DNA of 64,000 nt from Nonomuraea angiospora (GTDB lineage Bacteria > Actinomycetota > Actinomycetes > Streptosporangiales > Streptosporangiaceae), in the NCBI RefSeq assembly GCF_014873145.1, contig NZ_JADBEK010000001.1:3844001-3908000 (forward strand), written 5' to 3'. The notes below the pieces were generated by a model, which saw nothing but the letters and a program-made list of their open reading frames with translations, had not been told where the DNA came from and searched no databases. How positions within the stretch are numbered: the first letter of the stretch is position 1; the number at the start of each line of letters is the position of its first letter. The translations under genes were made by a program, and so were the position numbers. This document shows positions 1 to 64,000 of the stretch, piece by piece.

Positions 1-1671
1 GCCCAGGAGCTGGACGTGCGCCGCGGCGCGCTCGAAGCGCTCGGCCAGGTCGACCCGTTCCGGCTGCGGCGGGTGGTGGTCGGCCTGCCCGGCGACGTGC
101 ACGAGGCCGACCGGCTGGGCTTCGCCGGGCTCCTGGACCACCGCAGGGCGCAGCCGCGCAAGCCGTACGACAACATGACCGAGGCGCCGCCGCAACCGCG
201 GCCGATGCGCGACCGGCTGCTGCGCAAGACGCAGTGGACCGACCCCGAGGTCCAGGCCTCGATCGCCGACCAGGACACCTGGTACCTGTGGCGCAGCCAG
301 GGGCTCTGGCACCGGGCGTGGGCCGACCAGATGCCCCGCTGGGAGCCGCGCCGCAAGCAGCTCATCCGCGAGGTGCGCGAGTTCACGCAGGTCTTCGTCG
401 AGCACGCCGAGGCCGACGCCGAGCGCTTCGCGCGCCGGGCCGGCGAGCTCTACGAGACCCGCGTGGGCGTCTACCACCTGCTGCCGCCCGCGGGCGCGGA
501 GTCCTTCTACGACGCGGTCGTCCGCCGCTTCGTCGACGTCTTCGTCGCCCGGCAGCAGTTGCGCCCCACCGACGGGGAGGCCGCCGTGGCCAACGCGCTG
601 ATCGGCCCGGACGGCTGGCGGCACGCCTACGACCTGGCCTGGCGCACGGGCAAGCCGGCCGACGCGCTCACCTGGGTGCGCGACCGGCTCAAGCTGGAGG
701 TGAAGAAGCTCTTCAAGGACCAGGACGAGGCCGCCGCGCTGGGCGAGCGGCCGCTGCTGCCCTCCCTGGCCGACATCCTCGCCCAGGCCGCCTCTGGCGG
801 CGGCGACGACCCGCACGTGCGGCAGTTCCAGCTCAAGCTGGCCGACCTGGTGCCGGGCGGCTTCACCCCCGACGGCACCGGCGACCTGAAGGTGCTGGTC
901 TCGTATCCGGCGCCGGCCAAGGACCCGGCCCTCGAACGGTTCCTCAAGGACCGGATCGACCTGCCGGGCGTGCCCGACTTCCGCAACATCGACGCCGACT
1001 CGGTGACCGTGGTGCAGCTGCGCACCTCGATGAGCGTCACCCAGGTCCGCGAGCTGCGCGAAGTGCTGCACAGCTGGGCCGACGCGCTGCGCGACGAACG
1101 GCCGCAGGACCACCTGAAGTGGCGCCAGCGGCTCGGCTACGACTTCGGCTACCTGGCCACGACCGAGGAGCACCGCGTCCGGATCCTGCACCGGCTGCTC
1201 TGCCTGCTGTGGAACGGCCGGGTCAGCGTGGTGGAGGGCGAGCCGAGCTCGCCGTCGCGGATCCGGATCGACGTCGAGGGCGGGTCGATGACGCTCCCGC
1301 TGACCGGGTACGGCAAGGCCTCCTCCTGGCCGAGCATGCTGCGGGCCTACGAGCAGTGGGTGATCGCCGGCGACGAGGAGTTCCGCAGCCTGGTCAGCGA
1401 GCAGCTCATGGACGCCACGCCGAAGGGCCTGGCGGGCGCCCCCAGCGCGCCGGACCCGCTCTACCACCTCGTCACCGGCATGTCCGCCGACCAGCTCGGC
1501 CTGCTGGAGATCATGGTGCCCAAGCTGCCGTCGGGCGCGCGCAACCGCGCCGACCAGCTGATCGCCTTCTGGGCGCACACCCTGCCCGCCGCCCTCGACC
1601 TGCCCTTCGAGCGGGTCGCCGAGGCGGTCGCCTACAACCTGCGCGACCTGGACGCGCTCCTCGGGGAGTGA
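1..1671 (+). CDS. Large protein, 5'-truncated by window edge; possibly C-terminal part of a tubulin-like (Tubulin_2) protein
   Basis: The reading frame is open from the first base, so about 556 C-terminal residues are visible and the N-terminus lies outside the window. The visible part is mostly helical and charged, with no membrane segment, signal peptide or enzyme motif I can name. It is the first visible gene of a five-gene operon; its stop lies 2 bases before the next ATG. Operons with this neighbour set (pseudokinase, TRAFAC GTPase, tail-anchored partner) often begin with a large protein whose N-terminus is tubulin/FtsZ-like. The call rests on that context only, because the GTP-binding domain would be off the edge. 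Confidence is high for a gene and low for the family. Confidence 0.55.
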   Translation, partial: AQELDVRRGALEALGQVDPFRLRRVVVGLPGDVHEADRLGFAGLLDHRRAQPRKPYDNMTEAPPQPRPMRDRLLRKTQWTDPEVQASIADQDTWYLWRSQGLWHRAWADQMPRWEPRRKQLIREVREFTQVFVEHAEADAERFARRAGELYETRVGVYHLLPPAGAESFYDAVVRRFVDVFVARQQLRPTDGEAAVANALIGPDGWRHAYDLAWRTGKPADALTWVRDRLKLEVKKLFKDQDEAAALGERPLLPSLADILAQAASGGGDDPHVRQFQLKLADLVPGGFTPDGTGDLKVLVSYPAPAKDPALERFLKDRIDLPGVPDFRNIDADSVTVVQLRTSMSVTQVRELREVLHSWADALRDERPQDHLKWRQRLGYDFGYLATTEEHRVRILHRLLCLLWNGRVSVVEGEPSSPSRIRIDVEGGSMTLPLTGYGKASSWPSMLRAYEQWVIAGDEEFRSLVSEQLMDATPKGLAGAPSAPDPLYHLVTGMSADQLGLLEIMVPKLPSGARNRADQLIAFWAHTLPAALDLPFERVAEAVAYNLRDLDALLGE

Positions 1672-1673
1672 GC

Positions 1674-3509
1674 ATGGTCGTCGTGCTCGACCTGCGCAAG
1701 GGTGAGCTGGAGCGGCTCGGCGCCCAGGTCCTGGTGGTGGCCGACACCGAACGCCTGGCCGGCGCCCAGCAGGTGCTCCAGGACGTCTTCAGCTCACGCC
1801 TGGTCAGGTCGGTGCTCGTCCTGGCGGTGGGGCCCGACCTGCGCCTGCCCCCCGTCCTCGGCGGGGAGAGCCGCAGGGTGCTCTGGGTGAGCGACCCCTG
1901 CGGCATCCTGTGGAACGCCGACACCGGCGAGGCCGCCCACGGGCCCGGGGTGAGCGCGGAGGCCATCCTGATCGACCTGCTCACCCAGCCGGAGGTCTTC
2001 GACGAGGTGGTCAACAGCCTGGGCGACATCCCATACGGCACCGCCTCGCCCGGCTGGCGCATCGTGGCCGGGCGGATCGACCCCGAGGTGCTCGGCCAGG
2101 CCTTCCGCGAGGTGGCGGAACGCTTCGACGGGCCCGTCCAGCAGGACACGGCCACCTTCAGCTCGCCGCTGGCCACCGCGCTCCCCGTGCTCAGCGGCAC
2201 CGTCGACCTGCCCTCCGACCTCCTCGACGCGCTCGTACCGGACGGCCCGCTGCACCGGCTCCACCGTGACGCCGCCGAGCGGATCGACCAGGCGGTCCGC
2301 GCCCTGGACGACCTCGGCTACGTCCACGACGCCCGCGCCCGGGCCGCGGTCGTCGACAAGGTGATCGCCGCCGGGCGGGCGCTCGCCGAGTTCCGTGACA
2401 CCGTCGCGCGGCTCTTCGAGGAGATCGACCACACCGACGAGAACGCCGCCGAGCGGCTGGCCGCGCACGGGATCAGGTTCACCGTCCCCGCCGACATGGG
2501 CCACGCCCAGATCGCCGGCGAGCTGCGCGCCGACCTGGAGGCGGCCCTGGCCGAGCGCAAGAGCGTGCCGCGGATGGTCTCCCGCTTCCGCCTGCTGGCC
2601 GACCACAGCGCGCCCATCGGCAGCCGCGCCTTCGTCGCCGACCTCTGGCGGGCCTGCCCGGACGAGCTGCTCAACGCGCTGCACGCACCCGCCGAGTTCC
2701 CCGCCACGTTCCTGCCCCGCTTCGTCTTCTGGCGGCGCTCGCGGGCGTGGTGGCGCGAGCAGCTCTCACTCGGGCCGGCCAGGACCGCCCTCGACGACCT
2801 GCGCTCGATGCTCGAACGGGTCGCGGCCAGCGAGTGGATGCTCGGCCAGGCCCGCATGCACACCTCCGACGCCTCCCGCACGCTGGCGGCGGCGCTGAAC
2901 GAGATCTGCGCGCAGGTGTCCTGGACGCTGACCGACTGGAGCAAGGCCGAGACCGGCCAGGCCGCCGCGAGCCCGGCGCTCGACGAGGAGGTCACCGTAC
3001 GATTGCGCGACCGCGGCGGCCAGCTGCGCGAGGTCGTCACCGGCGACCTCGTCGACGCGGTCGCGAGCTGGCTGGAGCCCGCCTGGACCTCCCTCGAGCA
3101 GGGCGCCTACCGGGACGCGCAGGTGGGGCTGGAGCGCCGGGTCGACGAGACGCTGCGGCAGTACCGCTACCACCTGACCCACCGGGGCGTCCAGGAACGC
3201 CCCGACTTCGGCACCGGCGACACGGGCCGCCAGGAGCTCGTCGACGCGGTCTGGCGGCAGTCCCAGCAGGTCGTGCGCGCGCTGCGGGCCCAGGCCAACG
3301 GCCAGATGCTGCAACTGTGCGGCGACCGCGACCTGGCGATGCTGCTGCGGCAGGCGTACGCGGTGCGCTTCGCGCCCAGGGCCGTGCGGGGGCAGGGCAA
3401 CCCGCCCGACGTCGTGTGGACCCGGTCAGGACAGTACGCCGGCACCCTGCGGCTGGTGCCGCTGCGCCCCGGGACGGTCGAGGAGAACTGGAGCGAGGAT
3501 GGAACCTGA
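1674..3509 (+). CDS. Unknown helical protein of the GTPase/pseudokinase operon
   Basis: The protein has 611 residues and starts at an ATG 2 bases after the upstream stop. Its first 70 residues look like an alternating strand/helix fold (VVVLDLRKG..., VLVVADTE..., SVLVLAVGPD...), perhaps a degenerate Rossmann or toprim-like core. The rest is long, charged, mainly helical sequence without signal peptide or transmembrane segment. I recognise no catalytic motif. Its 3' end overlaps the pseudokinase gene by 11 bases, so the two are surely translated together. By position it could be a helical adaptor of the GTPase system. That is inference from context, and the function is unknown. Confidence 0.8.
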   Translation: MVVVLDLRKGELERLGAQVLVVADTERLAGAQQVLQDVFSSRLVRSVLVLAVGPDLRLPPVLGGESRRVLWVSDPCGILWNADTGEAAHGPGVSAEAILIDLLTQPEVFDEVVNSLGDIPYGTASPGWRIVAGRIDPEVLGQAFREVAERFDGPVQQDTATFSSPLATALPVLSGTVDLPSDLLDALVPDGPLHRLHRDAAERIDQAVRALDDLGYVHDARARAAVVDKVIAAGRALAEFRDTVARLFEEIDHTDENAAERLAAHGIRFTVPADMGHAQIAGELRADLEAALAERKSVPRMVSRFRLLADHSAPIGSRAFVADLWRACPDELLNALHAPAEFPATFLPRFVFWRRSRAWWREQLSLGPARTALDDLRSMLERVAASEWMLGQARMHTSDASRTLAAALNEICAQVSWTLTDWSKAETGQAAASPALDEEVTVRLRDRGGQLREVVTGDLVDAVASWLEPAWTSLEQGAYRDAQVGLERRVDETLRQYRYHLTHRGVQERPDFGTGDTGRQELVDAVWRQSQQVVRALRAQANGQMLQLCGDRDLAMLLRQAYAVRFAPRAVRGQGNPPDVVWTRSGQYAGTLRLVPLRPGTVEENWSEDGT

Positions 3510-4476
3510 GCCGCTGACCTTCTTCACTCCCGACGGCGACCGCGTGACCTGGGAGGTGGAGGCGGAGCCGGACCACGACCCCTTCGAGCGCCGGCTGACC
3601 CTCGTCGTCCAGGGCGCCAAGATCGTGCAGCGGCGGGTGCCCCGCGCGGAGGGGCGCGACCGCGACCACCTCTACGAGCTGCTGGAGAACGAGGCCCGGA
3701 TGGGCGCCAGGCTGCTCACCCGGCTGCGGCGGGCCTACCCCGTCGAGCTGCCCCGGCTGATGGGCTACAGCCTGGACGAGGAGGAGCCGTTCGTGCTGCT
3801 CTCCGACTACCGGGGCGAGCCGGTCACCCGCTTCGCCGGGGCGCTCCTGATCGCCGAGCAGCGGGCCCTGCAGGCGAGCCTCTTCCGCGCCGTGCGCATC
3901 CTGTCGGCCTGCGACATCGTCCACCGGCGCATCGACCCCGGCACCGTGCGCTGGGACGGCACCGCCGTGCAGCTCACCGACCTCAGCCACGCCACGCTGG
4001 CCGGCAGCCGCCGGCTGCGGCTGGGAGAGGCCCCCTACGCCGCTCCGGAGCAGCGCGCGGGCACCGGCCGCGCCGCCACCGCCGACGACCTCTGGAGCGC
4101 CGGCATGGTGATCTACCGCACCGTCACCGGGCGCGAGGTCGCCGACCGACCCGACCTCTCCGCCGCCCCGGCGCTGCAGCCCATCCACGACGTCTTCTCC
4201 GGCCAACCGCCGTCGGCGCTGGAGGTGCTCGACCGGCTGCGGGAGCCGGACCCGATGCGCTCCATCCCCGCCGAACCGGACCTGCGGCTCGAGGAGGGCC
4301 GCGTCGCCTTCGACCGGGCCCACGAAGCCAAGCGCGAGACCGAGGCCGAACCACCTCCGGCCGTCACCCGGATCGAGCAGGTGCCGCAGGAGCAGCCGCG
4401 GAAGTGGTGGGCCCGCTGGCTTCCGCTGGCCGTGCTGGCCGCCCTCGTCGTGGTCGTCTGGATGGTGATCCGGTGA
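3499..4476 (+). CDS. Tail-anchored Ser/Thr pseudokinase-like protein
   Basis: This 325-residue protein follows the Hanks kinase C-lobe but lacks the key residues. The catalytic loop reads HRRIDPGT at about 142-149 where HRDLKPxN is expected, so the catalytic Asp, Lys and Asn are all replaced. The metal-binding DFG is DLS at 161-163. An APE-like AAPEQ (181-185) and a DDLWSAGMVIY helix remain. No VAIK lysine is clear in the N-lobe. After a charged linker, residues 302-325 form one C-terminal transmembrane helix, so the domain faces the cytoplasm. The gene overlaps the upstream gene by 11 bases and the downstream GTPase by 4 (GTGA). It is probably a scaffold or nucleotide sensor, not an active kinase. 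Confidence 0.75.
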   Translation: MEPEPLTFFTPDGDRVTWEVEAEPDHDPFERRLTLVVQGAKIVQRRVPRAEGRDRDHLYELLENEARMGARLLTRLRRAYPVELPRLMGYSLDEEEPFVLLSDYRGEPVTRFAGALLIAEQRALQASLFRAVRILSACDIVHRRIDPGTVRWDGTAVQLTDLSHATLAGSRRLRLGEAPYAAPEQRAGTGRAATADDLWSAGMVIYRTVTGREVADRPDLSAAPALQPIHDVFSGQPPSALEVLDRLREPDPMRSIPAEPDLRLEEGRVAFDRAHEAKRETEAEPPPAVTRIEQVPQEQPRKWWARWLPLAVLAALVVVVWMVIR

Positions 4477-5477
4477 TCCTCTGCCCCATCTGCCTGCACG
4501 AGTTCGCCTGGAGCGAGGACGAGCTCTACGAACGCACCCCGGCGGGCCACTACCAGCGGCTCTCCCTGGAGAACGCGAGCGGGGCCCGCCGAGAGGACCT
4601 GCTGCGCGCCGCCCACGTCCGCTGCCCGGCGCCGGTGGCGGACCCGAGCCTCGAACACCACCTGCCCTACACCTACGTACGGCACGGCCGCCCGCTGGTG
4701 ATCGGGCTGGTCGGCGGGCCGGAGACGGGCAAGACCCACCTGCTGGCCTCGATGATCGGCGCCATCGAGCAGGGCGGCCTGCGGCCGTACGGGCTGACCG
4801 CGGACGCGGTGGACATCGAGCGGCACGCCGAGTACGTCAACACGTACGTGCATCCGCTGATGGTGGAGCGGACCGCGCTCTCGCGCACCACCCACCGGGC
4901 CACCGCCGAGCCCGCCGACGCGCTGCTCGTCAACGACGGCCGGCACACCACCGCGGTGGCGTTCTTCGACATCGCCGGCGAGCTGCTGCGCAGCTCCACC
5001 CACGAGGCGACCAGGTTCGTGCCGGCCGTCGGCGGGCTGCTCTTCGTGATCGACGCCGCCACCAGGTCGGCCAGGATGGGCGACGAGTCCTTCCGGGCCG
5101 TGCTCGACCGGCTGCCCAAGAGCGGCGGCCGGCTCGACATCCCCGCCGTCATCGCGGTCACCAAGAGCGACTCGGTGCGCTTCGAGGCGCCGGTCGACAC
5201 GTGGCTGTACGACGAGCCCGACCGGCTGGACCAGGTGGACGTCCTGCGGGAGAGCCGCGACGTCTACGCCTTCCTGCACCGGCGCGGCGCGCAGGCGTGG
5301 CTCAGCCCTTACGACAAATGCCGCAAGTGCACCCTGCATTTCGTCTCGGCGACAGGCTCCGCCCCGGCCGACGGGCGCTTCCCCAGGGGCGTGCGGCCGC
5401 GACGCGTCCTGGCGCCCCTGATCTCGCTCCTCGCGATGACCGGTGTCCTGCGCGGCTATCCGGAGGTGGGGATCTGA
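4473..5477 (+). CDS. TRAFAC-type P-loop GTPase with zinc-binding-like CxxC pairs (DO-GTPase2-like)
   Basis: The start is a GTG overlapping the upstream TGA, giving 334 residues. A complete GTPase motif set is visible: Walker A GGPETGKTH at about 81-89, a G3-like FFDIAGE near 164-170, TKSD at about 230 (G4, base recognition), and SATG near 291 (G5). A CPIC pair sits at residues 4-7 and a second CxxC at 282/285 just before G5; together they could bind zinc. The family best resembles the TRAFAC-clade GTPases of GTPase-associated conflict systems. It ends one base into the next ATG (TGATG). I expect it to be the switch of the operon, acting with the two tail-anchored partners at the membrane. Confidence 0.85.
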   Translation: MILCPICLHEFAWSEDELYERTPAGHYQRLSLENASGARREDLLRAAHVRCPAPVADPSLEHHLPYTYVRHGRPLVIGLVGGPETGKTHLLASMIGAIEQGGLRPYGLTADAVDIERHAEYVNTYVHPLMVERTALSRTTHRATAEPADALLVNDGRHTTAVAFFDIAGELLRSSTHEATRFVPAVGGLLFVIDAATRSARMGDESFRAVLDRLPKSGGRLDIPAVIAVTKSDSVRFEAPVDTWLYDEPDRLDQVDVLRESRDVYAFLHRRGAQAWLSPYDKCRKCTLHFVSATGSAPADGRFPRGVRPRRVLAPLISLLAMTGVLRGYPEVGI

Positions 5478-6886
5478 TGGGGCGTTACTCCAGCGTCGAC
5501 TGGATCCTGTTCGAGTGGGACGAGCGCCGCACCGGCCTCGGCCCCGTGCGCTCCTCCCTGGAGGACACCCGGGGCTGGTACCACCAGCTCGGGCCCTGGC
5601 TCGACCCCGGTCCCGCGCCCGGGGTCAGCCTCTGCCGGCTCATGGTCGACGGGCGCGTGGTGGTGCTGTCGCGCACGCGCACCGGCGGCTCGGACAGCAG
5701 GCGGACCATCCGGGTCCAGGCGTACCTGGGCGGCTCGGCCGCCAACGCCTCGGCGATGCCGAACGTCCGCCAGGCGCTCGCGCTCGCCCCCGGCTGGGGC
5801 TCGTTGCTGCCCGCCGACCCGGAGCCGCTCGACCTGGCCGTGCTGCTGCGCCCCTATGCCGACGCGAGCGCGGCACTCGACCGGCGGGCCCGCGCCGAGG
5901 CGGCGGCGCTCGCGCCGATCGTCTCCGAAGCGCTGCGCGGGCACCGGGAACCGCTGTCGGTGGCGGCCCAGGGGGAGGCCGTCGTGCAGCTGTGGGGGCT
6001 GGTGGACATCCTGGACCTGGTGCTCGGGCGCTATCCGGAGACCTTCTCCACCTACGAGAGCGACGACCTCAAGCAGGGGGCCGAGGTCATCTTCCTGCAG
6101 CAGTGGCCGGGGCCGTCGTCGCGGGCCGCGCACCGGCGGCGCGTGGATCTGCGGGCGCCCGACCAGAGCGACCTGTACGGCGAGATCGCGGCCATGGTCG
6201 TCGCGGCGTACGCGGACCGGCGGCTGCCGGGGCTGGTCAAGCGGCTGCGGATCCACGACGGGATGGCGCTGGAGGAGCGGGTCGAGCTGCTCGGGGCCGC
6301 CCTGCGCGAGCCGCCGAAGCCCGTACCGGCCGAGCCCCGGACACCTCCCCCTCCCGAGCCCGCAGAACCGGCGCCCGCTCCCCCGCCCTCGGCGTCCTCT
6401 CCCCCGCCACCGCCCCCGGCGTCGGCGGTGGCGTCGGGTCCGCGCAGGCGGGTGCCCTCGGAACGGCCCGGCCCCACGCCCGTGCCGCGGGAGGAGACGC
6501 CCGCGCCCGGGCCCAGCGCGCCGGTCTCGCCGCTGGCCCGCCCCGAGGCGCAGCCCGTCGCGGTGCGCGACGCCTTCGACTACTTCCTGGCGGAGCTGGC
6601 GGAGGCGACCACCGCCGGCGCGGCCCGGGGCATCCTGAGGGACGTCCACGCCTGGGCGCGGACGCGCCCGCCCGCCGACGTACGCTCCCGGCTGCACGCC
6701 CTGGTGCCCCAGCTGGAGCGGCTGCTGCCCGACGACGAGGTCAACCCGATCCTGCGCGACCTGCTGGACCCCGACGCCCCCGCCGAGGCCGTCAGGTCCG
6801 CCTGGCTCGATCCCCGCTGGCTCGTCCTGGCCGCGGTCCTGCTGGTCGTGCTCGTCCTCCAGGTCGTGACCACGGTCCTGCGGTGA
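5477..6886 (+). CDS. Tail-anchored GTPase-associated protein with proline-rich linker (GAP1-like N-terminus)
   Basis: The protein has 469 residues in three parts. An N-terminal globular domain (about 1-275, starting with YSSVDWILFEWDER) is followed by a Pro/Ala-rich disordered linker (about 278-361), a short helical domain, and a single hydrophobic C-terminal helix (447-469). There is no signal peptide, so the globular part is cytosolic and membrane-tethered. The N-terminal domain resembles my memory of GTPase-associated protein 1 domains, but only loosely. The start codon overlaps the GTPase stop by one base, so it is the last gene of the operon. It converges with the LuxR gene only 7 bases away. 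Confidence 0.75.
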   Translation: MGRYSSVDWILFEWDERRTGLGPVRSSLEDTRGWYHQLGPWLDPGPAPGVSLCRLMVDGRVVVLSRTRTGGSDSRRTIRVQAYLGGSAANASAMPNVRQALALAPGWGSLLPADPEPLDLAVLLRPYADASAALDRRARAEAAALAPIVSEALRGHREPLSVAAQGEAVVQLWGLVDILDLVLGRYPETFSTYESDDLKQGAEVIFLQQWPGPSSRAAHRRRVDLRAPDQSDLYGEIAAMVVAAYADRRLPGLVKRLRIHDGMALEERVELLGAALREPPKPVPAEPRTPPPPEPAEPAPAPPPSASSPPPPPPASAVASGPRRRVPSERPGPTPVPREETPAPGPSAPVSPLARPEAQPVAVRDAFDYFLAELAEATTAGAARGILRDVHAWARTRPPADVRSRLHALVPQLERLLPDDEVNPILRDLLDPDAPAEAVRSAWLDPRWLVLAAVLLVVLVLQVVTTVLR

Positions 6887-6893
6887 CCGCCGG

Positions 6894-9428
6894 TCAACCG
6901 GCCGGCCGGTTCAGGAGGGCGTCCAGGGCGGCGCGGTCGTTCACCCCGGTCTTGTCGTAGACGGCGTACAGGGTGTTGGCCACGGTGCGGACGGACACGA
7001 AGAGCCGCGCGGCGATCTCGCGGTTGGTCAGCCCCTGCGCGGCCAGCACCGCGATCTCGCGCTGCCGCGGCGTCAGGCTGGGCACGTCGAGGTCCATCAG
7101 CGCGAGCGTGCGGGCGCCCTGGCAGCGGTGCGCGAGCCGCCAGGCCCGGGTCTGCGCCGCCCGCGCCCCGCGCGCCAGCCCGGACTCGCGGTAGCGGGCC
7201 GCCGCCCGCGCCGCCGCCTCGGCCGCGTAGAGCAGCAGGCCGAGCCGCTCGAAACCCTCCGAGACCGCGTCGAGCTCCGCGCCGTCGCGAGCGGCGGCGT
7301 GCCGCGCGAACAGCGCCACCAGCGGGCCGTCCACGTCGAGCGCGGCCAGCCGCGCGGACACCAGGTCGGCGCGGCCCAGCCGGACGACGTCGTGCAGCAG
7401 GAACGGCACGTCGCACGGCAGCGCGCCCTCGGCGCTCTCCAGGCAGAGCTCGACGGCCCCGGCCGCGTCTCCGCGACCGGCCAGCGTCCACGCCCGGGCC
7501 AGGCGCAGCGGCACGACGACGGACGGACCGATCGGCGTCCCCGTCGCCTCCGCCCGCTCCAGCGCCTGCTCGGCCGCCGCGACCTCGCCGAGCAGCGCGT
7601 ACGCGTGCGCCAGCTCGCCCAGGCACGACCCCGCCAGCACGCTGCGATCGGGCAGCCGCGCGGCGGTGTCGCGCGCCCACGCGAGGGCGTCGGTCACCCG
7701 GCCGCGCAGCCGCAGCACGCGGGCCGTCCACGTGCCGAACTCCAGGTTCGCCCGCGTCCAGGTGTGGAAAGGCCCCTCCAGGCCGTACCCCTGCCCGGCG
7801 AACCGCTCGGCGGTGTCCAGATCGCCGAGCAGCAGCGCGGCGTGCGTGGCATGGCCGGTCAAGGCGGCCGAGAGGCTGCGCATGGCGACCGGCTCCTTCG
7901 CCAGGCCCGCGCCCATCTCCGCAGCGTGGGCCAGGCATTCCGCGGCCCGCCCCTGCGCCACCAGGACGGCCGCCTCGGCCCCGCTGATCATTCGCCTGCC
8001 GTGCGGGCTGAACGGGCCCATGTCCCGCGCCCGCGCCATCAGGTCCTCAGAGACGGCGATGTCGCCGGTCAGCGTGGCCAGGACGGCCCGCATGATGAGC
8101 GCCGCCTGCCGCGACTGAACCTCGTGGACGAGCCCGCTGGTCTCCTCCAGGACGGCCCGCGCCCGTGCGACGTCCCCGAGCCCGACGGCCAGGTTCATGG
8201 CCCGCTGCACCCCGAGATCGGTCCGGGCCGTCTCGCCCATCTCCGCCGCCCACGCGGTGGCGAACACCTCCTCGGCCTCGGCGTACCGGTCGGTGTAGAA
8301 CAGCACCGTGCCCAGCGCGGCCAGCGCGGGAGTCCCGCCGCCCGCGGCCACCGCCGCGCGCCCCAGCCGTACGGCCAGCTCCAGGTCCCGGATGACCCGG
8401 GCGCGCTCGCAGCCGGCCAACAGCAGCCCGGGATCGCCGGGCAGGCCGCCGTCCAGCCGCCAGACCGCCACCCTGAGCACGTCCTCGTGCCGCCGCAGCC
8501 CGGCCTCCGAGACCGCCTGCGCCAGGCGGCGCACCATCGTGCGGGCGCGCAGCACGCCGCAGCCGTCCCTGATGACCTCGCCGTACAGGGGGTGCGCGAG
8601 CCGCACCTGGAGCCGCCGGCCGTCCGGCTGCACCGTGACGAGCTGCCGGTCCTCCAGGTGCTGGACGGCGTCGAGCGACCCGAGTGCGGCCAGCAGGTCG
8701 GCGCCGAGCGGCTCGCCGTACGCCAGCAGCTCCAGCACCTCCCGCTCCCGCGCGGTCACCTCGCCGATGCGGCCCGCGACGGTCTCGCGCAGCGTGGGCG
8801 TGATCGTCAGCGGCCCGCTCCACCGCCACACGCCCCCGTCGGCGGCGAGCATGCCCGACAGCACGAGTTCGCGCAGGTAGAGGGCGTTGCCCTGGCTGAC
8901 GCGCCACAGCCGGGCCACGGTCGCCGACTCCACCCGGCCGCCCAGCGCGGCCTCCAGGACGGCCGCCGTCTCCTCCAGGGAGAACGGCTCCAGCTCCAGC
9001 CGCGGCACCAGATCGTCCTTCCACAGCGCGAGCACCGCGTCCGGCACGGGCGTCCGGCTGCGCAGCGTCGCGATCACCCGGGTGCCGTCCCGCGTCACGA
9101 GATGGTGGACGAGCGCGGCGGAGACCGGATCGAGCAGGTGGGCGTCGTCCACCACCAGCACCGGCACGCGCAGCGCGGCGGCCGCCCAGCCCAGCGGGTT
9201 CCCTGCGGGCGGTGTGGCGGGGAGCAGCGGGGCGAAGGCGCCCAGCGGGACCTCCGCCGCGGCCGTGGTGGCCCGCGCCCAGGCGACCCCGTCCAGACCG
9301 CGCACCGCCTGCGCCGCCAGCCGGCTCTTGCCCGTGCCCGGCGGACCGGCCACGACCACGCCCCTGGAGGCGGACCTGATCTCCGACAATTGCGCCGCAC
9401 GCCCGATGAACGGCCAGGAGCCTGCCAC
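6894..9428 (-). CDS. LuxR-family regulator with AAA ATPase and TPR-like region (LAL/MalT type)
   Basis: This large regulator of about 844 residues has a Walker A GPPGTGKS at 28-35 after the typical F-I-G-R-x2-Q/E-L lead-in. A VLVVDDAHLLD Walker B, a long all-helical TPR-like middle and a C-terminal LuxR HTH (TPRQREIAVLAAQGLTNREIA...) follow. It should couple ATP and ligand binding to transcription activation. I chose the GTG that gives VAGSWPFIGR. No Shine-Dalgarno precedes it, so the mRNA may be leaderless; an in-frame ATG at 9485 is the alternative. It is divergent from the APH-type kinase gene. Longer upstream extensions of the frame are only the shadow of that gene. Confidence 0.9.
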   Translation of the reverse strand: MAGSWPFIGRAAQLSEIRSASRGVVVAGPPGTGKSRLAAQAVRGLDGVAWARATTAAAEVPLGAFAPLLPATPPAGNPLGWAAAALRVPVLVVDDAHLLDPVSAALVHHLVTRDGTRVIATLRSRTPVPDAVLALWKDDLVPRLELEPFSLEETAAVLEAALGGRVESATVARLWRVSQGNALYLRELVLSGMLAADGGVWRWSGPLTITPTLRETVAGRIGEVTAREREVLELLAYGEPLGADLLAALGSLDAVQHLEDRQLVTVQPDGRRLQVRLAHPLYGEVIRDGCGVLRARTMVRRLAQAVSEAGLRRHEDVLRVAVWRLDGGLPGDPGLLLAGCERARVIRDLELAVRLGRAAVAAGGGTPALAALGTVLFYTDRYAEAEEVFATAWAAEMGETARTDLGVQRAMNLAVGLGDVARARAVLEETSGLVHEVQSRQAALIMRAVLATLTGDIAVSEDLMARARDMGPFSPHGRRMISGAEAAVLVAQGRAAECLAHAAEMGAGLAKEPVAMRSLSAALTGHATHAALLLGDLDTAERFAGQGYGLEGPFHTWTRANLEFGTWTARVLRLRGRVTDALAWARDTAARLPDRSVLAGSCLGELAHAYALLGEVAAAEQALERAEATGTPIGPSVVVPLRLARAWTLAGRGDAAGAVELCLESAEGALPCDVPFLLHDVVRLGRADLVSARLAALDVDGPLVALFARHAAARDGAELDAVSEGFERLGLLLYAAEAAARAAARYRESGLARGARAAQTRAWRLAHRCQGARTLALMDLDVPSLTPRQREIAVLAAQGLTNREIAARLFVSVRTVANTLYAVYDKTGVNDRAALDALLNRPAG

Positions 9429-9495
9429 GGCGAAAGCGTATTTGAGTAGGCCATGCTCATGCGAGCGAGTTGTCCCGCCCGCCATGCTGGGGCCC

Positions 9496-10593
9496 ATGAC
9501 CATGGCGCCGACCACCGGCCTGACGGACCTCGTACGCGAGAGCCTCGGCGACCCCCTCGCCGAGATCGCCGACCAGCACGTCGACCTCCTCGACTCCGGC
9601 CCGGGGGCGTTGTCGACGACCTCGCTCCACCGCGTGCGCGGCACCACGACCGGCGGCATGAGCTGGTCGTTCTTCGTCAAGGCGATCCACGAGATCAGGC
9701 ACTCGCCCGGGTACGCGGACATCCCCGAACCGCTGCGCGCCACCGCGCTCGCGCACTTCCCCTGGCGGGCCGACGCGGACATCTACCTGGCCCGCCCCCG
9801 GCTCCCCGGCGGGCTGCGCCTGCCCCGGATGTACCGGCTGGACGACCTGGGCGACGACCGGCTCGTCATGTGGCTGGAGGACGTGCGGGTCGCGCCCGCC
9901 GCCTGGGACCTGGACCGCTACCGCGCCGCCGCCCGCCGGCTCGGCGACCTGGCCGCCGCACAGCCCGTCGCGGGCCGTACGTCCGCGCCGCGCGAGCCGC
10001 TCAACCGCGGCCTGCGCTACTACTGCGGGGGCCCGCTCGCCAACCTGTTCCTGCCCACCCTGCGCGACCCGGCGACGTGGCGGCACCCGCTGATCGCCGC
10101 GAACGCCGACCCCCTGCTGCAGGCCGACCTGCTGGCCCTCGCCGACCACATCGACCCGCTGCTGGACGCCCTGGACCGCCTCCCCCACACCCTCGTCCAC
10201 GGCGACGCGAGCCCCTCGAACCTGCTGATCCCGGCCGACGGCTCGGCGGAGTTCGTGGCCATCGACTGGAGCTGGCCGTACCCGGCGGCCGTCGGCTTCG
10301 ACCTCGGCCAGCTCCTCGTCGGCCGCGCCCACACCGGCGAACTCGACCCCGCAGACCTGCCCGCCGTCCACGAGACGATCGAGGCCGCGTACACCGCCGC
10401 GGTGGCCGGCCTCGCCGACCCCGCCGAGGTCTCCTTCGGCTACGCCGCCACCCTCGTGCTGCGCAGCGCCTGGACCGCGATCCCCTTTGAACGCCTGGGC
10501 CAGGCGCCCACCCCCGAGCTGCACGACCTGTTCCGCAAGCGGGCCCGGCTCGCGCGGTTCGTCGTCGACCTGGGCCGCTCCCTGCTCCCTTAG
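9496..10593 (+). CDS. Aminoglycoside phosphotransferase (APH)-family kinase
   Basis: The 365-residue protein has the APH/choline-kinase signature. The Brenner-type catalytic loop HGDASPSN lies at about 235-242, and the metal-binding IDW at about 257 is followed by the usual GFDLGQLL. It transfers phosphate from ATP to a small hydroxylated substrate. Many members are not resistance enzymes, so the substrate is unknown. The start is an ATG behind a weak GGGG; ATG at 9502 is equally possible. It diverges from the LuxR-type regulator with about 70 bases between them, which suggests that regulator controls it. Confidence 0.85.
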   Translation: MTMAPTTGLTDLVRESLGDPLAEIADQHVDLLDSGPGALSTTSLHRVRGTTTGGMSWSFFVKAIHEIRHSPGYADIPEPLRATALAHFPWRADADIYLARPRLPGGLRLPRMYRLDDLGDDRLVMWLEDVRVAPAAWDLDRYRAAARRLGDLAAAQPVAGRTSAPREPLNRGLRYYCGGPLANLFLPTLRDPATWRHPLIAANADPLLQADLLALADHIDPLLDALDRLPHTLVHGDASPSNLLIPADGSAEFVAIDWSWPYPAAVGFDLGQLLVGRAHTGELDPADLPAVHETIEAAYTAAVAGLADPAEVSFGYAATLVLRSAWTAIPFERLGQAPTPELHDLFRKRARLARFVVDLGRSLLP

Positions 10594-10610
10594 ACGCGCC
10601 GCCGCTGTCG

Positions 10611-10988
10611 TCACGGCGAAAGGATCGCGCTCGCGCCGCGCAGCAGCTCCTCACGGAGCTCGTCGTCCGGGACGTCCGGGAGGTGGCTGATCGGGTCGGT
10701 GGCGGCGGCGAACGCCTGGGCGGCCCGTACGCGGCCGCGCCAGTCCGGATCGGGGCCGGCCAGCAGCTCGACGGCCCGGCTGGTGACGCCCGCCACGCGC
10801 GACATGACCTCCGTGGTCTCGTCGCCGTGGACGGAAGCGTCGCGGAGCAGCAGCACCATGGTCTCGCGGTGGCCGAGCATGACGTCGACGCAGCCGCCGA
10901 GCACGCGTTGCCGGACCTCGGCGAGGGTGGGCGCGGCGGCGGCGTCCTGGATCGCGGCGTCGAGCCGGTCGATCGGTGGCCGCACCAC
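10611..10988 (-). pseudogene. TetR-family regulator remnant: C-terminal ligand domain only
   Basis: The 125-codon frame reads like the C-terminal half of a TetR regulator: helical, LAEVRQRVLGGCVDVMLGHRETMVLLLRDASV, ending in GASAILSP. The N-terminal HTH is missing. Upstream there is no coding remnant, just a short sequence containing GACCGTCCGGTC, a half-site arrangement typical of TetR operators. A deletion between promoter and ligand domain explains this. The neighbouring hydrolase is also decayed. A short expressed protein is possible but unlikely to bind DNA. Confidence 0.6.
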
Positions 10989-10998
10989 CCCGATTGCC

Positions 10999-11030
10999 GA
11001 CCGTCCGGTCGGTAGGCTAGCGTCCCGGCC
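10999..11030. promoter_or_regulatory. TetR-type operator-like dyads left upstream of decayed tetR
   Basis: The sequence between the TetR remnant and the hydrolase remnant contains GACCGTCCGGTC followed by CCGGCCGGTAGG-like sequence. Such ACCGxCCGGT dyads are the usual self-operators of divergent TetR genes. The site probably outlived the gene it controlled. Confidence 0.35.
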
Positions 11031-11044
11031 GGTAGGTCGGCTCC

Positions 11045-11451
11045 GTGTCCTGGCGGCGCGACACCATCGCCCCCACCTGTAAGACGTTCGCCACGGGCGC
11101 GGCGCTCGTGCTGGCCGGACGCGGCGAGGTGGACCTGGAGGCCCCGTGGCCCTACTGGCCCGAGTTCGGCAAGGACGAGATCACCGTACGGACGCTGCTA
11201 CCGCGCCGGCCTGCCCACTCTGGACACCCACCCCATCACCTGGGAGGACCTGCGCGACCGACCCCCATCACCGACGCCCTCGCGGCCGCCGCCCCCGAAT
11301 CCCGCAGCCCGACGGGATCGACCAGACCCTGCGGGTGCACACCGCCTTCGGCTACGTCGCCAACCGCGGCTCAGAGCTGCTGGAAGGCGGCGACTTCCGC
11401 GTCCGCTCCCTGATCGAGGCGCTGTACTCCGCCCTGGACGACGTTCGATGA
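11045..11451 (+). pseudogene. Decayed beta-lactamase-family serine hydrolase
   Basis: Fragments of one protein are spread over three frames. The first (from 11045) reads TCKTFATGAALVLAGRGEVDL ... YWPEFGKDEITVRTLL. A second frame continues RAGLPTLDTHPITWEDL. The first frame returns for PITDALAA, and a third frame gives the C-terminus FGYVANRG ... LIEALYSAL to the TGA at 11451. This matches the class C beta-lactamase/esterase family (SxxK hydrolases), but with at least two frameshifts, large internal deletions and no intact SxxK. It diverges from the TetR remnant, the usual regulator-hydrolase layout, so the pair decayed together. Confidence 0.6.
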
Positions 11452-11458
11452 CCGAGCC

Positions 11459-11485
11459 GGGCGGCCGGCCGGAACCCGGCCGCCC
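11459..11485. terminator. GC hairpin between hydrolase remnant and lsr2
   Basis: GGGCGGCCGG and CCGGCCGCCC form a 10-bp stem with a 7-base loop, between the convergent ends of the decayed hydrolase and lsr2. There is no T tract, as is common in actinomycete terminators. Confidence 0.6.
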
Positions 11486-11529
11486 CTGCTCATTTCCTGA
11501 AAAGACCTACCGGAAGCCGGATCGCTCCC

Positions 11530-11871
11530 TCAGTGGGCCGCCTCGTACTGCTCCACGACAGTGGCGGCGATGCGGCCACGCTCGCTCACCGGCAGCCCCT
11601 GAGCCTTCGCCCACCGCCTGATCTCAGTGGACTTCTCACGGGTGACGGCCCGCGAAGTGCCGGCGCCACCGCGCCTGCCGCGAACACCTCGCTCGGCGCG
11701 GACCGCGCGAGCCTTGGTGATAAAGGGAGCGAGAGCCTTCTCCAGCTTCTCCCGGTTAGAGCCCGACAGGTCGATCTCGTAGCTGGTGCCGTCGAGAGCG
11801 AACCTTGTGGTCCCCTCGGCGTCACTGCCGTCGATGTCATCGACAAAGGACTCAACAATGCGTTTCGCCAT
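11530..11871 (-). CDS. lsr2: Lsr2-family nucleoid-bridging protein
   Basis: The 113-residue protein matches Lsr2. It has an N-terminal dimerisation sheet (FALDGTSYEIDLS) followed by helical EKLEKALAPFITKARAV. A basic Gly/Arg-rich linker leads to a C-terminal DNA-binding domain (IRRWAKAQGLPVSERGRI) with the AT-hook-like RGR. Lsr2 binds AT-rich DNA and silences acquired genes in actinomycetes. Streptomycetes and relatives often carry a second copy near foreign DNA; whether this is the main copy cannot be told. The start ATG follows a modest GGAGCA-like site. It lies beside a block of decayed genes and a long gene-free stretch. Confidence 0.95.
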   Translation of the reverse strand: MAKRIVESFVDDIDGSDAEGTTRFALDGTSYEIDLSGSNREKLEKALAPFITKARAVRAERGVRGRRGGAGTSRAVTREKSTEIRRWAKAQGLPVSERGRIAATVVEQYEAAH

Positions 11872-12500
11872 GATGCTGCTCCGATTACGTTATGGTTGCA
11901 GGTACTGTAGCCCCCTTCAGCAGATCACGCACCTCCTTGCGGCGCCGTGCTGACACAATCGAAGTTCACGATCGGATCTCGCTCTACAACGCCTTTCGCT
12001 GTTGTGACGCGGTTTTCGCGCTTCTCGTGCCCGGCATTCACCGGCGCCGCCCCGGCGCACGGCCGGGCACGGAACACATCAGGGCCCGACCTGCGCGAGG
12101 CTCGCCCAAAGACCTGCACGAGATCCCTTCTGCCCTTCTCACCAGTGATAAGCCATCCACAACCGGCGACCTCCCCGGCGTCGCGGGCCTACGGCCGCCA
12201 TCCCGCCTCCTCCCGCGCACAGCGCGCTCCCGCGAGCGCGAGACGCCCTTGCCCCGGACCGCCCGTACCCGCGCCGATCCCGCGCCCCGGCTCCGCTGTC
12301 AGCAACCTAGTCGCAAGTACGTCCGTCCCGCGGTCAATAGCTATGAATCCGCTATGTTGAAGTTCGATTCAAAGGTTTGCCGGGCCATATCAGGTATTGG
12401 CCAAGAACCGCAACTCGATCCTGGCGCATCGCACCGACGTTTACCAGATTCGCATCCGCCGGCTCAGCCGGATCCGCCCTTTACAAAGTAGATTTCCAGT
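11872..12500. other. Gene-free stretch between lsr2 and the slipin gene
   Basis: I find no supportable gene here. Open frames lack ribosome sites and plausible amino-acid composition. The part from about 12310 to 12420 is clearly more AT-rich than its surroundings. The lsr2 promoter must lie near 11880-11920, where the sequence is also less GC-rich. The stretch could be an Lsr2 target or the trace of a deleted gene. Confidence 0.5.
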
Positions 12501-12536
12501 CGTTTCGGGCGGCGCGCCCGAAAGCCGCCCGAAACG
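12501..12536 (+). terminator. Nested alternative hairpins upstream of the slipin gene
   Basis: CGTTTCGGGCGGC (12501-12513) pairs perfectly with GCCGCCCGAAACG (12524-12536), a 13-bp stem. The same left arm can instead pair TTTCGGGC (12503-12510) with GCCCGAAA (12516-12523), an 8-bp stem with a 5-base loop. The two structures exclude each other. It could be a plain terminator or an attenuator for the gene at 12653. Confidence 0.55.
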
Positions 12537-12652
12537 ATCATGGTTGACGGCAGCGTGGCCGTTGAGCGGGAAGCGGTGGAACCTGCGCCGGGAGCCCGGT
12601 ACGGTCTTCCGCTCTGACGGGCCTACTCTCGAAGTATGGGAGGGAGGCCATT

Positions 12653-13543
12653 ATGGTTACCGAGATCATCCTGGGTTTCCTCGCGGCCATCGCCATATTG
12701 ACCGGGTTCGGGGGCGTCAGGATCGTCAATCAGGTCGAGCGCGGCATCGTGTTCCGCTTCGGCCGGGCGCAGAAGGAGATCCGCCGGCCGGGCGTCACCT
12801 TTCTCATCCCGGTGGTGGACCGGCTGAAGAAGGTCAACGTCCAGATTGTCACGATGCCCGTGCCCACGCAGGAGGGCATCACCCGCGACAACGTGTCGGT
12901 CCAGGTCGACGCCGTCGCCTACTTCCGCGTCCAGGACCCGCTGCGGGCGGCCGTCGAGGTGCAGAACTACCTGTTCGCGGTGGAGCAGGTGGCCCAGACG
13001 TCGTTGCGCTCCATCATCGGCAAGAGCGAGCTGGACGATCTGCTCTCCAACCGCGAGGAGCTGAACAAGGGTCTCGCACTCATGATCGACAGCCCGGCGC
13101 TCGGCTGGGGCATCCACATCGACCGCGTGGAGATCAAGGACGTGCAGCTGCCCGAGTCCATGAAGCGCTCCGTGGCCCGCCAGGCCGAGGCCGAGCGGGA
13201 GCGCCGCGCCCGCGTGATCACCGCGGACGGGGAGTTCCAGGCCGCCCAGAAGCTCGCCGACGCCTCCGCGATCATGGCTCAGACGCCGAGCGCCCTGCAG
13301 CTGCGGCTCCTGCAGACGGTCGTCGAGGTGGCGGCCGAGAAGACGTCCACGCTGGTGATGCCGCTGCCGGTGGAGGTGCTGCGCTTCTTCGACCGGGGCA
13401 CGCAGGGTTCCGCGGCGCGGGAGGGGTCGAAGGAGCCGGTCGCGGCAGAGAAGAGCGTGCCGCCTGCGCAGCTGCCGCCGCCGTCCGACGAGCTCACCAA
13501 GATCCTCGGCCTGCACGAGACGGCGAACCGCCCCGATTCCTGA
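12653..13543 (+). CDS. Slipin / stomatin-like SPFH (band 7) membrane protein
   Basis: The 296-residue protein starts with a hydrophobic membrane helix (about 3-22). A full SPFH domain follows: VNQVERGIVFRFGR, GVTFLIPVVDRL, and the slipin hallmark TRDNVSVQVDAVAYFRV. A helical coiled-coil region (SVARQAEAERERRARVITADGEFQAAQKLADAS) drives oligomerisation. Slipins organise membrane microdomains, often with an NfeD-type partner; none is adjacent. The ATG at 12653 is preceded by GGGAGGGAGG, a strong ribosome site. The C-terminal 50 residues are Pro/Ala-rich and probably disordered. Confidence 0.93.
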   Translation: MVTEIILGFLAAIAILTGFGGVRIVNQVERGIVFRFGRAQKEIRRPGVTFLIPVVDRLKKVNVQIVTMPVPTQEGITRDNVSVQVDAVAYFRVQDPLRAAVEVQNYLFAVEQVAQTSLRSIIGKSELDDLLSNREELNKGLALMIDSPALGWGIHIDRVEIKDVQLPESMKRSVARQAEAERERRARVITADGEFQAAQKLADASAIMAQTPSALQLRLLQTVVEVAAEKTSTLVMPLPVEVLRFFDRGTQGSAAREGSKEPVAAEKSVPPAQLPPPSDELTKILGLHETANRPDS

Positions 13544-13688
13544 CCTCCGACCGCCGTCATACCGCCGCCGCGTTGCCACCGTCACCGCCACCAGCACCAG
13601 CCGGCACCACGCGTATCGGGGGCGTAGGGCGAGCCCTCGCAGCCGCTGCCGGTCGTGTCCGGGGCGAGTCGAAGCCTCGGGGAGAAGC

Positions 13689-14273
13689 TCAGGCGGCTCG
13701 GACGGCGAGGCCCGGGTAGTCGAGGACGAGGCCGGACCCGTCGTAGACCAGGCGGCAGGCGACGTCGAAGACCGGCGCCGCGTAGTCGTAGCGCTGCCGC
13801 CCCTCCTCGTCGGGCAGCCGGGCATAGCGCTGCTCGAGCCGCTCGACGGCCAGATCGGCGGCCCGGACGAAGGCCGCCGGAGCCGGTGAGGCGGCGCCGA
13901 CGCCGAGGCGCATCCGGTGCACGGGGAACGCGTTGGTCAGGGCCGACGACTCGAGGTCGACGTCGAGGCAGCCGTCCAGCCAGGACGCCGACGCGCCGTC
14001 CACGCGCCAGCGGCCCGCGCCGTCGGTCTCCAGGAGGATCTGGCGCCCGCCCTCGGCGGAGCGGCTCGCGAGCCGGGCCGAGCGGGTGGCCCAGCTCGCG
14101 TCGAGCTCGATGACGTAGTCGACGACCCAGGTGCGCCCCTCCTCGACCGCGGTCGTGCACCCCTCGGCCCGGTGCCCGTCCGGCAGCGGCCGGAAGTGGA
14201 CCACCTCGAAGCCGGTGCGGGCGTCGAGGTGCCGCCAGGCCGCGGCGCCGGGCGGTGGCGCGAAGGTCGTCAT
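13689..14273 (-). CDS. Putative glycolipid-binding family protein
   Basis: The 194-residue cytosolic protein matches the glycolipid-binding family (PF06475-type), a barrel first seen in uncharacterised actinobacterial and pseudomonad proteins. Typical pieces are an early W-(R/x)-L-D-A, a VDYVIELDASWATRSARL stretch, DGCLDVDLESSALTNAFPVHRM and the C-terminal RYDYAAP-x-F-x-CRLVYDGSGLVLDYPGLA. The biochemical role is unproven. It appears to be monocistronic; the ribosome site is weak, with CCGG before the ATG. Confidence 0.8.
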   Translation of the reverse strand: MTTFAPPPGAAAWRHLDARTGFEVVHFRPLPDGHRAEGCTTAVEEGRTWVVDYVIELDASWATRSARLASRSAEGGRQILLETDGAGRWRVDGASASWLDGCLDVDLESSALTNAFPVHRMRLGVGAASPAPAAFVRAADLAVERLEQRYARLPDEEGRQRYDYAAPVFDVACRLVYDGSGLVLDYPGLAVRAA

Positions 14274-14312
14274 GGCCGGATCATGTCATCGCCCACCGAC
14301 AAAAAAAGCTCG

Positions 14313-15086
14313 TCAGCCGGTGGACAGGCGGCGCAGGGTCTGCTCGGCCGCGCGGGTCATCTCGGCGGGCACGCCGAGGACGTCCAGGTAGGCGCCGGTG
14401 TCACGCATCTCCATGGCCCGCCGTACGGCATGCGTACGGGTGCCCGTCAGGAACCGGTCGATGACGGCCTGCCCGTCACCCGCGAGCTGCTTGGCGATCT
14501 CGCCCCTGATCCAGTCCTCATCCCCGGCCGCCCGCCCCGCCGCGACGGCCTCGCAGACCACGGAGGCCAGCCCCTTCATGAACACGCTGCGCAGCAGCTT
14601 GCGGGCCATGGCCGCACCCGGAGGCCCGTCGAGGACCTCCACGGAGACCTCGCGCGGGCCGCCGAGCGGGCGGACGAGCCGGGCGAGCGCCTCCGCCCCC
14701 GGCCCGCTGGCCAGCAGCGGCACCAGGTGCCCGTGCAACGGCACCGGGCCCAGGATCGCCACGTCGGCGAAGCCGGCGCGCTCGCCGACCATCCGGCCGA
14801 GCCGCTCCATGACCTCCGGGGAGGCCGAGGTGAAGTCGGCGTAGCAGGCGCCGGGCGCCAGGTGGGGCAGGCACTGCTCGGCCACGGCGGGAGCCGCGGC
14901 GGCCCCGGTCAGGACGAGCACGTACGCGGCCTGTTCGACGGCCTCCCGCAGGGTCGCCGTCCTGGTGACGCCTTCGGGGGTGGGGGTGTCGCCGGGGTCG
15001 TACCCGAGCACTTCGTGCCCGGCGGCGGCGAGCGCGGCGGCATAGACGCCGCCCGCCTCGCCCAGTCCGATGACGGCGCAACGCAT
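14313..15086 (-). CDS. NAD(P)-dependent dehydrogenase of the 6PGDH/3-HIBADH type with DUF1932-like C-terminus
   Basis: This 257-residue enzyme has an N-terminal Rossmann fold with GLGEAG at 7-12 and a helical C-terminal half resembling DUF1932. It should oxidise or reduce a short hydroxy acid with NAD(P). It is the last gene of the tctBAC-rraA-iclR operon, 37 bases after the IclR stop, so its substrate is probably a catabolic intermediate of the transported carboxylate. I chose the ATG with GAAGAGA 7 bases upstream over a TTG two codons earlier. Confidence 0.8.
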   Translation of the reverse strand: MRCAVIGLGEAGGVYAAALAAAGHEVLGYDPGDTPTPEGVTRTATLREAVEQAAYVLVLTGAAAAPAVAEQCLPHLAPGACYADFTSASPEVMERLGRMVGERAGFADVAILGPVPLHGHLVPLLASGPGAEALARLVRPLGGPREVSVEVLDGPPGAAMARKLLRSVFMKGLASVVCEAVAAGRAAGDEDWIRGEIAKQLAGDGQAVIDRFLTGTRTHAVRRAMEMRDTGAYLDVLGVPAEMTRAAEQTLRRLSTG

Positions 15087-15123
15087 GATCAATCTCTTCA
15101 GTCCTCTTGTGTCTGAACCATGG

Positions 15124-15885
15124 CTAAAGGTCGCTCGCCCGGCCGAGTGCCGCGGCGGCGCGGCGCAGCTCGGGCACCCAGCCGAGCATCTCGCTCTCGG
15201 GGTGGCGCTCGGCGGGGCCGGAGATGCCCACCGACGCCATGGGGTGGCCGTCCGGGGCCGGCACGGGGGCGCTGATGCCCGAGCTGCCGAGCACGCGTTC
15301 GTTCATGGAGAAGTGGTAGCCGCGTTCCCTGATCTGCTGCAGCTCGGCCCGCAGGTCCGCCTCGCTGACCGGCTTGCCGCCGGCGGTGCCCAGGTCGCGG
15401 ACCTCGGCCATCAGGGCGTCGAGCTCGTCGTCCGGCATGGCGGCCGCGAGCACCTTGCCCGCGCCCAGGTGCAGCGGCAGCCGGCGGCCGATGGGGAGCT
15501 GGTAGCGCAGCGGGTCGGCGCCGTCGACGCGGGCGATGACGATGCGCTCCAGGCCCGACCTGATGTGCAGCGTCGTGGTCAGGCCGGTGGTGGCGGCCAG
15601 CTCCTGGAGCACGGGAGTGGCCGCGCGGCTGAGGCCGTCGGTGACGAGGAAGCCGTGGGCGATGGACAGGGCGGCCGGGCCGAGGTGGTAGGCCTGCTGC
15701 CCGGCGACCACGAACCCGCGCCGCTGCAGCACCCCGAGCAGGCGCAGCGTCGTGGCCGGGGACAGCCCGGCCCGCCGCGCGACCTCCGACAGCCGCAGCG
15801 GCTTGTCGCTGCGCTCCAGCACCTCGATCACGTCGAACGCGCGCTCGACCGAGCGCATGGACGGCTGCGGCTGTCCGGCGGTCAT
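15124..15885 (-). CDS. IclR-family transcriptional regulator
   Basis: The 253-residue protein has an N-terminal winged helix (SVERAFDVIEVLE...LRLSEVARRAGLSPATTLRLLGVLQRRGFV) and a GAF-like IclR effector domain with HLGAGKVLAAAMP and the GISAPV...ASVGISGPAER core. IclR proteins sense small acids or aromatics and regulate their own catabolic operon. It is co-oriented inside the transporter operon. A perfect dyad before tctB (19627-19645) is its likely operator. The start is the ATG behind AAAGGG; a longer in-frame extension to 15936 lacks a ribosome site. Confidence 0.92.
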   Translation of the reverse strand: MTAGQPQPSMRSVERAFDVIEVLERSDKPLRLSEVARRAGLSPATTLRLLGVLQRRGFVVAGQQAYHLGPAALSIAHGFLVTDGLSRAATPVLQELAATTGLTTTLHIRSGLERIVIARVDGADPLRYQLPIGRRLPLHLGAGKVLAAAMPDDELDALMAEVRDLGTAGGKPVSEADLRAELQQIRERGYHFSMNERVLGSSGISAPVPAPDGHPMASVGISGPAERHPESEMLGWVPELRRAAAALGRASDL

Positions 15886-15922
15886 CGGCGGAACCCTTTC
15901 TCGCACGCGGATGAACCTGTCG

Positions 15923-16513
15923 TCACGCGGATTCAAGGATGGCAGCCCGTTTGCCCTCCTCGGTCACGAAGACGGCCTCGGCGGCCCGCGCGACCCGCTC
16001 GGCCTCGGCGAGCGGGACGACGACCACGCCGTCGGCGTCGCCGAGGATCAGGTCGCCCGGCGCGACGGCGACGCCGCCGACCGCGACGGTGCGGCCGAGG
16101 TGGCCGGGCCCGTTCTTGTACGGCCCCGCGGGCGTCACCGCGCGGGCGAAGACGGGCATGCCCATCTCCCCGAGCCCGTCGGCGTCCCTGACGGCCCCGT
16201 CGATGACGAACCCGGCCACGCCCTTGTTCTTGGCGCGCTGCCCGATCAGCTCGCCGATCAGCGCCCGGGACTCGTCGCCGCCGCCGTTGACCACGATGAC
16301 GTCGCCGGGTTCGACGACGTCGAGCGCCTGGTGGATGAGCGCGTTGTCACCCGACCGGGTCCAGATGGTGAAGGCGCGCCCGGCCACGCGGGCGCCCGGC
16401 CAGATGGGGCGGATCCGGGAGTCGAGGACGCCGAGGCGGTCCATGGCGTCGCCGATGTTGGCGGTGGGCAGGGCGGCCAGCCGGGCCAGCGCGTCCTGGG
16501 AGGTCTCGCTCAT
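15923..16513 (-). CDS. RraA-family aldolase (HMG/CHA aldolase-like)
   Basis: The 196-residue protein belongs to the RraA/dimethylmenaquinone-methyltransferase fold family, whose real catabolic members are metal-dependent 4-hydroxy-4-methyl-2-oxoglutarate or 4-carboxy-4-hydroxy-2-oxoadipate aldolases. The active-site pattern is present: GELIGQRAKNKGVAGFVIDGAVRD, with the Arg and metal-binding Asp of DGxxRD. A tricarboxylate transporter and a dehydrogenase in the same operon fit an aldolase splitting a tricarboxylate-like acid to pyruvate and an oxo acid. The exact substrate is inference. It starts 12 bases after the tctC stop. Confidence 0.85.
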   Translation of the reverse strand: MSETSQDALARLAALPTANIGDAMDRLGVLDSRIRPIWPGARVAGRAFTIWTRSGDNALIHQALDVVEPGDVIVVNGGGDESRALIGELIGQRAKNKGVAGFVIDGAVRDADGLGEMGMPVFARAVTPAGPYKNGPGHLGRTVAVGGVAVAPGDLILGDADGVVVVPLAEAERVARAAEAVFVTEEGKRAAILESA

Positions 16514-16525
16514 TGAGGGCGCCTT

Positions 16526-17518
16526 TCAGCTCTTGGTGTTGCGGACGAGGGGGAGGGCCTGCTTGACCGTGGTCTCCTGGTCGGCCCAGTACGTGCTGTA
16601 GTCCTGGCCGGACTTGTAGGCGGTGGCCAGGCCGAGGTCCTTCATCTTGGCGACGACCGCCGGGTCCTCGATCGCCTTCTTCAGGGCCCCTTCGAGCTTG
16701 ACGCGGACCGCGTCGGGCAGCCCGGCGGGCGCCGAGTAGCCGCGGGCGGTCGCCGCCTCGACCTGGTAGCCCTGCTCGGCGAAGGTCGGCGCGTCGGGCA
16801 GGAACGGGCTCCGCTCGGCCGACATGACGCCGAGCACCTGGATCTTGCCCTGGGCGACGAGGTCCTTGACGTCGCTGACGTTGCCGACGTACACCTCGAC
16901 GTGCTTGCCGAGGAAGGCGGCGACGGCCGACGCCGCGCCCTCCGAGAAGTGCACGGTGGCGAACTCGGCCCCGGTCTTCTGCTGGATGTCGGCCAGGGCG
17001 AAGTGCTCGCCGGTCTGCACCCCGGTCGTGGTCGCGGTGACGCTCTTCGGCTTGGCCTTGACGGCCTCGATCAGGGCTTTCAGATCCTTGTACGGGCTGC
17101 CGGGCGCGACCCCGACCAGCATCGGGTCGAGCACCTGCATGCCCAGCGGCAGGAAGCTCTGCCGGGTGTAGGTGGCGCCCCGGCTCGGGTCGAGGGGCGA
17201 GACGACGACGGACGGCGAGCCGGTGGCGCCGATGGTGTAGCCGTCGGGCTTGGCCTTGGTGAGCGCGGTGTAGCCGATCTGGCCTCCGGCGCCCGGCTTG
17301 TTGAGGACTTCGACGTTCGTACCCAGCTCCTTCTCCAGGACGGGTGCGACCACGCGGGCCGCCGCGTCGACGGCCGCCCCGGGCGCGAACGAGACGATCA
17401 GCGTGACCGGCTTCCCCTTGCGCGGCCAGGCGTCCGCGCCGCCGCCGGGCTGCTGGGCGCCGCACGCGGCGAGCGCCGTCGCCACGGCCACGGCCGTAGC
17501 TGCGATCTTGACTTTCAC
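16526..17518 (-). CDS. tctC: Tripartite tricarboxylate transporter solute-binding lipoprotein
   Basis: The 330-residue protein begins at a GTG (VKVKIAATAV...) behind a good AGGAG. It carries a lipoprotein signal ending in LAAC at about residue 20. It matches the TctC/Bug family: WPxKGKPVTLIVSFAPGAAVDAAARV near the start, NKPGAGGQIGY, and ATARGYSAPAGLP late. It captures the carboxylate outside the membrane and delivers it to TctAB. Three transporter genes are adjacent (29 bases from tctA). Confidence 0.92.
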   Translation of the reverse strand: MKVKIAATAVAVATALAACGAQQPGGGADAWPRKGKPVTLIVSFAPGAAVDAAARVVAPVLEKELGTNVEVLNKPGAGGQIGYTALTKAKPDGYTIGATGSPSVVVSPLDPSRGATYTRQSFLPLGMQVLDPMLVGVAPGSPYKDLKALIEAVKAKPKSVTATTTGVQTGEHFALADIQQKTGAEFATVHFSEGAASAVAAFLGKHVEVYVGNVSDVKDLVAQGKIQVLGVMSAERSPFLPDAPTFAEQGYQVEAATARGYSAPAGLPDAVRVKLEGALKKAIEDPAVVAKMKDLGLATAYKSGQDYSTYWADQETTVKQALPLVRNTKS

Positions 17519-17547
17519 GATGGCTCCTCTTTCGGGGGGTGGTGGCC

Positions 17548-19059
17548 TCAGGCCTCGGGGTCCTCGGCCAGGACGGCGGGCTTGCGCAGCCCCAGCAGCC
17601 GGCTCAGCAGCGGGCTCGCGGCGATGGCGAGCGCGATCACCAGCAGGACGACGCAGATCGGACGGGTCAGGAAGACGGTGAGGTCGCCTTGCGACAGCTC
17701 CAGCGACTCGCGCAGGGAACGCTCCATGAGGGGCCCGAGCACCAGGGTGAGCACCAGGGGCGCCAGGGGGATGTCCAGGCGGCGCAGCACGAGGCCGAGC
17801 AGCCCGAAGGCGACCATGACGAACACGTCGAAGACGGAGAAGTTGATCGTGTACGCGCCCACGACCATGAACGTGAGGATCAGCGCGGTCAGCACCGGGT
17901 ACGGGATGCGCAGGATCGACGTCCACACCCGGACCAGCGGCACGTTGAGCACCAGCAGGATGACGTTGCCGACGAACAGGCTGGCGATGATCCCCCAGGC
18001 GACGTCGGCGTGCTCGGCGAACAGGGTCGGGCCCGGCGTCAGCCCCTGCTGCAGGAACGCGCCCATGAGCACGGCGATCGTCGGTGAGGCCGGGATGCCG
18101 AGGGTGAACAGGGGCACGAGCGCGCCGTTGGCGTGCGCGTTGTTGGCGGTCTCCGGCCCCGCGACGCCCTCCACCGCGCCCGACCCCAGCTCGGCGCGGT
18201 GCCTGCTGAACCTGCGCTCCGCGCCGTAGGCGAGCAGCGAGGAGACCGAGCCGGTCATCCCGGGGACGAGCCCGAGCGCGAACCCGATCCCGGTGCCCCT
18301 GGCGATCGCCGGGACGCTGCGCCGCAGGTCGGCGCGGCCCGGCAGGAGCGCCCGCAGCCCGGGGGCCACCGTCTGGGCGGTTCCGCCCCTGGCCGCCACG
18401 AGGATCTCCGACAGGCCGAAGAGCCCGATGATGACGGCGACGAAGCTGATGCCGTCGAGCAGGCGTTCGCTGCCGAAGGTGAACCTCGGCGCCCCGGCCA
18501 CCGGGTCGATGCCGACCATCGAGATCAGCAGGCCGAGCACGCCGGAGATGAGCGCCTTGGTCATCGAGCGGCCGGCGAGCGCGACGAGCAGGGAGATGCC
18601 GAGCACCATGAGCGCGAAGAACTCCGGCGGCCCGATCCGCAGGCCCAGGTCGCCGAGCGGCTTGGCGGCGACGACCAGGCCGACGGTGGCGACGGTGCCG
18701 CCGACGAACGAGCCGAGCGCCGCGATGGTGAGCGCCACTCCCGCGCGGCCCCGCTTGGTCATGGCGTAGCCGTCGATCGTGGTGATCGCGGAGGCGGCCT
18801 CGCCCGGGGTGTTGAGCAGGACGCTGGTGATGGTGCCGCCGTACTGGGTGCCGTAGAAGATGGCGGCCAGCATGATGATGGCGCTGGTCGGGTCCAGGTT
18901 GAGGGTGAGCGGGATGAGCAGCGCCACCCCGGCGACGGGCCCGATGCCCGGCAGCACTCCGATCAGGGTGCCGAGCAGGCAGCCGATGAACGCGTACAGG
19001 AGGTTCTGCGGCGACAGGGCCGTGGCGAGCCCGCCAAGCAGGTCGGCCAGGACGTCCAT
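17548..19059 (-). CDS. tctA: Tripartite tricarboxylate transporter large permease
   Basis: The 503-residue protein has about 11-12 hydrophobic helices and the TctA signatures: GTLIGVLPGIGPVAGVALL, the YGTQYGGTITSVLLNTPGEAASAITTIDGY block, and FALGLVPGMTGSVSSLLAYG with ETANNAHANGALVP. It is the ion-driven translocation subunit. The ATG at 19059 overlaps the tctB stop (ATGA), which fixes the start; the longer in-frame extension is the tctB shadow. Confidence 0.95.
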   Translation of the reverse strand: MDVLADLLGGLATALSPQNLLYAFIGCLLGTLIGVLPGIGPVAGVALLIPLTLNLDPTSAIIMLAAIFYGTQYGGTITSVLLNTPGEAASAITTIDGYAMTKRGRAGVALTIAALGSFVGGTVATVGLVVAAKPLGDLGLRIGPPEFFALMVLGISLLVALAGRSMTKALISGVLGLLISMVGIDPVAGAPRFTFGSERLLDGISFVAVIIGLFGLSEILVAARGGTAQTVAPGLRALLPGRADLRRSVPAIARGTGIGFALGLVPGMTGSVSSLLAYGAERRFSRHRAELGSGAVEGVAGPETANNAHANGALVPLFTLGIPASPTIAVLMGAFLQQGLTPGPTLFAEHADVAWGIIASLFVGNVILLVLNVPLVRVWTSILRIPYPVLTALILTFMVVGAYTINFSVFDVFVMVAFGLLGLVLRRLDIPLAPLVLTLVLGPLMERSLRESLELSQGDLTVFLTRPICVVLLVIALAIAASPLLSRLLGLRKPAVLAEDPEA

Positions 19060-19604
19060 CACAGGCCCCAGCCGGCCAGGAGGGGGAGCGCCGACGGTGG
19101 CAGCTGCACCATCAGCCCCTGGTCGAAGCCGTGGTAGACGCCGACGCTGCCGGCGAGGGAGAGCACGAGCGACAGCGCCCAGCTCCGGCCCGCGCGCCAC
19201 TTGAGGTGGAACATGAGGAACGCGAACACGCTGATCTGGTAGCCGGCCAGGTCCATGACGGCCGCGAGCACCACCAGGCTGCCGAGCACGGCGGCGGCGT
19301 GGCCCACGTCGGTGCGCTCGGCCGGGCCGCCCTCCCCCGCCCGGGCCCGCCGCGTCTGGGCGGCCCAGGCCAGCGCGAGCAGCCCGAGCGCGATGGCCAG
19401 CACGAACGGGAAGAACCCCGGCCCGGGACCGAACGAGGTCCACAGGCCGAGGCCCAGGGACTCGACGGCGACGTAGAACGAGAGCGCGACGAGGACCACC
19501 TGCGCGCCCGCTCTCAGCCTCGCGTCGGAAGCTCGCGCGGCCGCGGCGTGGTCGTCTGGAGCGGGGGCGGGGGCGTGCTCGGCGAACGCCTGTTCATGGC
19601 TCAT
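19059..19604 (-). CDS. tctB: Tripartite tricarboxylate transporter small permease
   Basis: The 181-residue protein has four hydrophobic helices after an Ala/Asp-rich cytosolic N-terminus. The GPGPGFFPF motif of the TctB family follows the first helix. It is the first gene of the operon. The start ATG (MSHEQ) has GAAGGCGG upstream. An upstream in-frame start at 19634 would overlap the likely operator. Confidence 0.9.
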   Translation of the reverse strand: MSHEQAFAEHAPAPAPDDHAAAARASDARLRAGAQVVLVALSFYVAVESLGLGLWTSFGPGPGFFPFVLAIALGLLALAWAAQTRRARAGEGGPAERTDVGHAAAVLGSLVVLAAVMDLAGYQISVFAFLMFHLKWRAGRSWALSLVLSLAGSVGVYHGFDQGLMVQLPPSALPLLAGWGL

Positions 19605-19626
19605 GGGGGTGTTGCCGCCTTCCAGT

Positions 19627-19645
19627 CTTTTCACACAGTGAAAAG
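19627..19645. promoter_or_regulatory. Probable IclR operator of the tct operon
   Basis: CTTTTCACACAGTGAAAAG is a perfect 8-bp inverted repeat with a 3-base centre, AT-rich against the background. It lies 23 bases before the tctB start. IclR proteins bind short dyads of this kind, and the operon encodes one. Confidence 0.6.
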
Positions 19646-19740
19646 TCTTTCCATTTCATGACAAGCGTGCTGGGAGGCGGGCGGGCGTGTCAAGGGTTAC
19701 GGGGAGGTTTCCACCGATGACCGGACGGTGACGTAACGCG

Positions 19741-20472
19741 TCAGGCGGTGACACCCGCGTCGACGGAGATGGCCGCGCCCGTGATGGCGCGGCCCCCGTC
19801 ACCCGCCAGATGGGCGACGGTGGCGGCGATGTCGTCGGGCGAGCAGTAGCGGCCGAGTGCCGTGTGGCGCCGCTCCTCGTCCGCGTCCGGCCCGTCCGCC
19901 GGGTTCATCTCGGTGTCCGTGGATCCGGGGTGGACCACGTTCGCGGTGATGCCGCGCGGCCCCAGGTCCCTGGCCAGCCCCTTGACGAGCCCGGTCAGCG
20001 CCGACTTGCTCATCGCGTACGCCGTCCAGCCGGGATAGGGCACGCGTTCGGCCAGGCTGCTGCCGATGAGGACGATCCGGCCGCCGTCCCGCATGTGCCG
20101 CGCCGCCGCCTGCGCCAGCACGAACGAGGCCCTGGGGTGGACGGCCAGCAGCCGGTCGACCTCCTCCAGCGTCACCTCCTCCAGCGCCCCGTACGGCGCG
20201 ATGCCCGCGTTACCGACCACGACGTCCAGCCGGCCCAGCTCGCGGACCGTCCGCTCCACGGCCGCGACCAGCGCCCCGGCGTCGGCGGCCTCCACCCGCA
20301 GCCCGAGCGCCCGCCCTCCGGCCGCCTCGACCTCCTTGACGATCGCCGCCGCCCGGTCGCCCGCGCTCCGGTACGTGAGAGCCACGTCGAACCCGTCACC
20401 CGCCAGCCGTCGTGCGACCGCCGCGCCGATCCCCCTGCTGCCCCCGGTGACCAGGGCGACTTTCCGTGTCAT
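19741..20472 (-). CDS. SDR-family oxidoreductase
   Basis: The 243-residue protein is a classical short-chain dehydrogenase. It has TGGSRGIG at 9-16, a GNAG variant of NNAG at 87-90, Ser139 and the YxxxK pair Tyr152/Lys156. Residues after strand 2 (TYRSAGDR) suggest NADP(H). The substrate is unknown. It diverges from a TetR gene across two matching operators, so its expression is presumably repressed by that protein. Confidence 0.92.
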   Translation of the reverse strand: MTRKVALVTGGSRGIGAAVARRLAGDGFDVALTYRSAGDRAAAIVKEVEAAGGRALGLRVEAADAGALVAAVERTVRELGRLDVVVGNAGIAPYGALEEVTLEEVDRLLAVHPRASFVLAQAAARHMRDGGRIVLIGSSLAERVPYPGWTAYAMSKSALTGLVKGLARDLGPRGITANVVHPGSTDTEMNPADGPDADEERRHTALGRYCSPDDIAATVAHLAGDGGRAITGAAISVDAGVTA

Positions 20473-20491
20473 ACATGCCTCCCGAACTAAC

Positions 20492-20505
20492 CGGAATCAA
20501 TTCCG
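20492..20505. promoter_or_regulatory. TetR operator, copy 1
   Basis: CGGAATCAATTCCG is a perfect 6-bp inverted repeat about an internal CA, 20 bases from the SDR start. Confidence 0.65.
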
Positions 20506-20517
20506 TTTCAACGTAAC

Positions 20518-20531
20518 CGGAATTGGTTCCG
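20518..20531. promoter_or_regulatory. TetR operator, copy 2
   Basis: CGGAATTGGTTCCG is the second copy, 26 bases from the first. It sits next to TTGACA at 20533, and 20 bases before the tetR ATG. Two such dyads between divergent SDR and TetR genes is the classic arrangement for mutual repression. Confidence 0.65.
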
Positions 20532-20550
20532 CTTGACAAGGGGTGCCAGG

Positions 20551-21117
20551 ATGGGAGCCGTGACACGCGAGCGCACCGACGCGGCCCGCAATCGCGCGAA
20601 GATCCTCGCCGCCGCCGAGGGCATCGTGGCCGCCCGCGGCGTGCAGGGCCTGCAGATGGCGGACGTGGCCGCGGCCGCCGGGGTCGGCGTCGGCACGCTC
20701 TACCGGCGCTTCGGCGACCGCTCCGGGCTGGCGTACGCGCTGATCGACCGGCGGGAGCGCGAGTTCCAGGCGGCGTTCATCGAGGGGCCGCCGCCGCTCG
20801 GCCCCGGCGCGGAGCCGGCCGCGCGGGCCAAGGCGTTCCTGCGGGCGCTGGCGGACCGGACGGTCGAGCAGCTCGACCTGCTGCTCATGGCCGAGACGGC
20901 GAGCCCGCTGGCCCGCTTCGGCGGCGCGTACGACGCCTACCACGGCCACCTGTCCATGCTGATCGGCCGGCTCCGCCCCGGCGCGGACGCCCACTGCCTC
21001 GCCGACGCCCTCCTCGCGCCCCTGGCCGCCCCGCTGCTGGCCCACCGGCTCGGGGAGACGGGCATAGAACGGGTGAAGTCCGCCCTGGACGACCTCCTGG
21101 ACGGCCTCGCCGGCTGA
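20551..21117 (+). CDS. TetR-family transcriptional repressor
   Basis: The 188-residue protein has the TetR HTH: ILAAAEGIVAARGVQGLQMADVAAAAGVGVGTLYRRFGDRSGLAYALI. A helical ligand domain follows. The start ATG has AAGGGG at 7 bases; a TTG earlier overlaps the operator. It probably represses itself and the divergent SDR gene. Confidence 0.92.
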   Translation: MGAVTRERTDAARNRAKILAAAEGIVAARGVQGLQMADVAAAAGVGVGTLYRRFGDRSGLAYALIDRREREFQAAFIEGPPPLGPGAEPAARAKAFLRALADRTVEQLDLLLMAETASPLARFGGAYDAYHGHLSMLIGRLRPGADAHCLADALLAPLAAPLLAHRLGETGIERVKSALDDLLDGLAG

Positions 21118-21266
21118 GCCGTCCGTCTCCTCGAAGTTCGCCGCTTGCCCGACTATTCACGCCTGAGACAGGCGCGCAGCCGGCGGCGAGACCACCTTCG
21201 CCACCACGGCCGAGCTCCTGGTGACCGAGGCCGAGGCGGTGCCCGCCTTCAGACAGATGCCGGACA

Positions 21267-21311
21267 GCCGACTGCGTCCCTTTCTCCACCAGGAGACGGG
21301 ACGCAGTCGGC
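21267..21311. terminator. Bidirectional terminator between tetR and the SPW gene
   Basis: A perfect 14-bp stem (GCCGACTGCGTCCC with GGGACGCAGTCGGC) and a 17-base loop lie between the converging genes. The 21118-21266 part holds nothing else I can support. Confidence 0.7.
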
Positions 21312-21355
21312 GGCGTGCCGCTTCTCGATGCGGACCGGCGGTCCGCCCGGAGGCG

Positions 21356-21799
21356 TCAACGCCGATGTAGGGACATCGTGCCCAGCATCACGCAGGCCAG
21401 GCCGCATGCGACGATGACGATCCCCGTGATGACGTTGTTGATGATCGTCCCGGCGCTGGCCGTGTGCGGAGGCAGCACCCACGGGGCGATGATCGTCCAC
21501 ACTCCGATGACCGGTACGACGAACGCCAGCCCGTGGATCCGGCCGTACGCCGCGGCTATCCCGGCCGCCAGCAGCGCCAGGGCGATACCGGTGATCAGAT
21601 TGTTGACGGTCAGGGTCGAGCGCCCGAAGAACCCCACCACCCATGGCGAGATGGCGAGATAGAGACCGCTCAGGAACGTCAGCCCGCTGACGGACTGTCC
21701 CGACGGGCTCTGCGCAGCCATGTCGTACTGAGCTCTCAGGGCCGCTATGTCTGGGTGCTGACCCATGTCTAGTTTCGGATGGAGTGGACTATCAGCCAT
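21356..21799 (-). CDS. SPW-repeat integral membrane protein
   Basis: The 147-residue protein has a polar N-terminus (about 45 residues) and four hydrophobic helices in two repeats. Each repeat carries the SPW/APW motif (YLAISPWVVGF and TIIAPWVL), defining the SPW family. The function is unknown. I chose the ATG with GGGGAAGGTGG upstream; an ATG 7 codons earlier has no ribosome site. Confidence 0.88.
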   Translation of the reverse strand: MADSPLHPKLDMGQHPDIAALRAQYDMAAQSPSGQSVSGLTFLSGLYLAISPWVVGFFGRSTLTVNNLITGIALALLAAGIAAAYGRIHGLAFVVPVIGVWTIIAPWVLPPHTASAGTIINNVITGIVIVACGLACVMLGTMSLHRR

Positions 21800-21912
21800 G
21801 TCCCACACCACCTTCCCCATACCGCGTGGAGGTTTGAATACGTAACCCCTTCCCCCACGGTCACGCCAACGCGCCCGCCCGGGTCAACCTTTCCCCAAAT
21901 CGCTTGGGGCGC

Positions 21913-22590
21913 CTATGACGGTGAGCAGCAGCCGTCCGCGCAACCGTCCGGCGCGGCGCCGGCGGGCACGGCGCAGCAGGCGTCCCCGCGCCAGGCGCCG
22001 CGCCCTTCCCTGACCGCGACCGCGGCGATGACGAGGGCGGCGATCGGGTCGGCCCAGGACCAGCCGAAGGCGCTGTTGAGCGCGAGCCCGGCCAGGAGCA
22101 CCCCCGACAGGTAGGTGCACAGCAGGGTCTGCTTGGAGCCGGCCACGGCCGAGGCCGAGCCCAGCTCACGACCGGCGCGGCGCTGGGCGTACGACAGGAA
22201 CGGCATGACGACCAGGGACAGGGCGGCCAGGATCAGGCCCGGGGTGGAGTGCCCGGCCTCCCCCGCGCCGAGCAGGGAGCGCACGGCGTCGACGGTGACG
22301 TAGGCGGCCAGGGCGAAGAAGGAGATCGCGATGACGCGCAGCGCGGCCCGCTCGCGACGTTCGTGGTCGGCGGCGGAGAACTGCCAGGCCACCGCGGCGG
22401 CGGAGGCGACCTCGACGATCGAGTCCAGCCCGAAGCCGATGAGCGCGGTGGAGGAGGCGATGGTCCCCGCGGTGATGGCGACGACGGCCTCGATCACGTT
22501 GTAGGTGATGGTGGCGGCGACCAGCAGCCGGATCCGGCGCCGGAGCACGGCGCGGCGGGCCGGCGCCGGGCCCAGGCTCTGTGCGGTCAC
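21913..22590 (-). CDS. Cation diffusion facilitator-like transporter with Cys-rich tail
   Basis: The 225-residue protein has about five to six membrane helices of the CDF family (VAATITYNVIEAVVAITAG...IGFGLDSIVEVASA, with the conserved Asp, and SWADPIAALVIAAVAVREG). Its C-terminus ends in a cysteine-rich tail (CCAVPAG...CADGCC) in place of the usual cytosolic CDF domain, probably for soft metals. It overlaps the ArsR gene by 4 bases (ATGA). I expect export of Cd, Pb or Zn. Confidence 0.85.
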   Translation of the reverse strand: MTAQSLGPAPARRAVLRRRIRLLVAATITYNVIEAVVAITAGTIASSTALIGFGLDSIVEVASAAAVAWQFSAADHERRERAALRVIAISFFALAAYVTVDAVRSLLGAGEAGHSTPGLILAALSLVVMPFLSYAQRRAGRELGSASAVAGSKQTLLCTYLSGVLLAGLALNSAFGWSWADPIAALVIAAVAVREGRGAWRGDACCAVPAGAAPDGCADGCCSPS

Positions 22591-22958
22591 GCCGGCTTCT
22601 CCCCTGCCCGGGCGGGGCGCAGGGTGACCGCGTGGCCCGTGGCGGCCAGCAGCTGCTCGGCGGAGGCCAGCAGGTCCATCAGCTCGGGCCGGGTCAGGGA
22701 GTAGAACGACTGGCGGCCTTCGGCCCGATAGTCCACCAGGTCGCAGTCGCGCAGGCAGGCCAGGTGCTTGGAGACCGTGGACTGGGCCAGCCCGAGCTCG
22801 GCCGTCAGGTCCACCACGCGCGCCTCGCCCCTGGCCAGGCGCTGCACGATGCGCAGCCGGGTCTCGTCGGCCAGCGAGTGGAACAGCGCCGCCGCCGGCG
22901 GGACCCCGGCGGCGATGTCGGTGCTGACACAGCGGCCACCGTCAGTATCAATCGCCAT
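22587..22958 (-). CDS. ArsR/SmtB metal-sensing repressor (CmtR/CadC-like)
   Basis: The 123-residue winged-helix protein has LFHSLADETRLRIVQRL and LGLAQSTVSKHLACLRDCDLV. The two cysteines in ACLRDC occupy the alpha-R site used by CmtR/CadC for Cd and Pb, and a third Cys lies near the N-terminus. CmtR's C-terminal Cys is absent. Metal binding should release it from DNA and induce the downstream transporter. The ATG adjoins an operator-like repeat, so the mRNA may be leaderless. Confidence 0.92.
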   Translation of the reverse strand: MAIDTDGGRCVSTDIAAGVPPAAALFHSLADETRLRIVQRLARGEARVVDLTAELGLAQSTVSKHLACLRDCDLVDYRAEGRQSFYSLTRPELMDLLASAEQLLAATGHAVTLRPARAGEKPA

Positions 22959-22985
22959 ATCGCGATGATAGCGCCGAATCGCGAT
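22959..22985. promoter_or_regulatory. Probable ArsR operator: paired ATCGCGAT
   Basis: Two copies of the palindrome ATCGCGAT (22959-22966 and 22978-22985) lie 19 bases apart, immediately upstream of the ArsR start codon. They are well placed for repression of the ArsR-transporter pair. Confidence 0.55.
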
Positions 22986-23066
22986 CGCAGTAAGCGCTGG
23001 GCACCGCCGGCAAGCTCGCCGTCACGATCCGAGCGAGCAGGCGGCCCTGGTGGGCAGGGGTCCCTC

Positions 23067-23843
23067 ATGCCGGAACTCCCCGACGTGGAGGGCTTCCGCC
23101 AGGTGCTGTCGGAGCACACCGGCGAGCCGATCAGGGCCGTACGCGTCCGCGACCCCGGGGTCCTGCGCGGCGTCGGCGCCGGGCGGCTTGCAGCCGCGCT
23201 GTGCGGGCACCGGTTCGAGCGGCCGCGGCGGCACGGCAAGTGGCTGATCGCGCCCGCCGGCGGGCCGGTGCTGATGCTGCACTTCGGCATGACGGGCTCG
23301 CTGTCCTGGCACTCCCCCGAGGAGCCGTGGCACCGGCACGACCGGGTCGTCTGGCGGTTCGACGACGGCGAGCTGCGCTACCGCGACATGCGCAAACTCC
23401 AGGGCATCCGCCTCGCCGACGACGAGGCCCAGGCCGAGCGGGTGCTCGGCGGGCTCGGCCCGGACGCGCGCGAGGTGTCGTACGCGTGCTTCGGCAGGCT
23501 GCTGTCGGGCCGCCGGGGACGGCTCAAGCCGGCCCTTCTCGACCAGGCGTTCCTCGCCGGGCTGGGCAACCTGCTCGCCGACGAGATCTGCTGGCACGCC
23601 GGCGTCAATCCCCTGCGCGCCGCGGGCGGTCTGGACGAGGCCGAACGCGCCGCGTTGTACGGGGCGATGCGCCGGGTCCTGCGCGTGTCGATCAGGGCCC
23701 GATGCGTGCCCGCGCGCGACACCTGGCTGACCGGGGCCCGCGACGAGCCCGGCGGCCCCTGCCCGCGCTGCGGCACGCCCCTGTCCCGCGGCCGGGTCGG
23801 TGGCCGCACGACCGTCTGGTGCCCGGGCTGCCAGCCTCTGTGA
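23067..23843 (+). CDS. Fpg/Nei-family DNA glycosylase-AP lyase
   Basis: The 258-residue enzyme starts MPELPDVE; after Met removal Pro2 is the catalytic nucleophile and Glu3 the general acid. A central HGKWL Lys, the H2TH region (LLDQAFLAGLGNLLADEICWHAGVNP) and a C-terminal CxxC...CxxC zinc finger (CPRCG...CPGC) complete the fold. It excises oxidised bases. The start lies behind CAGGGG. Confidence 0.93.
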   Translation: MPELPDVEGFRQVLSEHTGEPIRAVRVRDPGVLRGVGAGRLAAALCGHRFERPRRHGKWLIAPAGGPVLMLHFGMTGSLSWHSPEEPWHRHDRVVWRFDDGELRYRDMRKLQGIRLADDEAQAERVLGGLGPDAREVSYACFGRLLSGRRGRLKPALLDQAFLAGLGNLLADEICWHAGVNPLRAAGGLDEAERAALYGAMRRVLRVSIRARCVPARDTWLTGARDEPGGPCPRCGTPLSRGRVGGRTTVWCPGCQPL

Positions 23844-23983
23844 AGGCATGAAGCTTTCACCGGGCACGCGCCGCCGACCTGCCCGGACCCGCGCGACGCG
23901 GACGATCTCGTTGACGGCCGTTCCTGACCTCGAGTCCACTGGAGCGCAAGCCCTCTGCCGGCCCTTCCCCCAGGAGGCAAGGC

Positions 23984-24970
23984 ATGAAGCAGGTCCTGGC
24001 CGTGATGCTCGCCGCCGTCACCCTCACCGCGGCCGCGACGGGCGACGGCTCCCCCACCGACGCCAACATCTCCTTCACCGGGCGGTGGGACACCTCCACC
24101 GCCACCGCGTACGTGCCGTACTGGGCGGGCGCCTATTTCACCACCGGTTTCACCGGCAGGACGGTCAGGCTCAACCAGCGCAACACCATCGACCTGTACT
24201 ACAGCATCGACGGCGGCGCGTGGGTCTACATCCAGAACGTACGCGGCGCCGTCAACCTCACCCCCACGCCGCTGGCCGCGGGGAACCACACCTTACGCGT
24301 CTCCTACCGGGTCGTCGCCGGGTCCTACCACGGCGACGCCGTCTTCCAGGGCCTCGTGCTCGACCCGGGGGCCACGACGTACGCGGTCGCGCCCCCGTCC
24401 AAGCTGATCGAGTTCGTCGGCGACTCCATCACCGTCGGCACGACCACCTCCAAGAACGCCCTGACCGCGTACGGCTGGCTCATCGGCGAGCGCCTCGGCG
24501 CCCGGCACACCCAGATCGCCCAGGGCGGCGCCTGCCTGGTGGCGACCGCGGACGGCTGCGTCGGCCTGGAGGCGCGCTTCCCCAAGCTCAACCCCAACGC
24601 CGCCACCCCGGACTGGAGCTTCTCCCGCTACCAGGCCAACGCGGTCGTGATCAACCTGGGCACCAACGACGTGGGGCACGGCGTGAGCACCACCACCTTC
24701 CAGGCGTCCTACACGCACCTGCTGCAGGAGGTGCGGGCGGCCTACCCCGGGGCGGCGATCTTCGCGCTGGAGACCTTCACCAAGCGGTACGCCACGCAGA
24801 CGCGGGCCGCGGTCACCGCCCGCAACTCCGCGGGCGACGCCAAGGTCTACTACGTGCCCACCGAGGGCTGGCTGACCAGCGCGAACATGTCCGACAACGT
24901 CCACCCGAACGACAGCGGCCACGTGGTCATCGCCGATCGCCTCGCGCCGATCATCAGCGCCAGGCTCTGA
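23984..24970 (+). CDS. Secreted SGNH esterase, carbohydrate esterase 2-like
   Basis: The 328-residue protein has a short signal peptide (about 1-19) and an N-terminal beta-sandwich (about 28-135, FTGRW...AYFTTGFTGRTVRL). An SGNH hydrolase domain follows with GDSI at 146-149 (Ser148 nucleophile), GTND at 226-229 and DNVHPND with His307. This order matches CE2 acetylxylan/deacetylating esterases. It acts outside the cell on acetylated polysaccharide. GGAGG is upstream at 23973. Confidence 0.88.
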   Translation: MKQVLAVMLAAVTLTAAATGDGSPTDANISFTGRWDTSTATAYVPYWAGAYFTTGFTGRTVRLNQRNTIDLYYSIDGGAWVYIQNVRGAVNLTPTPLAAGNHTLRVSYRVVAGSYHGDAVFQGLVLDPGATTYAVAPPSKLIEFVGDSITVGTTTSKNALTAYGWLIGERLGARHTQIAQGGACLVATADGCVGLEARFPKLNPNAATPDWSFSRYQANAVVINLGTNDVGHGVSTTTFQASYTHLLQEVRAAYPGAAIFALETFTKRYATQTRAAVTARNSAGDAKVYYVPTEGWLTSANMSDNVHPNDSGHVVIADRLAPIISARL

Positions 24971-24979
24971 GGGCCGGCT

Positions 24980-25000
24980 CCCGCCCGGCGAGCAGGCGGG
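24980..25000. terminator. Weak GC hairpin after the esterase gene
   Basis: CCCGCC and GGCGGG form a 6-bp stem with a 9-base loop directly after the esterase stop. Confidence 0.35.
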
Positions 25001-25061
25001 CGAGGCGCGCCGGTCCCGGCGGCGAACTGGATCCGGGCGCCCGGCCGGCGATCGGGGACGC

Positions 25062-25955
25062 TCAGGCGGTGGCGGGATCGTCGTCGAAGCTGGCGTAGTA
25101 GGCGGCGGCCATGTCCTCGTCGCCGTGGCCCTGGGCGGCGGCACGCTCGAAGCGCGCGGCGCCGGCGGCGGCGACGTCGAGGCGGACGCCGTGCTGCTCC
25201 CCCGCCTCGACGATCAGGCGGGCGTCCTTGGCGGCGGTGGTGACCGCGAAGCTGGGCGGCGTGAGGCGGTCCTCCAGCACCAGGCCGGTCTTGGCGCGCA
25301 GGTAGCCCATGTCCAGGGGGCCGCCCTCGATGGCGTCGAAGAAGCTCCGCGGGTCCACGCCCAGCGCCTTGGCCAGGGCCAGGACCTCGCCGCCCGCAGT
25401 GGTGGCGGCGAGGACCCAGCTGTTGGCCACGAGCTTGAGCCGGGTGGCGCCGGCGGCGGCGCCGTCCTCGCCGGTCCACACGGTGCGGGAGCCGACGGCG
25501 TCGAACACCGGGGTCACGCTCCGCCGGCTCTCGCCGGGTCCCGCCGCCAGGACGAGCAGTTGCCCGCCCTCCGCGGGCTGGCGGGTGCCGAGCACGGGCG
25601 CGTCGTAGAAGACCAGCCCGTGCTCGCGGGCGAAGGCGGCCAGCTCGCCGATCGCGTCGAGGCCCGCGGTGGTCGACTGCACCCAGGCGGTGCCGGGGCG
25701 CAGGGCGGGCGCGGCCTGCCGCATCACCTCCAGCACGGCGGCGCCGTCGTAGAGCATGGTGAGGACGACGTCGGCGTCGCGCACGGCGTCGGCGGGGGTG
25801 CCGGCGACGTGCACCCCCTCGGCGGCCAGCGGTTCGGCCTTGTCCCTGGAGCGGTTCCAGGCGCGCACGGCGTGCCCGGCGCGGGCGAGGTTGCGGGCCA
25901 TCGCGGCACCCATGATCCCGGTGCCCAGAACGCTCACGGTGAGGTGGTCGGTCAT
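25062..25955 (-). CDS. 3-hydroxyisobutyrate dehydrogenase-like NAD(P) oxidoreductase
   Basis: The 297-residue protein has the beta-hydroxyacid dehydrogenase order. GTGIMGAAMARNL is the Rossmann fold, QSTTAG follows at mid-protein, YDAPVLGTRQPAEGG is the substrate loop, and KLVANSW contains the catalytic Lys. The substrate is unknown. It has AAAGGCG before the ATG and lies 71 bases after the Tat aminotransferase, so co-transcription is possible. Confidence 0.9.
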   Translation of the reverse strand: MTDHLTVSVLGTGIMGAAMARNLARAGHAVRAWNRSRDKAEPLAAEGVHVAGTPADAVRDADVVLTMLYDGAAVLEVMRQAAPALRPGTAWVQSTTAGLDAIGELAAFAREHGLVFYDAPVLGTRQPAEGGQLLVLAAGPGESRRSVTPVFDAVGSRTVWTGEDGAAAGATRLKLVANSWVLAATTAGGEVLALAKALGVDPRSFFDAIEGGPLDMGYLRAKTGLVLEDRLTPPSFAVTTAAKDARLIVEAGEQHGVRLDVAAAGAARFERAAAQGHGDEDMAAAYYASFDDDPATA

Positions 25956-26026
25956 GACGTCGCCTTTCGCTCTTGTCGTGCTCCGGCTGGTCATCGCCGT
26001 CCCCATGGTAGGCGCCTGCCGGGAGG

Positions 26027-27292
26027 TCAGGATTCGCGGAGGTCGCGCAGCGCGGCCACCAGCCGGTCGACGTCCGCCGCGGACGTGAACAGGGCGGGCG
26101 TGACGCGGACGGCGCCACCGCCCGACATGCCCGTCCGGGCGACGGTGAAGATCCGGTGCTCGCGCATCAGGCGGTCGGCGAGGGCGGTGTTGGCGGCCTC
26201 CGTGGTGAGCCCGCGCAGGCGGAAGGCGGTGATGGCGCCGTACGCGCCGGGCTCGTCCGGGGTGAGGATCTCCACGTTCGGGAGGTCGCGAAGCGGGCGC
26301 ACCCAGCGGTCGCGCAGGAACCGCAGCCGGGCCTGCTTGACCCGCGCCCCGAGGGCCTCGTGGAAGTCCAGGGCGGCCTCGACGGTGAGGAAGGGCGCGA
26401 CGTTCATGGTGCCGGAGTGGACGCGCGAGCGGAGGTCGGTGGCGGGGTAGGTCTCGTCGGCGTAGAGCGGGTCGATGTCGCCCAGGCGCTGCTCGCGGAC
26501 GTAGAGGAAGCCGGCGCCCAGCGGCGCGCCCATCCACTTGTGCAGCGAGAAGACGGCGAAGTCGGCGTCGAGGTCGGGGAGGGTGAAGTCGAGCTGCCCC
26601 CAGGAGTGCGCGGCGTCCACGATCACGTCGACGCCCCGGCCGCGGGCCATGGACACGATCCGGCGCACCGGCGTGACCAGGCCGGTGCGGTTGTTCATGT
26701 GGCTGAGCAGGAGCAGCTTCGCCTTCGGGTGCTCGCGCAGGGCGCGCTCGTAGGTGTCCAGCACCGCCTGGCGGGTCGCGGGCTCGGGCATGACGATCCG
26801 CGCGACCTCGGCGCCACGCCGGTCCTTCAGCCAGTTCATGGCGTACTGGCCGCTGTGATAGTCCAGGTCCGCGTACATCACCTGGTCCCCGGGGCGCAGG
26901 CGGCGGTAGCCGGAGATCAGGCTCTGCAGGGCCTCGGTGCCGCCCCGGGTGAGCGCGATCTCGTCCCGGGTGACGCCGAGCAGGCCCGCGAGGCGATCGC
27001 GGACCCTGTCGGCGGCGGCCTTGTACGTGGTGCGCAGCAGGTGCGAGTTCTGCTCGTTGAGCAGGTCCACGTTGCGGTGGTAGGCCTGCCGTACGGGCTC
27101 CGGCATGACGCCGTAGTAGCCGTTCTCCAGGTTGACGAAGTCCGGGCTCACCCGGAACCGGCGGGCGACGGCGGCCCAGAACTCCTCGTCCCGGGCCAGC
27201 CGCTCGGCGGTGACGCCGCGCGGGACGGCCGGCGGCCCGGCGACGGCCAGCGCACCGAGCCCGGCGACGACCCGGCGTCTCGACACGGTCAT
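26027..27292 (-). CDS. Tat-exported class V aminotransferase-fold PLP enzyme (isopenicillin-N-epimerase-like)
   Basis: The 421-residue enzyme begins with a twin-arginine signal (SRRRVVAGLGALAVAG), unusual for the cytosolic class V family but known in the isopenicillin N epimerase-like group. PLP-site residues are clear: Asp226 in DAAHSWG and the Schiff-base Lys252 in SLHKWMG, with TRGGTE near 115. Export as a folded holoenzyme is implied. The reaction (epimerase, desulfurase or lyase) cannot be told from sequence. It diverges from the small secreted protein gene. Confidence 0.9.
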   Translation of the reverse strand: MTVSRRRVVAGLGALAVAGPPAVPRGVTAERLARDEEFWAAVARRFRVSPDFVNLENGYYGVMPEPVRQAYHRNVDLLNEQNSHLLRTTYKAAADRVRDRLAGLLGVTRDEIALTRGGTEALQSLISGYRRLRPGDQVMYADLDYHSGQYAMNWLKDRRGAEVARIVMPEPATRQAVLDTYERALREHPKAKLLLLSHMNNRTGLVTPVRRIVSMARGRGVDVIVDAAHSWGQLDFTLPDLDADFAVFSLHKWMGAPLGAGFLYVREQRLGDIDPLYADETYPATDLRSRVHSGTMNVAPFLTVEAALDFHEALGARVKQARLRFLRDRWVRPLRDLPNVEILTPDEPGAYGAITAFRLRGLTTEAANTALADRLMREHRIFTVARTGMSGGGAVRVTPALFTSAADVDRLVAALRDLRES

Positions 27293-27495
27293 GGCAGACC
27301 TCCACCACCTGACGTCAATGGGAAACGCGAATCCCCAGTGTGGCGTCGGCCGCCGCGCAATGCGGGTTCATTTCCCCGTGTCGGCGGGAGGTGCGGCGGA
27401 TTGCCCCGCACTCTCCATAAAGCGCCCCACGGCTTTACCGGAATCTTTGAATTCTCCGGGCGCGACCGGCTGCCTCGCGGGCATTATCACCGGTG

Positions 27496-27894
27496 ATGCT
27501 CACGACCCTGACCACCCGTTGCCGCCGTCCGCCCGGCCGGCCGGCGGCGCATGCGGTGCTGGCGCTCGTGCTGCTCCTCGGCGTGGTGTTCGCCCATGGC
27601 GGCGCGTGCGCGGCCGTGGAGCTGTCCGAGCCGGTCGCCCACAGCGTCGACCTGAAGGACACGGCCGTCTACAGCGCGCGATGCCTGCACCGCGAGCTGC
27701 CGCCGCGCCACCAGCACGGCACCGAGCAGGACTGCTCGGCGACCAACCCGGCCGACACGCCGATCTTCGCGGCGATGTCCACGGCCTCCTCCGCCCCGTC
27801 GGCGCAGGCCGCCGCGGCGGCGACGACAGTCCCGGCGCGCGCGGCCCGGGCCGCCGCGCCGTATACCGAAAATCTCTGCGTGATGCGCATATAG
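27496..27894 (+). CDS. Small secreted or membrane-anchored Cys/His-containing protein
   Basis: The 132-residue protein has a signal-like helix (AHAVLALVLLLGVVFAHGGACA) and a mature part with CLHRELPPRHQHG, then Cys, and an Ala-rich tail ending in NLCVMRI. I do not recognise the family. The His/Cys composition hints at metal contact. It precedes the CysK-like and MFS genes by 93 bases, with a hairpin between, and likely belongs to their transcript. The GTG 1 codon earlier is an alternative start. Confidence 0.6.
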   Translation: MLTTLTTRCRRPPGRPAAHAVLALVLLLGVVFAHGGACAAVELSEPVAHSVDLKDTAVYSARCLHRELPPRHQHGTEQDCSATNPADTPIFAAMSTASSAPSAQAAAAATTVPARAARAAAPYTENLCVMRI

Positions 27895-27931
27895 GACCGC
27901 GACGTCCATCAGCCGTCCCATATCCGTCCGG

Positions 27932-27960
27932 ATTCGCGGCCATTTGACCATGCCGCGAAT
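27932..27960 (+). promoter_or_regulatory. Inverted repeat between the small secreted protein and the CysK-like gene
   Basis: ATTCGCGGC and GCCGCGAAT form a perfect 9-bp stem with an 11-base loop. It ends 27 bases before the CysK-like ATG. It may be an operator or an attenuator. Confidence 0.45.
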
Positions 27961-27987
27961 CGCGCCACTCACTTCGGGGATTCACCA

Positions 27988-29076
27988 ATGTCATCACCAG
28001 CTACTTTCGCGCGCCCGCAGAAGACGCCGCCCGCCGGTTTCTCGTCGCTTTCCCTCGCCGTCGGCAATACGCCGCTGGCATTCATCTCAGAGCCGTTCGT
28101 ACCGGGAGGAGGGTTCTGGGCCAAGCTGGAAGGGTTCAATCCGGGCGGCATCAAGGACCGCCCGGCCCTGCACATGGTGCGCCAGGCGCGGGCCCGCGGG
28201 GACCTCCGGCCGGGGGCGACGATCGTCGAGTCCACCAGCGGCACCCTGGGGCTAGGCCTGGCGCTGGCCGGGATCGTCTTCGGCCATCCGGTCGTGCTGG
28301 TGACCGACGCCGGCATGGAACCGCTCATGTGCCGGCTGCTCTCCTCCTACGGCGTACGCCTCGAGATCGTCCGCGAGCCGCACCCGGCCGGCGGCTGGCA
28401 GGAGGCCCGCCGGGAGCGGGTGCGGCGCCTGCTGGCCGACATTCCCGGCTCGTACTGCCCTGACCAGTACAACAACCCGGACAACGCCGACGCCTACGCG
28501 GGGCTCGCCCACGAGTTGCTGAGCCGGTTGCCGCACATCGACACGCTGGTGTGCTCCGTCGGCACCGGCGGGCACAGTGCCGGCATCCACGGCGTGCTGC
28601 GCCGCCACTTCCCCCGGCTGAAGCTCGTCGGCGTCGACACCGTCGGCTCGACCATCTTCGGCCAGCCCGCCCGGCCCCGCCTGATGCGCGGGCTCGGCTC
28701 CAGCATCCATCCCCGCAACGTCGCCTACGACGCCTTCAGCGAGGTGCACTGGGTCAGCCCGGCCGAAGCGGTCTGGGCCTGCCGCGCCCTGGCCGCCCGC
28801 CACTACGTCTCGGGCGGCTGGAGCACGGGCGCGGTCACCCTGGTGGCCCGCTGGCTGGCCCGCACCGCCCCTGACCAGACCGTGGTGGCGATCTTCCCCG
28901 ACGGGCCGTGGCGCTACTGGAACAGCATCTTCGACGACGACTACTGCCACGCCAACGGCCTGCTCGGCACGGTCCCGGCCGACGAGCCCGACCTCCTGCG
29001 CGAGCCGGCCGAGCGGGAGGTGCACCGCTGGACGCGCTGCGCCACCGTGACGGACCCGCTGGCGGGCCGGCGATGA
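27988..29076 (+). CDS. PLP-dependent cysteine synthase-like enzyme
   Basis: The 362-residue protein belongs to the CysK/CBS fold II family. The PLP lysine is Lys56 ([10 protein letters not shown]). The substrate loop STSGTLG lies at 82-88 and the phosphate-binding GTGGHSAG at 192-199. It lacks the usual CysK ending and neighbours, and is translationally coupled to an MFS gene (ATGA overlap). That suggests a biosynthetic beta-replacement enzyme, as in SbnA-type diaminopropionate pathways, with the product exported by the partner. This role is inference. Confidence 0.88.
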
Positions 29077-30347
29077 GGGACACGCTGCGGCAGTTCCGCT
29101 CCTTCGACCGGCCGATCCAGCTCCTGCAGATCAACCAGGCGGGCATCAACCTCGGCTTCTACATGCTCATGCCCTACCTCGCCCAGCACCTCTCGACCGG
29201 CGCCGGCCTGGCCGCCTGGACGATCGGGCTGGTCCTGGGCCTGCGGAACCTGAGCCAGCAGGGCATGTTCCTGATCGGCGGGACCCTGGCCGACCGGCTC
29301 GGCCACAAGCCGATGATCATGCTCGGGTGCGCGCTGCGGACCGTCGGATTCGCCCTGTTCGGGCTGACCACCTCGCTGCCCCTGCTGGTCCTGGCCGCCG
29401 CCGTGACGGGCTTCGCGGGCGCGCTGTTCAACCCGGCCGCGCGGGCGTATCTGGCCTGCGCGGCCGGGGAGCGCAAGGTCGCCGCCTTCGCCGTGTTCAA
29501 CGTCTTCTACCAGGGCGGCATCCTGCTGGGCCCGCTGGCCGGCCTCGCCCTGCTGCATACGGGGTTCACCGCCGTGTGCCTGGCCGCCGCGGCGATCTTC
29601 GCGGTGCTGACCGTCCTGCAGGGACTGTGCCTCCCGGCCCGGCGTCCTCCCGTGCGGGAGGAGCGGCAGCCGGTGCTGCGGGAGTGGCGGCGGGCGTTCG
29701 GGGACCGGGCGTTCGTGTCCTTCGCCGCGGCGATGATCGCCTCGTACGCGCTGTCGTACCAGATGTATCTGGCCCTGCCGCTCGAGGTGCAGCGCCTCGG
29801 CGGCGGCGAGGCCGGGGTGATGGCCCTGTACGCCCTCTCGGCGCTGCTCGGCATCGCCGGCCAGGTCCGCCTGACCGCCTGGAGCTCGGCCCGATGGACC
29901 CGAGGCCAGGCGATCAGCCGCGGCCTGGCGCTCATGGGGGTCGCCTTCCTGCCGCCCGCGGCGCTCGCCCAGCTCGCGCTGGCGCCGGGGTGGGCGATGG
30001 TGCCCGTCGTGTCATGCGTGCTCCTGCTCACGCTGGGCACGCTGGTCGCCTTCCCGTTCGAGATGGCCACCATCGCCGACATGGCGGGAGATCGTCTGAT
30101 CGGCACCTATTACGGCCTGTACAACCTGCTGTCCGGGCTGGGGATCCTGGCCGGCAACCTCGTGGCCGGCGCCCTGGTGGACACGGCCCGCTCCACCGGG
30201 TGGGCCGGCCTGCCTTGGCTGCTCCTGGCCGTCGCGGGGCTGGCCTCCGCCGCGGCGGTCGGGCGGCTGGACCGGCGCGGCCGGCTCTCCCCCACCGGCC
30301 GGACCGCCGCGCTCGGCGACCGGCCGCAGGCGGCATCGGGGCGGTAA
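29073..30347 (+). CDS. MFS transporter coupled to the CysK-like enzyme
   Basis: The 424-residue protein has 12 hydrophobic helices and the MFS loop 2-3 motif ([17 protein letters not shown]). The family resembles MdtH-like drug/metabolite exporters. Its start overlaps the CysK-like stop, so the two are made together. Export of that enzyme's product, or protection from it, is the obvious guess. Confidence 0.9.
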
Positions 30348-30359
30348 CCTGCCAGGGCA

Positions 30360-30500
30360 CACCTCTACAAGGCCGCCGCCGGCAAGGACGCGTTCGTCGC
30401 CGAGGCCATGCGGGCCGCGCTGGACGAGGCGGGCGACGTCTCCGCGGCCGTGCAGCGCTTCGTCGGCACGGTGACGCCGGCCGGGCGCACGGCACGCTGC
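30360..30500 (+). pseudogene. Short TetR-like remnant
   Basis: A start-less frame reads HLYKAAAGKDAFVAEAMRAA LDEAGDVSAAVQRFVGTV, resembling the segment after the HTH of TetR regulators (xLYYHFGSKEALxxxA). The HTH and most of the ligand domain are missing. Only a decayed fragment remains between the MFS and PHP genes. Confidence 0.35.
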
Positions 30501-30621
30501 CGCCGGCCCGCGCTCTCGTCCGGATGGCGGCCTGCGCGCCGGGCCCGGGCCCCGCCTCGTTCGCCCTGGCCGCCGGCGGGGTGACCGGGCGCCGCGCCGC
30601 GCCCGGTCGGGCGGCTGGCCG

Positions 30622-32127
30622 TCAGCGCTCGATGAACACCGGGTTGGAGTAGAACCACAGGTCGGCCCACGGGTCGGAGCCGTGCGGGTCGGGCTGGGGC
30701 TCGAGCTCGTCGGTGTTGGTGCCGCGGACGCGTACGTACATGGGACCGTCGATGTCGCGCAACGTGTGCCGGACGACGATCTCGTCACCGTCGCGCCGCC
30801 ACTGGCCGGCGCCGTAGCGGGCCTCGACCTTGGTGGTGGGGTTGGTGTCGGAGGAGCGGTCCTTGGCCGGGCCGGTGACCCGGCCGGTGACGATGTCGAC
30901 CCGCTTCACCTGCGGGCGCTCGCCCTTGGCGTTGGCCGTACGGGGCACGCGGAAGCGGACCTCGACCTCGGCGTCACGGTCGCGGCCGCGCAGCGTGAGG
31001 GTCTCGCCGACGCTGACGGTGTTGCCCTCGGCCTGGCCCTGCGCCTGACCGGCGCGGGAGACCGTGAGGTCGAGCTGGTCGATCAGGTCGCCGATGACGA
31101 CGAAGATCCGGCCGCTGCGCAGCCCGTCGAGGATGTCGGCGTAGTCCCAGCCGGCGTGCACGTACGTCTTGGAGTACTCGCCCGGCCAGAAGTCGCTGCC
31201 GCCCTCGCTGTAGTGCCGGTGGGAGTCGGACGTGGAGGTGATCCACCAGCGGCGTCCCTCGCCCAGCAGCGAGTCCCACAGGCCGCCGAGCCGGGCGGTC
31301 ATCTGGTCGAAGCCACCCATCGTGGGGTAGTTGCCGTAGCCGCCGCGCTCGCCGTCCGGGTCGATGCTGCCGTCCTTCCTGAGCGAGCCGGCCTGGTGGC
31401 CGGGGGCGCCCTCGAAGCCGTGCGCGATCTCCGGCGCGGTGTCGTTCCAGTTGCGGAACTCCGCGGGGGTGTCCTGGCCGTAGACGCCCAGCCCGGTGGC
31501 GGAGCGGGCGGGGTGGTTGGCGAACAGCAGCGGCTTGTGCGGGAGCTGCCGCATCACGCGCAGCGCCTCCAGCATCTTCTGCTCGGTGTCGAACGACGGG
31601 TCCGCGGGGAACGGGTCCCGCTTGGAGAAGCGGCTCTCCAGCTGGAAAAGGATGTCGCGCTCGGTGGACACCTTCGGGATGATCAGGCTGGAGTGGTCGG
31701 CCGCGGGCGTGTCCAGCTCCATGCCGTAGAACTGCAGCACCCGCGGCACGGACCGGCGCGCCTCCAGCAGGCTCGGGTACCTCTGCTCGGCGTCCAGCTT
31801 GGAGTGCAGCGGGCCCCCGTGGTCGGTCGACACGATCCAGGCGAGGCCGAACTGCTGCGCGTGCGTGGCGTTGACCGACAACGGGTAGATCGCGTCCCCG
31901 CCGATGATCGGCTTGGGCGGGGTGGTGGAGTTGTCGTACCCCACGCTGAACTCGCTGTGCACATGGTGGTCGCCGGGCAGCCAGCGCCGGCGGCCCGCGC
32001 CGGGCCGCCGGTCGTCGGCCCAGGCCGGACCGGTCAGGCCGCCGACGGCGACCGCGCCGACCAGTCCACCGGTGACGGCGAGCAGCCGCCGTCGTGTCAC
32101 GAGCTCGTTCTCTGGAGAAGCGGACAT
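30622..32127 (-). CDS. Tat-secreted PHP-like metallohydrolase
   Basis: The 501-residue protein has a Tat signal (TRRRLLAVTGG...PAWA, cut near residue 37). A PHP-type metal site follows: DHHVHSEFS at 53-61, STDHGG near 115, a conserved ELDTP, FANHPAR and the late TSDSHRH. It probably cleaves a phosphoester or related bond outside the cell; the C-terminal quarter is beta-rich. It diverges from the M28 peptidase. Confidence 0.85.
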   Translation of the reverse strand: MSASPENELVTRRRLLAVTGGLVGAVAVGGLTGPAWADDRRPGAGRRRWLPGDHHVHSEFSVGYDNSTTPPKPIIGGDAIYPLSVNATHAQQFGLAWIVSTDHGGPLHSKLDAEQRYPSLLEARRSVPRVLQFYGMELDTPAADHSSLIIPKVSTERDILFQLESRFSKRDPFPADPSFDTEQKMLEALRVMRQLPHKPLLFANHPARSATGLGVYGQDTPAEFRNWNDTAPEIAHGFEGAPGHQAGSLRKDGSIDPDGERGGYGNYPTMGGFDQMTARLGGLWDSLLGEGRRWWITSTSDSHRHYSEGGSDFWPGEYSKTYVHAGWDYADILDGLRSGRIFVVIGDLIDQLDLTVSRAGQAQGQAEGNTVSVGETLTLRGRDRDAEVEVRFRVPRTANAKGERPQVKRVDIVTGRVTGPAKDRSSDTNPTTKVEARYGAGQWRRDGDEIVVRHTLRDIDGPMYVRVRGTNTDELEPQPDPHGSDPWADLWFYSNPVFIER

Positions 32128-32176
32128 CGAGGATAGTTCCTCTCAAAAGGGCGCTATAGGTCCGCACGAGTCCATC

Positions 32177-32190
32177 CGTCACACGTGACG
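32177..32190. promoter_or_regulatory. Palindrome in the PHP-M28 divergent region
   Basis: CGTCACACGTGACG has perfect 6-bp arms about AC. It lies 50 bases from the PHP gene start and about 155 bases from the M28 gene. It is a candidate operator for one or both genes. Confidence 0.45.
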
Positions 32191-32345
32191 CGCCATCAAC
32201 GGGTCCCCGGCCTCGAGAAGAACAGTCGGAGACCGGCGGCTGCCCGATTCAGGTCTTCCCGAAGGCGGGCATTGCGGTCTACGTTCTCCTAATGCCGCCG
32301 ATTCGGGCACAATGCACCGATTCCTGCGAGTCAGAAGGAGCTCAT

Positions 32346-33914
32346 ATGCGCATCACCTCGCGCCGAGGTGCGTACCGCGTCCTCACCGTGGCAGCGGCGC
32401 TCGCCTTACCCCTCGCGCTCGTCCCCGCCGCGGCGCAGGCAGACCCGGCGCCGAACGTGACGCAGAAGAAGCTGATCGACTCCATCACCGCGCCCGCCGT
32501 CAAGAAGCACCTGCAAGCCCTGCAGACCATCGCCGACGCCAACGGCGGCAACCGGGCGGCCGGCACGAGCGGGCACGCGGCCTCGCGCGACTACGTCGTG
32601 GGCAAGCTCAAGAAGGCCGGCTACACCGTGACCGTGCAGCCGTTCGACTTCGCCTACTTCGAGGAGAAGTCGACCGCCCTGATGGAGCGGACCTCCCCCA
32701 ACCCGCGGGTCTTCACCCCGACCCCGCCCGACGGCTCCACGACCGGCGAGTTCGCCACCATGACCTACTCCGGCTCGGGCGAGGTGACCGGGACCCTGCA
32801 GAACGTCGACCTGGTCCTGCCGCCCGGCCCGACGCCCAGCAGCTCGAACTCCGGCTGCGAGGCCGCCGACTTCGCCGGCTTCACCGCCGGCAACATCGCC
32901 CTGCTCCAGCGCGGCACCTGCGACTTCGTCGTCAAGGCGCGCAACGCCCAGGCCGCCGGAGCCGCCGCCGCGATCATCTTCAACGAGGGCCAGCCCGGCC
33001 GCACCGACACCCTGCTCGGCAACCTCGGCGAACCCGTGTCGATCCCCGTCCTGGGCACCAGCTTCGCCGTCGGCCAGGAACTGGCCTCGGCCACCAGCGT
33101 GGTGCACCTCAAGACCGACACCGTCAGCGAGATCCGCACCACCCACAACGTGATCGCCGACTCCAAGTGGGGCGACCCGAACAAGGTCGTCATGTCCGGC
33201 GCCCACCTCGACTCCGTGCCGGCCGGGCCCGGCATCAACGACGACGGCTCCGGCAGCGCCGCGACGCTCGCGGTGGCCGAGGCGCTCGGCAAGGTCCCCA
33301 CCCGCAACAAGCTCCGCTTCGCCTGGTGGAGCGCCGAAGAGCTGGGCCTGCTCGGCTCCATCCACTACGTGGAAACCCTGCCGGCCGCCGACCTGGCCAA
33401 GATCAAGCTGTACCTCAACTACGACATGATCGGCTCCCCCAACTACGCGTTCAAGATCTACGACGGTGACGACAGCGACGCCGAGGGCGCGCCCGCCGGC
33501 CCGCCCGGATCCGACGAGATCGAGAAGCTCTTCGAAAAGTACTTCGACACGCTGCGCCAGGGCCACAACGGGACCGACTTCGACGGCCGCTCCGACTACG
33601 GACCGTTCATCGAGACCGGCATCCCGGCGGGCGGGCTGTTCACCGGCGCCGAGGGCATCAAGACCGCCGAAGAGGCCGCGCTGTTCGGCGGCACCGCCGG
33701 CGAGCCGTACGACCCCTGCTACCACCAGGCCTGCGACACCATCGTCAACATCAGCGACAAGGCGCTCGCGCTGAACACCGGCGCCATCGCCACGGCGACC
33801 GTCGTCTACGGCTTCACCTCCGACCTGCCCGGCCCCGACACCCGCGCGGCGGCCACCACCAAGCGCGCCGCCACCAGCACCGGCGCCGACCTCCAGGGCC
33901 GGTCGAAGGGCTGA
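32346..33914 (+). CDS. Secreted M28-family aminopeptidase with PA domain
   Basis: The 522-residue protein has a Sec signal (ending AAAQA near 36), then the N-terminal peptidase part split by a PA insert (about 135-260, with IALLQRGTCDFVVKARNAQAAGAAAAIIFN). Zinc ligands are the family set: His in SGAHLDSV, Asp in GINDDGSGS, Glu in SAEELG, Asp in YDMIG and His in CYHQACD. It resembles the Streptomyces griseus aminopeptidase group. A perfect GAAGGAG precedes the ATG. It releases N-terminal residues from extracellular peptides. Confidence 0.95.
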   Translation: MRITSRRGAYRVLTVAAALALPLALVPAAAQADPAPNVTQKKLIDSITAPAVKKHLQALQTIADANGGNRAAGTSGHAASRDYVVGKLKKAGYTVTVQPFDFAYFEEKSTALMERTSPNPRVFTPTPPDGSTTGEFATMTYSGSGEVTGTLQNVDLVLPPGPTPSSSNSGCEAADFAGFTAGNIALLQRGTCDFVVKARNAQAAGAAAAIIFNEGQPGRTDTLLGNLGEPVSIPVLGTSFAVGQELASATSVVHLKTDTVSEIRTTHNVIADSKWGDPNKVVMSGAHLDSVPAGPGINDDGSGSAATLAVAEALGKVPTRNKLRFAWWSAEELGLLGSIHYVETLPAADLAKIKLYLNYDMIGSPNYAFKIYDGDDSDAEGAPAGPPGSDEIEKLFEKYFDTLRQGHNGTDFDGRSDYGPFIETGIPAGGLFTGAEGIKTAEEAALFGGTAGEPYDPCYHQACDTIVNISDKALALNTGAIATATVVYGFTSDLPGPDTRAAATTKRAATSTGADLQGRSKG

Positions 33915-33931
33915 GCGAACGGGCTCACCGT

Positions 33932-33959
33932 CCCCAGGCCGAGCGAGGCCGTCCTGGGG
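33932..33959 (+). terminator. Hairpin after the M28 peptidase gene
   Basis: CCCCAGG and CCTGGGG pair around a 14-base loop 17 bases after the stop. A second dyad (GGTGACG/CGTCACC, 33988-34018) follows, serving the converging LacI gene. Confidence 0.55.
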
Positions 33960-34011
33960 GCGGCGCCTCACTCCAGCGAGGCGAACGGTGACGCCGCCGC
34001 GGAGGACGCCG

Positions 34012-35040
34012 TCACCGGGGCTTCGGAGGAGCGGTGCTGCCGCGGACGATGAGCTCCGTGGCGAATTCGACGCGGTGCTGCGGCAGCGGCGTGCCCTGGG
34101 CGAGTGCCACCACCATCCTGGCGGCCGCCATGGCCATCTCGGCGAGCGGTTGGCGGATCGTGGTCAGCGGCGGGACGGCCCAGCGGATCGAGGGCAGGTC
34201 GTCGAAGCCCACGACGCTGAGGTCGTCCGGGATGCGCAGCCCCAGCTCGTGGGCCGCGCGGTAGACGCCCAGGGCCTCGCCGTCGTTGCAGGTGAAGATG
34301 GCGGTGGGCGGGTCGGGCAGGCGCAGCAGCCGATGGGTGCAGGCCAGGCCGTCCTCGATCTGGAAGTCGCCCCGGCAGATCAGCTCCGGGTCCACGGGCA
34401 CGCGCTCGGCGTCCAGCGCGGCGCGGTAGCCGTCGAGCCGGGCCCGGCTGGACAGGGCGTGGTCGGGGCCGGTGATGACGGCGATCCGGCGGTGCCCGAG
34501 CTCCAGTAAGTGCCGGGTGGCCGCGAGCCCGCCGGTCCAGTTGCCCGCGCCGACGGACGGCACCCGGTGACCGGGGTCGCCGGTCGGATCGAGCAGGACG
34601 AGGGGGATCTCGCGGCGGGCCAGCCGCTCCCGCTGGAGGTCGGTCAGGCCGGAGAAGACCGCGATGACGCCGGTCGGGCGGTGGCTGAGCACGCCCTCGA
34701 GCCAGCCGCTCTCGGGGACGTGGCTGCCCTGCAGCTCGGAGACCGACACGGACAGCTGGTGCTCGCGCGCCACCTGCCCGACTCCCCTGATGATCTCCGT
34801 CGGGTATTCGCCCGCGAGTTCGTGGAAGACCAGCTCCACCGCGGCGGCCGGGTCGACCCGTCGCCGCTGTCTGCGGTAGCCGTGCTCGCGGATGAGGCCC
34901 TCCACCAGCGCGCGCGTCTCGGGCGCCACCGCCGGGCGGCCGTTGACCACCTTAGAGACCGTCGCCGCGGACACCCCGGCGAGCTGGGCCAGCTCCGCCA
35001 ACGTCAGCGGCTGTGCGCCGGACTCCCCGGTGGCGGTCAT
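34012..35040 (-). CDS. LacI-family transcriptional regulator (orphan)
   Basis: The 342-residue protein has the LacI HTH (TLAELAQLAGVSAATVSKVVNGRPAVAPETRALV) and a periplasmic-binding-protein-like sugar domain ending in VGFDDLPSIRWAVPPLTTIRQP. No sugar gene is next to it, so its target cannot be inferred from context. The ATG lies 120 bases from the divergent DUF4232 gene. Confidence 0.9.
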   Translation of the reverse strand: MTATGESGAQPLTLAELAQLAGVSAATVSKVVNGRPAVAPETRALVEGLIREHGYRRQRRRVDPAAAVELVFHELAGEYPTEIIRGVGQVAREHQLSVSVSELQGSHVPESGWLEGVLSHRPTGVIAVFSGLTDLQRERLARREIPLVLLDPTGDPGHRVPSVGAGNWTGGLAATRHLLELGHRRIAVITGPDHALSSRARLDGYRAALDAERVPVDPELICRGDFQIEDGLACTHRLLRLPDPPTAIFTCNDGEALGVYRAAHELGLRIPDDLSVVGFDDLPSIRWAVPPLTTIRQPLAEMAMAAARMVVALAQGTPLPQHRVEFATELIVRGSTAPPKPR

Positions 35041-35160
35041 GGCCGTAGTTTAGGGTATCGGCGCGGCCGAGCCGGTGGTGCGGTGCGGCAGGTCCAGCCG
35101 CCGAAGCTCGCCCGCGACGGCGCTGCCAACAAAACCCGCGTGAGGCTCATCCAACAGAGC

Positions 35161-35730
35161 ATGAAGCGATTCAAACGGGCCGGATCGGCGATGGCGGCGG
35201 GCGCACTGCTGACCCTGGCCGTGTGCGGCCTCCCGGCGTCCGGTGAGGCCACCGCGGTCAGCGCCCAGGGCACGAACCTCGGCCTCACGGCGGTCTCCGC
35301 CCGCGGAGAGGGGTCGGCGCCCAAGCGCTGCCGTACCGACGCCCTCTCGGCGCGGCTCGGGCGGCAGGATCCGGGGGCGGGGAACGTGTACGCGCCGCTG
35401 GTGCTGACCAACACCTCCGCGCAGACCTGCTGGGTGTACGGCTTCGTCGGGCTGATCATGTTCGACGGCAACGGCGACGCCCTGCGTACGCGGGTGCGCA
35501 GGGAGGACATCCGGCCCCAACGGGTGGTGCTGAAGCCGCGCGCCTCCGCCCACGCCCTGCTGCACTGGGTGACGGTGGAGACCGGAGCCGAGAAGCGATG
35601 CCCGGCGTCGGCCCGCCTGATGATCATCGCTCCGGACGAGGTGGCCCACCTGGAGATCCCGTTCACGGCGAGGCCGTGCGACGACGGGCGGATCGACGTG
35701 CGGCCGCTCGCTCCCGGCGTGCGCCCCTGA
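35161..35730 (+). CDS. Secreted DUF4232 protein
   Basis: The 189-residue protein has a signal peptide (about 1-30, AVCG may be a lipobox-like site) and one DUF4232 domain. It starts CRTDALSARLG and continues YAPLVLTNTSAQTCWVYGFVGLIMFDGNG, with the usual paired cysteines and C-terminal RPC. DUF4232 is a beta-rich extracellular domain common in actinomycetes, of unknown role. No clear ribosome site is seen. Confidence 0.88.
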   Translation: MKRFKRAGSAMAAGALLTLAVCGLPASGEATAVSAQGTNLGLTAVSARGEGSAPKRCRTDALSARLGRQDPGAGNVYAPLVLTNTSAQTCWVYGFVGLIMFDGNGDALRTRVRREDIRPQRVVLKPRASAHALLHWVTVETGAEKRCPASARLMIIAPDEVAHLEIPFTARPCDDGRIDVRPLAPGVRP

Positions 35731-35770
35731 CACCCCGTTCGCGCCCTCGCCACGGGGGCAGAGACCCAGG

Positions 35771-36487
35771 GTGCGAGCTCCACCGTCGCCCCGCGTCCGC
35801 CGGCCGGTGATGTACCACCATTGGTCGCGGATGACCTTCATCCACTGGCGCTATCCGCCCGCGTGCGTGCAGGCCCTGGTGCCGGACGGCCTGACGGTGG
35901 AGACCTTCGACGGGGCGGCGTGGGTCGGCCTCACGCCCTTTCTCATGCGAGGGGTCCGCTTTCCCGGCCTGCCCGCCCTCCCGCGGCTGTCCACCTTCCC
36001 GGAGACGAACCTGCGCACGTACGTCCGCGACGCTCGTGGCCGTACCGGGATCTGGTTCCTGTCCCTGGACGCCGGGCGCCTGCCCGCGGCCCTCACCGGC
36101 CGCGCCGGCTACGGGCTGCCCTACTTCTGGTCGGACATGTCGGTGGACACCCGGGCCGGCCACACCCGCTACCGCTGCCGCCGGCGCTGGCCGGGCCCGG
36201 CCGGCGCGCGGTGCGACGCGGAGGCGGAGCTCGGCGTGCCCCTGGCCGAACGCGAACGCGACGAACTCGCCCACTTCCTGACCGCCCGCCACCGGCTGTT
36301 CACCGTCGTCGCCGGCCGGCTGGCCGCCGCGCGGGTGGAGCATCCGCCGTGGCCGCTGCACCGCTCCCGCCTCACCGGCCTGGACCAGGACCTGGTCCAG
36401 GCCGCCGGGCTACCCGCCCGCGACGACCCTCCCGTCCTGCACGCCTCCCCCGGAGTGCCGGTACGGGTGGGGATGTGGACCTGGTGA
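35771..36487 (+). CDS. DUF2071 (YqjF-like) protein
   Basis: The 238-residue protein matches DUF2071, an acetoacetate-decarboxylase-like barrel: MTFIHWRYPPACVQALVPDGLTVETFDGAAWVGLTPF, TFPETNLRTYV and GIWFLSLDAG. It has no signal peptide. The GTG start keeps the conserved RPVM lead; ATG at 35810 would cut it. The function is unknown. Confidence 0.88.
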   Translation: MRAPPSPRVRRPVMYHHWSRMTFIHWRYPPACVQALVPDGLTVETFDGAAWVGLTPFLMRGVRFPGLPALPRLSTFPETNLRTYVRDARGRTGIWFLSLDAGRLPAALTGRAGYGLPYFWSDMSVDTRAGHTRYRCRRRWPGPAGARCDAEAELGVPLAERERDELAHFLTARHRLFTVVAGRLAAARVEHPPWPLHRSRLTGLDQDLVQAAGLPARDDPPVLHASPGVPVRVGMWTW

Positions 36488-36505
36488 CCGCGCGACGGCC
36501 GCGGC

Positions 36506-36742
36506 TCACGCCGCTTCTGCGGCTTCTCCGGCCTGCTGCAGGCTCGGGTGGCGGTGCTGGCCGGCCAGCAGATGGCCGACGGCGACGATGCCCACGATGG
36601 GCCACTCCACGATCTCCAATACCCCCAGAGCGACCAGGACCGCGTAGAAGGCGAGGTGCTGGGGCTCCGGCAGGGGCACCGTACCGACCACGGGCAAGGA
36701 GATCCGCCTGCCGCGCTCGCTCCTGATGGGCTTGACGACCAT
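36506..36742 (-). CDS. Small membrane protein of unknown function
   Basis: The 78-residue protein has a basic N-terminus (KPIRSERGRR), a Pro-rich turn and one or two hydrophobic segments (FYAVLVALGVLEIVEWPIVGIVAVGHLLAG), then a polar tail. The ATG has GAAGGAGGGG upstream, a strong site. It ends 19 bases from the DUF2071 stop. I do not recognise the family. Confidence 0.75.
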   Translation of the reverse strand: MVVKPIRSERGRRISLPVVGTVPLPEPQHLAFYAVLVALGVLEIVEWPIVGIVAVGHLLAGQHRHPSLQQAGEAAEAA

Positions 36743-36799
36743 GATGTCCCCTCCTTCGGTCAACGACCCACCTGCCCTCCACCAGGCCCGATAACCCGC

Positions 36800-37663
36800 T
36801 CAGCCGGGCAGGGTCTCCCCGCCGATGGGGGCCAGGACCTCGCCCGTGTAGTACGACGAGAGGCGCCCGGCCGCGAAGAACACGTACGACGGGGCGATCT
36901 CGTCGGGGTCGGCGGCCCGCTGCATCGGGACCTGCTTGCCGAACTGCTCCACCTTCTCCTCCGGCATGGTCGCCGGGATGAGAGGGGTCCAGACGGGGCC
37001 CGGGGCCACCGCGTTGACCCTGATGCCGCGCTCTACGAGGCTCTGCGCCATCGAATAGGTGAAGACGTTGATCGCGCCCTTGGTCGTGGCGTAGTCGATG
37101 AGCGCCTTGTTGCCGCGCAGCCCGTTGACCGACGACGTGTTGATGATCGCCGAGCCCTCGCGCAGGTGGGGCAGCGCCGCTTTGGTGATGCGGAAGTAGC
37201 TGTGGATGTTGACGTCGAAGGTGTGCTGCCACTGCTCCTCGGACAGCTCCTCCAGCGATTCGACGGGCGCCTGATAGGCGACGTTGTTCACCACGATGTC
37301 CAGGCCGCCCAGGTCCGAGACCGTCCGCTCGACGACGGAGGCGCAGTGGTCGCGGTCGGCGAGGTCGCCCGGGATGAGCACGCATCGCCGGCCCTCCGCC
37401 TCGACCAGCTTCAGCGTGTGCGCGGCGTCCTCGTGCTCGCTCAGGTACGCGATCGCGACGTCGGCGCCCTCCTTGGCGAAGGCCACGGCCACCGCCCGGC
37501 CGATCCCGGAGTCGCCTCCGGTGATCAGGGCGCGCTTGCCGTCCAGCAGTCCGCTGCCGGTGTAGTGACGCATCTCGTCACGCGGCTCGGGCTCCATGCG
37601 TTCGGTGTGTCCGGGATATGGCTGCTTCTGTGCGGGTGGCGTGCTGTCCGGTTGTTCTGGCAT
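36800..37663 (-). CDS. Glucose-dehydrogenase-type SDR (general-stress type)
   Basis: The 287-residue SDR has the N-terminal extension PYPGHTERMEPEPRDEMRHYTGSGLL of the stress-linked YhdF/GspA group. TGGDSGIG at 48-55, VNNVA near 125, Ser178 and Tyr191/Lys195 follow. The substrate is unknown. The start is the ATG giving MPEQPD; the longer frame to 37885 lacks a good start. Confidence 0.92.
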   Translation of the reverse strand: MPEQPDSTPPAQKQPYPGHTERMEPEPRDEMRHYTGSGLLDGKRALITGGDSGIGRAVAVAFAKEGADVAIAYLSEHEDAAHTLKLVEAEGRRCVLIPGDLADRDHCASVVERTVSDLGGLDIVVNNVAYQAPVESLEELSEEQWQHTFDVNIHSYFRITKAALPHLREGSAIINTSSVNGLRGNKALIDYATTKGAINVFTYSMAQSLVERGIRVNAVAPGPVWTPLIPATMPEEKVEQFGKQVPMQRAADPDEIAPSYVFFAAGRLSSYYTGEVLAPIGGETLPG

Positions 37664-38170
37664 GGCTCGCGCATGCCCTGACTCGCCCGGGACTAACGTA
37701 CGCGCAGTCAATGGCCCCGGCCCGGACCGGCTCAAGGTCACGGCAACTGCGACTTGACCGCTCCGAGGGCGAGAGATCCCCGCGAATCCTCCGGGTAAGG
37801 CCGACGCCTTTTCCCGGCCGGACGTTTCCGCAGGTGATCCCTGGAATGCCGAGCGATTGGGCAACTCGGGCATCTGGTAGTTCAAAGGTCACTCAAAGTG
37901 AGACACTTTCGGACTGTGGCGATTTGGTTGCAAAGGTTGGGACTGCGGGGTTAGGTGTGACTCAACAGACTCCGGAACGGCGACCCGGATCGGGAGAGCG
38001 GTGGCAACCGGCCACCACTTCTTCGCGACGGTCGGGGTAACCGGGAGGAGGCATGTCACGGCTCGCTGCCGGATACCGCCCCATGCGCCACTAATGAGGC
38101 GAAATGTCCGAAGCGGGCCTTTTCTCGTTATCGGACGAAATCGTCTGACGAAAAAGTTGAAAGGAGAACA
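37664..38170. other. Regulatory stretch between the SDR and a small membrane-protein gene
   Basis: No standard gene is supported. It holds a dyad AAAGTGAGACACTTT (37895-37909) in an AT-richer patch, overlapping TCACTCAAAGTGA. It also has a 13-codon ORF with a strong GGGAGGAGG (38053-38094), and a GACGAAATCGTC stem just before the ribosome site of the gene at 38171. Confidence 0.5.
38053..38094 (+). CDS. Possible 13-codon leader ORF
   Basis: ATG follows GGGAGGAGG at good spacing and encodes MSRLAAGYRPMRH. It lies 76 bases before the tail-anchored gene. The strong ribosome site is the only evidence; it could be a leader peptide or chance. Confidence 0.3.
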   Translation: MSRLAAGYRPMRH

Positions 38171-38368
38171 ATGCCGGAAACGCCACCCGAATCTGGCTCG
38201 GGCCGCAGCCGCGAGCCCGAGCCGGCGAGTCCCGAGCCACCTCCACCCTCCACCTGGATCGGGGAGGTGGCGCGGATGGTCCGGGATGTAGTTGACAGCA
38301 CGCCCCGGACCATCCGCCTGTGCATCGTGATCGCGGTTGCCGCCGCGGCGTGGTTCCTGATCAAGTAA
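38171..38368 (+). CDS. Small tail-anchored membrane protein
   Basis: The 65-residue protein has a Pro/Ser/Glu-rich N-terminus (1-28), an amphipathic helix and a C-terminal transmembrane helix (LCIVIAVAAAAWFLIK). GAAAGGAG sits at the best distance before the ATG. I do not recognise a family. Confidence 0.7.
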   Translation: MPETPPESGSGRSREPEPASPEPPPPSTWIGEVARMVRDVVDSTPRTIRLCIVIAVAAAAWFLIK

Positions 38369-38709
38369 CCACTTGATGCACGGGTGATGCAGGCCCCAGG
38401 CTAATCGCCACCCGAGACCGGATGCCCGGTTTATCAAGATCGCGAGCTTCCTGTCCACAAAAGTGGTGACTTGTCCTGGGGCCTTTGCGTCCCGTTCACC
38501 CGTGGCGTACGAGAGAAAGAGCCTGCCCCCCGCGGCCAACGGACAAACATTCCGCCGTGATCGCACAGCGTACGATGCGCCGTCGCCGCCTCCCAACCCT
38601 CCCGGGCAATTTGGTGAAATTCGCAAATGCACATGCATCTGAGATGTGCAGGGCGAATGATCAGCGTTCTCCCGGCCCGACCGGCGTCCGGAGCGGTCCG
38701 GCGGCGGGT
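38369..38709. other. Gene-free stretch before the EACC1 gene (minus-strand 3' side)
   Basis: No gene is supported. A dyad TGCACAT/ATGTGCA (38628-38650) with a 9-base loop sits in an AT-rich patch and may be a terminator or operator. A caspase or other effector expected downstream of EACC1 is absent. Confidence 0.45.
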
Positions 38710-39126
38710 TCAGCCGCCCGGGAGCTGCGGAGGCTCGCGGCCGTCCCGCAGCGCCGACTCGATCTGCCTGGCCAGGTCGAGCGTCTGTGCCGGGCTCAGC
38801 GCTCTCAGGCCGGTGGCGGTCACCTGCACCTCGGGCCCGTCCTTGCGCCGCTTCACGGTGATCTTCACGTCGGTCCTGCGGTAGCGCAGCCAGGCGATCA
38901 CCATGCTGGCCACGGCCGCCACCACCTCCGGCGCGTCGGCCAGCACCCGCACCGCCTCGGCCACCGGCCCCAGCGCCCCGTCGGGAGGCGGCTGCTCGAC
39001 CAGCCGGAGCGCGGCCCGCAGCTCGGGCTCCCGGCGTAGCCAGGCGTACAGGTCCCGCACCTCGTCCGGCGAGTCCGCCACCAGCAGCGCGCCCCTGTCA
39101 CCGCCGTCAGGTCGTTGCGCCATCAT
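38710..39126 (-). CDS. EACC1-type effector-associated constant component
   Basis: The 138-residue protein matches effector-associated constant component 1. An N-terminal RDLYAWLRREPELRAALRLVE is followed by a small helical part, then the diagnostic WLRYRRTDVKITVKRRKDGPEVQVTATGLRAL and a Gln/Ile-rich helix. EACC1 proteins are non-enzymatic parts of actinomycete conflict systems, usually beside an effector such as a caspase or protease. None is near. GGAGGGGG precedes the ATG. An ATG one codon later is equally good. Confidence 0.75.
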   Translation of the reverse strand: MMAQRPDGGDRGALLVADSPDEVRDLYAWLRREPELRAALRLVEQPPPDGALGPVAEAVRVLADAPEVVAAVASMVIAWLRYRRTDVKITVKRRKDGPEVQVTATGLRALSPAQTLDLARQIESALRDGREPPQLPGG

Positions 39127-39273
39127 GGCCCCCTCCAGGCTCGCGGGCGCGGCCGCCGCACCACGACCGGTATCCGGATATCGCCCCGCCCTGGCGCTTC
39201 GCTACGCTCGCCGCGCGCTCGCACAGCGGCCGATCGACGGCGCGTGAAAGCGGATGCAACCGGGTGCCGGCCC

Positions 39274-39418
39274 GGCCACCCGCGTGCGGGGCGAGGTGGC
39301 TGAGCCGGCGTGTCAGGGTCCGGCCACCCGCCCGCCGAGAGAGGCGGCCGGGCCGGTGTGTCGGGGTGCGGCCACCCGCCTGCGGAGAGAGGCGGCCGGG
39401 CGGGTGTGTCAGGGGTGC
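39274..39418. repeat. Three tandem copies of a 48-bp repeat
   Basis: Units start at 39274, 39322 and 39370 with GGCCACCCGC and end with GTGTCAGG/GTGTCGGGG-type sequence. Copies 2 and 3 are nearly identical; copy 1 is more diverged. They lie at the 3' end of the minus-strand gene (39409). Each holds GC-rich complementary arms and could form terminator hairpins. The rest of 39127-39273 shows nothing. Confidence 0.7.
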
Positions 39419-40044
39419 GTGCGCCGGTCGATGCCGAGCGTGGCGATGAGATCTTCGTGGAGCTCGAACCAGACCCGATGGCAGGAGTCGACGTCGGTGC
39501 GGTCGACCCAGGCGTTCTCCCCGGCCCGGGCGCGCGCCAGGGCCGCGGCGAATCGGGTGTCGTATCCGCGGAACCGGGTCAGGACGCTCCCGAGCCGGTC
39601 CGCGAGTGGCGCGAGTGCGCGGTCGACGCCGGCGAGCTCGTAGAGGATCCGGGCGTCCCAGGCGAAGTCGGAGTGGTCGTTGGCGGCGAGCCGATCGCCG
39701 TCGGCGGGCCTGAGCTGCCAGTCGGTGCAGGCTCGTAGCAGGAGGGCGTTCAGCGGGAGGAACTCGCGGTAGACGCCGTGGACCTCGTCGCCGCCGCCGA
39801 CGCGGGCAAGCTCGGCCGCGAGCTGGCGCTCGTTCTCGGCCCGGCCTGATTCGGTCAGCGACCAGCCTCCGGAGCCGGCGAAGGCGGTGTGCCGAACCCA
39901 GCCACGCGCCTCGGCGTCGTAAAGCGCCTCTTGCGCCTCGGCCACGTCGAGACCGTACCGGCCGGCGATCACCGGAGTGTCCCCGAACCCGGTGATGCGC
40001 ACGGCGTGCAGGGTCAGGAGGTCGGGCGAGGAGTCGCGCGTCAC
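39409..40044 (-). CDS. Winged-helix regulator-like protein paired with the HTH protein upstream
   Basis: The 211-residue protein starts at GTG (overlapping the upstream gene by 4 bases, GTGA). It has an N-terminal winged helix (VAEAQEALYDAEARGWVRHTAFAGSGGWSLTESGRAENERQL) and a helical C-terminal domain that may sense a ligand or partner. The pair lies divergent from a PEP-utilising enzyme; similar pairs accompany that enzyme in actinomycetes as I recall. The longer frame to 40317 is shadow. Confidence 0.75.
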   Translation of the reverse strand: MTRDSSPDLLTLHAVRITGFGDTPVIAGRYGLDVAEAQEALYDAEARGWVRHTAFAGSGGWSLTESGRAENERQLAAELARVGGGDEVHGVYREFLPLNALLLRACTDWQLRPADGDRLAANDHSDFAWDARILYELAGVDRALAPLADRLGSVLTRFRGYDTRFAAALARARAGENAWVDRTDVDSCHRVWFELHEDLIATLGIDRRTHP

Positions 40045-40445
40045 GAGCCGTCCTCCTGCCGGGCCGACAGGCGGTTGTAGTGCTGCTGGCACGCCTGCGG
40101 CGAGTTGAACCCCATCGCCTGCGCCATCTGCGCCCAGGTCAGCCCCGCGCTCCGGGCCATGAACAGCAGGCCGGACTCGAGCCCTTCGACCTCGGCGCGT
40201 GCTGCGGACAGGAGGGAGAGCGCGCTCAGGACGTCCTCCGGGCCCAGGTCGGCGTGGCGCCAGACGGCGAACTGCAGGAGATCGACCGCCGACGGCGGCG
40301 CGGGCGGGGGCCGCCACGGGCGGGCGTCGAGCGCGTCCGCGCCCAAGCTCAGAAGACGCTCACTCGCGTCCTGCTCACGCCGGGCCTGGACGTGGTCGAA
40401 GTCCCCGGTGTGAGCGATGTCGTCCTTGCGAACCATGCGACTCAT
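40041..40445 (-). CDS. HTH DNA-binding protein
   Basis: The 134-residue protein has a C-terminal HTH (FMARSAGLTWAQMAQAMGFNSPQACQQHYNRL) after a Pro-rich linker. It starts at the ATG before the AT-rich operator region. It is translated together with the following winged-helix protein and probably controls the divergent gene. Confidence 0.75.
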   Translation of the reverse strand: MSRMVRKDDIAHTGDFDHVQARREQDASERLLSLGADALDARPWRPPPAPPSAVDLLQFAVWRHADLGPEDVLSALSLLSAARAEVEGLESGLLFMARSAGLTWAQMAQAMGFNSPQACQQHYNRLSARQEDGS

Positions 40446-40454
40446 GATGCAGAA

Positions 40455-40482
40455 TCAACGAAATGTTGTCAATAATTTGTTG
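40455..40482. promoter_or_regulatory. AT-rich operator between the regulator pair and the PEP enzyme
   Basis: TCAACGAAAT and ATTTGTTGA form an inverted repeat (one bulged G). A CAACGAAAT-ACAA core overlaps both start regions. The AT-rich character stands out in this DNA. Confidence 0.5.
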
Positions 40483-40486
40483 AAGG

Positions 40487-41842
40487 GTGGAACGGTTGAT
40501 CGTACCCCTGGTGGAGGCCGTCTCCGACACGTGCGGGGGCAAGGCCGGCGCGCTCGGCGCGTTGCTCCGCGCGGGTCTGCCGGTTCCTGACGGCTTCGTC
40601 GTCCCGTACGCCGCCTACCTCGCCGCCGTGCGCGACCTGGACCTCGGCGAGTCGGACGGTCCCGACGCGATGCGGCCGGCGATCGAGGCCCGGCCCGTCG
40701 ACGCCTCCGTGATCGACGCGCTGGGGCGCGCGCTGGACGAGCTCGGCGATCCGCCCGTGGCGGTGAGGTCGTCGGCGTCGAACGAGGACACCGGCCGGGC
40801 CTCGGCGGCCGGCCAGCACGAGAGCTTCCTGGCCGTGCGCGGGGTCGGCGGGGTCGCCGATGCCGTACGCGCCTGCTGGGCCTCGCTGTTCTCGCCACGA
40901 GCCATCGACTATCGCCGCGAGGACCGGCCCGATGACCGCCGCGACGACCGCCCCGGCGACCGGCCGCCGGGCGATCTCCCCGACGACCGCCCGGATGACC
41001 GGCCCGATGACCGGCCCGACGATCGCCCCGACGATCGCCGCGAAGACCGGTCGTCGAGCGATCTGGCGATGGCCGTCATCGTCCAGCGCCAGCTGGACGC
41101 CGAGGTGTCCGGGGTCATGTTCACCCCCGCGGACCCGTACGGCGCGACCGAGATCGAGGCGTCCTGGGGCCTCGGCCCCAGCATCGTCGGGGGCACGGTC
41201 ACCCCCGACGCCTACCGCGTCGCCGGGGACGGGTCGGTCACCCGCACCATCGCCGACAAACGCACCCGCCTTGACCGGCACGGCACGCGGCTCGTCGTCC
41301 GCGACGTGCCCGCCCCCGCCCGGGACCGGGCGGCGATCGACGACGCGACCGCCACGCGGCTCGCCGAGCTGGGCGAGGAGATCGCCGCCGTGCTCGGTGG
41401 ACCGCAGGACATCGAGTGGGCGATCACCGACGGCCGCACCTGGATCCTGCAGGCACGGCCGGTCACCGCCGCGCCCCCACCGCCGCCGTCCCCTTCCGCC
41501 GCCCCGGACGCCCCGGCGGGCGCCCTCGCCGGGACACCGGGCAGCCGTGGGACCGCGACCGGCGCGGCGAGGATCGTCCGGGGTCCCGGCGACTTCGCGC
41601 GCGTGCACCCGGGCGACATCCTCGTCTGCCCCTTCACCGACCCGGCCTGGACGCCGCTGCTGCGCATCGCCGCCGGCGTCGTCACCGAGACCGGAGGCGT
41701 GCTCTCGCACGCCGCGATCGTCGCCCGCGAGCTCGGCATCCCCGCCGTCCTCGGCGTCCCGGACGCGACGGGCAGGCTCCACGACGACACCGTCATCACC
41801 ATCGACGGCACCACCGGAGCCGTCATGACGAGGGACGCGTAA
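40487..41842 (+). CDS. Short PEP-utilising enzyme (ATP-grasp + phosphohistidine domains) with DDRP-repeat insertion
   Basis: The 451-residue protein has an N-terminal PPDK/PEP-synthase ATP-grasp (GGKAGALGALLRAGLPVPDGF, AVRSSASNEDTGRASAAGQHESFLAV). A phosphohistidine swivel domain follows, with TGGVLSHAAIVARELGIPAVLG (His408). Rifampin phosphotransferase has the same two ends but a large central substrate domain, missing here. At about 142-190 a DDRP repeat interrupts the ATP-grasp. The GTG is just after AAGG; TTG 40496 has AAGGGTGG at better spacing and may be the true start. It transfers the ATP beta-phosphate to an unknown acceptor. Confidence 0.85.
   Translation: MERLIVPLVEAVSDTCGGKAGALGALLRAGLPVPDGFVVPYAAYLAAVRDLDLGESDGPDAMRPAIEARPVDASVIDALGRALDELGDPPVAVRSSASNEDTGRASAAGQHESFLAVRGVGGVADAVRACWASLFSPRAIDYRREDRPDDRRDDRPGDRPPGDLPDDRPDDRPDDRPDDRPDDRREDRSSSDLAMAVIVQRQLDAEVSGVMFTPADPYGATEIEASWGLGPSIVGGTVTPDAYRVAGDGSVTRTIADKRTRLDRHGTRLVVRDVPAPARDRAAIDDATATRLAELGEEIAAVLGGPQDIEWAITDGRTWILQARPVTAAPPPPPSPSAAPDAPAGALAGTPGSRGTATGAARIVRGPGDFARVHPGDILVCPFTDPAWTPLLRIAAGVVTETGGVLSHAAIVARELGIPAVLGVPDATGRLHDDTVITIDGTTGAVMTRDA
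40912..41055 (+). repeat. Coding minisatellite of GAYGAYCGSCCC-type units
   Basis: Near-tandem 12-base units encode DDRP, DDRR and variants about ten times inside the ATP-grasp domain. Flanks IDYRRE and SSSDLAMAVIVQRQL are normal family sequence. Confidence 0.85.
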
Positions 41843-41905
41843 CCGTTCACTCCGTCGACGGCACCACCGGCGCCGTCACGGCGGCGGACGCCTGACCGTT
41901 CACTT
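41802..41905 (+). repeat. 53-bp tandem duplication of the gene's 3' end
   Basis: TCGACGGCACCACCGG... recurs 53 bases later (41802 and 41855), including the stop context and ACCGTTCACT. The first copy ends the protein (GAVMTRDA, stop); the second would read GAVTAADA and stop, but lies after the stop. Confidence 0.8.
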
Positions 41906-41956
41906 GATCGAAAGGAGACGGGGAACGGGCCCGTACGGGCGCCGCCCCCACTGCTC

Positions 41957-42562
41957 ATGGCGACACGACACCTCTACCTGGCACGCCACGGCGCGGCCGA
42001 CGCGTTCGGGAAGCTCACCGACGCCGGTCACCGGCAGTCGAGCCTGCTGGGCGAACGGCTCGCCGGCCTCCCGGTCGACGCCGTGTGGCACTCCCCGCTG
42101 CCTCGCGCCACGGCGAGCGCGCACGAGCTCGCCCGGCATCTCCCGGACGTCCCCATGGAAGAGGCCGCCGAACTCATCGACCACGTCCCCTACGTTCCCA
42201 GCCCGGCCGAGACACCCCGGTCCTGGGCCGGCTTCTTCGACGGCTACGACGAGGCCGAGGCGGCCTCCGGCCAGAGGCTCGCCGAGGCCCTGGTCGCCCG
42301 GTTCGCGAGGGTCGCCAGCCATGGGCCCGGCCCCGACACCCACGAGGTCCTGGTGACGCACGCCTACCCGATCGCGTGGCTGGTGCGGCACGCGCTGGAC
42401 GCGCCGCCATCCCGGTGGCTCGGGCTGAACAGCGCCAACACCGCGCTGACGGTCATCGAGTACCGCGACGGCCTGCCGCCCACGATGGTGATGTTCAACG
42501 ACATGAGCCACCTCCCGCCCGACCTGCGCTGGACCGGGTTCCCCGGCAACATGCGGCCGTAG
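41957..42562 (+). CDS. Histidine phosphatase (phosphoglycerate mutase-like) family protein
   Basis: The 201-residue protein has the RHG motif at 10-12 (Arg-His-Gly; His11 is phosphorylated), SPLPRATASA, and the second His in LVTHAYPIAWLVR. It removes phosphate from a small molecule or protein. GAACGGG is not ideal as a ribosome site. It is co-oriented with the PEP enzyme, 114 bases downstream. Confidence 0.9.
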   Translation: MATRHLYLARHGAADAFGKLTDAGHRQSSLLGERLAGLPVDAVWHSPLPRATASAHELARHLPDVPMEEAAELIDHVPYVPSPAETPRSWAGFFDGYDEAEAASGQRLAEALVARFARVASHGPGPDTHEVLVTHAYPIAWLVRHALDAPPSRWLGLNSANTALTVIEYRDGLPPTMVMFNDMSHLPPDLRWTGFPGNMRP

Positions 42563-42895
42563 CGGTCAGGCCGGCGGAGGAGAGATCTAGCGGCGCGGGA
42601 CAGGGGCCTCGGCGGGCGCGCTCATGTAGTGCCTGATCGGCAGCAGCAGCCGGAAGGCGTCCCCCTCGTGCTGCACCATCGAGTGGTCCACCTCCAGCAT
42701 GAATGACGACCGGCCACGAAGGGGGATGGCACGGCGCGAACATCGCAGAGATTGAAGATCACTGTCAGGCGCGGCCAATATGCGGAGTTTGTCGTTTTTC
42801 GGATTCCTGTCCCGTTCCAGAGGAATTCCAGTCAGGGCTTTCGGCGAGGCGTGCCGCTTGACTCTGACACCGTGTCAGGCGGCACCGTACGGGCC
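42563..42895. other. Intergenic stretch with a short decayed frame and the btrH-like promoter
   Basis: On the minus strand 42587-42700 encodes FMLEVDHSMVQHEGDAF RLLLPIRHYMSAP, which looks like the end of a real protein, but no upstream gene is intact. The family is not recognised. The rest is promoter sequence for the gene at 42896. Confidence 0.4.
42858..42888 (+). promoter_or_regulatory. MerR-type promoter: TTGACT overlapping a perfect dyad
   Basis: TTGACT (42858-42863) is followed at once by CTGACACCGTGTCAG (42864-42878), 7-bp arms with one central base. A dyad in the spacer just after the -35 is the MerR-family layout. With a 19-base spacer the -10 is 42883-42888, placing the start of RNA at or near the ATG (42896), a leaderless mRNA. 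No MerR gene is in the window. Confidence 0.6.
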
Positions 42896-43834
42896 ATGTC
42901 TGTCACCTATGTCGGCTCCGGGCCGTACTGCTACGCCAACTCCCTCGCCATGCTCCTCGGTGCCGAGTCGCCGCCTCCCGCCGTGATCGAGGTCCTGACG
43001 GGCTCCCCCTACGGGATGCAGCTGATCGGCGGGCGCCTACCGGAGTTCGACCCGTTCGGCTGGGATCCCGAGATCGGGCTCGACGCCGCGATCGGCCTGC
43101 TCGGCCATGAGTGCGAGCGCGTGGACGGGGGAACGGCCGCGGCGGCGCTCGACCGGCTGCGCCGGGCCTGCCAGGACGGCCCGGTGCTGGCCGGGCCGCT
43201 CGATCTCGGCCTGCTGTCCTTCCAGCCCGGGTCGGGCAAGGCGATCGGCGCCGACCACTACGTGGTGGTGCTGGAGGTGGACGGCGACACCGTCCTCCTC
43301 CACGACCCGGAGGGCTACCCGTACGCCACGCTGCACGTCGACGCCTTCGCCGCGGCGTGGCGCGGAGAGCTGATCGACTACCTGAAGCGGCCGTTCCGGA
43401 TGCGGTACGGGTTCACCCGGCGGGAGCCGGTCACCCCGGAGGAGGCGCTGCGCCGCTCCCTGCCCGCCGGGGCGGCCTGGCTGGCCGGCCGGACGGACGT
43501 GGAGGTCCCGCCCGGCACGCTGGGGCAGGCGGAAGCCGCCGAGCGGACGGCCCGGCTGGTCGAGGAAGGGCTGGATCCCGAGATCAGGGTGTTGTGGCAG
43601 GAGTTCGCGGTGCGGGTGGGCGCCCGCCGTCTCAACGACCTGGCCGCCTGCCTGTCCTCCCTCGGCCTCGACGCGGGCGCGGCCGTCGCCACCGAGCAGG
43701 CCCGCCTCGTGGGGGGGCTGCAGGGTCCGCTCATGTCGGGCGACGACGCGGCGCTCGCGGCCGGCCTGCGCCGCCTCGCTCCGACGTACGAACGGCTGCG
43801 CGCCGCCCTGACCGCCGGCGACGGGGCTTCTTGA
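42896..43834 (+). CDS. BtrH-N-like (C39-type fold) protein
   Basis: The 312-residue protein starts at the ATG next to the MerR-like promoter. The family hallmark is YCYANSLAMLLG (Cys12, a possible nucleophile), and GADHYVVVLEVDGDTVLLHDPEGYP with the His/Asp pair follows. The BtrH N-terminal family includes an acyltransferase in butirosin biosynthesis, but most members are uncharacterised. A helical C-terminal half lies beyond 190. The function is not known. Confidence 0.75.
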   Translation: MSVTYVGSGPYCYANSLAMLLGAESPPPAVIEVLTGSPYGMQLIGGRLPEFDPFGWDPEIGLDAAIGLLGHECERVDGGTAAAALDRLRRACQDGPVLAGPLDLGLLSFQPGSGKAIGADHYVVVLEVDGDTVLLHDPEGYPYATLHVDAFAAAWRGELIDYLKRPFRMRYGFTRREPVTPEEALRRSLPAGAAWLAGRTDVEVPPGTLGQAEAAERTARLVEEGLDPEIRVLWQEFAVRVGARRLNDLAACLSSLGLDAGAAVATEQARLVGGLQGPLMSGDDAALAAGLRRLAPTYERLRAALTAGDGAS

Positions 43835-43851
43835 AGGGGTTGACCGCGCTC

Positions 43852-44796
43852 CTACCGCTGCGGTCCCGTCGTCCACGGCCGGAGCTTGTCGGGGTTACGT
43901 ACCGCCCAGATGCGCTTGATCCGGTCGTCCACGATGTCGAACGCCATCACCACCACGATGGCGCCGTCCTGCAGGGCGATCAGGCCGGGCTGGCCGTTGA
44001 CCGTGCGCTCCAGGATCGTCAGGTTGCCGAGCCTGCCGGTGAAAGTGACCAGGGGGCGTACGATCTGCTCCGCCCCCTGGACCGGGCGCAGCACGGCGCT
44101 GACGACGCCGCCGCCGTCGGCGATCGCCGTGGCGTCGGGGTCGAGGAGGTCGATGAGGGCCTTGATGTCCTTGGCCTCCCATGCCTGCTTGAAGTTCCTG
44201 ACGATGCCGGCCTGCCGGGCCGCCGGCGTCGCGGGAGCCCGCGAGGCGCCGATGCGGCGGCGGGCCGAGGAGGCCAGCTGCCGGCAGGCCGCCGGGGTAC
44301 GGCCGACGATCTCGGCCACTTCGGCGAAGGAGTAGCGGAAGACGTCGTGCAGGATGAACGCGACGCGCTCGGCCGGGGTCATCGACTCCAGCACGACCAG
44401 GAAGGCCATGTTGACCGACTCGTCGAGGGTGACGCGGTCGGCCGGGTCGACGGTGATGCCGTCCGACCGCCCGTTGATCCACTCCGCGGGTTCGGGTAGC
44501 GGCTCGGGGATCCATTCGCCCACGTAGGTCTCCCGCCGGGCCCGCGCCGAGGAGAGCACGTTGAGGCAGATGCGGCTGGCGACCTTGGTCAGCCAGGCGC
44601 CGGGAGCGGCGATGGCGTCCTGCTCCTGCCGGGACATGGCGTACCAGCGGGCGTAGGTCTCCTGGACGACGTCCTCGGCATCGGCCAGGGAGCCGAGCAG
44701 CCGGTACGCCAGATTGATCAGCTGCCGCCGCTCGCTCATGATCGCGCTCAGGCCCGGATCGAGCCGGCCGCCTCCTGGCTCGGACTGGATGGTCAT
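43852..44796 (-). CDS. sigJ: ECF41-type sigma factor (SigJ-like) with NTF2-like extension
   Basis: The 314-residue sigma factor has region 2 (LINLAYRLLGSLADAEDVVQETYARWY), region 4 (SFAEVAEIVGRTPAACRQLASSARRRIG) and the ECF41 linker WIPEPL (95-100). A SnoaL/NTF2-like C-terminal domain carries ADGGG and NPDKL (301-305), the two ECF41 marks. ECF41 proteins have no separate anti-sigma; the extension regulates the protein. It reads divergent from a flavin oxidoreductase with twin promoters, so this pair is a self-contained unit. A longer frame in the same strand is shadow. Confidence 0.93.
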   Translation of the reverse strand: MTIQSEPGGGRLDPGLSAIMSERRQLINLAYRLLGSLADAEDVVQETYARWYAMSRQEQDAIAAPGAWLTKVASRICLNVLSSARARRETYVGEWIPEPLPEPAEWINGRSDGITVDPADRVTLDESVNMAFLVVLESMTPAERVAFILHDVFRYSFAEVAEIVGRTPAACRQLASSARRRIGASRAPATPAARQAGIVRNFKQAWEAKDIKALIDLLDPDATAIADGGGVVSAVLRPVQGAEQIVRPLVTFTGRLGNLTILERTVNGQPGLIALQDGAIVVVMAFDIVDDRIKRIWAVRNPDKLRPWTTGPQR

Positions 44797-44837
44797 GGTG
44801 TCGCCGGCTCCCTTGGTCGCGTTCCGCCCTTACCGGT

Positions 44838-44866
44838 CCGACAAGACAGCGCGGCGAACTGTGAGG
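44838..44866 (-). promoter_or_regulatory. ECF41-type promoter of the sigma gene
   Basis: On the minus strand, CCTCACA, 16 bases, then TGTCGG ends 42 bases before the sigma ATG. The match in sequence and spacing to the divergent one is exact. Confidence 0.7.
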
Positions 44867-44877
44867 TGGGCGGGCCG

Positions 44878-44906
44878 CCTCACATTCCTGGGTGCTGCGC
44901 TGTCGG
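44878..44906 (+). promoter_or_regulatory. ECF41-type promoter of the oxidoreductase
   Basis: CCTCACA, 16 bases, TGTCGG, identical in both boxes and spacing to the divergent promoter. The known ECF41 motif is TGTCACA with a 16-base spacer and CGTC, so TCACA and GTC are shared. The boxes lie 33 bases before the oxidoreductase ATG. Confidence 0.7.
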
Positions 44907-44938
44907 ATCAGTGAGCCACGGAGAAGGGAAACCTCGCC

Positions 44939-46132
44939 ATGTCCACACCCGAACACCGCACCCTCAACAAGGTCGTCGTCATCGGCGGCGGCTATGCCGG
45001 AACGCTGGCGGCCAACCATCTGCGGTTGCGCTCCGACGTCGAGATCACGCTGGTCAATCCGCGCCCGGAGTTCGTCGAACGAGTGCGGCTGCACCAGTTC
45101 GTGGCCGGCACCAGGGAGGCCACGGTGGACTACGGCACGCTGCTCGGCGACGGCATCCGGCTGGTCGTCGACAGCGCCACGCGCATCGACGCCGCCACCC
45201 GTACGGTGCGGCTGGCGTCGGGCCGCGCGCTGGACTACGACTACGTCATCTACGCCGTCGGCAGCACCGGGGCGATACCGTCCTCGGTGCCCGGGGCGGC
45301 CGAGTTCGCGTTCGACCTCGCGGAGTTCGAGCCCGCGCGGCGGCTGCGCGCCAGGCTGGCGGAGGTGCCCCTCGACGCGCCGGTCACCGTGGTCGGCGGC
45401 GGGTTGACCGGCATCGAGACGGCCGCCGAGCTGGCCGAGCAAGGGCGCGCGGTCACGCTGGTGTGCGGCCGGGCCCTGGCGCCGTCGTTCGGCGCGCCCG
45501 CGCGCCGGGCCATGGCCACGTGGCTGTCCCGGCACCGGGTGGAGGTGCTCGAGGACGACCTGGTGCGCGAGGTCCGGCCGGACGCGGTCGTCCTCGCCGG
45601 CGGCGGGGTACGCGCGAGCGAGCTGACCATCTGGGCGGGCGGCTTCGGCGTGCCGCGGCTGGCGGCCGCGAGCGGGCTGCGTACCGACGAGCTCGGCCGG
45701 CTGCTCACCGACGAGACGCTGACCAGCGTCGACGACGACCGCATCGTCGCGACCGGCGACGCCGCCGCACCCTCCGGCCGGCCGCTGCGGATGAGCTGCT
45801 ACGCCGCAGGCCCGCTCGGCGCGCAGGCCGCCGACACCGTGCTGAGCCGCATCGCCGGCACCGAACCGGCGGTGATCGGCCTGGCCTTCTCGGGGGCGTG
45901 CGTCAGCCTCGGCCGGAGCGCCGGCATCCGGCAGCTCGCCCGCAAGGACGACACCGCGGTGAACCTGTACGTCGGCGGCCGCATGGGCGCGGCGATCAAG
46001 GAGGTGACCTGCAACTTCGCGGTGAAGAGGATCCGCCGCGAGGCCCGCAGGCCGGGCTCTCTCTTCTGGGTGAAGGGCGGCCCGCGTCCGGAGCAGCCGG
46101 AGCCCGCTCCGCGAGGGCTCACGACCCCGTGA
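44939..46132 (+). CDS. FAD-dependent NAD(P) oxidoreductase (NDH-2-like)
   Basis: The 397-residue protein has two dinucleotide folds: GGGYAG at 16-21 (FAD) and VVGGGLTGIETAAELAEQG for NAD(P). The third motif is DDDRIVATGDAAAP. Its C-terminus carries a basic stretch (KRIRREARR) and may attach to the membrane. It is the expected ECF41 partner (an oxidoreductase of the COE group). The ATG follows GGAGAAGGG. Confidence 0.9.
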   Translation: MSTPEHRTLNKVVVIGGGYAGTLAANHLRLRSDVEITLVNPRPEFVERVRLHQFVAGTREATVDYGTLLGDGIRLVVDSATRIDAATRTVRLASGRALDYDYVIYAVGSTGAIPSSVPGAAEFAFDLAEFEPARRLRARLAEVPLDAPVTVVGGGLTGIETAAELAEQGRAVTLVCGRALAPSFGAPARRAMATWLSRHRVEVLEDDLVREVRPDAVVLAGGGVRASELTIWAGGFGVPRLAAASGLRTDELGRLLTDETLTSVDDDRIVATGDAAAPSGRPLRMSCYAAGPLGAQAADTVLSRIAGTEPAVIGLAFSGACVSLGRSAGIRQLARKDDTAVNLYVGGRMGAAIKEVTCNFAVKRIRREARRPGSLFWVKGGPRPEQPEPAPRGLTTP

Positions 46133-46194
46133 ACGCCGCTACCCGCTGGGGCGTCTTCCTCGGCCACCCACGGGCTGCCGCCGATCGCGCGGGC

Positions 46195-47160
46195 TTATGG
46201 GGCTGGGATGCCCAGCAGGTGGTCCGCCCGTTCCGTGCGCAGGTGAAGCGCCGTCCGGCCCTGGCGCCGCGTCGACACGAGACCCGCCCCTCGCAGCGCG
46301 CCCAGATGTTGCGAGACCGCGCTCGGGGTGATGCCCAGGCGGGCGGCCAGTGCCGCGGTCGTCCGGGGCTCGGCCAGGGCGGCGAGCAGCTCCGTCCTCG
46401 TGCGCCCCAGCACCGGGGCCAGGCCCGCCGGCGTCGGCGGGGGCGCCTCCCAGAGCAGGCCGACGCCCACCGCCGGATAGCGGATCGACGCGGCGGCGAC
46501 GGGGGACTTGTCGACGCCCACGTCCGGCCAGTTGAAGATGCTCGGCAGCAGGACCAGGCCCTGCCCACCGGTGTCCACGGTGTAGACGGCGGGCGAGGCG
46601 CGGCGGCCGTGCACCACCAGCTGGCCGCCGTCCCAGGCGAGGTCCCGGTGCAGCTCGGCGAACAGCGCCTGCACTCCGCCGTCCACCAGCGTGAGCGCCC
46701 GCTTGGCGACGTCGGCCTCCAGCACCGCCCGCATCCGCCCCCACTGCGGAGCGATCAGCAGCTCGTGGCAGCGGTGGAGCGCTTGCGCCAGCCGGGGCAG
46801 GACCGTCGCCGGCTCGGGGGCCTCCTCGTCCGGCACGCCCAGAACCGCGCCGTACTCACGCCGGAAGAAGCGCTCCCCCGTGGCCCGCAGCAGCTCCAGC
46901 TCCATGGCCATCGAAGGCAGCCGCTCCTGCGGCACCGGGAACAGGAACGACGGCATGGGCCCCGCGACAAGCGCCCGCAGCAGCGGCAGCTCGCGCTCGT
47001 CCGCGATCAGCGGGCGTGCCCGGCGCACCCAGGACCGGTGCACCGCGTGCCCGCCCGTGCCCAGCAGGATCCGCAGCGCCAGCACCGTCTCCCCCAGCGG
47101 CGAGACCGCGAACCGCACCCTGGCCACCGACGCCGCGGTGAACCTGATCTCGACCGCCAT
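46195..47160 (-). CDS. DUF5937/ArsR-family winged-helix regulator
   Basis: The 321-residue protein has an N-terminal DUF5937-like effector domain (MAVEIRFTAASVARVRFAVSPLGETVLALRIL) and a C-terminal ArsR-type HTH (RTRTELLAALAEPRTTAALAARLGITPSAVSQHLGALRGAGLV). It diverges from the alpha/beta hydrolase and probably controls it. A longer start at 47169 is possible. Confidence 0.9.
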   Translation of the reverse strand: MAVEIRFTAASVARVRFAVSPLGETVLALRILLGTGGHAVHRSWVRRARPLIADERELPLLRALVAGPMPSFLFPVPQERLPSMAMELELLRATGERFFRREYGAVLGVPDEEAPEPATVLPRLAQALHRCHELLIAPQWGRMRAVLEADVAKRALTLVDGGVQALFAELHRDLAWDGGQLVVHGRRASPAVYTVDTGGQGLVLLPSIFNWPDVGVDKSPVAAASIRYPAVGVGLLWEAPPPTPAGLAPVLGRTRTELLAALAEPRTTAALAARLGITPSAVSQHLGALRGAGLVSTRRQGRTALHLRTERADHLLGIPAP

Positions 47161-47182
47161 CCGTCCCACCCATCATGTAGCT

Positions 47183-47201
47183 GTGGCTGAACGATAGCCA
47201 C
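47183..47201. promoter_or_regulatory. Operator-like dyad between the ArsR-type regulator and the hydrolase
   Basis: GTGGCT and AGCCAC form a perfect 6-bp inverted repeat with a 7-base spacer, 23 bases from the regulator start and 30 from the hydrolase start. Confidence 0.5.
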
Positions 47202-47230
47202 CGCCGCCGTCACCCCCCAGGCTGCGGGGC

Positions 47231-48067
47231 ATGGAATTCTTCACCTCCTACGACGGGACCGAGCTGAGCTACCACGTGTCCGGGGACGGCGCGCCGGTGG
47301 TCTGCCTGCCCGGCGGGCCGACGGCCTCCGCCTACCTCGGCGACCTCGGCGGCCTGTCCGGGCACCGGCAGTTGATCATGCTGGACCCGCGCGGCACCGG
47401 CCGGTCCGCGAAGCCTCGAGACAGCGCGTCCTTGCGCTGTGACCGGCTCGTCGCCGACGTGGAGGCCCTGCGCGCGCACCTGGGCCTGGACCGGATGGAC
47501 CTGCTCGCGCACTGCGCCGGTGCGAATCCGGCCACGCAGTACGCGGCCCGCCATCCGCGGCGCGTCAGCCGGCTCGCGCTGATCACACCGAGCGTGCGAG
47601 CCGTCGGCATCGCGATCTCGGGTGACCTCCGGCGCGAGACGGCTCGGCTGCGCCGCGGCGAGCCGTGGTTCCCGGAGGCGTTCGCGGCCCTTGAGGCGAT
47701 CGTGGCGGGCCGGGCCACGGACGGCAACTGGCACGCCGTCGCGCCGTTCTCCTACGGCCGGTGGGACGAGGCGGCGCGGGCCCATCACGCGGCGGATGCG
47801 GAGCAGCAGGACCCGGAGGTCATGGCGGCCTTCGGCGCCCCGGGCGCCTTCGACCCGGACGCCACGCGCGCCGCGCTCGCCCGGTTCGCGCCGCCCGTAC
47901 TGGTGCTCGCCGGAGAGGTCGATCTGGCGGCGCCTCCGCCGGCCATGGCAGAGTTCGCCGGGCTGTTCCCGGACGCCGGACTCGTCATACAGCCGCGAGC
48001 CGGGCACTTCCCGTGGCTCGACGACGCCGACGGCTTCAGGTCCGCCGTCGCGGCGTTCCTGGAGTAG
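47231..48067 (+). CDS. Alpha/beta hydrolase with Cys in the nucleophile elbow
   Basis: The 278-residue protein resembles the proline-iminopeptidase-like hydrolases (LDPRGTGRSAKP, AARHP). The elbow is LLAHCAGAN at 92-100, with Cys95 where Ser is usual; Asp231 and His259 (RAGHFPW) complete the triad. Cys is the nucleophile in dienelactone hydrolases, so activity is plausible. It is transcribed opposite a DUF5937 regulator. Confidence 0.88.
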   Translation: MEFFTSYDGTELSYHVSGDGAPVVCLPGGPTASAYLGDLGGLSGHRQLIMLDPRGTGRSAKPRDSASLRCDRLVADVEALRAHLGLDRMDLLAHCAGANPATQYAARHPRRVSRLALITPSVRAVGIAISGDLRRETARLRRGEPWFPEAFAALEAIVAGRATDGNWHAVAPFSYGRWDEAARAHHAADAEQQDPEVMAAFGAPGAFDPDATRAALARFAPPVLVLAGEVDLAAPPPAMAEFAGLFPDAGLVIQPRAGHFPWLDDADGFRSAVAAFLE

Positions 48068-48075
48068 GCGACGCG

Positions 48076-49122
48076 TCAGGCCGGCGGCGGGCCGCTGCTC
48101 TCCCGCACGATGAGCTCCGGCTCGTTCCAGGCCGGGAGGGACAGTGCGGCCTCCGGCTGCAGCCGGCGGAGCAGCAGGCCGAAGCACGCGCGGCCCAGGC
48201 CCTCGAAGTCGAGCCGTACGGTGGTGAGCGAGGGGTGCAGGTAGGCCGACGCCGGGGTGTCATCGAAGCCGACCACACTGAGGTCGCCCGGAATGTCCCG
48301 GCCGGCTTCGCGCGCGGCCCGCATGACGCCCAGGGCGAGGTCGTCGTTGCCGCACAGGATGGCGGTCACCGAGCGGTCCGCCAGCAGGGAGCGCACCGCG
48401 AGGTATCCGGAGCGGGGAGTCCAGCCGCCGCGCAGAGGCTCGGGCACGGGGCGTCCGGCGGCCCGCAGCGCGTCCTGCCAGCCACGGGTCCGCTGCGGAA
48501 GCGCGCTGGTGGAGGACGGGATGGCCACGTAGTGGACGGTCTGGTGTCCCAGACTCAGCAGGTGGCGCGTCGCGTGGGCCGCCGCGGCCCGGTCGTCCAG
48601 CCAGACCTGCCACGGGTCGCCGCCCGAGCCGTCGTCGGGGCGTTCGACGGCGGCCGTCACCGGCACGTCCGGCGGCAGCTCGCGGAGCGCCCGCTCGCCG
48701 GGGTCGTCGTAGGCGATCACCATGACGGGCTCCTGGGGCCGGTTGAGCCGCAGGGCGACGTCCGTGTTGCTCGTGCCGGGCCCCAGCACGCTGATGCCCA
48801 CCGAGAAGCCGGCCGCCCTGGCCGCCTCCTCCATGCCGCGCAGCGTGGCCGCCGCGCCGAACAGGGCGGTGTCGGAGGTCAGCACGGTGACCGAGCTCAC
48901 CGGGCCACCGGCCAGCGTGCGGGCGAGCCGGTTGGGGCGGTAGCCGAGCTCGGCGATGACCTGCATCACCTTGGCCCGGGTCGACTCGCTCACGCGGGTC
49001 TTGCCGTTGATGACGCGGGAGACCGTCTGCTGGGAGACGCCGGCCACCCGGGCGACGTCCCAGATGCTCGCGGACCGGGCGGGAGGAGTGTCGTTCGGTG
49101 GCGTGTGACCGGTAACTCCCAT
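48076..49122 (-). CDS. LacI-family regulator of the sugar operon
   Basis: The 348-residue protein has the LacI HTH (SIWDVARVAGVSQQTVSRVINGKTRVSESTRAKV) and a sugar-binding core ending with VVGFDDTPASAYLHPSLTTVRLDFEGLG. It lies 80 bases after the GH68 gene and is co-oriented, so it may be the last gene of the sugar operon. I chose the ATG giving MGVTGH. Confidence 0.9.
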   Translation of the reverse strand: MGVTGHTPPNDTPPARSASIWDVARVAGVSQQTVSRVINGKTRVSESTRAKVMQVIAELGYRPNRLARTLAGGPVSSVTVLTSDTALFGAAATLRGMEEAARAAGFSVGISVLGPGTSNTDVALRLNRPQEPVMVIAYDDPGERALRELPPDVPVTAAVERPDDGSGGDPWQVWLDDRAAAAHATRHLLSLGHQTVHYVAIPSSTSALPQRTRGWQDALRAAGRPVPEPLRGGWTPRSGYLAVRSLLADRSVTAILCGNDDLALGVMRAAREAGRDIPGDLSVVGFDDTPASAYLHPSLTTVRLDFEGLGRACFGLLLRRLQPEAALSLPAWNEPELIVRESSGPPPA

Positions 49123-49202
49123 GGTCCGAAGCCTACTTGATGGCGGTGTCCCGCGCCCTCGACGAGCCCGGCCGGCCCGCGATGCCGGTGCCGGCGGGCG
49201 GT

Positions 49203-50330
49203 TCATCGTCCGATGGAGGTCGCCGTCCCGTTCAGGGTGAGCTTGAGGATCGGGGCGATGGTGCCGCCGAAGCCGGCTCGTGCCTGCGCGGCCGGCGCGG
49301 ATCGGAGGTCCACGCCCGGGAAGGACCGGTAGTTGGCGAAGCTGACCACGTGGAGATCCGGCAGCACCAGCCAGGCGTAGGCCTGGTCCGGCTCGGCGCG
49401 GGGGTTACGGAGCACGAGCCCGGACCCGTTGAGCGGCTCGTACGGCCCCGTCAGGCTGGGCGCGGCGAAGCCGTAGAGCCCGGTGGGCGCGGAGCCGTCC
49501 GGGTGGAAGGTGTGGCGCTGGGTGGAGAAGAAGAGGTAGTACCGCGACCGGTGGACGACGATGTGCGGCCGTTCCAGCTCGTGGTTGATGCCCTCGGCCA
49601 CGAGCAGCGGCGGCAGCAGGGACCAGGCGCCGTCCCGGGTCCCGGCCAGGGCGATGGCGCCGCCGAAACGGTCGCCTTCCGCGACGGACGCGGCGATGAG
49701 CAGGTATTCGCGCCCGTCCGCCGGGTCGCGGAACCAGCCAGGATCGCGAAATGCCCGGATACGTCCCGGTGCCCCGGTGGTCTCCTCGGCCGGCAGGTAC
49801 ATGAGGCCGTCCGAGCGGAGGAGCTCACGGTGCCCGGCGCCGGGGTCCAGCAGGATTTCGCGCCCGTCGGCGACCAGGGCGGGACGGGTCTCGACGACGC
49901 GCTGCCGGAACGTCGGGGGCGTCTCCCCTCGCCGTCCGGCGGCCGTGTAGAACACCGACACGGTGCCGTCGGGGCGGCGGACCGCCGACCCCGACCATTC
50001 GCGGCTGCCCGGCGAGGCCCCGTCGGCGAACGCGTGTCCCAGGTCCGCCCACCTGTCGCCGTCCTTGGCGAGCAGGCGGATGCGGGCCTGGTCGTGGCGT
50101 TCCTCGGGGTGACCGAGGATCGGCGCCGACAGCGCCATCCACAGCTCCTGGCCGCTGATCACGCAGGTCGAGCCGTCTTCCTCCTGGACGGGCCACAGGT
50201 CCCACAGGTCGTGGTCCGGCAGGATCCGGGGCATGGCCGCGAAGTCGATGACGGGTGCCGTGGTCGCGGCGGCGTCGGCGAGCAGCTCCAGGTGGCGCCG
50301 CGTCCAGCGGGCCGGCCGGCCGGCGCTCAT
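49203..50330 (-). CDS. GH68-like fructosidase/levansucrase-type enzyme, no signal peptide
   Basis: The 375-residue protein has the GH68 catalytic set: Asp44 in LWDLWPVQ (nucleophile), Asp196 in FRDPGW (transition-state stabiliser) and Glu253 in ELERPH (acid/base), with EWSGSA. Most GH68 enzymes are secreted sucrose transfructosylases; this one has no signal peptide and lies next to a sugar importer. It may hydrolyse imported sucrose or a related fructoside inside the cell. GGGAG precedes the ATG. Confidence 0.85.
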   Translation of the reverse strand: MSAGRPARWTRRHLELLADAAATTAPVIDFAAMPRILPDHDLWDLWPVQEEDGSTCVISGQELWMALSAPILGHPEERHDQARIRLLAKDGDRWADLGHAFADGASPGSREWSGSAVRRPDGTVSVFYTAAGRRGETPPTFRQRVVETRPALVADGREILLDPGAGHRELLRSDGLMYLPAEETTGAPGRIRAFRDPGWFRDPADGREYLLIAASVAEGDRFGGAIALAGTRDGAWSLLPPLLVAEGINHELERPHIVVHRSRYYLFFSTQRHTFHPDGSAPTGLYGFAAPSLTGPYEPLNGSGLVLRNPRAEPDQAYAWLVLPDLHVVSFANYRSFPGVDLRSAPAAQARAGFGGTIAPILKLTLNGTATSIGR

Positions 50331-50445
50331 GCGGCTCCCGGCCCACGGCGCGGGCCCGTTTCCGTCGGATCCGGCACAGCGTTGAGTCGCCCTGGTGTGG
50401 GCATGCTTACAACCTTCCTTTCAGCAGTGTCGCGTTTCATCGCCG

Positions 50446-51270
50446 TCAGCCCTTCAGTGAGCCCTGGAGCAGGGCCTTGACGAAGTGCCGCTGGAAGATG
50501 AGGAAGATCACGAGCGTGGGGGTCAGGATCAGCAGCGACCCGGCGCACAGCAGCGGGATGTCGGTGCCCCACTGTCCCTGGAAGGCGCCCAGGGCGCCGG
50601 ACATCGTGCGCTTGGTCGGGTCGTCGACCAGGACGATGGCCAGCAGGAACTGGTTCCAGGTCCACAGGAACAGCAGGATGCCCAGGGACGAGATCGCCGG
50701 CATGGCCAGGGGGACGTGGATGCGCCGGAACAACTGCCAGACGTTGGCCCCGTCCATCCGCGCGCTCTCCGACAGCTCCCCGGGCATGTTGACGAAGTGC
50801 GCGCGCATCCAGAAGACGGAGAACGGCATGAACAGGCCGATGAGCGGCAGGATGATCGCCCAGCGCGTGTTGAGCAGGCCCATGTCGCGGATCTGGTAGT
50901 ACAGCGGCGTGATGATGCCCTCGAAGGGCAGCGTCAGGCCGAGCACGAACAGCAGGAAGATCACCCGGCCGCCGATGACGCGCAGGTGGCCGATGGCGAA
51001 GCCGGCCATCGTCGCCAGCACGATGGAGATCGGGACCACGCCCAGCACGATGAGGACGCTCGACTTCAGCAGCTCGCCCATGTTCGCGGCCCGGAAGGCG
51101 GCCAGGAAGTTGCCCCACTGGGGGTCGGCCGGCCAGGCCAGCCCGGCCGGGTAGCTGCCCGAGGGGTGCAGGGCGGTGACGAACAGGCTGAGGAACGGCA
51201 GGAGGGTGATCGCCATCATGGCGATGAGCAGCAGCCTGCCGGTCCAGGACTCCCGACCCGAGGTGATCAT
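50446..51270 (-). CDS. Sugar ABC transporter permease (MalG-like)
   Basis: The 274-residue protein has six hydrophobic helices and the EAA loop ESARMDGANVWQLFRRIHVPLAMP, which contacts an ATPase. The ATG overlaps the upstream permease stop by 4 bases. No ATPase gene is in the window, so a shared MsiK-type subunit, common in actinomycetes, probably serves it. Confidence 0.93.
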   Translation of the reverse strand: MITSGRESWTGRLLLIAMMAITLLPFLSLFVTALHPSGSYPAGLAWPADPQWGNFLAAFRAANMGELLKSSVLIVLGVVPISIVLATMAGFAIGHLRVIGGRVIFLLFVLGLTLPFEGIITPLYYQIRDMGLLNTRWAIILPLIGLFMPFSVFWMRAHFVNMPGELSESARMDGANVWQLFRRIHVPLAMPAISSLGILLFLWTWNQFLLAIVLVDDPTKRTMSGALGAFQGQWGTDIPLLCAGSLLILTPTLVIFLIFQRHFVKALLQGSLKG

Positions 51271-52193
51271 CGCTCGCCCTCCTTGGTGAACCACTGGATG
51301 GGAAGGGCACAGGCGATCACGAGGACCATGAGCACCAGGGCCAGGGCCGAGGCCATGCCGACCTCGCGTTCGGAGAAGGCCAGGTAGTAGATCTGCAGGC
51401 CGGGCACCATGGTCGTGTTGCCGGGGCCGCCCTGGGTGGAGATGTAGATGATGTCGAAGCTGGCCAGGGCCGCGATCACGGTCACGGTGACGCAGACCGC
51501 GATCTCCTGCCGCAGGCTGGGGACGGTGATCGAGACGAACTCCCGCCACGGGCCGGCGCCGTCCAGCCGGGCGGCCTCGTACAGCGCCGGGTCGATCTTG
51601 CTCATCCCGGCCAGGAGCAGCAGCGTGCACAGGCCGAGGAGCACCCACGCGCCGATCATCCCGACCGCCGGCAGGGCGGTGGAGAAGTCGCCCAGCCAGG
51701 CGCGGGTGATCCCGCCGAGGCCGACGAGCGAGAGGAGCTGGTTGATCACCCCGGTGGAGGCCAGCAGCCAGCTCCAGGCGATGCCGGCGGCCACCAGCGG
51801 GATGACCTGCGGCAGGAAGAGAACGGTCCGCGCCACGAGGGCGAGCCGGCTTTCGGCGATGCGCCGGATCGTGGCGGCGATGGCCAGGCCCAGCAGGACC
51901 GGGATCGCGCTGAAGAAGACGATGAGCTTGACGGCGTTGATCAGCGAGTCGTACAGGTCCGGGTCGGTGAAGACCTTCCCGAAGTTGGCCAGACCGACCC
52001 AGGTGGACGGGCCGATGCCGTCCCACTCGTAGAGCGAGTACTGGAACGTCAGGGCGATCGGGCGCAGGACGAAGACCGCGTAGAAGGCGAGCGCCGGCGC
52101 GACGAACAGCCAGCCGACCAGGCCGCGCGCGCCGCGCAGCCTGGCCGCGACCGGCCGCCGGTGCGAGGCTCGGGCGCCGGCGGGGCGGGTCAC
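51267..52193 (-). CDS. Sugar ABC transporter permease (MalF-like)
   Basis: The 308-residue protein has about six helices and an EAA loop (YEAARLDGAGPWREFVSITVPSLRQE). It starts at GTG after a GAGG; the adjacent GTG at 52196 is an alternative. It pairs with the permease after it. Confidence 0.93.
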   Translation of the reverse strand: MTRPAGARASHRRPVAARLRGARGLVGWLFVAPALAFYAVFVLRPIALTFQYSLYEWDGIGPSTWVGLANFGKVFTDPDLYDSLINAVKLIVFFSAIPVLLGLAIAATIRRIAESRLALVARTVLFLPQVIPLVAAGIAWSWLLASTGVINQLLSLVGLGGITRAWLGDFSTALPAVGMIGAWVLLGLCTLLLLAGMSKIDPALYEAARLDGAGPWREFVSITVPSLRQEIAVCVTVTVIAALASFDIIYISTQGGPGNTTMVPGLQIYYLAFSEREVGMASALALVLMVLVIACALPIQWFTKEGER

Positions 52194-52201
52194 CACCTGC
52201 C

Positions 52202-53554
52202 TCAGTTCCCTTCGAGCTGGCTGGTGTAGTCGGCCTGGACCGCCTTCAGCAGCTCCTGCGGCTTCTGCTGTCCGGCCACCAGCTTCTGCAGCTGGGGCGT
52301 CCAGCTCTTGGCGTAGATGGCGCCGGTGGCGTTGGCGATGAAGTCCATCGCGCCGTTGTCCTTGGAGATGTCCGCTCCGGCGGCCAGCGTGGCGGCGGTG
52401 ACCTTGTCCGCGGCCACCTCGGGCATGTACGCGTCGGCGGGACCCATCGGGCGCGAGCCGCCGACCTCGACGCCGATCTCGCGGGCCCGCTTGTCGGTGG
52501 CCACCCAGTTGAGGAAGAAGGCGGCGCAGTCGGCGTTCTTGGCGTTCGCGGCGATCCCGAAGGTGAGGGGCGCCGACATGGCGGCCCGCTTGCCGCCCTC
52601 CTGCGCCGGCGGCATCAGGGAGAAGCCGACATCGCCTGGCAGCTGCTTGTCGAGGTTGCCCGACTCCCAGTCGCCGTTGAACATGAACAGGCCCTGGCCG
52701 TCGATGAAGCGGCTCATCATCGTCGCGTAGTCGACCGCGTTGACGTCCTTCTGGAAGTACCCCGCCTTGATCCACCGCTCCAGGTGCTGGACCGCCTGCA
52801 GGTTGGACGGGGTGTCGATCGTGGCGCCGGGCTTCTGGAAGATCCAGTCGTTGATGGGGGCGGCCGGGCCGTAGGAGGCCATGAGGTCCTGCAGCGGGAA
52901 GGCCAGGCCGCCGGTGGCGCCGCCGTTGAACTGCACGATGGGCGTGATGCCCGCCTTCTTGGCCTTGTCCATCGCCGCGTCGAGCTCGGCCAGCGTGGCG
53001 GGCGGCGCGGACATCCCGATCTTGGCGGCGAGCTTCTTGTTGTAGAAGATCCCGGTCATGCTGGAGTTGAGGCCCAGGGCGTACAGCGAGCCCTCGCCGC
53101 GCGGCCGCCCGCCCGGGCCGAGGCGCAGCTGCTCGAGCTGGGAGGCCGGCCACTTGTCCCAGCCGAACACCTTCGCGTAGCCGTCGAGGTTCTTCAGCAG
53201 GTTGTCCTTGACCAGCTCGGAGACCTGGGGAAGGCGCATCAGGTCGGGCGGGTTGTCCGCCAGCACGCGGGGGGCGTTCTGCGTGATCACCGCGAACTGG
53301 TCCTCGCGGACGTTCCACGTGACGTTCGGGTGCTGCTTGGTGAACTCGGTGGTCAGCGCCTTGGGCAGCGGGAAGCCCGTCTCGAAGTAGCCGTTCATCG
53401 TGATCGGCGCCGTGCCGCAGGTGGGCGCCGTGGACGGGGCCGCCGCGCTGGTGGCCGCGGGCTGCGGGCTGTTGCTGCCGGGAGCCGCGCAGGCGGCGGC
53501 CAGCGTCCCCATGGCGATCACCAGCGCGGCCCCGGAGCGACCTCGACGAGCCAT
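52202..53554 (-). CDS. Sugar ABC transporter solute-binding lipoprotein
   Basis: The 450-residue family-1 binding protein has a lipobox LAAAC near residue 22, a Ser/Ala/Pro-rich linker, and the sugar-binding fold (FTKQHPNVTWNV, LNSSMTGIFYNKKL, GLFMFNGDWESGN). It delivers sugar to the two permeases. AGAGGAGA precedes the ATG. It is the first gene of the operon, with an operator-like dyad upstream. Confidence 0.93.
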   Translation of the reverse strand: MARRGRSGAALVIAMGTLAAACAAPGSNSPQPAATSAAAPSTAPTCGTAPITMNGYFETGFPLPKALTTEFTKQHPNVTWNVREDQFAVITQNAPRVLADNPPDLMRLPQVSELVKDNLLKNLDGYAKVFGWDKWPASQLEQLRLGPGGRPRGEGSLYALGLNSSMTGIFYNKKLAAKIGMSAPPATLAELDAAMDKAKKAGITPIVQFNGGATGGLAFPLQDLMASYGPAAPINDWIFQKPGATIDTPSNLQAVQHLERWIKAGYFQKDVNAVDYATMMSRFIDGQGLFMFNGDWESGNLDKQLPGDVGFSLMPPAQEGGKRAAMSAPLTFGIAANAKNADCAAFFLNWVATDKRAREIGVEVGGSRPMGPADAYMPEVAADKVTAATLAAGADISKDNGAMDFIANATGAIYAKSWTPQLQKLVAGQQKPQELLKAVQADYTSQLEGN

Positions 53555-53610
53555 GTGCATCTCCTCTGTTGCCTGGGACAATCGGCACAGGCTGATGTCC
53601 CAACTCCGTT

Positions 53611-53626
53611 GCTAAATCGGGTTAGC
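53611..53626. promoter_or_regulatory. Operator-like palindrome upstream of the sugar-binding protein and lacI
   Basis: GCTAAATCGGGTTAGC has perfect GCTAA/TTAGC arms, 57 bases from the binding-protein start and 75 from the divergent LacI start. A related CGGGTTAGCGCCCGTTAG sequence follows. LacI operators often look like this. Confidence 0.5.
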
Positions 53627-53700
53627 GCCCGTTAGTCTCACGGTGCGTGTCGCACGATGTCAACCCCCCGTAACCCACTCTTGACGATCGGAGGTCCTGG

Positions 53701-54765
53701 GTGAGCCCACGACGGGTCACCTTGGCGGACGTGGCCAAGGCTGCCGGTGTCTCCCGCACGACCGCATCGCTGGTCCTGTCCGGCCGCGGCCGCGAGCTGC
53801 GCATCTCTCAGGACGTCGAGCAGCGGGTGCTGAAGGCGGCCGACGAGTTGCAGTACCGGCCCAACATCGTCTCCGTCGGCCTACGCACGGGCACCACCCG
53901 GACGATCGGCTTCATCTCCGACACCATCGCCACCACCCGGCTGGCCGGTGACATGATCAAGGGAGCGCTCGAGGCCGCCCGTGACCGCGGCTTCATGCTG
54001 TTCATCGGTGAGACCGAGGGCGACGCCGAGCTCGAAAGCCTGCTGCTGCAGGCCATGCACGACCGCCAGGTGGACGGGCTCGTCCTGGCCTCGATGTTCA
54101 CCAGGACCATCAAGGTGCCCAAGACCATCACGGCCACGCCCGCCGTGCTGCTCAACGCGCTGCCCAAGCAGCCCGCTCCCCTGCCCGCCGTCCTTCCCGA
54201 CGAGGTCGAGGCCGGCCGCCGCGCCGCCCGCATCCTGCTCGAGGCCGGCCACCGCGACGGCATCTACCTGATCGGCGCCGGTCCGGGCAAGCGCGACGTG
54301 CCCGCGGAGAGCGTCGCGGCGGTGGAACGGCTCGTCGGCATCCGCGAAGCGCTCGGCGAGATGGGGGTCAAGGTGGCGGGCGCTCGCACCTGCCCCGACT
54401 GGCAGCCCGAGTACGGCCTCGCCGCGACGCGCGACCTCCTGCGCACCGCCCGGCCGCGCGCGCTGATCTGCTTCAACGACCGCATCGCCATGGGCGCCTA
54501 CCAGGCGCTCGACGACTTCGGGCTCAAGGTGCCCGCCGACGTCTCCGTCGTCTCCTTCGACGACCATCCCATCGCGTCGTGGGTGCGTCCCAAGCTGACC
54601 ACCGTGGCGCTTCCCCATTACGAGCTGGGGCGCAAGGCCGTCGACGTGCTGTTCGCCGAGATCGACCGCGACCGCGCGGACGCCGACCGGGTGGGCGAGG
54701 TGCACCGGGTCCCGATGCCCGTACGCAGCCGCGAGTCCGTCGCGCCGGCCACCCCGGAGTCCTGA
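53701..54765 (+). CDS. LacI-family regulator divergent from the sugar ABC operon
   Basis: The 354-residue protein has the LacI HTH (TLADVAKAAGVSRTTASLVLSGRGRELRISQDVEQRV) and a sugar-binding core with VVSFDDHPIASWVRPKLTTVALP. The GTG start follows TCGGAGG. It is divergent from the binding-protein gene and thus the best candidate to regulate the importer. Confidence 0.92.
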   Translation: MSPRRVTLADVAKAAGVSRTTASLVLSGRGRELRISQDVEQRVLKAADELQYRPNIVSVGLRTGTTRTIGFISDTIATTRLAGDMIKGALEAARDRGFMLFIGETEGDAELESLLLQAMHDRQVDGLVLASMFTRTIKVPKTITATPAVLLNALPKQPAPLPAVLPDEVEAGRRAARILLEAGHRDGIYLIGAGPGKRDVPAESVAAVERLVGIREALGEMGVKVAGARTCPDWQPEYGLAATRDLLRTARPRALICFNDRIAMGAYQALDDFGLKVPADVSVVSFDDHPIASWVRPKLTTVALPHYELGRKAVDVLFAEIDRDRADADRVGEVHRVPMPVRSRESVAPATPES

Positions 54766-54830
54766 CCGCGGCCCTGCCGAGCAGCATCGGGCGTTGACAC
54801 CCCGGCGCGATCGAAACTAAGTTGGCCGAG

Positions 54831-54850
54831 AAAAGTGATCGATCACTTTT
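54831..54850. promoter_or_regulatory. LacI operator before the Gfo/Idh/MocA operon
   Basis: AAAAGTGATCGATCACTTTT is a perfect 20-bp palindrome, 23 bases from the ATG. The core AGTGATCGATCACT recurs at 59063. Confidence 0.75.
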
Positions 54851-54873
54851 TGGGTCGTCAGAGGGAGTGTTCC

Positions 54874-56007
54874 ATGCCTGCGTTTCCGTCCCCGGTTCGC
54901 GTCGCCGTCGTCGGCGCCGGGGGCATCGCGAGAATCAGCCACCTTCCCGCCCTGGCCGCGGCCGGCGACGCGGTGGAGGTCGTGGCCGTCTGCGACGTCG
55001 ACTCCGCCCGCGCGAACGAGCTGGCCGAGTCCCACGGCATCCCCGGGCGCCACACGGATGTGGCGGACATGCTGGCGCGGGAGAGCCCCGATCTGGTCGT
55101 CGTCGCGACCCCGCCGGTGGCGCACCGCGAGGCGGTGATCGCCGGCCTGGACGCCGGCGCGTGGGTCTGGTGCGAGAAGCCGCCGACGCTGTCATTGGCC
55201 GAGTACGACGAGATCACCACCCACGAGAAGGACGGCGGCCCGTACGCCAGTTATGTCTTCCAGCACCGCTTCGGCAGCGCGGCGCGACGGCTGCGCGAGC
55301 ACATCGCCGACGGCGAGCTGGGCGCGCCGCTCGTCGCCGTGTGCAACACGCTGTGGTACCGCGGCCACGACTACTTCGAGGTGCCGTGGCGCGGCAAGTG
55401 GGAGACCGAGGGCGGCGGCCCGACCATGGGACACGGCATCCACCAGATGGACCTCCTGCTCAGCCTGCTCGGCGACTGGCACGAGGTGCACGCCGTGGCG
55501 GCCACGCTCGGCCGCCGGGTGGAGACCGAGGACGTGTCGTTCGCGATCGTCCGGTTCGCCTCCGGCGCCGTCGGCTCGATCGTGAACAGCGTCCTGTCCC
55601 CCCGCGAGACGAGCTATCTGCGCTTCGACTTCGGCGACGCCACCGTCGAGGTCGAGCACCTCTACGGCTACGACAACTCCCACTGGCGCTGGACGCCCGC
55701 GCCACATGTCACCGACCAGGACAGGATCGCCGGCTGGGCGCCGGCCGAGAACACCGGCAGCTCCCACCGCGCCCAGCTCGCCACGCTGCTGACCGCCATG
55801 TCGGCCGGGGAGCGCCCACCGGTGAGCGGCGCCGACGGCAGGCGCGTCATGGAGCTGATCACGGCCATGTACCAGTCGGCCATCACGGGGCGTCCCGTCA
55901 CCCGGGCCGAGCTCGACGAGACGAACCCCTTCTACCACTCCCTCAACGGCGGCGACCTGCCGACCGCCCTCAGCCGCCTCCAGCACCAGGAGTCCAGCCA
56001 TGCCTGA
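54874..56007 (+). CDS. Gfo/Idh/MocA-family oxidoreductase
   Basis: The 377-residue enzyme has an N-terminal Rossmann fold (VVGAGGIARISHLPAL) and the family EKP (CEKPPTLS). The C-terminal sheet contains MGHGIHQMDLLLSLLG with the catalytic-type His. It oxidises or reduces a sugar or inositol derivative. GAGGGAG precedes the ATG and an exact LacI palindrome lies upstream. It overlaps the PmoA gene by 8 bases. Confidence 0.93.
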   Translation: MPAFPSPVRVAVVGAGGIARISHLPALAAAGDAVEVVAVCDVDSARANELAESHGIPGRHTDVADMLARESPDLVVVATPPVAHREAVIAGLDAGAWVWCEKPPTLSLAEYDEITTHEKDGGPYASYVFQHRFGSAARRLREHIADGELGAPLVAVCNTLWYRGHDYFEVPWRGKWETEGGGPTMGHGIHQMDLLLSLLGDWHEVHAVAATLGRRVETEDVSFAIVRFASGAVGSIVNSVLSPRETSYLRFDFGDATVEVEHLYGYDNSHWRWTPAPHVTDQDRIAGWAPAENTGSSHRAQLATLLTAMSAGERPPVSGADGRRVMELITAMYQSAITGRPVTRAELDETNPFYHSLNGGDLPTALSRLQHQESSHA

Positions 56008-56908
56008 AACCAAGCTCAGCGTCCGCGACGAGGACGCCTCCCTGATCGTCACCGCCGGCGACGTGGACATCGCGCAGTACGTCTACCGTCCGGACGCGCC
56101 CGACGCCGAGGCGCCCAAGCCGTACCTCCATCCGATCCGCAGCCTCACCGGCGCCCCCATGTCGGTCTACCGCCCGCACGACCACCGCTGGCACAAGGGC
56201 CTGCAGATGACCTGGGCCCACCTGTCCGGGCAGAACTTCTGGGGCGGCCCCACGTTCTCGGTGGAGAAGAACTACCACTGGCGCGACAACCTCGGGCACA
56301 TGAACCACATCGACTTCACCGGCGTCTCCGCCGACGGGGAGCGGGTGACGGTCGGCGAGAGCCTGCACTGGGTCTCGTCAGCGGGCGAGCACTGGATCAC
56401 CGAGCAGCGCGAGCTGGCCTTCCACGGCGTGGACGCCGAGCGCGGCATCTGGGCGCTGGACTTCTCGACGAAGCTGCTCAACGTCCGCGGCGCCACCCTG
56501 GAGTTCGGCAGCCCCACCACGCACGGCCGCCCGCTGGCCGGATACGCGGGCTTCTTCTGGCGCGGCCCCCGGTCCTGGACCGGCGGGACGATCATCGCCG
56601 CCGGCGGGAAGGGCGGCGAGGAGATGATGGGCGCCGAGGCGCCCTGGCTGGCCATCACCGGACAGCACGACGAGATCGACGGCGGCGGCACCGTGCTGGC
56701 CGTCGCCGGCCACTCCAGCGCGTCGGTGCCGATCAAGTGGTTCGTCCGCAAGGAGGCGTTCGCCGTGATCAGCCCCTCCCCGTCCTTCGACGAGGAGATC
56801 GCGCTGGCCGACGGCGACACTCTCGAACTGACCCACCGCTACGTCTTCATCGACCACATCTGCGAGCGCGCCGAACTCGACGACCTCGGCGCGGAGTTCG
56901 CCCTGTGA
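56000..56908 (+). CDS. PmoA-family protein (DUF6807)
   Basis: The 302-residue beta-rich protein matches the PmoA/DUF6807 family: PYLHPIRSLTGAPMSVYRPHDHRWHKGLQMTWAHL near the start and GYAGFFWRGPRSWTGG later. The family is often found with sugar dehydrogenases and is thought to act on sugar derivatives, but its role is not established. It overlaps both neighbours (8 and 4 bases). Confidence 0.88.
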   Translation: MPETKLSVRDEDASLIVTAGDVDIAQYVYRPDAPDAEAPKPYLHPIRSLTGAPMSVYRPHDHRWHKGLQMTWAHLSGQNFWGGPTFSVEKNYHWRDNLGHMNHIDFTGVSADGERVTVGESLHWVSSAGEHWITEQRELAFHGVDAERGIWALDFSTKLLNVRGATLEFGSPTTHGRPLAGYAGFFWRGPRSWTGGTIIAAGGKGGEEMMGAEAPWLAITGQHDEIDGGGTVLAVAGHSSASVPIKWFVRKEAFAVISPSPSFDEEIALADGDTLELTHRYVFIDHICERAELDDLGAEFAL

Positions 56909-57624
56909 CCCCGCTCTTCCCCGGCGGCACCTCGATCAGCGACCTGGCGGTCTACGACTGGGAATGCGCCGACGGCGTCCATGGCGGCACCCCGCACCTG
57001 CACACCGTCTCCACGGAGGCCTACGTCGTGACCGCGGGCCGCGGGGAGGTGCACACCCTCAGCGCCGCGGGCTTCGCCCGGGACCGGCTCGAAGCGGGCA
57101 CGGTGCTGTGGTTCTCCCCCGGCACGATCCACCGCCTGGTCAACGAGGAGGAGCTGCGGCTGGTCGTGATCATGCAGAACGCGGGGCTGCCCGAGGCCGG
57201 CGACGCCGTCCTCACCTTCCCCGCCGACGTCCTGCGCGACCGCGACGCCTACCTCGCCGCCGCCACGCTGCCGGCGGAGGGGCCGGAGGCCGAGCGCGCG
57301 GCCGCCGCCCGGACCCGGCGCGACCTCGCCGTCACCGGCTTCCAGCAGCTCCTGAAGGAGGTGGACGAGCGCGGCGGCCAGGCGCTGGCGGACTTCCACC
57401 GGCTCGCCGCCGCGCTCGTCCGCCCACGGGCCGCTGCGTGGGCGGAGCTGTGGAGCGGGACCGTCGAGGCCGAGACCGAACGCACCCGCCGGCAGCTCGC
57501 GGCCATCGCCGACGGCGACCCCGCCCACCTCGGGCAGGCCGCCGTCGTCCGTACCACGCCGAGACCCGGACCCCGGGCGTTCGGCATGTGCGGACGGCTG
57601 CGCACCTGGACTCCCCTGAGCTGA
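56905..57624 (+). CDS. Cupin-domain protein of the sugar operon
   Basis: The 239-residue protein has a cupin barrel (HLHTVSTEAYVVTAGRGEVHTL and SPGTIHRLVNEEELRLVVIMQN) carrying metal-binding His residues, then a helical C-terminal half. The GTG overlaps the PmoA stop (GTGA). It may be a sugar isomerase or sensor; no reaction is assigned. Confidence 0.85.
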   Translation: MTPLFPGGTSISDLAVYDWECADGVHGGTPHLHTVSTEAYVVTAGRGEVHTLSAAGFARDRLEAGTVLWFSPGTIHRLVNEEELRLVVIMQNAGLPEAGDAVLTFPADVLRDRDAYLAAATLPAEGPEAERAAAARTRRDLAVTGFQQLLKEVDERGGQALADFHRLAAALVRPRAAAWAELWSGTVEAETERTRRQLAAIADGDPAHLGQAAVVRTTPRPGPRAFGMCGRLRTWTPLS

Positions 57625-57655
57625 ATCCATCGAGCCTTCGCCGCCCGCCGACGGC

Positions 57656-58942
57656 TCAGCGAAGGACGATCGTGGTCAGGGCGCGTGGCGGCAGCGTCAC
57701 CGCCCCGTCCGTCACGGGGACGGGTCCGAGCGACTCGTCCCCGTCGGTCAGGTAGGCCGCGACCTCGCCGTGCAGTCCGTCCCAGGTCACGGGGGCCATG
57801 CCGGTGTTGAGGACCGCGACGACCTGGGAGCCGTCGGGGTTGCGGAACGCGGACGCCTTCAGGGCGGGCTTGGCGACCGCCGTTTCGAGCCTGACCGCGC
57901 CCGGCCGGACGAACCGGCTGTAGGCGGCCAGCGCCCACAGCCGCTTGGAGACCCGGTAGGTCTTGGCCGCCTCGTCGATCAGCAGTAGCGCCCTAGTGTT
58001 CCCGACGGAGGCGCCCAGCCAGTAGACATAGCCGGAGACCTGGCCGAGGGTGAGCGCGTCGTGTACGGCCAGGGCGATCGTGAAGCCGTCGGAGCCGCTG
58101 CCGTCGTACCAGTTCTCGTTCCAGCTGGTGCCGTTGGGATGCCACTCCGACATCCACGTCGGCCGCTCCGTCGGCAGCGGGGAGTCCACCGGGGTGGCGT
58201 AGCTGTGCCCGGTGTGGACCTTCACCCAGCGACGGGCCTCGGCGTCGGCCTCGATCGCGGCCGTGTACGCCCTGGCCTCCGTCCAGCCGACCGACTCGCA
58301 GCACACCACCCGCATCCCCGAGGCGATGGGACCGAGCACCTTGGCGAACTGGGCGGCCTCCTCGGGGGTGAAGCGCATAGAGGCGTACGGGGCCGTCCAG
58401 TCGGGCTCGTTCGCGAACCCCAGGTCGGTGATCTGGATGCCTTCCCGCGCGTAGAACCTCGTGTACTGCACCAGGTAGTTCGCGTAGGCCTGCCGCCACT
58501 CCGGCTTCAGCCTGCCGCCGTTCCTGTCCTGGCCGGTGTCCTTCATGTAGCCGGGCGCGCTCCAGGCCACGGCGAAGAAGCGCCGCACGCCGTACTCCTG
58601 CGCGGCCCTGGCCAGCCAGACCTGACCGTTGTCGTCGCCGTCCCACACGTACGCGGGCGGGGCGTCCGGGCCGCCGGGGTCCTCGGGCTGGATCGACACC
58701 ATCTCGTCGTACGGGCTGCCCGCCGGGGCCGAGCCGATGCCGAGCCGCACGATGCTCAGCCCGGCGCCCTTCTCGCGGCTGAACCACAGGTCGAGGATCT
58801 CGCGCTGCTTGTCCTCCGGGAGGGCCCTGACCAGCTCGTTGCGCCGGAACGCCATGGAGAGCCCGAACCCGTCGATGGTCTGGTGCCGGACTCCATCGTT
58901 GATCGTGATCGCCGGTGGACCGGCCGACCGGGGTTCGTTCAT
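57656..58942 (-). CDS. GH30-family glycoside hydrolase, intracellular
   Basis: The 428-residue enzyme has a GH30 (beta/alpha)8 barrel plus side beta domain: TIDGFGLSMAF at the start, acid/base Glu179 in FANEPD and nucleophile Glu266 in SEWHP. There is no signal peptide, which is unusual for the family, so it likely acts on imported oligosaccharide. ATG at 58960 is an alternative start. It shares an operator region with the divergent LacI. Confidence 0.88.
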   Translation of the reverse strand: MNEPRSAGPPAITINDGVRHQTIDGFGLSMAFRRNELVRALPEDKQREILDLWFSREKGAGLSIVRLGIGSAPAGSPYDEMVSIQPEDPGGPDAPPAYVWDGDDNGQVWLARAAQEYGVRRFFAVAWSAPGYMKDTGQDRNGGRLKPEWRQAYANYLVQYTRFYAREGIQITDLGFANEPDWTAPYASMRFTPEEAAQFAKVLGPIASGMRVVCCESVGWTEARAYTAAIEADAEARRWVKVHTGHSYATPVDSPLPTERPTWMSEWHPNGTSWNENWYDGSGSDGFTIALAVHDALTLGQVSGYVYWLGASVGNTRALLLIDEAAKTYRVSKRLWALAAYSRFVRPGAVRLETAVAKPALKASAFRNPDGSQVVAVLNTGMAPVTWDGLHGEVAAYLTDGDESLGPVPVTDGAVTLPPRALTTIVLR

Positions 58943-59062
58943 CAGGGGAACTCCGAGCATGTGACTGCGACGACCTTGTTGGCGACCATCCTGCCCGAAC
59001 CCTGGATCCGGTGTGGATGCCGCGGGGGGCCGCAGCGGGACCGGCCAGTGCGACCGCATATT

Positions 59063-59076
59063 AGTGATCGATCACT
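59063..59076. promoter_or_regulatory. LacI operator between GH30 and lacI
   Basis: AGTGATCGATCACT repeats exactly the core of the palindrome at 54831. It lies between the GH30 and LacI start codons. Confidence 0.75.
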
Positions 59077-59126
59077 TTAGCGTCAACGCTAGGCTGTCCC
59101 GCAAGGAGCGAGGAAAGGGGGTCCCC

Positions 59127-60149
59127 TTGGGCGAGGCCGAGACGCCGCGCGTCACGATCCACGAGGTGGCCCGGCGCGCGGGCGTTTCCCACCAGACGGT
59201 TTCCCGATATTTCCGTCACAACGAAGGCTTGAAGCCGGAGACCCGCAGGAAGATCGACCTGGTCGTCCAGGAGCTCAACTACCGGCCCAACCTGGTCGCG
59301 CGTTCCATGCGCACCCGGCGCACCAACCGGCTGGCGATCACCCTTCCCGCCTCCACCTACCTGTGGCCGGTACGCCTGCTCGGCGCCGCCTCCGCGGCCG
59401 CCCACGCCGAAGGCTTCCAGCTGGAGGTCGTCAGCATGGAGGGCGGCCCCCGCGACAGGGCGGAGCGGATCCTGGAGCTCGCGGGCTCGGGGCAGGTGGA
59501 GGGCATCCTGTCCTTGACGCCCCTGGAGATCGACCCGGGCGCGTCGCCGGTCCCCATCGTCGTCACGGGCGACTACGACGACAACCTCCGCGGCGTCAAC
59601 GAGCTCGCGGACGCCTCTCCGATCCGCGAGATCATCCAACACCTCGCCTCGTTGGGGCACAGGGTCTTCTTCCACATCGCCGGCACGCAGACGTTCGCCT
59701 CCGCCCGCAATCGCAAACTCCTCTACGAGCAGACGATCAGGCACCACGGGCTCACGTCGTACGGCATCGCCCTCGGGGACTGGAGCCCGCAGTCCGGCTA
59801 CGACGCCGTCCGGGGCCTGCCCGAAGGGAGCGGCGTGACCGCGATCGTCGCCGCCAACGACCACGTGGCCATGGGCGCCGTACGAGGAGCGCTCTCGCGG
59901 GGCTGGCGCGTTCCCGGCGACGTCAGCGTGTTCGGCTGGGACGACGAGGAGCTGGGCCGCTTCGCCACCCCGTCGCTCTCCACGGTGGCCGTCGACCGCG
60001 AGGTCCAGGGGCGGGAGGCCATGGCCAAGCTCATCGCGGAGGTCCGGGGCGAGCCGGTGCCGCCGTCCCCCTCGCGGTCGATCAACCGGGTGATCGTGCG
60101 CGAGACGGTGGGGCCGCCACCGCACGCGTGCGGCGAACAGCCGGTTTAA
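59127..60149 (+). CDS. LacI-family regulator of the GH30/oxidoreductase regulon
   Basis: The 340-residue protein begins TTG (LGEAETPRV) with AAAGGGG at good spacing, and has the LacI HTH (TIHEVARRAGVSHQTVSRYFRHNEGLKPETRRKI) and sugar domain (VFGWDDEELGRFATPSLSTVAVD). It diverges from GH30. Its operator core recurs 4.2 kb away before the Gfo/Idh operon, so it likely controls both. An upstream frame to 59013 would run through the operator. Confidence 0.9.
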   Translation: MGEAETPRVTIHEVARRAGVSHQTVSRYFRHNEGLKPETRRKIDLVVQELNYRPNLVARSMRTRRTNRLAITLPASTYLWPVRLLGAASAAAHAEGFQLEVVSMEGGPRDRAERILELAGSGQVEGILSLTPLEIDPGASPVPIVVTGDYDDNLRGVNELADASPIREIIQHLASLGHRVFFHIAGTQTFASARNRKLLYEQTIRHHGLTSYGIALGDWSPQSGYDAVRGLPEGSGVTAIVAANDHVAMGAVRGALSRGWRVPGDVSVFGWDDEELGRFATPSLSTVAVDREVQGREAMAKLIAEVRGEPVPPSPSRSINRVIVRETVGPPPHACGEQPV

Positions 60150-60240
60150 CCTCGCGTTATGGTTGCCCCAACCCTCCGCTATCCCACGTTTTCGCAGACT
60201 GACGGGGTCAGTACGACATCTATGCATCGGAGATATCTCA

Positions 60241-60675
60241 ATGCGTAAGTCCATGCTCATCCCCGGGCTCGCCACCGTGGCCGTCCTCGTCGCGGGCGGC
60301 GGAGCCGCCGCGTTCGCCTCCTCCACCGACCAGAGCCCCGCCCCCGCCTCCACCCAGTCCTCCACCGACCAGAGCGCCGCCCCCGCCGAGAACGAGGCCG
60401 CCACGCCCCAGGAGAGCGCGGAGCCGAACGAGGGCACCAAGGAGGACGAGCACGGCCAGGAGGCCGAGGACGGGAACGACGACCAGGCCGGCGAGCAGTC
60501 CGAGGCTGAGGACGGCCAGGACGACCAGGGCGGCGAGCAGTCCGAAGCCGAGGACGGCCAGGACGACAACGGCCAGGAGGCCGCCTCCGAGGCCCAGGAA
60601 GGCAAGCAGGACCAGGCCGGCGACCAGAACGAGCAAGAGGGCAAGGGCGACGCCGCCGAGCCCGAGGACGACTGA
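60241..60675 (+). CDS. Secreted acidic low-complexity protein with 14-residue repeats
   Basis: The 144-residue protein has a signal peptide (about 1-27) and a very acidic, Glu/Asp/Gln-rich mature part without hydrophobic core. The unit DDQ(A/G)GEQSEAEDGQ occurs twice in tandem (about 60478-60561), and a shorter DDNGQEA follows. Likely disordered and perhaps calcium-binding; the family is not recognised. GGAGATATCTCA precedes the ATG. Confidence 0.75.
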   Translation: MRKSMLIPGLATVAVLVAGGGAAAFASSTDQSPAPASTQSSTDQSAAPAENEAATPQESAEPNEGTKEDEHGQEAEDGNDDQAGEQSEAEDGQDDQGGEQSEAEDGQDDNGQEAASEAQEGKQDQAGDQNEQEGKGDAAEPEDD

Positions 60676-60682
60676 ACCACGC

Positions 60683-60709
60683 GCCGGGCGCCCCGCCGGG
60701 GTGCCCGGC
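60683..60709 (+). terminator. Strong terminator after the acidic protein gene
   Basis: A 12-bp stem (GCCGGGCGCCCC with GGGGTGCCCGGC, one G-T pair) with a 3-base loop, 7 bases after the stop. Confidence 0.75.
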
Positions 60710-60815
60710 CCGGTCGTGAGCGCACGGTGCCACCTGATGGCACTTCCAGGAAAAACTTCGCGTGTTTTCGCGCGTTCACCGGGTGCCCGGGGCGCCGTCC
60801 GCGACATGATGCCGC

Positions 60816-62042
60816 ATGTCGAATGCGCAGCTCAGAGGCCGATTTCCAGCCGAAATAGGGCGTAACGGGCTGCTGGTGATCGCAGCCCGCGCCCTGCGGA
60901 CCTTCGGGTACGGCTGCACCAGCGTGCTCCTGGCCGAGCTGCTCGCCCAGGACGGCGACGCCCCCTGGCAGACCGGGCTGCTGCTGGCCGTGGCCGCCGC
61001 CGGTTCGGTGTTCGCGAGCCTGATGCTGGGCCTGTTCGCCGACGTATGGGGACGGCGGCGAACGCTGATCGCGTGCGGCTGCCTGATGGCGGTGACCGGC
61101 GTCGTGTTCGCGCTCAGCGAGTCCTACCCCGTGCTGGTCGCCGCCGCCTTCATCGGGACGATCTCGCCCTCCACCAACGACAACACCCCGTTCTCCGGGG
61201 TGGAGCAGGCGATCCTCGCCCAGGACTGTCCCCCCGCCCGCCATACGGCCGTCTTCACCTGCTACAACGTCACCGCCATGGCCTCCGGCGCACTGGGCGG
61301 GCTGGCCGCCGCCGCCCTCGGCCTCCAGTCGTGGACCTCGGCCCCGGACGCCGCCTTCGCCCTGTACGCGGTCCTGGCGGCCGGCACCGTGACGCTGTTC
61401 TGGCGCCTGTCGCCGCAGGCCGAGGCCCCCGGGACCGCGCGGCCTGACCGCGGCGGGCACCGCGAGCGGGTGCCGGGCCAGGTCCGCCTGCTGGCCGGGC
61501 TGTCCGCCCTGGACGCCCTGTCCGGCGGGCTGGCCGTCCAGGCCGTGCTGGCCTGGTGGTTCGCCCACCGCTACGGCGCCACCACCACGCAGCTGGGCCT
61601 GGTGTTCTTCGCCGCCAACCTGCTCCCGGCCCTGGCCCAGCTCACCGCGCCGCTGCTGGCCGCCCGGCGCGGTCTGCTGGCCACCATGCTCCTCCCGCAC
61701 ACCGTGGCCAACCTGCTGCTGGCCTGCATCCCGTTCGCCCAGGACCTCGCCACCGCCGTCACCCTGCTGCTGCTGCGCCAGACGGTCTCCAAGATCGACG
61801 TACCGGCGCGGCAGGCCTTCACGGCCGCGGTCGTCCCCTCCGCGCACCGCACGGCCGCCGCCAGCATGACCAGCCTGGCCCGCAGCGTCGCCGTCTCGGC
61901 CGCGCCCATCGCCGCCACCACCCTGCTGACCGGCACCCTGGCCGCGCTGGGAGCTCCGCTGCTGCTCGGCGCGGCCCTGGGCCTGGGCTACGACCTCGCC
62001 CTGTGGCGTGCCTACCGGGGCGCGCCCCTGCCCGAAGGCTGA
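60816..62042 (+). CDS. MFS transporter
   Basis: The 408-residue protein has 12 hydrophobic helices and an MFS loop 2-3 (GLFADVWGRRRTLIACG). The substrate is unknown. It stands alone, 41 bases from the converging FtsX-type gene, and has no clear ribosome site, so a leaderless start is possible. Confidence 0.9.
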   Translation: MSNAQLRGRFPAEIGRNGLLVIAARALRTFGYGCTSVLLAELLAQDGDAPWQTGLLLAVAAAGSVFASLMLGLFADVWGRRRTLIACGCLMAVTGVVFALSESYPVLVAAAFIGTISPSTNDNTPFSGVEQAILAQDCPPARHTAVFTCYNVTAMASGALGGLAAAALGLQSWTSAPDAAFALYAVLAAGTVTLFWRLSPQAEAPGTARPDRGGHRERVPGQVRLLAGLSALDALSGGLAVQAVLAWWFAHRYGATTTQLGLVFFAANLLPALAQLTAPLLAARRGLLATMLLPHTVANLLLACIPFAQDLATAVTLLLLRQTVSKIDVPARQAFTAAVVPSAHRTAAASMTSLARSVAVSAAPIAATTLLTGTLAALGAPLLLGAALGLGYDLALWRAYRGAPLPEG

Positions 62043-62082
62043 GCGGCCCGCGGTCCGGCGATGACGCCGGCCTGGATCCGGG

Positions 62083-64000
62083 TCACAGGGGCCGGCGGGC
62101 GAAGGACCGTCCGGTCCGGGTGATCAGCGCCGCCGCGCTCGCCAGAACGGGCAGCCCCACCACCACGGCGACGAGGAACGGCCACGGCATCGCGATCGTG
62201 GCGGGATCTCCGGCGCCGTGCGTCGTCATCGGCCGGGTCAGGGCCAGGCCCGTCACCGTTCCCGCGAGCAGCCCCACCAGCGCGCCGAGCCCGGAGATGT
62301 AGAGGGCCTGGCCGGCCACGAGCGCCCGCAACGTCCTGGGCGGGGCGCCGATGGCCACCATCGTCGCCTGCTCGGGCCGCATGTCGGCGGCCGCCAGGCG
62401 GGTGGCGGTCAGCGTGCCGCCGACGACGAGGACGAGAGCGCCGCCGAGCCAGCCCCACAGGCTGGGGTCGGGCACGTTGCGATAGCCCTCCTCGGAGGCG
62501 ACCGTGACGCGGGGGGTCACCTTGGCCAGATCACGCGCCAGCGTCGAGCCCGCCGACGGCCGGTACATGGCGTAGAGCTGGCGCTCGGCCGTCGAGAAAC
62601 CGGCCTGCTCCACCAGGGCACGTGGCAGCAGGGCGCCGCCCTGGTGCTCGTCGGCGGGGGTGGCCAGCACCGCGGGCACGTCGAGCCGGCGCGCGGGGCC
62701 GGACGTGGAGCCCGCCCGCAGGGCGAGTTTGCCGTCCCGCAGCGCGGCCGCGTCGAACACCACGGCCTTGCCGCTCGCCAGCGCCGCGGCCGCCCGCGGA
62801 TCATGGCGCCCCTGCAGGAGCGTGAGCAGGGCCTGGTCTCCGATGGCCGCCGTGCGGCGCGTGCGGGTGCCGTTCCAGCGCACCGTGTACCGCAACGCGT
62901 AGCGGTGGCCCTGGGCGTCCCTCGCCTGGTAGCCGGCGGCCAGCGGCACGCCCGGCAACTGGCGGGCGGCCTCGGCGCGAAGCCTGCTCCAGGCCGCGTC
63001 GCCGATGTTGCCGGCCCAGATCGCCAGCGTGCCGGTCGGGCGCGCCGAGGTGTAGGCGTTGCGCCGGTCCATGTACTCGCTGTAGGTGCCGATGCCCATC
63101 GCCACGACCGTGGCCGTCACCGCCATGACGGCCGCCACGGCGCTGGCCGTACGGGATCGGTGGCGGACCGCGTCGCGTACGGACATCCGCAGCGGGAGCC
63201 GCAGCCGCGCGGCCAGCCCGCCCGTGCGCTGGACCAGCCACGGCGTCAGCACCACCAGCCCGAGCAGGACCAGCACCGCGGAGGCGAGCACCCACACCGA
63301 GCCCGGCTGGCGCCGCGCCACCACGGTCGCCCCCAGCCCGGCCAGCACCAGCGCGGCCCCCGCCAGCGGCCATCCCGGCCGATCGGCCACCGCGGGCGCC
63401 CGTCCGGCCAGCACGGCCGCGCTGTTCTGGCGAGCCGCCTGTACGGCGGGCACCAGCGCCGCCACGATCCCGGCGACCAGGCCCAGCGCGGCGACGGCCA
63501 GGACCGGCGCCCACGGCACTCCCGGCGGGCCGGCCTCGCCTCCCCATCGGGCCACGATCGGGGCGCCGAGCGCGCCTGCCCCGATGCCCAGCACCGTCGC
63601 CACGACGGTGGCGGCGCCGCCGAGGACCAGTCCGTCGGCCAGCACGATCGTCCGCAGGTGAGCGGCCGAGCCTCCCTGGGCCGCGATCTCGGCCAGTTCC
63701 CGGCGCCGCCTCCTGAGCCCGACCGCGAAAGCGGGTCCGGCCAGCAGCACGGTCTCCAGCACCACCATGATCACCATGGCGCCGATCCCGACCGTGCCCT
63801 GGACGCTCATGGCACGGGCACGGGTCCACGAGCGGGGGTCGGCCATCAGGGCGCGCGAGGTGACGTACAGACCGGACCCGTTCAGCGCGGTCACGCCGGT
63901 CCAGGACACGGGCCCGGCGGTGTCGGCGAGCCATCCGGGGCCGTGCTCGCCCGGAGACCAGAACTCCTCCACCGACGCCAGCGGGAGATCGGGACCCACG
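62083..64000 (-). CDS. FtsX-like ABC transporter permease, cut by window edge
   Basis: About 639 C-terminal residues are visible and the frame runs off the right edge, so the N-terminus is missing. The visible part has the FtsX core twice (LRRRRRELAEIAAQGGSAAHLRTIVLADGLVLG; MRPEQATMVAIGAPPRTLRALVAGQALYISGLGALVG) with long extracellular loops. It is a MacB-type large permease, two FtsX units in one chain. The ATPase partner is off the window. Confidence 0.9.
   Translation of the reverse strand, partial: VGPDLPLASVEEFWSPGEHGPGWLADTAGPVSWTGVTALNGSGLYVTSRALMADPRSWTRARAMSVQGTVGIGAMVIMVVLETVLLAGPAFAVGLRRRRRELAEIAAQGGSAAHLRTIVLADGLVLGGAATVVATVLGIGAGALGAPIVARWGGEAGPPGVPWAPVLAVAALGLVAGIVAALVPAVQAARQNSAAVLAGRAPAVADRPGWPLAGAALVLAGLGATVVARRQPGSVWVLASAVLVLLGLVVLTPWLVQRTGGLAARLRLPLRMSVRDAVRHRSRTASAVAAVMAVTATVVAMGIGTYSEYMDRRNAYTSARPTGTLAIWAGNIGDAAWSRLRAEAARQLPGVPLAAGYQARDAQGHRYALRYTVRWNGTRTRRTAAIGDQALLTLLQGRHDPRAAAALASGKAVVFDAAALRDGKLALRAGSTSGPARRLDVPAVLATPADEHQGGALLPRALVEQAGFSTAERQLYAMYRPSAGSTLARDLAKVTPRVTVASEEGYRNVPDPSLWGWLGGALVLVVGGTLTATRLAAADMRPEQATMVAIGAPPRTLRALVAGQALYISGLGALVGLLAGTVTGLALTRPMTTHGAGDPATIAMPWPFLVAVVVGLPVLASAAALITRTGRSFARRPL

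Follow-up and report, generated by a model that had tools for sequence, protein, structure and literature searches.

The operon described here (six genes, A to F, from -3657 to 6886; Table 1) is cut by the left edge of the window, meaning the whole 64,000-nucleotide stretch of DNA of the soil bacterium Nonomuraea angiospora that was analysed. Its placement as a new form of tubulin-type DO-GTPase/GAP1 system, overlapping the FtsZl1 operons, is largely supported. We consider it somewhat probable (about 55%) that products A to F would work together in a single signalling complex at the membrane, and that this complex would be a variant of the predicted immunity-like conflict systems of the tubulin DO-GTPase/GAP1 type.

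Table 1. Genes of the operon in window coordinates; negative numbers lie to the left of the window edge and come from extension of the contig.
Gene	Coordinates	Strand	Product
A	-3657 to -1447	+	736 aa, vWA membrane protein, predicted secreted
B	-1439 to 1671 (L009:14561-17671)	+	1036 aa, Tubulin_2/FtsZ-like; 1..1671 is the C-terminal half
C	1668..3509	+	613 aa from GTG 1668, or 611 aa from ATG 1674; unmodelled family
D	3499..4476	+	325 aa, pseudokinase, C-terminal TM helix at residue 306
E	4473..5477	+	334 aa, DO-GTPase2-like GTPase, N-terminal zinc-ribbon-like cysteines
F	5477..6886	+	469 aa, putative remote GAP1-N2/GAP1-M homologue followed by a proline-rich linker and a C-terminal part; TM at residue 449

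An earlier note, made from the window alone, had described five genes read in one direction with overlaps of 11, 4 and 1 bases, the first encoding a large protein cut by the window edge. These genes (B in part, and C to F) were found as placed, with the overlaps at 3499-3509 (C/D), 4473-4476 (D/E) and 5477 (E/F), and an overlap of 4 bases between B and C (1668-1671) is added if C starts at the GTG. The leftward extension of the contig completed the edge-cut protein as B and brought in the sixth gene, A, with 7 bases between the end of A and the start of B. Codon-position G+C was coding-like for A, B, D, E and F; C was chosen by a composition-based gene caller, and most of its close database relatives are 611 aa long, which fits the ATG start. 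The single C-terminal hydrophobic helices that had been noted in two of the products were recovered in D and F by a Kyte-Doolittle scan, and three of the six products (A, D and F) are predicted to be membrane-bound.

The Tubulin_2 comparison proposed for the edge-cut protein was positive: residues 9-401 of B matched the Pfam model with 201.7 bits (E 2.7e-59), the motifs GLGGTG (residue 11) and GGTGSG (residue 199) are followed by a long C-terminal region, and this was the one Tubulin_2 match in its own genome. Tubulin_2 was present in 10 of 59 genomes searched, including this one, and in each of the ten the gene for E lay within 7 kb. The GGTGxG motif is kept in 92 of 93 B sequences, where the 93-sequence counts and motif totals given here include about six duplicates (genomes taken twice under different ids). 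The best Pfam match of E was DO-GTPase2 (25.5 bits, just under the cut-off of 27), and 36 of 37 aligned E family members matched the same model at E 0.01, in agreement with the earlier call of a TRAFAC GTPase. E carries CPIC, the Walker A sequence GGPETGKT, FFDIAGE at residue 164 with the Walker B-region Glu seen in DO-GTPases of the TRAFAC clade, TKSD and SATG; C3, C6, C50 and H61, invariant in the 37 sequences, may form one zinc-ribbon-like set. That E is an ordinary housekeeping GTPase was rejected, as MMR_HSR1 reached 14.1 bits against a cut-off of 21.9 and DO-GTPase2 remained the best match. A search against solved structures matched E to Arl-type GTPases (E 1.4e-5) and gave no convincing relative for A, B, C or F.

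D matched Pfam Pkinase with 25.0 bits (E 1.4e-5; below the cut-off of 31.7), and the Asp of its HRD motif is Arg in this genome. Of 93 aligned D sequences (the total again including the duplicates), 92 have lost this Asp and one keeps it. The earlier description of a pseudokinase with a C-terminal helix holds. PADLOC gave only kinase-type matches for D and a weak mad8 match for E (14.8 bits), a point against the conflict reading. A D-E fusion was seen in 34 of the 80 loci kept (the best 80 of 147 relatives), with six changes on the E tree, or five if one contig-edge row is discounted.

The last product had been described as a tail-anchored linker protein, of which the anchor was confirmed and "linker" proved too little. 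When the F family was aligned by hhalign to a profile of 33 GAP1 proteins (about six of them duplicates), it matched GAP1-N2/GAP1-M over 208 columns with a probability of 96.4 and E 1.1e-9, as against E 0.24-0.75 for four control comparisons. Five downstream genes had been dropped from the F list before alignment, one of which (L099_4) looks like F on second sight. The resemblance is a distant one: Pfam gave no GAP1 match in F or in 47 F family members, the F HMM matched no protein in a set of six canonical GAP1s, and a one-to-one comparison of F with the canonical GAP1 L165_4 gave E 0.14. The GAP1 comparison that the earlier note had suggested was thus positive by profile and negative by Pfam, and the alignment supports F as a remote GAP1-N2/M homologue. 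An F-like domain occurs on E itself in 6 of the same best 80 loci, with three changes on the E tree. GASH and GAP1-N1 were absent from the Pfam hits of A to F at E up to 1, in a library that may lack one or both models.

Searches of C against Pfam, NCBIfam and PADLOC gave nothing at E up to 1, and each Pfam family was matched by at most one of 55 members of the C family. Homology of C to the third gene of a canonical tubulin/GAP1-N2 locus was tried and rejected (hhalign E 0.87 and 0.7, weak comparisons of single sequences). By hydropathy comparison a hydrophobic segment of C is present in other genera and missing in this clade; the idea that a membrane anchor was swapped from C to D was dropped, as several genera have helices in both.

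A matched vWA in Pfam; its MIDAS sequence DESGS (residue 44) lies behind the hydrophobic N-terminus, and an internal helix follows at residue 588. The vWA behind this N-terminus would also suit a sensor of envelope stress or development. Cell-wall state would then be read by the vWA ectodomain, and the GTPase would adjust either gene expression or enzymes of the wall. Genes outside the operon, which from reading them we take to encode a TetR-like regulator upstream and a convergent LuxR-type regulator downstream, would suit it too. However, flanking genes differ between most loci compared and Pfam found no DNA-binding domain in A to F, and we regard such a sensor as improbable.

We examined if the genes stay together, as the earlier note had proposed, by fetching relatives in a scan with E and keeping the best 80 of 147. 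All six genes occurred together in 59 of these 80 loci from other genomes, an association beyond chance, and singly A was present in 70, B in 74, C in 77, D in 74 and F in 75; these counts depend upon our own composition-based script, which misses or shortens some genes and called none in L167, and some of the loci stop at contig edges. A BLAST comparison found the six-gene form intact in seven other loci. The distribution is patchy: of 36 genomes from the genus, 9 carry the operon. A histidine-kinase-like gene adjoins the operon in some genomes and lies far from it in two (G000 and G010), which might reflect relocation inside the genus. Genes which by reading we take to belong to arginine metabolism adjoin the operon in 13 loci of one Streptomyces clade; this looks like stable inheritance, and we count it against the conflict reading. 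A phage origin was set aside on finding no match in viral_contigs (scanned with E alone, which reaches close relatives only), and likewise a plasmid origin, the one "plasmid" match being an 11.85-Mb record of Nonomuraea gerenzanensis.

Pycsar is an anti-phage system composed of PycC and PycTM, the latter a family of membrane effectors. Of 50 genomes searched, 22 encoded PycTM directly upstream of A and in the same orientation, each of them from Streptomycetaceae (for L076, L093, L113 and L124 the contig identity comes from coordinates alone), as against a crude chance expectation of 0.004 that assumes an even spread of genes. That search took 50 of the 80 loci; the remainder were L050-L058, which form the Nonomuraea/Spongiactinospora clade, and a further 21 that included near-copies and contig-edge cases. 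PycTM was not found beside the operon in the other 28 genomes, and it adjoined the operon in none of seven own-clade genomes searched; the own genome holds one PycTM, at 9.41 Mb, about 5.6 Mb away. A to F had no Pfam match to PycTM or to a cyclase, and among the few neighbours scanned no confident pyrimidine cyclase appeared, in difference from Pycsar (best PycC match 12.5 bits). The earlier statement that no enzyme output is visible holds for this genome, where no effector was recognised beside the operon, and a candidate effector is seen only in some relatives.

Where our genome has 68 bp next to A, N. jabiensis has 15.4 kb that include a VMAP module, a difference that could represent loss here or gain there. 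A 795-aa protein of that module was tried as another GAP1 and rejected (E 0.026). The two edges, together with the missing effector, might be taken to mean that an ancestor had a larger island of which this genome kept an inert core, but none of the six reading frames is interrupted, their composition is coding-like, and the intact six-gene loci elsewhere also speak against such a remnant, which we think very unlikely. VMAP-C was above cut-off in four of the ten Tubulin_2-bearing genomes (G003, G004, G010 and G055); in two of these, G004 and G010, its distance upstream from the operon was about 5 kb, and in G004 the match and the gene order place a VMAP module near A. Kaur 2020 (PMC7159879) reported the tubulin theme to be mutually exclusive with VMAP-ternary systems, a rule which our genome, having no VMAP-C, obeys when taken alone, and which these four genomes contradict.

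In that computational prediction, GAP1-N2-type DO-GTPase systems have one or more N-terminal zinc ribbons on the GTPase and an adjoining GAP1-N2, -M, -C protein, and the actinobacterial tubulin theme adds a single tubulin gene with an extended C-terminal domain, a membrane vWA fused to FNIII/beta-rich domains, and a separate FNIII protein with HRDC (PMC7159879). Our operon shares the DO-GTPase with its zinc-ribbon-like cysteines, the one tubulin gene, the membrane vWA protein and the patchy neighbourhood, and beside the GTPase it has a putative GAP1, remote and with a C-terminal TM and an N2 region below Pfam detection. It differs by two added genes, the unmodelled C and the pseudokinase, which in many loci is fused to the GTPase. 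The earlier proposal of a GTPase-associated conflict system was thus largely upheld, except that the FNIII/HRDC protein was not found (no FNIII or HRDC Pfam match in A to F, and for A no FNIII model at E up to 1). Theme 3 of the same paper combines a catalytically active kinase, PP2C and a standalone vWA with GAP1-N2, and the themes are given as non-overlapping; in contrast, G003 has PP2C and a standalone vWA (both by Pfam) downstream of A to F, and outside the operon it also carries cNMP-binding and cyclase-like genes. G023 has a like gene order, and both genomes hold tubulin, pseudokinase and theme-3-type genes together.

FtsZl1/vWA/kinase/GTPase operons were predicted computationally to remodel membranes (Makarova and Koonin 2010, PMC2875224), and from the sections of that paper drawn on here ours has in common FtsZl1 (Tubulin_2) with the FtsZ-type GTP loop (GGTGSG in B), vWA, a protein kinase (below the Pfam cut-off in our case) and a diverged GTPase; those sections report no kinase inactivity, GAP1 or Pycsar effectors. 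B might accordingly polymerise under the membrane, regulated by E and F, with A as wall anchor and D as scaffold, to shape hyphae, spores or vesicles with no role in conflict, and the three predicted membrane products and the conserved GGTGxG of B agree with this. The presence in only a quarter of the genomes of the genus and the PycTM, VMAP-C, CHAT and cyclase-like neighbours of some relatives argue against it, and we consider a membrane-remodelling or cytoskeletal machine doubtful. Our literature search found no experiment on tubulin-type DO-GTPase or FtsZl1 systems.

Gene content, domains, the lost kinase residue, conservation, fusions and the effector neighbours of some relatives are read directly from the sequences; the conflict-type signalling complex, its immune role and the following order of events are what we infer from them. 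The extracellular vWA of A would bind a ligand or a damaged envelope component and pass a conformational signal inward; the dead kinase D would act as an allosteric adaptor setting the nucleotide state of E; and the GAP1-like F would couple E to the membrane. In many Streptomycetaceae the likely output would be the PycTM effector encoded upstream. Since no effector was recognised beside the operon in our genome, the output there may be the assembly formed by B and C, or the product of a gene at another site, such as the distant PycTM. In a bolder and decidedly tentative version, the dead kinase would serve the GTPase as its dedicated partner, and their tubulin-based switch would set off a membrane effector of Pycsar type. 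Such a bacterial signalosome would link sensing by vWA to assembly driven by GTP and to permeabilisation of the membrane, and it would act alongside VMAP-CHAT modules without taking their place.

The locus defines a clean six-gene core and two families without Pfam recognition, C and the GAP1-like F, and it joins in one system type a pseudokinase repeatedly fused to its switch GTPase and, in Streptomycetaceae, the candidate effector PycTM. With the core, the two families, the D-E fusions and a candidate effector at hand, the function of tubulin-type DO-GTPase systems is now testable. Genomes having both operon and VMAP module contradict the stated exclusivity of the two system types, and two closely related species, one with and one without the 15.4 kb and its VMAP module at the operon edge, provide a natural experiment.

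The window (G000:C1:3844001-3908000) belongs to a genome of 13.09 Mb in a single contig. Adding the left flank, as the earlier note had proposed, completed B and added A, so that the operon consists of six genes, A–F; the five genes, their overlaps and the two tail anchors which that note had described were all borne out. A has a hydrophobic N-terminus and an internal helix, giving three predicted membrane proteins versus the two counted before. From reading the sequence, we take the same-strand gene upstream of the operon to be a TetR-like regulator, the convergent gene at 6894-9782 a long LuxR-like regulator, and the 113-aa protein at 11530-11871 (minus strand) presumably a relative of the nucleoid protein Lsr2.

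Coordinates of the operon genes (window numbering; negative positions lie left of the window edge) and of the additional DNA in Nonomuraea jabiensis
Feature	Coordinates	Strand	Remark
A, vWA, 736 aa	-3657 to -1447	+	left flank read beyond window edge
B, Tubulin_2, 1036 aa	-1439 to 1671	+	left flank and window
C, 613 aa	1668-3509	+	
D, pseudokinase	3499-4476	+	
E, GTPase	4473-5477	+	
F	5477-6886	+	
N. jabiensis extra DNA	G010:C1:12044046-12059495 (loci L191, L189)		upstream of operon

Pfam matched A to VWA_2 (45.4 bits) and B to Tubulin_2 (201.7 bits); D reached 25.0 bits for Pkinase, under the cut-off of 31.7, E reached 25.5 bits for DO-GTPase2 against a cut-off of 27, and neither C nor F had a Pfam match. 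DO-GTPase2 was matched at an E value of 0.01 by 36 of 37 aligned E sequences, in which C3, C6, C50 and H61 are invariant and look like a putative zinc ribbon. Counting about six genomes twice, Walker A and K-x-D were kept in 100/100 E sequences and FDx.GE in 90/100, DxSxS in 72/87 A sequences, and GGTGxG in 92/93 B sequences. The HRD Asp was absent from 92 of the 93 D sequences having a residue at that position, and therefore D represents a pseudokinase family rather than one degraded gene; the DFG Asp position holds Asp in 44/93. TM segments are predicted for C outside the Nonomuraea/Spongiactinospora clade (e.g., loci L059, L084, L093) but not within it, where one hydrophobic segment is missing.

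The N-terminal motif of the F proteins resembles the GAP1-N2 start. A profile of the N-terminal 360 residues of F (92 genes following E, near-identical starts removed) was compared by hhalign with one of the same length from 33 proteins, about six of them duplicates, reached through Pfam GAP1-N2. The two aligned over 208 columns, which cover both GAP1-N2 and GAP1-M, with a probability of 96.4 and an E value of 1.1e-9, versus 0.24 for reversed GAP1 and 0.37, 0.74 and 0.75 for A, B and C; the reciprocal run gave 1.5e-9 (controls 0.11 to 0.97). Pfam found no GAP1 in 47 F members, an F HMM missed all six canonical GAP1 proteins tried at an E value of 1e-3, and F against the single GAP1 protein L165_4 gave 0.14, which speaks against kinship. 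Judged from these alignments, F is probably a remote GAP1 homologue whose kinship is visible only profile to profile.

Conservation of the neighbourhood, which the earlier note had wished to see checked, was found at several depths. The closest named genome among the matches listed is N. jabiensis DSM 45507 (E 99% identical). Within 59 genomes, our own included, E was matched in 12 and Tubulin_2 in 10 (9/36 within the genus), and E lay within 7 kb of Tubulin_2 in all 10; the six-gene form was intact in seven other loci by BLAST comparison. The two genomes with E and without Tubulin_2 were G018, whose weak match belongs to an HSP70-type system, and G006. The G006 locus (L042) combines D, E and an F-like gene with a two-TM protein and lacks tubulin, vWA and C; this minimal relative points to D-E-F as the core. 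A class-wide sample of 246 genomes held Tubulin_2 in 13, nine with an A–F-type E in the fetched stretches; of the other four, G217 has a canonical GAP1-N2 locus, one contig was cut after B, and E was not found in the fetched stretches of G145 and G116 (the gene caller gave no genes at all in G116). Scanning named genomes with the E alignment yielded 147 relatives, and we retained the best 80, which came from Nonomuraea, Streptomyces, Actinoplanes, Actinomadura, Pseudonocardiaceae, Frankiaceae and others; these loci contained A in 70, B in 74, C in 77, D in 74 and F in 75, and all six genes together in 59/80. D was fused to E in 34 of these best 80 and an F-like domain to E in 6, and when mapped onto the tree of 92 E domains the D-E fusion required 6 changes (5 without contig-edge row L074) and the F-E fusion 3; this repeated fusion of both D and F to E argues that the three proteins work jointly. 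Pseudonocardia lacus (L114) has a tandem pair of E-type GTPases, the second bearing an F-like N-domain. The 11.85 Mb NZ_LT559118.1 of Nonomuraea gerenzanensis is labelled "plasmid I" in the plasmid collection, yet is chromosome-sized.

No effector was recognised beside the N. angiospora operon in the part of its neighbours searched. Of 50 genomes searched, 22, every one of them from Streptomycetaceae, had a match to the Pycsar membrane effector PycTM on the strand of A and upstream of it, and the other 28 had none there; the match ended 27 to 1018 bases from the called start of A, and the expected count, crudely assuming an even spread of genes, was 0.004. PycTM was also matched in locus L170 (58.5 bits, cut-off 27.2). 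PycTM adjoined the operon in 0/7 genomes of our own clade, and its sole match in our own genome lies at 9.41 Mb. In G003, of the same genus (L187), downstream of the operon come a cyclase-like gene and a P-loop gene resembling STAND (names drawn from sequence reading and weak matches elsewhere: PycC 12.5 bits, nSTAND3 19.2 bits), then PP2C (55 bits), a TM protein, a standalone vWA (28.1 bits) and two TPR proteins with cyclase-like starts; next are a cNMP-binding Crp-like regulator (77.6 bits) and, on the opposite strand, PycTM (49.1 bits). G023 (L188) has a similar gene order, Pfam having been run on L187 only. In both islands the A–F operon, extended in this way, unites themes 1 and 3 of Kaur et al. 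2020.

Long aligned pieces flanking the operon were 92-96% identical between our genome and N. jabiensis, with one 203-base piece at 86%. The 68 bases from -3904 to -3836 correspond to 15,449 in N. jabiensis, either lost here or gained there, both being possible. The additional N. jabiensis DNA encodes VMAP-C/trypsin (105.2 bits), Trypco1 (65.1), an AAA ATPase (38.2; MoxR-type by sequence reading), CHAT (30.8) and vWA-TM (28.7) proteins, and a DO-GTPase-like gene (18.7, below cut-off); G004 (L190:1049-14418) has a VMAP-C match and similar gene order upstream of A. In the text available, Kaur et al. (PMC7159879) describe actinobacterial tubulin and VMAP systems as mutually exclusive; since VMAP-C exceeded its cut-off in 4/10 Tubulin_2-bearing genomes, this does not hold in these genomes. 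Elsewhere in the flank, a stretch of about 2.9 kb that encodes two predicted membrane proteins (-9025 to -6086; L009:6975-9914) corresponds to 82 bases in N. jabiensis.

The available portion of Kaur et al. 2020 (PMC7159879) describes a class of DO-GTPase/GAP1 tubulin systems sharing with A–F a zinc-ribbon DO-GTPase, an adjoining GAP1 (often TM-fused; in A–F the probable remote homologue F), one tubulin gene and a membrane vWA, whereas its FNIII/HRDC protein has no counterpart found in A–F. Compared with that portion, the pseudokinase, the unmodelled C, the GAP1 divergence, PycTM and the VMAP adjacency are new. Theme 2, in which GAP1-N2 goes with an HSP70-like gene and a DO-GTPase, is represented at L043 (G018), L044 (G029) and L178 (G279); G029 also has an A–F operon. 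The main rival to an immune role is membrane remodelling, predicted by Makarova and Koonin 2010 (PMC2875224) for the FtsZl1/vWA/kinase/GTPase operons that they had already described; as a reviewer there mentions a vWA gene from Micromonospora, that set probably included relatives of our locus. The accessible text of a 2023 FtsZ/tubulin paper (PMC9871819) sets Tubulin_2 proteins aside as divergent, and the entries and abstract openings listed by full-text searches, which lack most subscription papers, showed no experiments on such operons. The earlier reading of a GTPase-associated conflict system gains support from Tubulin_2, DO-GTPase2, the GAP1 profile match and conservation. The six genes A–F form a genuine system that is conserved across genomes and adds a new variant to a predicted class; an immune role for it is likely but unproven.
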